A stretch of DNA of 13,377 nucleotides from Pseudomonadota bacterium. Its GTDB lineage: Bacteria > CALINM01. Of the stretch, positions 1 to 13,377 are shown piece after piece; within the stretch, counting starts at the first letter, position 1, and each line of letters starts with the position of its first letter. The position numbers and the translations under genes were made by a program. The notes beneath the pieces are model-generated. The model made no database searches and was not told where the DNA came from. It saw nothing but the letters and a program-made list of their open reading frames with translations. Location of the stretch: the NCBI GenBank assembly GCA_026415985.1, contig JAOAGA010000049.1:1-13377 (forward strand). Direction: 5' to 3'.

Positions 1-2
1 AT

Positions 3-1598
3 TCAACAGGTATTATCCATGGTGGAACAGGAGAGAAACACAATCCTTTTCTTACTGAAAAAACAAAACTTAAAGAGATGGAAGAGCAATTAAGTAATCT
101 TAACACAGAAAGAGAAAATCTTTTCAACGATATAAAAAACAGGGAAAAATATATCAGCGATTTGGATAATCTTATCAGAGAAAAAAAGGATGAGCATACC
201 AATATAAACTTAGAGCTTTCCAGTGACAAGATTGAACTGAAACATAAAGAAGAAGAACTGAAGAGAAAACAATCAAAGCTTGATGCATTAAAGACTGAGC
301 AAAAAAATCTGCAGATAAATATTCAGACCTATTTAAGGAAGAAAACCGATTTTGACAATAAAATCAAAGAATTAAGCAATGAGATAACTAAAAAAGAGTC
401 CGCCATCTATGAAAAGAGCAGTAAACTCGAGAGCATAAGACTTGAAATTGATACGAACACAAAAAGATTGACAGAAATTAAGGTAGCCATTGCTGAGGAT
501 AGAAGAAATCTTCACCATAAAAAGGAAGGCTTAATCAGACTAAGAGATGAACTTGCAAAGATAAATAAGGATATAGATTATTTAACAAGGGAAAAAAACA
601 ATCTGGAGTCTTTGGATAAAGACGCCGACGAAAGACTTAGATTACGTTCTGAAGAGATAGAAAAAATTAAAAAAGACCAAGTTCAGGAAGAGATGAGGGT
701 AAAGGAAAAGGAAAGGCTTATAAACGATCTTAGAAATATTATCAGGGAATCGGAAAGGAAGCACAATCAGCTAAGAAATGAGGTGGAGAAGTTAAAAAAA
801 GAGACTGATTTTCTTAAAGAAGAGCTTTCAAATATAAATCTCAATCTTAAATTAATGGAAGAAAGGGTAAGGGAAAAATACTTTTTGGAGTTAGAGAAAG
901 AGTACGAAAAATTTCTTAATAACCCAGTCAAAGATGAAGATGCTTCAGAGGAAAAGATAGAAAATTTATCAAGAAGACTGAAAGAGTTTGGAGAGGTAAA
1001 TCTTCTTGCTATTGATGAGTTTGAAGAGATTAAAAAAAGATATGAATTCCTGAAAAGGCAAAAAGAGGATATCGAAGAATCAATAAAAAGTCTTAACGAG
1101 GCTATTGACAGGATTAATAAGGTTTCCATAGAGCTCTTTACAAAATCTTTAAAGAATATAGAAGAAAACTTTGACAGAGTCTTCAAAAGGCTCTTCGGTG
1201 GTGGTAAAGCAAGGATTATTTTAACAGATGAAAATAATATACTTGAATCGGGTGTTGACATATCCGTTGAAGTTCCCCATAAAAGGGCAAAGAGTATTGA
1301 ACTGCTTTCGGGAGGAGAAAAGGCTCTTGTTGCGATTTCTCTCATGTTCGCCTTTTATATGCAAAAACCAAGCCCCTTCTGTCTTCTTGATGAAGTAGAT
1401 GCACCACTTGATGACACAAATGTTATTAAGTTCAGAAATCTACTCAAAGAGATGGGGGTTTTCTCTCAGTTTATGGTAGTAACACATAATAAAATACTTA
1501 TGGAAGATGTGGATGCCCTTTATGGAGTTACTATGGAGGTGCCCGGCATTTCAAAGGTTGTTTCTGTCAAGATAGAAAAGGGGGAGTTATGGCAATAG
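3..1598 (+). CDS. smc: Chromosome segregation ATPase SMC, C-terminal part (5' end outside window)
   Basis: SMC is an ATP-driven, ring-forming protein that loads on DNA with ScpA/ScpB and compacts and segregates the chromosome. The frame is open from the first bases, so the gene is cut by the window; the ATG at 78 is internal. The first visible residues (STGIIHGG) fit the end of the hinge domain. About 330 residues of Lys/Glu-rich coiled coil follow, then the C-terminal ATPase head. The ABC signature LSGGEKA is near visible residue 435, Walker B and D-loop (FCLLDEVDAPLD) near 459-470, and the switch histidine lies in VVTHNK. The roughly 530 visible residues match the post-hinge half of a normal bacterial SMC of about 1,150-1,200 residues. 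The 3' end overlaps the next gene by 10 bases, implying translational coupling. The head motifs are intact and I see no frameshift. Confidence 0.95.
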   Translation, partial: STGIIHGGTGEKHNPFLTEKTKLKEMEEQLSNLNTERENLFNDIKNREKYISDLDNLIREKKDEHTNINLELSSDKIELKHKEEELKRKQSKLDALKTEQKNLQINIQTYLRKKTDFDNKIKELSNEITKKESAIYEKSSKLESIRLEIDTNTKRLTEIKVAIAEDRRNLHHKKEGLIRLRDELAKINKDIDYLTREKNNLESLDKDADERLRLRSEEIEKIKKDQVQEEMRVKEKERLINDLRNIIRESERKHNQLRNEVEKLKKETDFLKEELSNINLNLKLMEERVREKYFLELEKEYEKFLNNPVKDEDASEEKIENLSRRLKEFGEVNLLAIDEFEEIKKRYEFLKRQKEDIEESIKSLNEAIDRINKVSIELFTKSLKNIEENFDRVFKRLFGGGKARIILTDENNILESGVDISVEVPHKRAKSIELLSGGEKALVAISLMFAFYMQKPSPFCLLDEVDAPLDDTNVIKFRNLLKEMGVFSQFMVVTHNKILMEDVDALYGVTMEVPGISKVVSVKIEKGELWQ

Positions 1599-2848
1599 AT
1601 ATAAAGTTTAATCCCAAGGTTCTTTCAGAACTTGCAGAAAGTAAGAGGGTTGTCGAGGTAACTAAGGAGCTGTTTAATGTTATTAACTTTCAGGCTCAAT
1701 CGTTAGACAGAATAAAAATCATTCAGCTTCTTGAAAATATTTCCGAGATTTTTTCTGAGAGAATTCAGCATATAAAAGAGCTTGAGTGGAAGACCAGACA
1801 GTTAATAAAAAGAATTGATATTGCCGAAAGCTATTTTGAGCTCAGAGATATTCACGGTGAGCTAAATGAGCTTCAAAAGGACTTTTTCTTAAGTGTTCCC
1901 TCTGTAACAGAGATTCACAGTATATGCACCGATTACAGAGATAAGATAACAAAAAGAATAATCTCCATGGTTATAAAGGAGCTTATATCTGATAGTGTCT
2001 ACCTTCCGGATGAAAGCTTTGCCTACTTTGCAGTTGGTAGCGATGGCAGAAGAGAACAAACCCTTCTCACCGATCAGGACAATCTCATTGTATATGAAGA
2101 TAGTCCAAGCAGATATAAGGAGTTTTATCACGAAAGATTTTCCAATCTTTTGGTTGAAAGGTTATCACTTTGCGGATTTAAAAAATGTACCGGTGATATA
2201 ATGCCTTCAAATCCAAAATGGCGTGGAAGCCTAAAAACATGGGCAGAAAGAGTTGATTATCTCTGCAGGTTTTCTGATCCTGATTTCAAGAAAAATCTTG
2301 TCAATCTTATAGTGCTTACAGACTTAAGACTGGTTTTCGGCGATGAAGAGTTAGGTCAGAGATTTATAAAGAATACCTATAATGCTATTTTTAATAATCA
2401 TATTGTAATGTCAGAGATAGCTAAATCTGCTGCATCTCTCGGTATCGCCAAGGGGTTTATGAAGACCTTAAGGACAGAGAAAAAAGGAAAGTATAAAGGA
2501 CATATTAATCTGAAACTACATGCCTGGGCGCCCTTTGTACTCGTTATAAGAGCCTTTGCTATGAAAAACAAGGTTATTAAAACAGGGACGATAGATAGAA
2601 TTGATGAACTTGTCAGGTTGGGTGCCTTTTCTAAGGAGGCTGGCTTAAAGTTGAAAAACTCCTTCTATCTCCTTTCAAGGTTTAAGATATATACGCAGGT
2701 AATGTATTTAACAGGTCAGTATAGTTCTGATATTTATTTAAACCCCGATGACCTCACGGAACAGGAAAAAGATCAGCTTATTGAGGCATTGAGTCAGATT
2801 GAGTCTCTTCAGAAGCTTTTAGTTGAGTCTATGGGACTGAGAATTTAA
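1589..2848 (+). CDS. DUF294-type putative nucleotidyltransferase (GlnD-like N-terminal catalytic motif)
   Basis: The protein belongs to the DUF294 family, whose catalytic domain resembles the nucleotidyltransferase domain of GlnD (PII uridylyltransferase); its substrate is unknown. Residues 1-130 are helical and unrecognised. The nucleotidyltransferase motif GSDGRREQTLLTDQDN spans residues 150-165, with the G-S pair and the two aspartates expected for metal binding. The family's conserved NPKWRGSL stretch and the LTDLRLVFGD segment follow at about 208-252. Residues 280-415 fit the helical DUF294 C-terminal domain. Many family members carry CBS pairs and a cyclic-nucleotide-binding domain in front of the catalytic domain; none are visible here. 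The ATG at 1589 lies inside the end of smc and is preceded by AAGGGGGAG at 1578-1586, so it is probably translated from the smc message. Its stop overlaps the stop of the convergent GNAT gene. The family call is firm; the function is not. Confidence 0.85.
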   Translation: MAIDIKFNPKVLSELAESKRVVEVTKELFNVINFQAQSLDRIKIIQLLENISEIFSERIQHIKELEWKTRQLIKRIDIAESYFELRDIHGELNELQKDFFLSVPSVTEIHSICTDYRDKITKRIISMVIKELISDSVYLPDESFAYFAVGSDGRREQTLLTDQDNLIVYEDSPSRYKEFYHERFSNLLVERLSLCGFKKCTGDIMPSNPKWRGSLKTWAERVDYLCRFSDPDFKKNLVNLIVLTDLRLVFGDEELGQRFIKNTYNAIFNNHIVMSEIAKSAASLGIAKGFMKTLRTEKKGKYKGHINLKLHAWAPFVLVIRAFAMKNKVIKTGTIDRIDELVRLGAFSKEAGLKLKNSFYLLSRFKIYTQVMYLTGQYSSDIYLNPDDLTEQEKDQLIEALSQIESLQKLLVESMGLRI

Positions 2849-3405
2849 AAATCCGGCTCATTTCTTTTGCCAATGTTATATATAAGCAAAGCCACATCAT
2901 AACATTTTCCGCTTAAGCTTATAAACCAGTCTCTGAGAACACAGTTAAAGGTAAAGCCAAGCTCAAGAAAAGCCTTGATAACTTTTGACTGTTCAAGGAC
3001 AATTTCTGCCCAGACAATTCTAAGTCCAATTTTGTTAGCTATCTCCAACAACTCTTTAATCATCACGGTTCCTAAACCTAATCTTCTGTAGTCCGGAGCT
3101 ATGTATATTCTTAATTGAGCGGAATGTCTGTGGCTGTGTTTACCAAAGTGAAGAGTTGCGTTACCAACCAGTTTCTCGTTATGAAAGGCAAGTAACGGAA
3201 AGACAGTATTTAAATCCATCTCATCAATCCATTTTTTAATTATCTCTTTATCCCTTACATTATGTCTTAAAAAAATTATATCTTCTTCCGGTGCTTCTTG
3301 ATACAGATTAACAAGCTGTTCGTAATCTTCCTTCATAAGTGGTCTTAGGAGAACCTTTGTTTGATTGTTCAGGTTAACAAACTTTCGGTAGAGACTTAAG
3401 TTCAT
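2845..3405 (-). CDS. GNAT-family N-acetyltransferase
   Basis: This is a single-domain GNAT enzyme of 186 residues, expected to transfer an acetyl group from acetyl-CoA to an amine on an unknown small molecule or protein. The N-terminal LRPLMKEDYEQL segment (19-30) is the usual first strand and helix of the fold. The acetyl-CoA pyrophosphate-binding loop (motif A, consensus Q/R-x-x-G-x-G/A) is RRLGLG at 107-112, after the strand RIYIAP. The tail (NKIGLRIVWAEIVLEQSKVIKAFLELGF in pieces, 124-151) matches motif B, with the typical ending 'x-x-LGF'. I chose the ATG at 3405 rather than one 120 bases upstream: it has AGAGG five bases before it, and a sigma70-like promoter at 3434-3461 would put the transcript start downstream of the longer ORF's start. 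The gene is convergent with the DUF294 gene and their stops overlap. Confidence 0.85.
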   Translation of the reverse strand: MNLSLYRKFVNLNNQTKVLLRPLMKEDYEQLVNLYQEAPEEDIIFLRHNVRDKEIIKKWIDEMDLNTVFPLLAFHNEKLVGNATLHFGKHSHRHSAQLRIYIAPDYRRLGLGTVMIKELLEIANKIGLRIVWAEIVLEQSKVIKAFLELGFTFNCVLRDWFISLSGKCYDVALLIYNIGKRNEPDF

Positions 3406-3433
3406 ATGAACCTCTTTTTGTTTTTTATATATA

Positions 3434-3461
3434 CTAATATCATTAAATATAAAAATGTCAA
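3434..3461 (-). promoter_or_regulatory. Sigma70-type promoter for the GNAT gene
   Basis: Read on the minus strand, a perfect TTGACA (3461 down to 3456) is followed after 16 bases by TATTAG (3439 down to 3434, 4 of 6 matches to TATAAT). Transcription would start near 3427, giving a leader of about 22 bases that contains the AGAGG ribosome-binding site at 3415-3411. The position supports the 3405 start and suggests the acetyltransferase is transcribed independently of the nuclease gene upstream. Confidence 0.55.
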
Positions 3462-3628
3462 GGGTTAGATAAACTTTTGTGGTTATTATAATAAAATGCC
3501 AATCATAATTAATTAAAAATATCAATTATATAGGTTTTTTTTCTTTATTTTTTAACTCTTTAATAAAGTTGCTAATTAACAGGAGATATATTTTTGTCGT
3601 TAGAAGTTGAATTTTTATAATTGATTTT

Positions 3629-4489
3629 TTATATACCAAATCTGTTGACTATCTCCGAAACTTTATCGTGGGGAACATCATTCTCGTGAGAAAGAACAGC
3701 ACTAAAAAATCTTAAAGTCCACTCATTGGCAAGCTTACGATTTCCTGCAAAAACAATGGTAAGGCGTGGATGTAGTGCATAAAGTTCTGCAATAGCTTTT
3801 ACTGCAAAGTTGGGATTATAAAACTTAAGTTTATCCACCTTTAAAAAGTCTGCGTAATTTGCTTCTATAACGAGGGCAGAGTGTTTATATACCGAGAGCT
3901 CTCCAAGTTGCTGATGAAATATTGCCATTCTACCAAACTCAGCAAGAATGTTATCGAAGGTTTTTCTCTCTACCACAGCGAGAATTTCGTTCTGACCTTT
4001 TAAAGCATAATCCCCTATAGGTAATTTAGATTTTTCAACATTACTGTTAGGAAATTTCCATGGATATCTCTCATTACTATCAATTATAACATTTAAAACA
4101 CCTGAGCGATAAGTAGTTATTTTTACTTTAGGTCTATTCTCCTTTAAAATCTTTTGTGTCCTCCAAAATATCTGTTCATACTCTCCTTCTTTGTTTTTAT
4201 ATTTCTTTGTAAGAAATAAAAAGTCGCATCGCTTGTTTTTAGGTCTGTCGAGCACAAGAGACAACCTTTTTCCAAATCTCTTCAAAGATACTACAGATAC
4301 CCTTTCGATCTCCTCAACAGGTAGTTCAAACTCCCTCTTTTCCTCCCGTAAACAGAATATATGGCCTTTTTGTCCTGGCCATTTGTCCTGAACCCTAAGG
4401 GCAAGTACAATTTCATTACCATGCCTTATGGTCAAACGATAGGGAAATTTGGGATTATTAACAGATTCGAGAATATAGAGCAAATTCAT
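3629..4489 (-). CDS. ERCC4-domain (XPF/MUS81-type) nuclease
   Basis: The C-terminal half is an ERCC4-type nuclease domain, the fold that cuts branched or flapped DNA in XPF, MUS81 and archaeal Hef. In this 286-residue protein the acidic and metal-binding residues are visible in order: IIDSNER at 135-141, PIGDYAL at 157-163 and the ERK signature at 174-176 (VVERKTFDN). Residue 179 is Asp, but residue 180, where the eukaryotic consensus ERKxxxD has its aspartate, is Asn. Residues 205-262 (ALVIEANYADFL, then a basic segment) fit the rest of the fold. There is no helicase domain and no clear helix-hairpin-helix DNA-binding pair. Residues 1-130 are a charged, beta-rich domain I do not recognise. 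The start overlaps the upstream UPF0149/SEC-C gene by one base (TGATG), so the two are translationally coupled. A role in DNA repair or processing is inferred from the fold only. Confidence 0.8.
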   Translation of the reverse strand: MNLLYILESVNNPKFPYRLTIRHGNEIVLALRVQDKWPGQKGHIFCLREEKREFELPVEEIERVSVVSLKRFGKRLSLVLDRPKNKRCDFLFLTKKYKNKEGEYEQIFWRTQKILKENRPKVKITTYRSGVLNVIIDSNERYPWKFPNSNVEKSKLPIGDYALKGQNEILAVVERKTFDNILAEFGRMAIFHQQLGELSVYKHSALVIEANYADFLKVDKLKFYNPNFAVKAIAELYALHPRLTIVFAGNRKLANEWTLRFFSAVLSHENDVPHDKVSEIVNRFGI

Positions 4490-5217
4490 CAGTTAACACC
4501 ACAACATTTTTTGTATTTTTTCATGCTTCCACAGGGGCATAACTCATTGCGACCAATCTTTCTTTTACCTTGCTTGTAATCAAAATTACACTTAGAGATA
4601 TTTTTATAATTTTTCTTCCACAACATCTCTCCATATTTTTTGAGAGTATCCACCGCTAAAGGTAAAGAAACAAACTGTATTGCAGTAAACGTTTTCTCAT
4701 CACAAGGGTGTCCGTCTTCACTTCTAAACAGTCCCGTAGTCTCTTCTGGAAAAACCATACTATACGCTACCACGTAGCTTAGTTGAATCTCATAAACATC
4801 ATCCGGAACATGTTCCTCAAGATAGTCAAGGTACCAGATCTTGGGACGCAAACTCAAGGCGGTAATGAAGCCATATGACCACTCACACATCTCATCAAAA
4901 ACTTCTTCTGAAAAATCACTTTCTTTTAAGTTACTGAAAGGAACCTTTAACTTGCCTTTATGGAAAGCATTGCAATAAGCATTATAAGCATCGATTAATT
5001 TCTCAATATATTCTTCATTAATTACGTCAGGTTTTTCTTCAGCAAAAATCACAGGAATCCACTCGCCCGGAGGAATTATCTCAGGAGTTATCGCAAGCCC
5101 GAAAAGAAAACCCTCAAGCTCAGTTAAAGTGAAAGCTTCCTCATTACCTACAAAATATAGTAATTCTTCTAAAATTTCTCTCAGGTGGGCATTTAAAATA
5201 TTATGTGCTTTTCCCAT
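4489..5217 (-). CDS. UPF0149/YecA-like protein with C-terminal SEC-C zinc motif
   Basis: The body (residues 10-200) resembles the UPF0149 (YecA/YgfB) family: an N-terminal helical stretch with LTELEGFLFGLAITPEIIPP and the WIPVIF segment typical of the group, followed by more helices. Residues 222-240 form a SEC-C motif (GRNELCPCGSMKKYKKCCG), with Cys227, Cys229, Cys238 and Cys239 or a nearby residue as zinc ligands. SEC-C ends are found in SecA, where they bind SecB and ribosomes, and in many small uncharacterised proteins; the function here is unknown. The ATG at 5217 follows AAGAAGA and has a possible TATAAT about 50 bases upstream. The stop codon overlaps the ATG of the ERCC4 nuclease by one base, which makes this the first gene of a two-gene unit and hints that the products act together. 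Confidence 0.8.
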   Translation of the reverse strand: MGKAHNILNAHLREILEELLYFVGNEEAFTLTELEGFLFGLAITPEIIPPGEWIPVIFAEEKPDVINEEYIEKLIDAYNAYCNAFHKGKLKVPFSNLKESDFSEEVFDEMCEWSYGFITALSLRPKIWYLDYLEEHVPDDVYEIQLSYVVAYSMVFPEETTGLFRSEDGHPCDEKTFTAIQFVSLPLAVDTLKKYGEMLWKKNYKNISKCNFDYKQGKRKIGRNELCPCGSMKKYKKCCGVN

Positions 5218-5268
5218 AACAATCTTCTTGCCAGTTCTTGAAAATTGTTACAACTAATTTTACTCAAA

Positions 5269-5274
5269 ATTATA
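5269..5274 (-). promoter_or_regulatory. Possible -10 box for the YecA-like/ERCC4 gene pair
   Basis: A perfect TATAAT on the minus strand lies about 50 bases before the ATG at 5217. No good -35 hexamer sits 16-18 bases upstream (the best is TTTCAT), so the promoter call is weak and rests on the single hexamer plus its position in the only gap before this gene pair. Confidence 0.35.
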
Positions 5275-5280
5275 CAATTA

Positions 5281-5535
5281 TCAATGCAAATATGAAAGAC
5301 ATAACTGGACAGTCATTAATTTAAAAGTATGTTTATATTGAATTAATATTACTGAGTATCTGTCCCGGTTTAGTTTTAACAACTTAATTATACCTAATAC
5401 CTTAGACATAGCTTCTACCCTTTTTATACCTATGTCAAACTCTTCATATAAAATTACCTTTTCAACTCTTATATCTTTTAACTGGTTAATATGTCTATAA
5501 CTATTTGGGGTCAGAAAGCAAATTTTTCTTGACAT
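5281..5535 (-). CDS. Doubtful small ORF, possible remnant of a longer gene
   Basis: This 84-codon ORF is the only coding candidate in the roughly 380-base gap between the YecA-like gene and tRNA-Val. I do not recognise it. It begins MSRKICFLTPNSY, which looks like the first beta strand of a Rossmann-type enzyme such as a glycosyltransferase. A leucine/isoleucine-rich helix with basic residues follows, then a short, ordinary-looking end (LCLSYLH). No Shine-Dalgarno sequence precedes the ATG at 5535, no further in-frame domain follows, and the start overlaps the -35 region of the promoter proposed for the tRNA-Val/thrS operon on the other strand. It may be a decayed gene fragment beside a tRNA, or chance. 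The rest of the gap (5218-5268 and 5536-5598) holds only the promoter elements listed separately and a small palindrome. Confidence 0.25.
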   Translation of the reverse strand: MSRKICFLTPNSYRHINQLKDIRVEKVILYEEFDIGIKRVEAMSKVLGIIKLLKLNRDRYSVILIQYKHTFKLMTVQLCLSYLH

Positions 5536-5558
5536 AAACTTATTGAAATTGTTATCCT
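5529..5558 (+). promoter_or_regulatory. Sigma70-type promoter for the tRNA-Val/thrS translation operon
   Basis: A perfect TTGACA at 5529-5534 is followed after 18 bases by TATCCT (5553-5558, 4 of 6 matches to TATAAT). Transcription would start near 5565, about 34 bases before the mature tRNA. It is the only convincing plus-strand promoter I see before the block of translation genes. A short palindrome, CTTAAATTTTAAG at 5585-5597, lies directly before the tRNA 5' end and may help or hinder RNase P processing. Confidence 0.5.
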
Positions 5559-5598
5559 TCTATATCTTAAGGTAATCATTTTGCCTTAAATTTTAAGA

Positions 5599-5670
5599 AG
5601 GCACGTAGCTCAGGGGGAGAGCACTACCTTGACATGGTAGGGGTCGGCGGTTCGAGACCGCCCGTGCCTA
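5599..5670 (+). tRNA. tRNA-Val (anticodon GAC)
   Basis: A full cloverleaf folds by eye. The acceptor stem is AGGCACG/CGTGCCT, followed by T8 and A9. The D arm is GCTC/GAGC, the anticodon stem CTACC/GGTAG with loop TTGACAT (anticodon GAC at 5631-5633), the variable loop is five bases, and the T arm is GGCGG/CCGCC with loop TTCGAGA. The discriminator is A at 5670, as expected for valine. It reads GUC and GUU codons. CCA is not encoded, so the 3' end must be trimmed and CCA added. The first pair is A1-U72 rather than the common G1-C72. The thrS start codon lies only 11 bases after the discriminator, so the tRNA appears to be excised from the thrS message. Confidence 0.95.
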
Positions 5671-5681
5671 TTTTTATTTTT

Positions 5682-7490
5682 ATGGAAGCTATTGCTGCGA
5701 GAGTTAACGGTGAATTAATTGACTTAAGTCAGGTTAAGGGTGATTATGAGCCTGTTTTTCCGGAGGATAAAAGTGCCCTTGATATCCTGAGGCATAGCTC
5801 TGCCCACGTTATGGCTGAGGCAGTTAAGGAGCTATATCCGGATACCCTTGTAACTATCGGTCCTGCTACAGATACTGGTTTTTACTATGATTTTGATAGG
5901 GATGAGCCCTTTACTGATGAAGATTTAGCCCTTATTGAAAAAAGAATGGCAGAGATTATTGCGAAAAAAGAGCCCTTTGTAAAAACAGAGATGACCATTG
6001 ACTCTGCAATTGATTTCTTTTCCAAGAAGGGAGAAAAATATAAGGTTGAAATTATACAGGAACTTAAGGAAAAGGGAGAAGAAAAGGTTTCGCTTTATAC
6101 ACAGGGTAGTTTTGTCGATTTATGCAGGGGACCCCATATCCCCCACACGGGGTTTATAAGGGCGTTTAAACTTTTAAATGTTGCGGGCGCATACTGGAGA
6201 GGCGATGAGAAAAATAAGATGCTCCAAAGAATTTATGGTACCGCATTTTTTACAAAGGAAGAGTTGGAAAATTTTCTCAGGTTTATAGAAGAAGCGAAGG
6301 AAAGAGATCACAGAAAGTTAGGTAAGGAGCTCGATCTCTTCAGCATTAGTGATGAGGTAGGCCCGGGGCTTGTTATATATCATCCCAATGGTTCCATACT
6401 AAGGTATCTGCTGGAGGACTTTGAAAGAAAAGAACATCTGAGACGTGGATATAAGATGGTATACGGACCCCATATAATGAGACTTGAGCTTTGGAAAAAG
6501 TCCGGCCATTACGATAACTATAGAGAAAATATGTATTTTACGGAAGTGGAGGGGCAGGTTTTTGGTATAAAGCCCATGAACTGTCTTGCCCATATTGCGG
6601 TCTATAAATCAAAGGTCAGAAGTTACAGGGATTTGCCATTGAGATATTTTGAGTTAGGCACTGTTCACAGACATGAAAGATCCGGTGTTTTACATGGTCT
6701 GTTAAGGGTAAGAAGTTTCACTCAGGATGATGCCCATATCTTTTGCAGACCCGATCAGGTACAGGATGAGATAAAGAATGTTATTAAGTTTGTCGATGAT
6801 GTAATGGAGATGTTTGGCTTTTCTTACGATATTGAGTTATCTACAAGACCGGAAAAATCTATCGGAACAGAAGAGATCTGGGAGTTGGCCACAACGGCAT
6901 TAAAAAACTGCTTAGACGAGTTAGGAAAGCCTTACGAGATAAATGAGGGGGATGGTGCCTTTTACGGACCTAAGATAGATATTAAGTTAAGAGATGCCCT
7001 CGACAGAAAATGGCAATGTGCAACTATTCAGTGTGATTTTAATCTGCCGGAAAGATTTGATTTAACCTTTGTAGGGCAGGATAATCAGCGACACAGACCA
7101 GTAATGCTTCACAGGGTTATCCTTGGTTCAATAGAGAGATTTATAAGTATTTTAATCGAGCATTATAAAGGGGCCTTCCCGTTATGGCTTGCACCTGTTC
7201 AGGTTTTGGTTTTAAATATAACCGATAATCAGCTTGATTATGCCAGAGAAGTTATTGAAAAACTGAGGATGAACGATATCAGGGTAGAGGAAGACTTCAG
7301 AAACGAGAAGTTAGGTTATAAGATCCGTGAAGCACAGATGAGAAAGATCCCTTATATAATTGTTTTGGGTGATAAAGAAAAGGAAGCAAGAACTCTTTCC
7401 ATAAGGACAAGGGAAAAGGAAGAGAAAAAGGATGTGAAGATAGAAGATTTTATATCAGAGATAAAAGAAAAGAATGATAAAAGGAGGTAG
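5682..7490 (+). CDS. thrS: Threonyl-tRNA synthetase, with N-terminally shortened TGS domain
   Basis: ThrRS charges tRNA-Thr with threonine and edits mis-attached serine. The 602 residues contain the editing site (H38xxxH42 and C148xxxH152), the class II core with SGHYDNY and ENMYF near 274-286, motif 2 around HRHERSG (329-335), the zinc ligands Cys301, His352 and His477, motif 3 ([12 protein letters not shown], 476-487) and the anticodon-binding domain from about 505. These residues sit 33-35 positions earlier than in E. coli ThrRS (H73/H77, C182/H186, C334/H385/H511), so about 35 residues of the first half of the TGS domain are absent. An in-frame ATG at 5634 is inside the tRNA and is rejected; 5682 is the first usable start, with only U and A upstream and no Shine-Dalgarno sequence. 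The usual NCPGH around the zinc cysteine reads NCLAH. The last codons carry the infC ribosome-binding site. Confidence 0.95.
7481..7487 (+). promoter_or_regulatory. infC ribosome-binding site, inside the end of thrS
   Basis: AAGGAGG is a near-perfect Shine-Dalgarno sequence formed by the last sense codons of thrS (K-R-R), directly before its TAG. It lies six bases before the ATA at 7494, an ideal distance, and decides the infC start where no ATG, GTG or TTG exists. Confidence 0.9.
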
Positions 7491-7493
7491 GGT

Positions 7494-8003
7494 ATAGAAA
7501 AGGAATATCGAATTAACGAAAAAATTAAGGTCCCCAAGGTTAGGGTAGTTGATGAGGAAGGGAAACAGCTTGGTATTCTTGATACAGGTCAGGCAATAGC
7601 AATAGCAAAAGAAAGAGGATATGACCTCGTTGAGATTGCTCCCAGTGCGGACCCGCCGGTTTGTAAGATTATTGATTATGGCAAACTGAGGTATCAGCTG
7701 AGTAAAAAATCTCAGGAGGCGAAAAAAAAGCAAACGGTTATCCAGATAAAGGAGATTAAGCTTAGGCCTAAAACGGATGTTCATGATATTGAGGTAAAGG
7801 TTAATCATATAAAGAGATTTATTGAGGATAAAAACAAGGTTAAGATTAGCGTGGTTTTTAGAGGTAGAGAGCTTGCTCACAAAGAGTTTGGAGTTAAGGT
7901 AATGGATGAGGTGTTAACAAGGATTTCGGATTTTGCAAAGTTAGATAGTGAGCCCAAGTTTGACGGTAAGAGCTATGTAGTTATTGTATCGGCAAAAAAG
8001 TAA
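7494..8003 (+). CDS. infC: Translation initiation factor IF-3, starting at an AUA codon
   Basis: IF3 binds the 30S subunit, keeps it apart from 50S and rejects wrong start codons and initiator tRNAs. The 169-residue product shows the N-terminal domain from [15 protein letters not shown] through [11 protein letters not shown] and [13 protein letters not shown] (residues 5-72), a lysine-rich linker, and the C-terminal domain beginning [18 protein letters not shown] and ending [10 protein letters not shown]. Length is close to E. coli IF3 (180). No ATG, GTG or TTG precedes the conserved sequence: upstream in frame there are only GGT and ATA before the thrS TAG. The start is therefore ATA at 7494, six bases after AAGGAGG. 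In E. coli infC starts with AUU and IF3 represses its own translation by discriminating against it; the same control is inferred here. thrS and infC are in the same frame, separated by one stop codon. Confidence 0.93.
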
Positions 8004-8019
8004 TAAAGAGGAGGTTAAA

Positions 8020-8214
8020 ATGCCTAAGGTAAAAACACATAAGGGTGCCAGTAAAAGATTTAAAATAACCGGTTCAGGTAAGGTAAAATATAAGAAGGCT
8101 AATTTAAGACATATCCTTACTTCAAAAAACTCTAAAAGAAAGAGACAGATTGGTAAGCCGGGTATTTTAAATACAACACAGGCAAATATAATTAAAGAAG
8201 TAATTCATATCTAA
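8020..8214 (+). CDS. rpmI: 50S ribosomal protein L35
   Basis: L35 is a small basic protein of the large ribosomal subunit. The 64-residue sequence begins [20 protein letters not shown], the diagnostic N terminus, and continues with the conserved [18 protein letters not shown]. The start at 8020 has AGGAGG (8009-8014) five bases upstream. An in-frame ATG at 7984 would add 12 residues, but those codons lie inside infC and are not conserved in L35. It sits between infC and rplT, 16 bases after infC, in the standard infC-rpmI-rplT order. In other bacteria this cluster is controlled post-transcriptionally by L20 binding the mRNA; I cannot recognise such a site here. Confidence 0.97.
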
Positions 8215-8230
8215 ACGGAGGATAGTAGTT

Positions 8231-8575
8231 ATGCCCAGAGCGAAAGGTGGTTTTAAGACAAGAAGAAGACACAAAAAATATCTAAAGCTTGCAAAAGGCT
8301 ATTGGGGAGCAAGACACAGGTTATATAAAATAGCAAGGGTTGCTGTAGAGAGAGGGCTTGCCTTTGCTTTTCATGGCAGAAAGCTTAGAAAAAGAGAGTT
8401 TAGAAGCCTTTGGATTGCAAGGATAAATGCCTTTGCAAGGACATTAGGAATATCATATAGCAAGTTGATTAACAAGCTTCAGAATAACAATATTGCTATT
8501 GATAGAAAGATTTTAGCAGAGCTCGCGGTCACTGATCCTAAAGCCTTTGAGAGCATTGTTAAATCAGTATGTTAA
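8231..8575 (+). CDS. rplT: 50S ribosomal protein L20
   Basis: L20 binds 23S rRNA early and is needed for large-subunit assembly. The 114-residue protein matches the family throughout: a basic N-terminal extension (MPRAKGGFKTRRRHKKYLKL), then AKGYWGARHRLYKIA, the RKREFRSLWIARINAFAR segment at about 55-70, LGISYSKLINKL, and the end DRKILAELAVTDPKAFESIV. GGAGGA at 8217-8222 precedes the ATG by eight bases. The start MPRAKGGF differs from the common MARVKRG, a minor variation. The last bases overlap the pheS start by seven, so pheS translation is probably coupled to L20. Confidence 0.97.
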   Translation: MPRAKGGFKTRRRHKKYLKLAKGYWGARHRLYKIARVAVERGLAFAFHGRKLRKREFRSLWIARINAFARTLGISYSKLINKLQNNNIAIDRKILAELAVTDPKAFESIVKSVC

Positions 8576-9594
8576 GTTGGGAAGTCATTGAAGAAATAAA
8601 AAAAACAGCCCTAAACGAGCTTGAAAATATAACCTCAGAGAGAGATTGGGTTGAGCTAAAGGCTAAATATTTAGGGAAAAAAGGGAAATTGCAGGATTTA
8701 TTGAAAATGCTTCCCACTGTCTCTCAGGAGGAAAGGAAGTCTTTAGGCTCTCAAGTAAACGAGGTTAAGGATTTGCTTGAGAACCTGTTTTCCGACAAAC
8801 TTCAGGAAATAAAATTATCGCTGAAAAAACAAAAAATTTTTGAGAAAAAGGTTGATATTACCCTGCCGAGCAAGAGATATTCAAGAACAGGCAGGGTTCA
8901 TCCATTAAACAGGGTTACTTCTGAGATACTTGATATCTTCTCCAGTTTGGGCTTTGAGGTTGAGGAAGGTCCTGAGATAGAAGAGGATTATTACAATTTT
9001 GAAGCCCTTAATATACCTAAGGAACACCCTGCGAGGGATATGCAGGATACTTTCTACATTGATGAATCACGCCTTTTGAGAACGCATACCTCTCCTGTTC
9101 AGATCAGAGTTATGGAAAAAAGACAGCCACCACTTATGGTTGTCTGTCCGGGAAAGGTTTACAGAAGGGACTCAGATGTTACCCATAGCCCGATGTTTCA
9201 TCAGATTGAGGGTTTTATGGTGGATAAAGAGGTCAGTTTCTCCCATTTGAAAGGGGTGTTGACAGAGTTTTTACAGGCCTTTTTTGGTAAGGAAAAGAAT
9301 GTCAGGTTCAGACCAAGTTATTTTCCCTTTACGGAGCCAAGCGCAGAGGTTGATATTGAGTGTGTTGTCTGTGAAGGAAAGGGCTGTCGGGTCTGTAAAG
9401 GTAGCGGATGGCTTGAAGTTCTGGGTTGCGGAATGATACATCCTTATCTTTTTAGTGTTGTAGGTTATGATAAGAGTGTCTATTCAGGTTTTGCCTTTGG
9501 TTTGGGTGTTGAAAGACTGACGATGCTTAAGTATGCCATAGATGATATTAGACTTTTCTATGAAGGCAATGTAAGTTTTCTGGAGCAGTTATAA
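8569..9594 (+). CDS. pheS: Phenylalanyl-tRNA synthetase alpha subunit
   Basis: This is the catalytic subunit of the (alpha-beta)2 PheRS that charges tRNA-Phe. The 341 residues comprise an N-terminal coiled-coil arm (about 1-90, binding the tRNA) and the class II catalytic domain. The substrate pocket region includes RTHTSPVQIRVM (171-182), motif 2 with VYRRD and HSPMFHQIEGFMVD (197-219), and motif 3 with FGLGVERLTMLKY (310-322). Between the catalytic strands is a Cys4 cluster, C265xxC268 and C273xxC276, a zinc-knuckle-like insertion known from part of the family, for example thermophiles. The ATG at 8569 overlaps the end of rplT by seven bases and has only weak Shine-Dalgarno complementarity, so translation is probably coupled. 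Its stop overlaps the pheT ATG by one base (TAATG). Confidence 0.96.
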   Translation: MLSWEVIEEIKKTALNELENITSERDWVELKAKYLGKKGKLQDLLKMLPTVSQEERKSLGSQVNEVKDLLENLFSDKLQEIKLSLKKQKIFEKKVDITLPSKRYSRTGRVHPLNRVTSEILDIFSSLGFEVEEGPEIEEDYYNFEALNIPKEHPARDMQDTFYIDESRLLRTHTSPVQIRVMEKRQPPLMVVCPGKVYRRDSDVTHSPMFHQIEGFMVDKEVSFSHLKGVLTEFLQAFFGKEKNVRFRPSYFPFTEPSAEVDIECVVCEGKGCRVCKGSGWLEVLGCGMIHPYLFSVVGYDKSVYSGFAFGLGVERLTMLKYAIDDIRLFYEGNVSFLEQL

Positions 9595-12008
9595 TGCAAA
9601 TACTACTCAACTGGTTAAGGGATTATGTTGATATTTATGAAGGCGTTAAAGAGATAGCCTTTAAGCTTACAATGTCAGGTTTTGAGGTTGAAGAAGTTGT
9701 TGATTTAAAAGAGCAATTCAAAAACTGCAAGGTGGCCTACGTAAATAAAACAGAAAATCATCCGAAGGCCGATAAATTAAAGATTTGTGAAGTTTCAACG
9801 GGAACGGAGATTTTAAAGGTTGTCTGCGGGGCTCCCAATGTATCAGCGGGTCAAAAAGTTATAATAGCATTGCCGGGTGCAAGATTGCCTTCGGGAAATA
9901 TTGATAAAACTGTTATTAGAGATGTGGAATCTTTTGGAATGCTATGTTCAGAAAAGGATTTGGGTTTTACTGCCTTATCAACAGGTATTATTGTCCTTCC
10001 AGAGAACATTAGCATTGGTAAAGATATTTGGGAAGAGGCTTACAGAGATTTAGATGATTATGTGTTGAGTATAAATATAACACCAAACAGGGGAGATTGT
10101 TTATCCCATTTAGGAATTGCAAGAGAGTTATCCGCCTTAACTAACAGACCACTTAAAAAGAGGGATTTATCATTTCAGTTGGTTGATAAAGCAGATTTCA
10201 TTGATATAGATATAGAATCTCCCGATCTCTGTCCAAGATATACCGCTATGCTGATCAAAGATGTAAAGATAAAAGATTCTCCAGATTATTTAAAAATAAG
10301 ACTTTTTGCCTGTGGGATGAGGTCTATCAATAATATCGTCGATATTACAAACTTTGTAATGCTCGACAGGGGACAACCATTACATGCCTTTGACTATGAT
10401 TTGATAAGGGATAAGAAAATAATAGTTAGAAAGGCCTTTGAAGGTGAAAGGATCGTAACCCTTGACGGAAAAGAAAGAACTCTTAAGGAAAGTGATCTGG
10501 TTATTGCCGATACCGGTGGAGCGATAGCTATAGCGGGAGTAATGGGTGGACTTAATTCTGAAGTTACTGAAAAGACCAAAAATATCCTTCTTGAAAGTGC
10601 CTATTTTAACCCCCCGTCAATAAGAAAAACTGCCAAAAGATTGTCTCTACCGTCAGAGGCTTCCTATCGTTTTGAAAGAGGCATAGATATGCTTGGTGTT
10701 CCTGAATCGGCTATTCTGTCGGCATCTATGATGGGTAAACTTGCCGAAGGTATTTTTCAACCGGTCATTCTTGATGCCTATCCCAAACCCTATCATAAAG
10801 AAGGCATAAAATTCCTTCCTGACAGATGTGCTATGTATTTAGGCAATAAAGAAATTATGAATAAGGCAGAAGATAGATTAAAAGCCCTTGGTTTTTCTGT
10901 TATCAAAAAGAGATTTGAATGGGATGTAACTGTTCCGTCCTATAGGCAGGACGTTACAATAGAGGAGGATCTTTACGAAGAAATAGCAAGATTAGGATAT
11001 TACGAAGAGATATTTCCGCTCCTTCCTGAGGTTAAAATTAAGAGCAGAAAAATTGGTGACAGAGATTTTTTAGATAGTTTGAAATGTAAGATAGTGGATT
11101 TTGGTGGTTATGAGGTTATAAACTATAGCTTTGTTACCTTAAAGGAGTTAAAAAAATCACTTACCTATGATAGATATAAAGATAGGCTAATCTTCATAAA
11201 AAACCCCCTTACTGATGATGAAACTGTTATGAGACCAAACTCAGTTTCAAGTATGCTCAATGTTTTGGAACTAAATCATAAAAGAAGCAACTATGATCTT
11301 TTTCTATATGAGATAGGAAAGGCCTACAGATTAGCGGAAGATAATCAAAATAACAAAAAGATTGAAGAAAAAAAGATTGTATCTTTTGCCTTTTCCGGTA
11401 ACTTATGGGAAAAAAGCTGGTTTTCAAAGGAAGAACCTTACGATTTTTTTAATGTTAAAGGCATTGTTGAAGGTATTATTGAAGCAACTATAAATATACC
11501 GATTAGTGTGAATGTATGTGCCGAAGACAAATACCCCTTTCTGAACCCTGCTGTTTCAGCAGAAATCATAATAGATGGAAAGCCTGCCGGGTTTTTTGGT
11601 CTTGTTCATCCCGATGTTATTGAAAACTATGAAATCAAAAGAGACGTGTTTATCGCAGAGCTTGATTATTTTTATCTGAAAAATTTATATTTCGCAAAGA
11701 GAACATATTATTACGGTTTTTCAAGATACCCAAAGGTTGACAGGGATATTACGGTAATAGTTAATGAAGACTTGCCTGTAGCAGATATACAAAAGATAAT
11801 TTTCTCATCGGGCGCAGAGTTTTTAGAAAACATCAGGCTTGTTGACCTTTTCAGAGGCGAGAAAATCGGAACTGACAAAAAGAGCCTTACTTTTAAACTA
11901 ATATTCCAGTCAATGGAAAAGACTCTTAACGATGAAGAGGTCAATAAAGAGACTCAGAAGATAGCAGATAATCTATTGAAAAAATTAAAAGTAGAGTTTC
12001 CAAAATAA
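9594..12008 (+). CDS. pheT: Phenylalanyl-tRNA synthetase beta subunit
   Basis: The beta subunit holds the tRNA, edits Tyr-tRNA-Phe and completes the PheRS tetramer. The 804 residues are about the usual length and show the domains in order. MQILLNWLRDYVD is the standard N terminus. An EMAP/OB-fold tRNA-binding domain (about 42-150) contains NHPKADKLKICEV and VVCGAPNV. The B3/B4 editing region (about 210-380) contains NITPNRGDCLSHLGIARE just before it, and SLPSEASYRFERGID. B5 covers about 400-475 and ends in YEEIARLGYYEEI. A catalytic-like core (about 490-690) follows, then the C-terminal FDX-ACB anticodon-binding domain from YPKVDRDITVIV (about 711) to the end. GGAG at 9582-9585 lies eight bases before the ATG, and the one-base overlap with pheS couples synthesis in equal amounts. 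No motif is visibly broken. Confidence 0.96.
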   Translation: MQILLNWLRDYVDIYEGVKEIAFKLTMSGFEVEEVVDLKEQFKNCKVAYVNKTENHPKADKLKICEVSTGTEILKVVCGAPNVSAGQKVIIALPGARLPSGNIDKTVIRDVESFGMLCSEKDLGFTALSTGIIVLPENISIGKDIWEEAYRDLDDYVLSINITPNRGDCLSHLGIARELSALTNRPLKKRDLSFQLVDKADFIDIDIESPDLCPRYTAMLIKDVKIKDSPDYLKIRLFACGMRSINNIVDITNFVMLDRGQPLHAFDYDLIRDKKIIVRKAFEGERIVTLDGKERTLKESDLVIADTGGAIAIAGVMGGLNSEVTEKTKNILLESAYFNPPSIRKTAKRLSLPSEASYRFERGIDMLGVPESAILSASMMGKLAEGIFQPVILDAYPKPYHKEGIKFLPDRCAMYLGNKEIMNKAEDRLKALGFSVIKKRFEWDVTVPSYRQDVTIEEDLYEEIARLGYYEEIFPLLPEVKIKSRKIGDRDFLDSLKCKIVDFGGYEVINYSFVTLKELKKSLTYDRYKDRLIFIKNPLTDDETVMRPNSVSSMLNVLELNHKRSNYDLFLYEIGKAYRLAEDNQNNKKIEEKKIVSFAFSGNLWEKSWFSKEEPYDFFNVKGIVEGIIEATINIPISVNVCAEDKYPFLNPAVSAEIIIDGKPAGFFGLVHPDVIENYEIKRDVFIAELDYFYLKNLYFAKRTYYYGFSRYPKVDRDITVIVNEDLPVADIQKIIFSSGAEFLENIRLVDLFRGEKIGTDKKSLTFKLIFQSMEKTLNDEEVNKETQKIADNLLKKLKVEFPK

Positions 12009-12030
12009 TTTCATAGAGGAGAGGTGTTTT

Positions 12031-12306
12031 ATGACAAAGCAAGATCTAATCAGATATATGATGACAGAGCTTGGGTATTCCCGAAGAGACTCAATGGCTT
12101 TAATTGACAAGACCTTTGAGATTATTAAAAACTCTCTTCTGAAGGGAGAAAGTGTAAGAATCACCAATTTTGGCAACTTTGTTGTAAAAGAAAAAGGAGA
12201 GAGAATAGGAAGGAATCCAAAAACCAAAGAGGAGTATGTAATTAAAAAGAGAACAACTGTTATCTTCAAACCCTCAACAAACTTAAGAAAAGAACTTAAA
12301 AAATAG
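12031..12306 (+). CDS. ihfA: Integration host factor / HU-family DNA-bending protein (IHF alpha type)
   Basis: The 91-residue protein is a nucleoid-associated dimer-forming protein of the HU/IHF family that bends DNA in replication, recombination and promoter architecture. The helical dimerisation part (1-40) is followed by VRITNFGNFVVKEK (42-55) and the DNA-inserting beta arm around GRNPKT (60-65), which contains the proline that kinks DNA, then the conserved FKPSTNLRKEL end. The alpha-subunit call rests mainly on position: ihfA directly follows pheT in E. coli and many proteobacteria. A homodimeric HU-like role cannot be excluded without knowing whether a second subunit exists elsewhere. 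GAGGAGAGG upstream of the ATG is a strong ribosome-binding site. It is two bases from the downstream MerR-like gene. Confidence 0.88.
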   Translation: MTKQDLIRYMMTELGYSRRDSMALIDKTFEIIKNSLLKGESVRITNFGNFVVKEKGERIGRNPKTKEEYVIKKRTTVIFKPSTNLRKELKK

Positions 12307-12308
12307 TT

Positions 12309-12617
12309 ATGGATGAAAAAAAATACTTTAAAATTGGTGAGGTTTGTAAGATTGCCGATATAAAACCTCACATTTTAAGGTATTGGGAAAGAGAGATTAG
12401 AGATATAAGACCTGAGAGATCATTGAAAAATCAGCGTCTTTATAGCAAGAGCTCTCTTGAAAAGATTATTGAGATAAAAAAGTTATTAGATAGTGGCTAC
12501 AGGCTGGAAGTAGTCAAGAAAAATTTTTCTAAAAACAGGTTAGAAGAAGACAAGGTTATACTATTTCTTCAGGAAGTTAAAAGAAATTTGCAAAAGATAA
12601 GAAATTTGTTAGAATAA
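12309..12617 (+). CDS. Short MerR-family DNA-binding protein
   Basis: The protein has 102 residues. Residues 4-70 form a MerR winged helix-turn-helix: YFKIGEVCKIADIKPHILRY recognition helices, the family's WE (RYWEREI) motif, and NQRLYSKSSLEKIIEIKKLL. The tail (70-102) is a short Lys/Arg-rich helix, so there is no effector-binding or metal-binding domain of the kind found in MerR, CueR or BmrR. It resembles the small MerR-like proteins often found directly after ihf genes in this operon type; their targets are not known to me. It starts two bases after the ihf stop with no clear Shine-Dalgarno sequence, so translation is probably coupled. tRNA-Pro follows after seven bases. Whether it regulates this operon is open. 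Confidence 0.85.
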   Translation: MDEKKYFKIGEVCKIADIKPHILRYWEREIRDIRPERSLKNQRLYSKSSLEKIIEIKKLLDSGYRLEVVKKNFSKNRLEEDKVILFLQEVKRNLQKIRNLLE

Positions 12618-12624
12618 ATCTGAT

Positions 12625-12701
12625 CGGGATGTAGCGCAGCTTGGTAGCGCACACGCTTGGGGTGCGTGTGGTCGTGGGTTCAAATCCCGCCATCCCGACC
12701 A
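12625..12701 (+). tRNA. tRNA-Pro (anticodon GGG), CCA encoded
   Basis: A complete cloverleaf is visible. The acceptor stem is CGGGATG/CATCCCG, with the C1-G72 pair seen in bacterial tRNA-Pro. The D stem is GCGC/GCGC. The anticodon stem is CACGC/GCGTG around loop TTGGGGT, with the anticodon GGG at 12659-12661. The T arm is GTGGG/CCCGC with loop TTCAAAT. The discriminator A at 12698 is followed by an encoded CCA at 12699-12701, unlike tRNA-Val in this window. It begins seven bases after the MerR-like stop codon and is therefore probably the processed end of the translation operon's transcript. It reads CCC and CCU codons. Confidence 0.96.
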
Positions 12702-12717
12702 TTACCTTTAAAATCAA

Positions 12718-12747
12718 GGTTAAGATTAAGGTTAAAGTTAAGGATAG
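12718..12747 (+). repeat. Short degenerate hexamer tandem repeat, consensus GGTTAA
   Basis: Four to five adjoining six-base units follow tRNA-Pro: GGTTAA, GATTAA, GGTTAA, AGTTAA and the degraded GGATAG. A small inverted pair, ACCTT at about 12704-12708 and AAGGT at 12716-12720, adjoins it with no T-run behind, so it is not a convincing terminator. The 102-base gap up to fmdB holds nothing else I can name. Confidence 0.55.
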
Positions 12748-12803
12748 ATAATTAAAGTAGAGTTGTAGTTTAAGATTACTATCTCTAAAGGAGAGATGAA
12801 GAT

Positions 12804-13064
12804 ATGCCTACTTATGAGTATCTTTGCGAAAACTGTGGTTATCAGTTTGAAAAAGAGCAGAGGATCACAGAGGATCCCTTAAAGGAATGCCCTCAATGTA
12901 AAGGGGTTGTGAAAAGACTTATATCAAACGGTAATTTTATATTGAAGGGTGGTGGTTGGTATGTTACAGATTATTCAAGAACATCAACCACTGGTTCATC
13001 GGTAAACTCAAAACCTGCCTGCGGAGAAAGCCAAGCCTGCCAGAATTGTCCTTCTGCAAAATAG
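12804..13064 (+). CDS. FmdB-family zinc-ribbon protein
   Basis: The 86-residue protein starts with the FmdB/CxxC_CXXC_SSSS zinc ribbon: [16 protein letters not shown] with Cys8 and Cys11, then Cys29 and Cys32 in CPQC. The segment [18 protein letters not shown] (40-57) is characteristic of the family. FmdB was named as a putative regulator in a formamidase/amidase operon, but its molecular role remains uncertain. The tail is rich in Ser/Thr and adds Cys73, Cys79 and Cys82, which might form another metal site; such cysteine-bearing tails are variable in this family. AAAGGAGAG at about 12787-12795 precedes the ATG by roughly nine bases. A transcription promoter of its own is not evident in the gap after tRNA-Pro. 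One base separates its stop from the next ATG. Confidence 0.9.
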
Positions 13065-13065
13065 T

Positions 13066-13251
13066 ATGGAAGAGCTTTTACTTCTAATTATAGCTCTTCT
13101 TTCATTGTTTTTATTTTTTAAATTTTTAAAGTTACTGGGGAAGATTATATTTATTATCCTTTTGTTGGCAATATTTTTGTTTTACTGGTATAAAGTAAAC
13201 CCGGAAGGTTTCTTCCATTTCATCTACACTGTAAAAAAAATATGGAAATAA
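13066..13251 (+). CDS. Small hydrophobic two-helix membrane protein
   Basis: I do not recognise this 61-residue protein. It is strongly hydrophobic, with two predicted membrane helices at about 3-19 and 25-42 joined by a short Lys-containing turn (FLKLLGK). A more polar end follows (WYKVNPEGFFHFIYTVKKIWK in part). Both ends carry charges that would favour a hairpin with the termini on the same side. The ATG is one base after the fmdB stop and has no clear Shine-Dalgarno sequence; its stop overlaps the following ORF by 10 bases. The tight packing between two recognisable genes is the main evidence that it is real. Base composition (T-rich second positions) alone would also give hydrophobic chance ORFs. 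Confidence 0.6.
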   Translation: MEELLLLIIALLSLFLFFKFLKLLGKIIFIILLLAIFLFYWYKVNPEGFFHFIYTVKKIWK

Positions 13252-13377
13252 AAAAAGATCACTGTTACCCTGTAATTTTAAGTATTATTTTTTTTATTAT
13301 ATATTTATGGTCTTCTCCTCCGGGAATTGTCTTTGGTGATTCTCCTGAGCTAATACTTGCATCTTATTCCCTGGGTA
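13242..13377 (+). CDS. DUF2723-like membrane protein, N-terminal fragment (3' end outside window)
   Basis: An ORF opens at the ATG at 13242, overlapping the end of the small membrane protein by 10 bases, and stays open for all 45 codons to the window edge. It begins with a charged MEIKKDHC, then a membrane helix (about 10-23), then GIVFGDSPELILASYSLG. The segment F-G-D-S-x-E-L-x-x-A-x-Y-x-L-G matches my memory of the first extracytoplasmic loop of DUF2723 membrane proteins, which are GT-C-like putative lipid-linked sugar transferases. In these the Asp and Glu are the likely catalytic acidic pair and an HPPGYP-like motif usually follows; that part lies beyond the window. The start has no clear Shine-Dalgarno sequence and is likely coupled to the gene before it. 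Confidence 0.6.
   Translation, partial: MEIKKDHCYPVILSIIFFIIYLWSSPPGIVFGDSPELILASYSLG

Follow-up and report, generated by a model that had tools for sequence, protein, structure and literature searches.

In the window, a 13,377-nt stretch of a draft Pseudomonadota genome, the gene of threonyl-tRNA synthetase (thrS) begins 11 nt downstream of a gene for tRNA-Val(GAC) and lacks a Shine-Dalgarno (SD) sequence. The reading we favor, with a probability of about 0.6, is that one promoter serves both genes, that RNase P and RNase Z would excise the tRNA constitutively, that thrS would be translated by SD-less initiation, and that the junction resulted from a deletion. The co-transcription, the cleavage site, the SD-independent initiation, the deletion, and the constitutive nature of processing are what we infer.

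The tRNA-Val–thrS junction and its promoter

The features of the locus are as follows:

3629-5217, minus strand: two ORFs that adjoin the tRNA–thrS unit, one of 242 aa with a SEC-C-like motif at its C-terminus (CPCGSMKKYKKCC), the other of 286 aa and ERCC4-type nuclease-like
5529..5558, plus strand: putative sigma-70-like promoter of tRNA-Val and thrS, TTGACA-18-TATCCT (10 of 12; inferred start site about 5565)
5599..5670, plus strand: tRNA-Val(GAC) (ARAGORN; Rfam, 62.8 bits; genome tRNA list)
5671..5681, plus strand: spacer TTTTTATTTTT, A/T only, without an SD (sequence, hybrid energy); predicted 5' leader of thrS after RNase Z cleavage
5682..7490, plus strand: thrS, 602-aa threonyl-tRNA synthetase (TIGR00418, 762 bits); stop codon 7488-7490
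7494..8003, plus strand: infC, next gene of the operon, with an apparent ATA start and the SD AAGGAGG

The 3'-terminal base of the tRNA (5670) is the discriminator A, and CCA is not encoded. ARAGORN, Rfam, and the sequence itself agree on the 11-base gap between this base and the ATG at 5682 that the original prediction had described, and its view that the spacer consists of U and A only and that thrS lacks an SD also holds: the best anti-SD pairing at positions -20 to -4 of thrS amounts to -1.7 kcal/mol and is located in the acceptor stem of the tRNA, and the spacer taken alone gives +3.6. The SD energies in the same operon are -12.3 (infC), -12.5 (rpmI), and -9.5 kcal/mol (rplT). In about 121 kb of the same genome (contigs L152-L157 and the window, with crude gene calls), an SD of -8 kcal/mol or better precedes 18% of the long ORFs vs. 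1% of control ATGs, and pairing at the first ATG is weaker than -3 kcal/mol in about 36% of the long ORFs. Since about a third of the ORFs thus lack a real SD, the SD-less start of thrS is noteworthy inside its operon but not unheard of genome-wide.

The family comparison comprises the window genome (a 1.57-Mb draft of 161 contigs, about 84% complete) and two others, G001 and G002, the three together representing two genera; all other genomes in the relatives search are listed as sharing only the domain. The ThrRS proteins of G001 and G002 are 77% identical to that of the window, tRNA-Val is identical in all three genomes, and the thrS genes have the ATG-GAA start in common. The spacer in both relatives is 12 nt long and again all A/T (TTTTTTAATTTT), compared to 11 nt in the window, and spacing is longer in more distant phyla. 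Because three genomes of two genera retain it, the tight junction is more than a chance event. The original prediction would have counted a normal leader and a more extended thrS start in relatives as evidence against itself. Such genes do exist in distant phyla, where spacers are longer, an SD is usually present, and the TGS domain is full, but both members of the family have the tight junction.

The promoter at 5529..5558 is the best among the promoter-like sites found on the plus strand by a promoter scan. In the alignment of the three family genomes, a block ATTTTTCTTGAC(A/T)...TAT(T/C)CTT, corresponding to a TTGACA-17/18-TATTCT-like promoter, is conserved ahead of the tRNA, whereas the DNA beyond it is unrelated (the 242-aa ORF in the window, repetitive coding sequence in G002). 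This contrast suggests that the unit starts at the promoter and takes in both tRNA and thrS, which would then be co-transcribed as one transcription unit. A separate thrS promoter in the tRNA region would have spoken against the original prediction; the scan found none inside the tRNA, the 11-nt spacer has no room for one, and the conserved promoter lies only upstream of the tRNA. A weaker promoter within the invariant tRNA is possible. The tRNA was also considered as an intrinsic terminator, and this was rejected after a scan found no terminator-like site.

Distribution and origin of the tight junction

Among 122 distinct thrS loci, a set biased to Desulfobacterota and Deferribacterota and their kin, 98 have a tRNA-Val(GAC) on the same strand that precedes thrS by less than 500 nt; in a sample of one locus per family (L006-L032), it is present in 17 of 27, with a tRNA-Val(CAC) in one more. 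The pairing of thrS with a non-cognate tRNA, thought unusual in the original prediction, is therefore widespread, and rarity is limited to the tight junction. Judging from this survey, the association of tRNA-Val(GAC) with thrS is an old bacterial linkage.

The median spacing between tRNA-Val and thrS amounts to 88 nt. An SD is common in spacers of 17-29 nt (L011, L012, L035, L056, L068), although it is absent in L016, L164, and L166. Spacers of 12 nt or less occur in just 8 of 99 loci (the window counted), none of which has an SD. These loci belong to the family of the window, to the genus of G022 (L018, L161, L162, L163), where thrS starts 6-7 nt past an encoded CCA, and to L081, where it starts 9 nt past the CCA. 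On the ThrRS tree, they occupy three places, and a minimum of three label changes is required by the starred branches, suggesting that the tight SD-less junction arose at least three times, in separate lineages. In family f21, the spacing ranges from 6 to 24 nt.

A conserved terminator-like hairpin separates tRNA-Val from thrS in 47 of the 83 spacers that exceed 25 nt, where shuffling predicts 1.3, and is absent from the lineages with a tight junction. It consists mostly of GGCATC...GATGCC followed by a T run (e.g., L038:5836, L054, L063:5850, L059, L097) and matches no Rfam family. When the motif was searched in 2.27 Mb on both strands, all of the matches listed were at the junction or its reverse-strand reading, save a weak one in L054 (minus strand). 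The hairpin often ends up only about 20 nt from the thrS start and may thus be a thrS attenuator.

Besides the thrS gene at 5682..7490, the window genome contains no strong match to thrS. The product of this gene matches the profiles tRNA_SAD, tRNA-synt_2b, and HGTP_anticodon but not TGS; sequence and profiles indicate that the editing motifs HSSAH and CRGPH and the synthetase domains are intact. The ThrRS proteins of the window, G001, and G002 start in the second half of the TGS domain, the N-terminal half is missing (region 5682-5760), and none of the three matches the TGS model. This truncation is deduced mainly from the 30-35 further N-terminal residues present in most other loci, as the TGS model is insensitive here: L068 scores above its cut-off, but L081 and L011, which have N-termini of normal length, are also without a match. 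The domain is completely absent in L013, L015, L017, L028, L058, L099, and others, and seemingly partly eroded in L035. Since the N-terminus of ThrRS is full length in the genus of G022 and in L081, the tight junction does not depend on the loss of TGS. The simplest history for the family of the window is that an ancestor lost the spacer along with the first half of TGS, by a deletion that would have placed the start beside the tRNA.

A deletion could have joined the two genes by ordinary drift, leaving thrS with poor but adequate translation and making both processing and spacing immaterial. A good SD is missing from about a third of the ORFs in the genome, TGS has been wholly lost in other ThrRS enzymes (loci that match only from residue 24-34 onward), and the spacing varies freely in related lineages, all of which would fit such a course of events. 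We nevertheless consider it rather unlikely, because the composition and length of the spacer and the ATG-GAA start have been retained across genera at 77% protein identity and because thrS is a sole-copy gene.

Maturation of the tRNA and initiation at thrS

The tRNA-Val of the junction is the only copy with a GAC anticodon found among the tRNAs of the genome and, like most of them, lacks an encoded CCA. The genome encodes an RNase Z (NF002558, 323.3 bits vs. a curated cut-off of 315), and in CCA-less tRNA precursors, this enzyme cleaves directly 3' of the discriminator (PMC8549757). Given a CCA-less tRNA and an RNase Z in the same genome, a cut after 5670 should leave a U/A leader of 11 nt, which supports the earlier expectation that excision of the tRNA would render the thrS message almost leaderless.

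In the favored reading, the promoter at 5529-5558 would yield a single RNA that carries tRNA-Val(GAC) and thrS, followed by infC, rpmI, rplT, pheS, and pheT. RNase P would produce the 5' end of the tRNA, and cleavage by RNase Z after the discriminator would free the CCA-less tRNA and leave a thrS message that starts with UUUUUAUUUUU-AUG and bears a 5' phosphate (predicted message: 5'-UUUUUAUUUUUAUG). Ribosomes would then initiate on a very short, unstructured leader of only U and A without SD pairing, and tRNA maturation would set the 5' end of thrS, most likely constitutively. SD-independent initiation on messages with AU-rich leaders or leaders of a few bases is established in bacteria (PMC4611024). 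By the usual definition of a leaderless mRNA (PMC4681348), the leader is shorter than 10 nt; the predicted leaders of the window (11 nt) and its relatives (12 nt) are longer, and those of the G022 genus, at 6-7 nt past the encoded CCA, would fall within it. The transcript could instead be cut at a different site by some other nuclease (RNase E/G, J, or Y), and ribosome loading might begin before the precursor is cut.

Thermodynamic folding predicts an unpairedness of the start region in the window of 0.46 with the tRNA and 0.50 without it; in four comparison loci, removal of the tRNA shifts the value by +0.01 to +0.13. Such similar predicted openness of the start in both states is compatible with translation of the uncut transcript, in which the folded tRNA would occupy the side of the 30S subunit where mRNA exits, with the A/U spacer as entry site, and processing would be irrelevant; the 10-12 nt from acceptor stem to AUG may suffice to reach the P site. 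Processing of tRNAs is normally fast, however, so that uncut precursor should be scarce, and an RNase Z is present in the genome, which makes this alternative improbable.

The near-equal openness also means that folding gives no support to an on/off structural switch. The original prediction had proposed that tRNA processing could switch ThrRS synthesis, such that the enzyme would be made only or mainly after excision and its level set by RNase P and RNase Z activity or by the demand for tRNA-Val; together with the lack of any sign of conditional processing, the folding results leave this proposal unsupported. In favor of a switch, a 30S subunit bound at the AUG would presumably occlude the site of RNase Z cleavage 11 nt upstream, causing cleavage and initiation to compete; oxidative stress modulates RNase Z activity in streptococci (PMC8549757), and the tight junction has recurred in three lineages. 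On the other side, the sole GAC-reading tRNA found should be processed at all times, 11 nt is too short for a conserved regulatory element, and the drift of junction length in f21 is as expected for a neutral trait. A regulatory switch is therefore quite doubtful.

The weakest alternative, that the thrS start is mis-called or the assembly wrong and the true start lies elsewhere, has in its favor ATG 5634 in the anticodon arm of the tRNA, the sole other in-frame ATG, GTG, or TTG upstream of the conserved HSSAH motif, but is extremely improbable in view of the agreement of three separately assembled genomes, the absence of an upstream start in the relatives, and the one-base difference between spacers of 11 and 12 nt, which breaks the upstream frame, so that the tRNA is not read as thrS coding sequence and a start at 5634 was rejected.

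Known systems and further observations

Operons of tRNAs and mRNAs, SD-independent initiation, and tRNA punctuation in organelles are all known already. A bacterial operon of the first kind is thrU-tyrU-glyT-thrT-tufB of Escherichia coli, whose tufB gene retains an ordinary leader including an SD. The locus studied here would share with it a single transcript of tRNA and translation gene that is split by tRNA processing, but thrS has only 11 nt and no SD. The orientation of tRNA-Val and thrS behind one promoter is conserved in relatives (98/122 loci, promoter alignment). The thrS operator of E. coli and the T-box leaders of thrS in Firmicutes are regulatory leaders tied to threonine. They also place tRNA-related RNA before thrS; by contrast, the RNA here is a genuine valine tRNA that stands alone between promoter and thrS, there is no leader, and Rfam returned neither a T-box nor any other cis-regulatory match.

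A parallel is provided by tRNA punctuation in mitochondria and the apicoplast (PMC4995348), where a tRNA directly 5' of an mRNA creates the 5' end by its excision and the message lacks an SD and has hardly any leader, or none. The tRNA in the window likewise abuts the coding sequence across an 11-nt A/T spacer without an independent promoter between them, but the locus is on a bacterial chromosome, has its own promoter, involves a single tRNA–mRNA pair with a leader of 11-12 nt, and its cleavage is only predicted. Leaderless and short-leader mRNAs with SD-independent initiation (PMC4611024, PMC4681348) have an AUG near the 5' end and no SD in common with thrS; they arise mainly by transcription starting at the AUG, whereas the 5' end of thrS would stem from tRNA cleavage. 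For a bacterial synthetase start so near a processed tRNA, we found no description in the open-access literature; a search of open-access full texts found neither a tRNA-Val–thrS unit nor a bacterial leaderless mRNA made by tRNA processing.

If excision of the tRNA sets the 5' end of thrS, the message of an essential bacterial gene would depend on tRNA maturation, in parallel to organelle punctuation, and RNase Z and ribosome access would compete over the same 11 bases. The three origins of the junction offer a natural experiment on minimum leader length and SD poverty. The far-reaching version of this idea is unlikely, namely that in several unrelated bacterial lineages the mRNA of an essential synthetase lacks its own 5' end, leader, and ribosome site, and that this mRNA is both created and licensed for translation when RNase Z matures a tRNA unrelated to it.

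Downstream of thrS, the context of the apparent AUA start of infC (7494), behind its strong SD, is also present in G002; rare start codons of infC are a known device of autoregulation. An L20-Deltaproteobacteria ribosomal leader (RF03126) is located downstream in several other loci (L038:8612-8666, L054:8708-8782, L063:8641-8700, L097:8608-8687), with no match in the window at the Rfam gathering score. Elsewhere in the window genome, a tRNA-Arg(ACG) (L125; G000:C150:4906-4979 and downstream) is followed by a 16-nt SD-less spacer (TAATCTATAACTAACT) and an ORF for a 158-aa HEAT-repeat-like protein, and the tRNA-Leu/ugd-like and tRNA-Pro/plsY-like pairs have an SD within the spacer.
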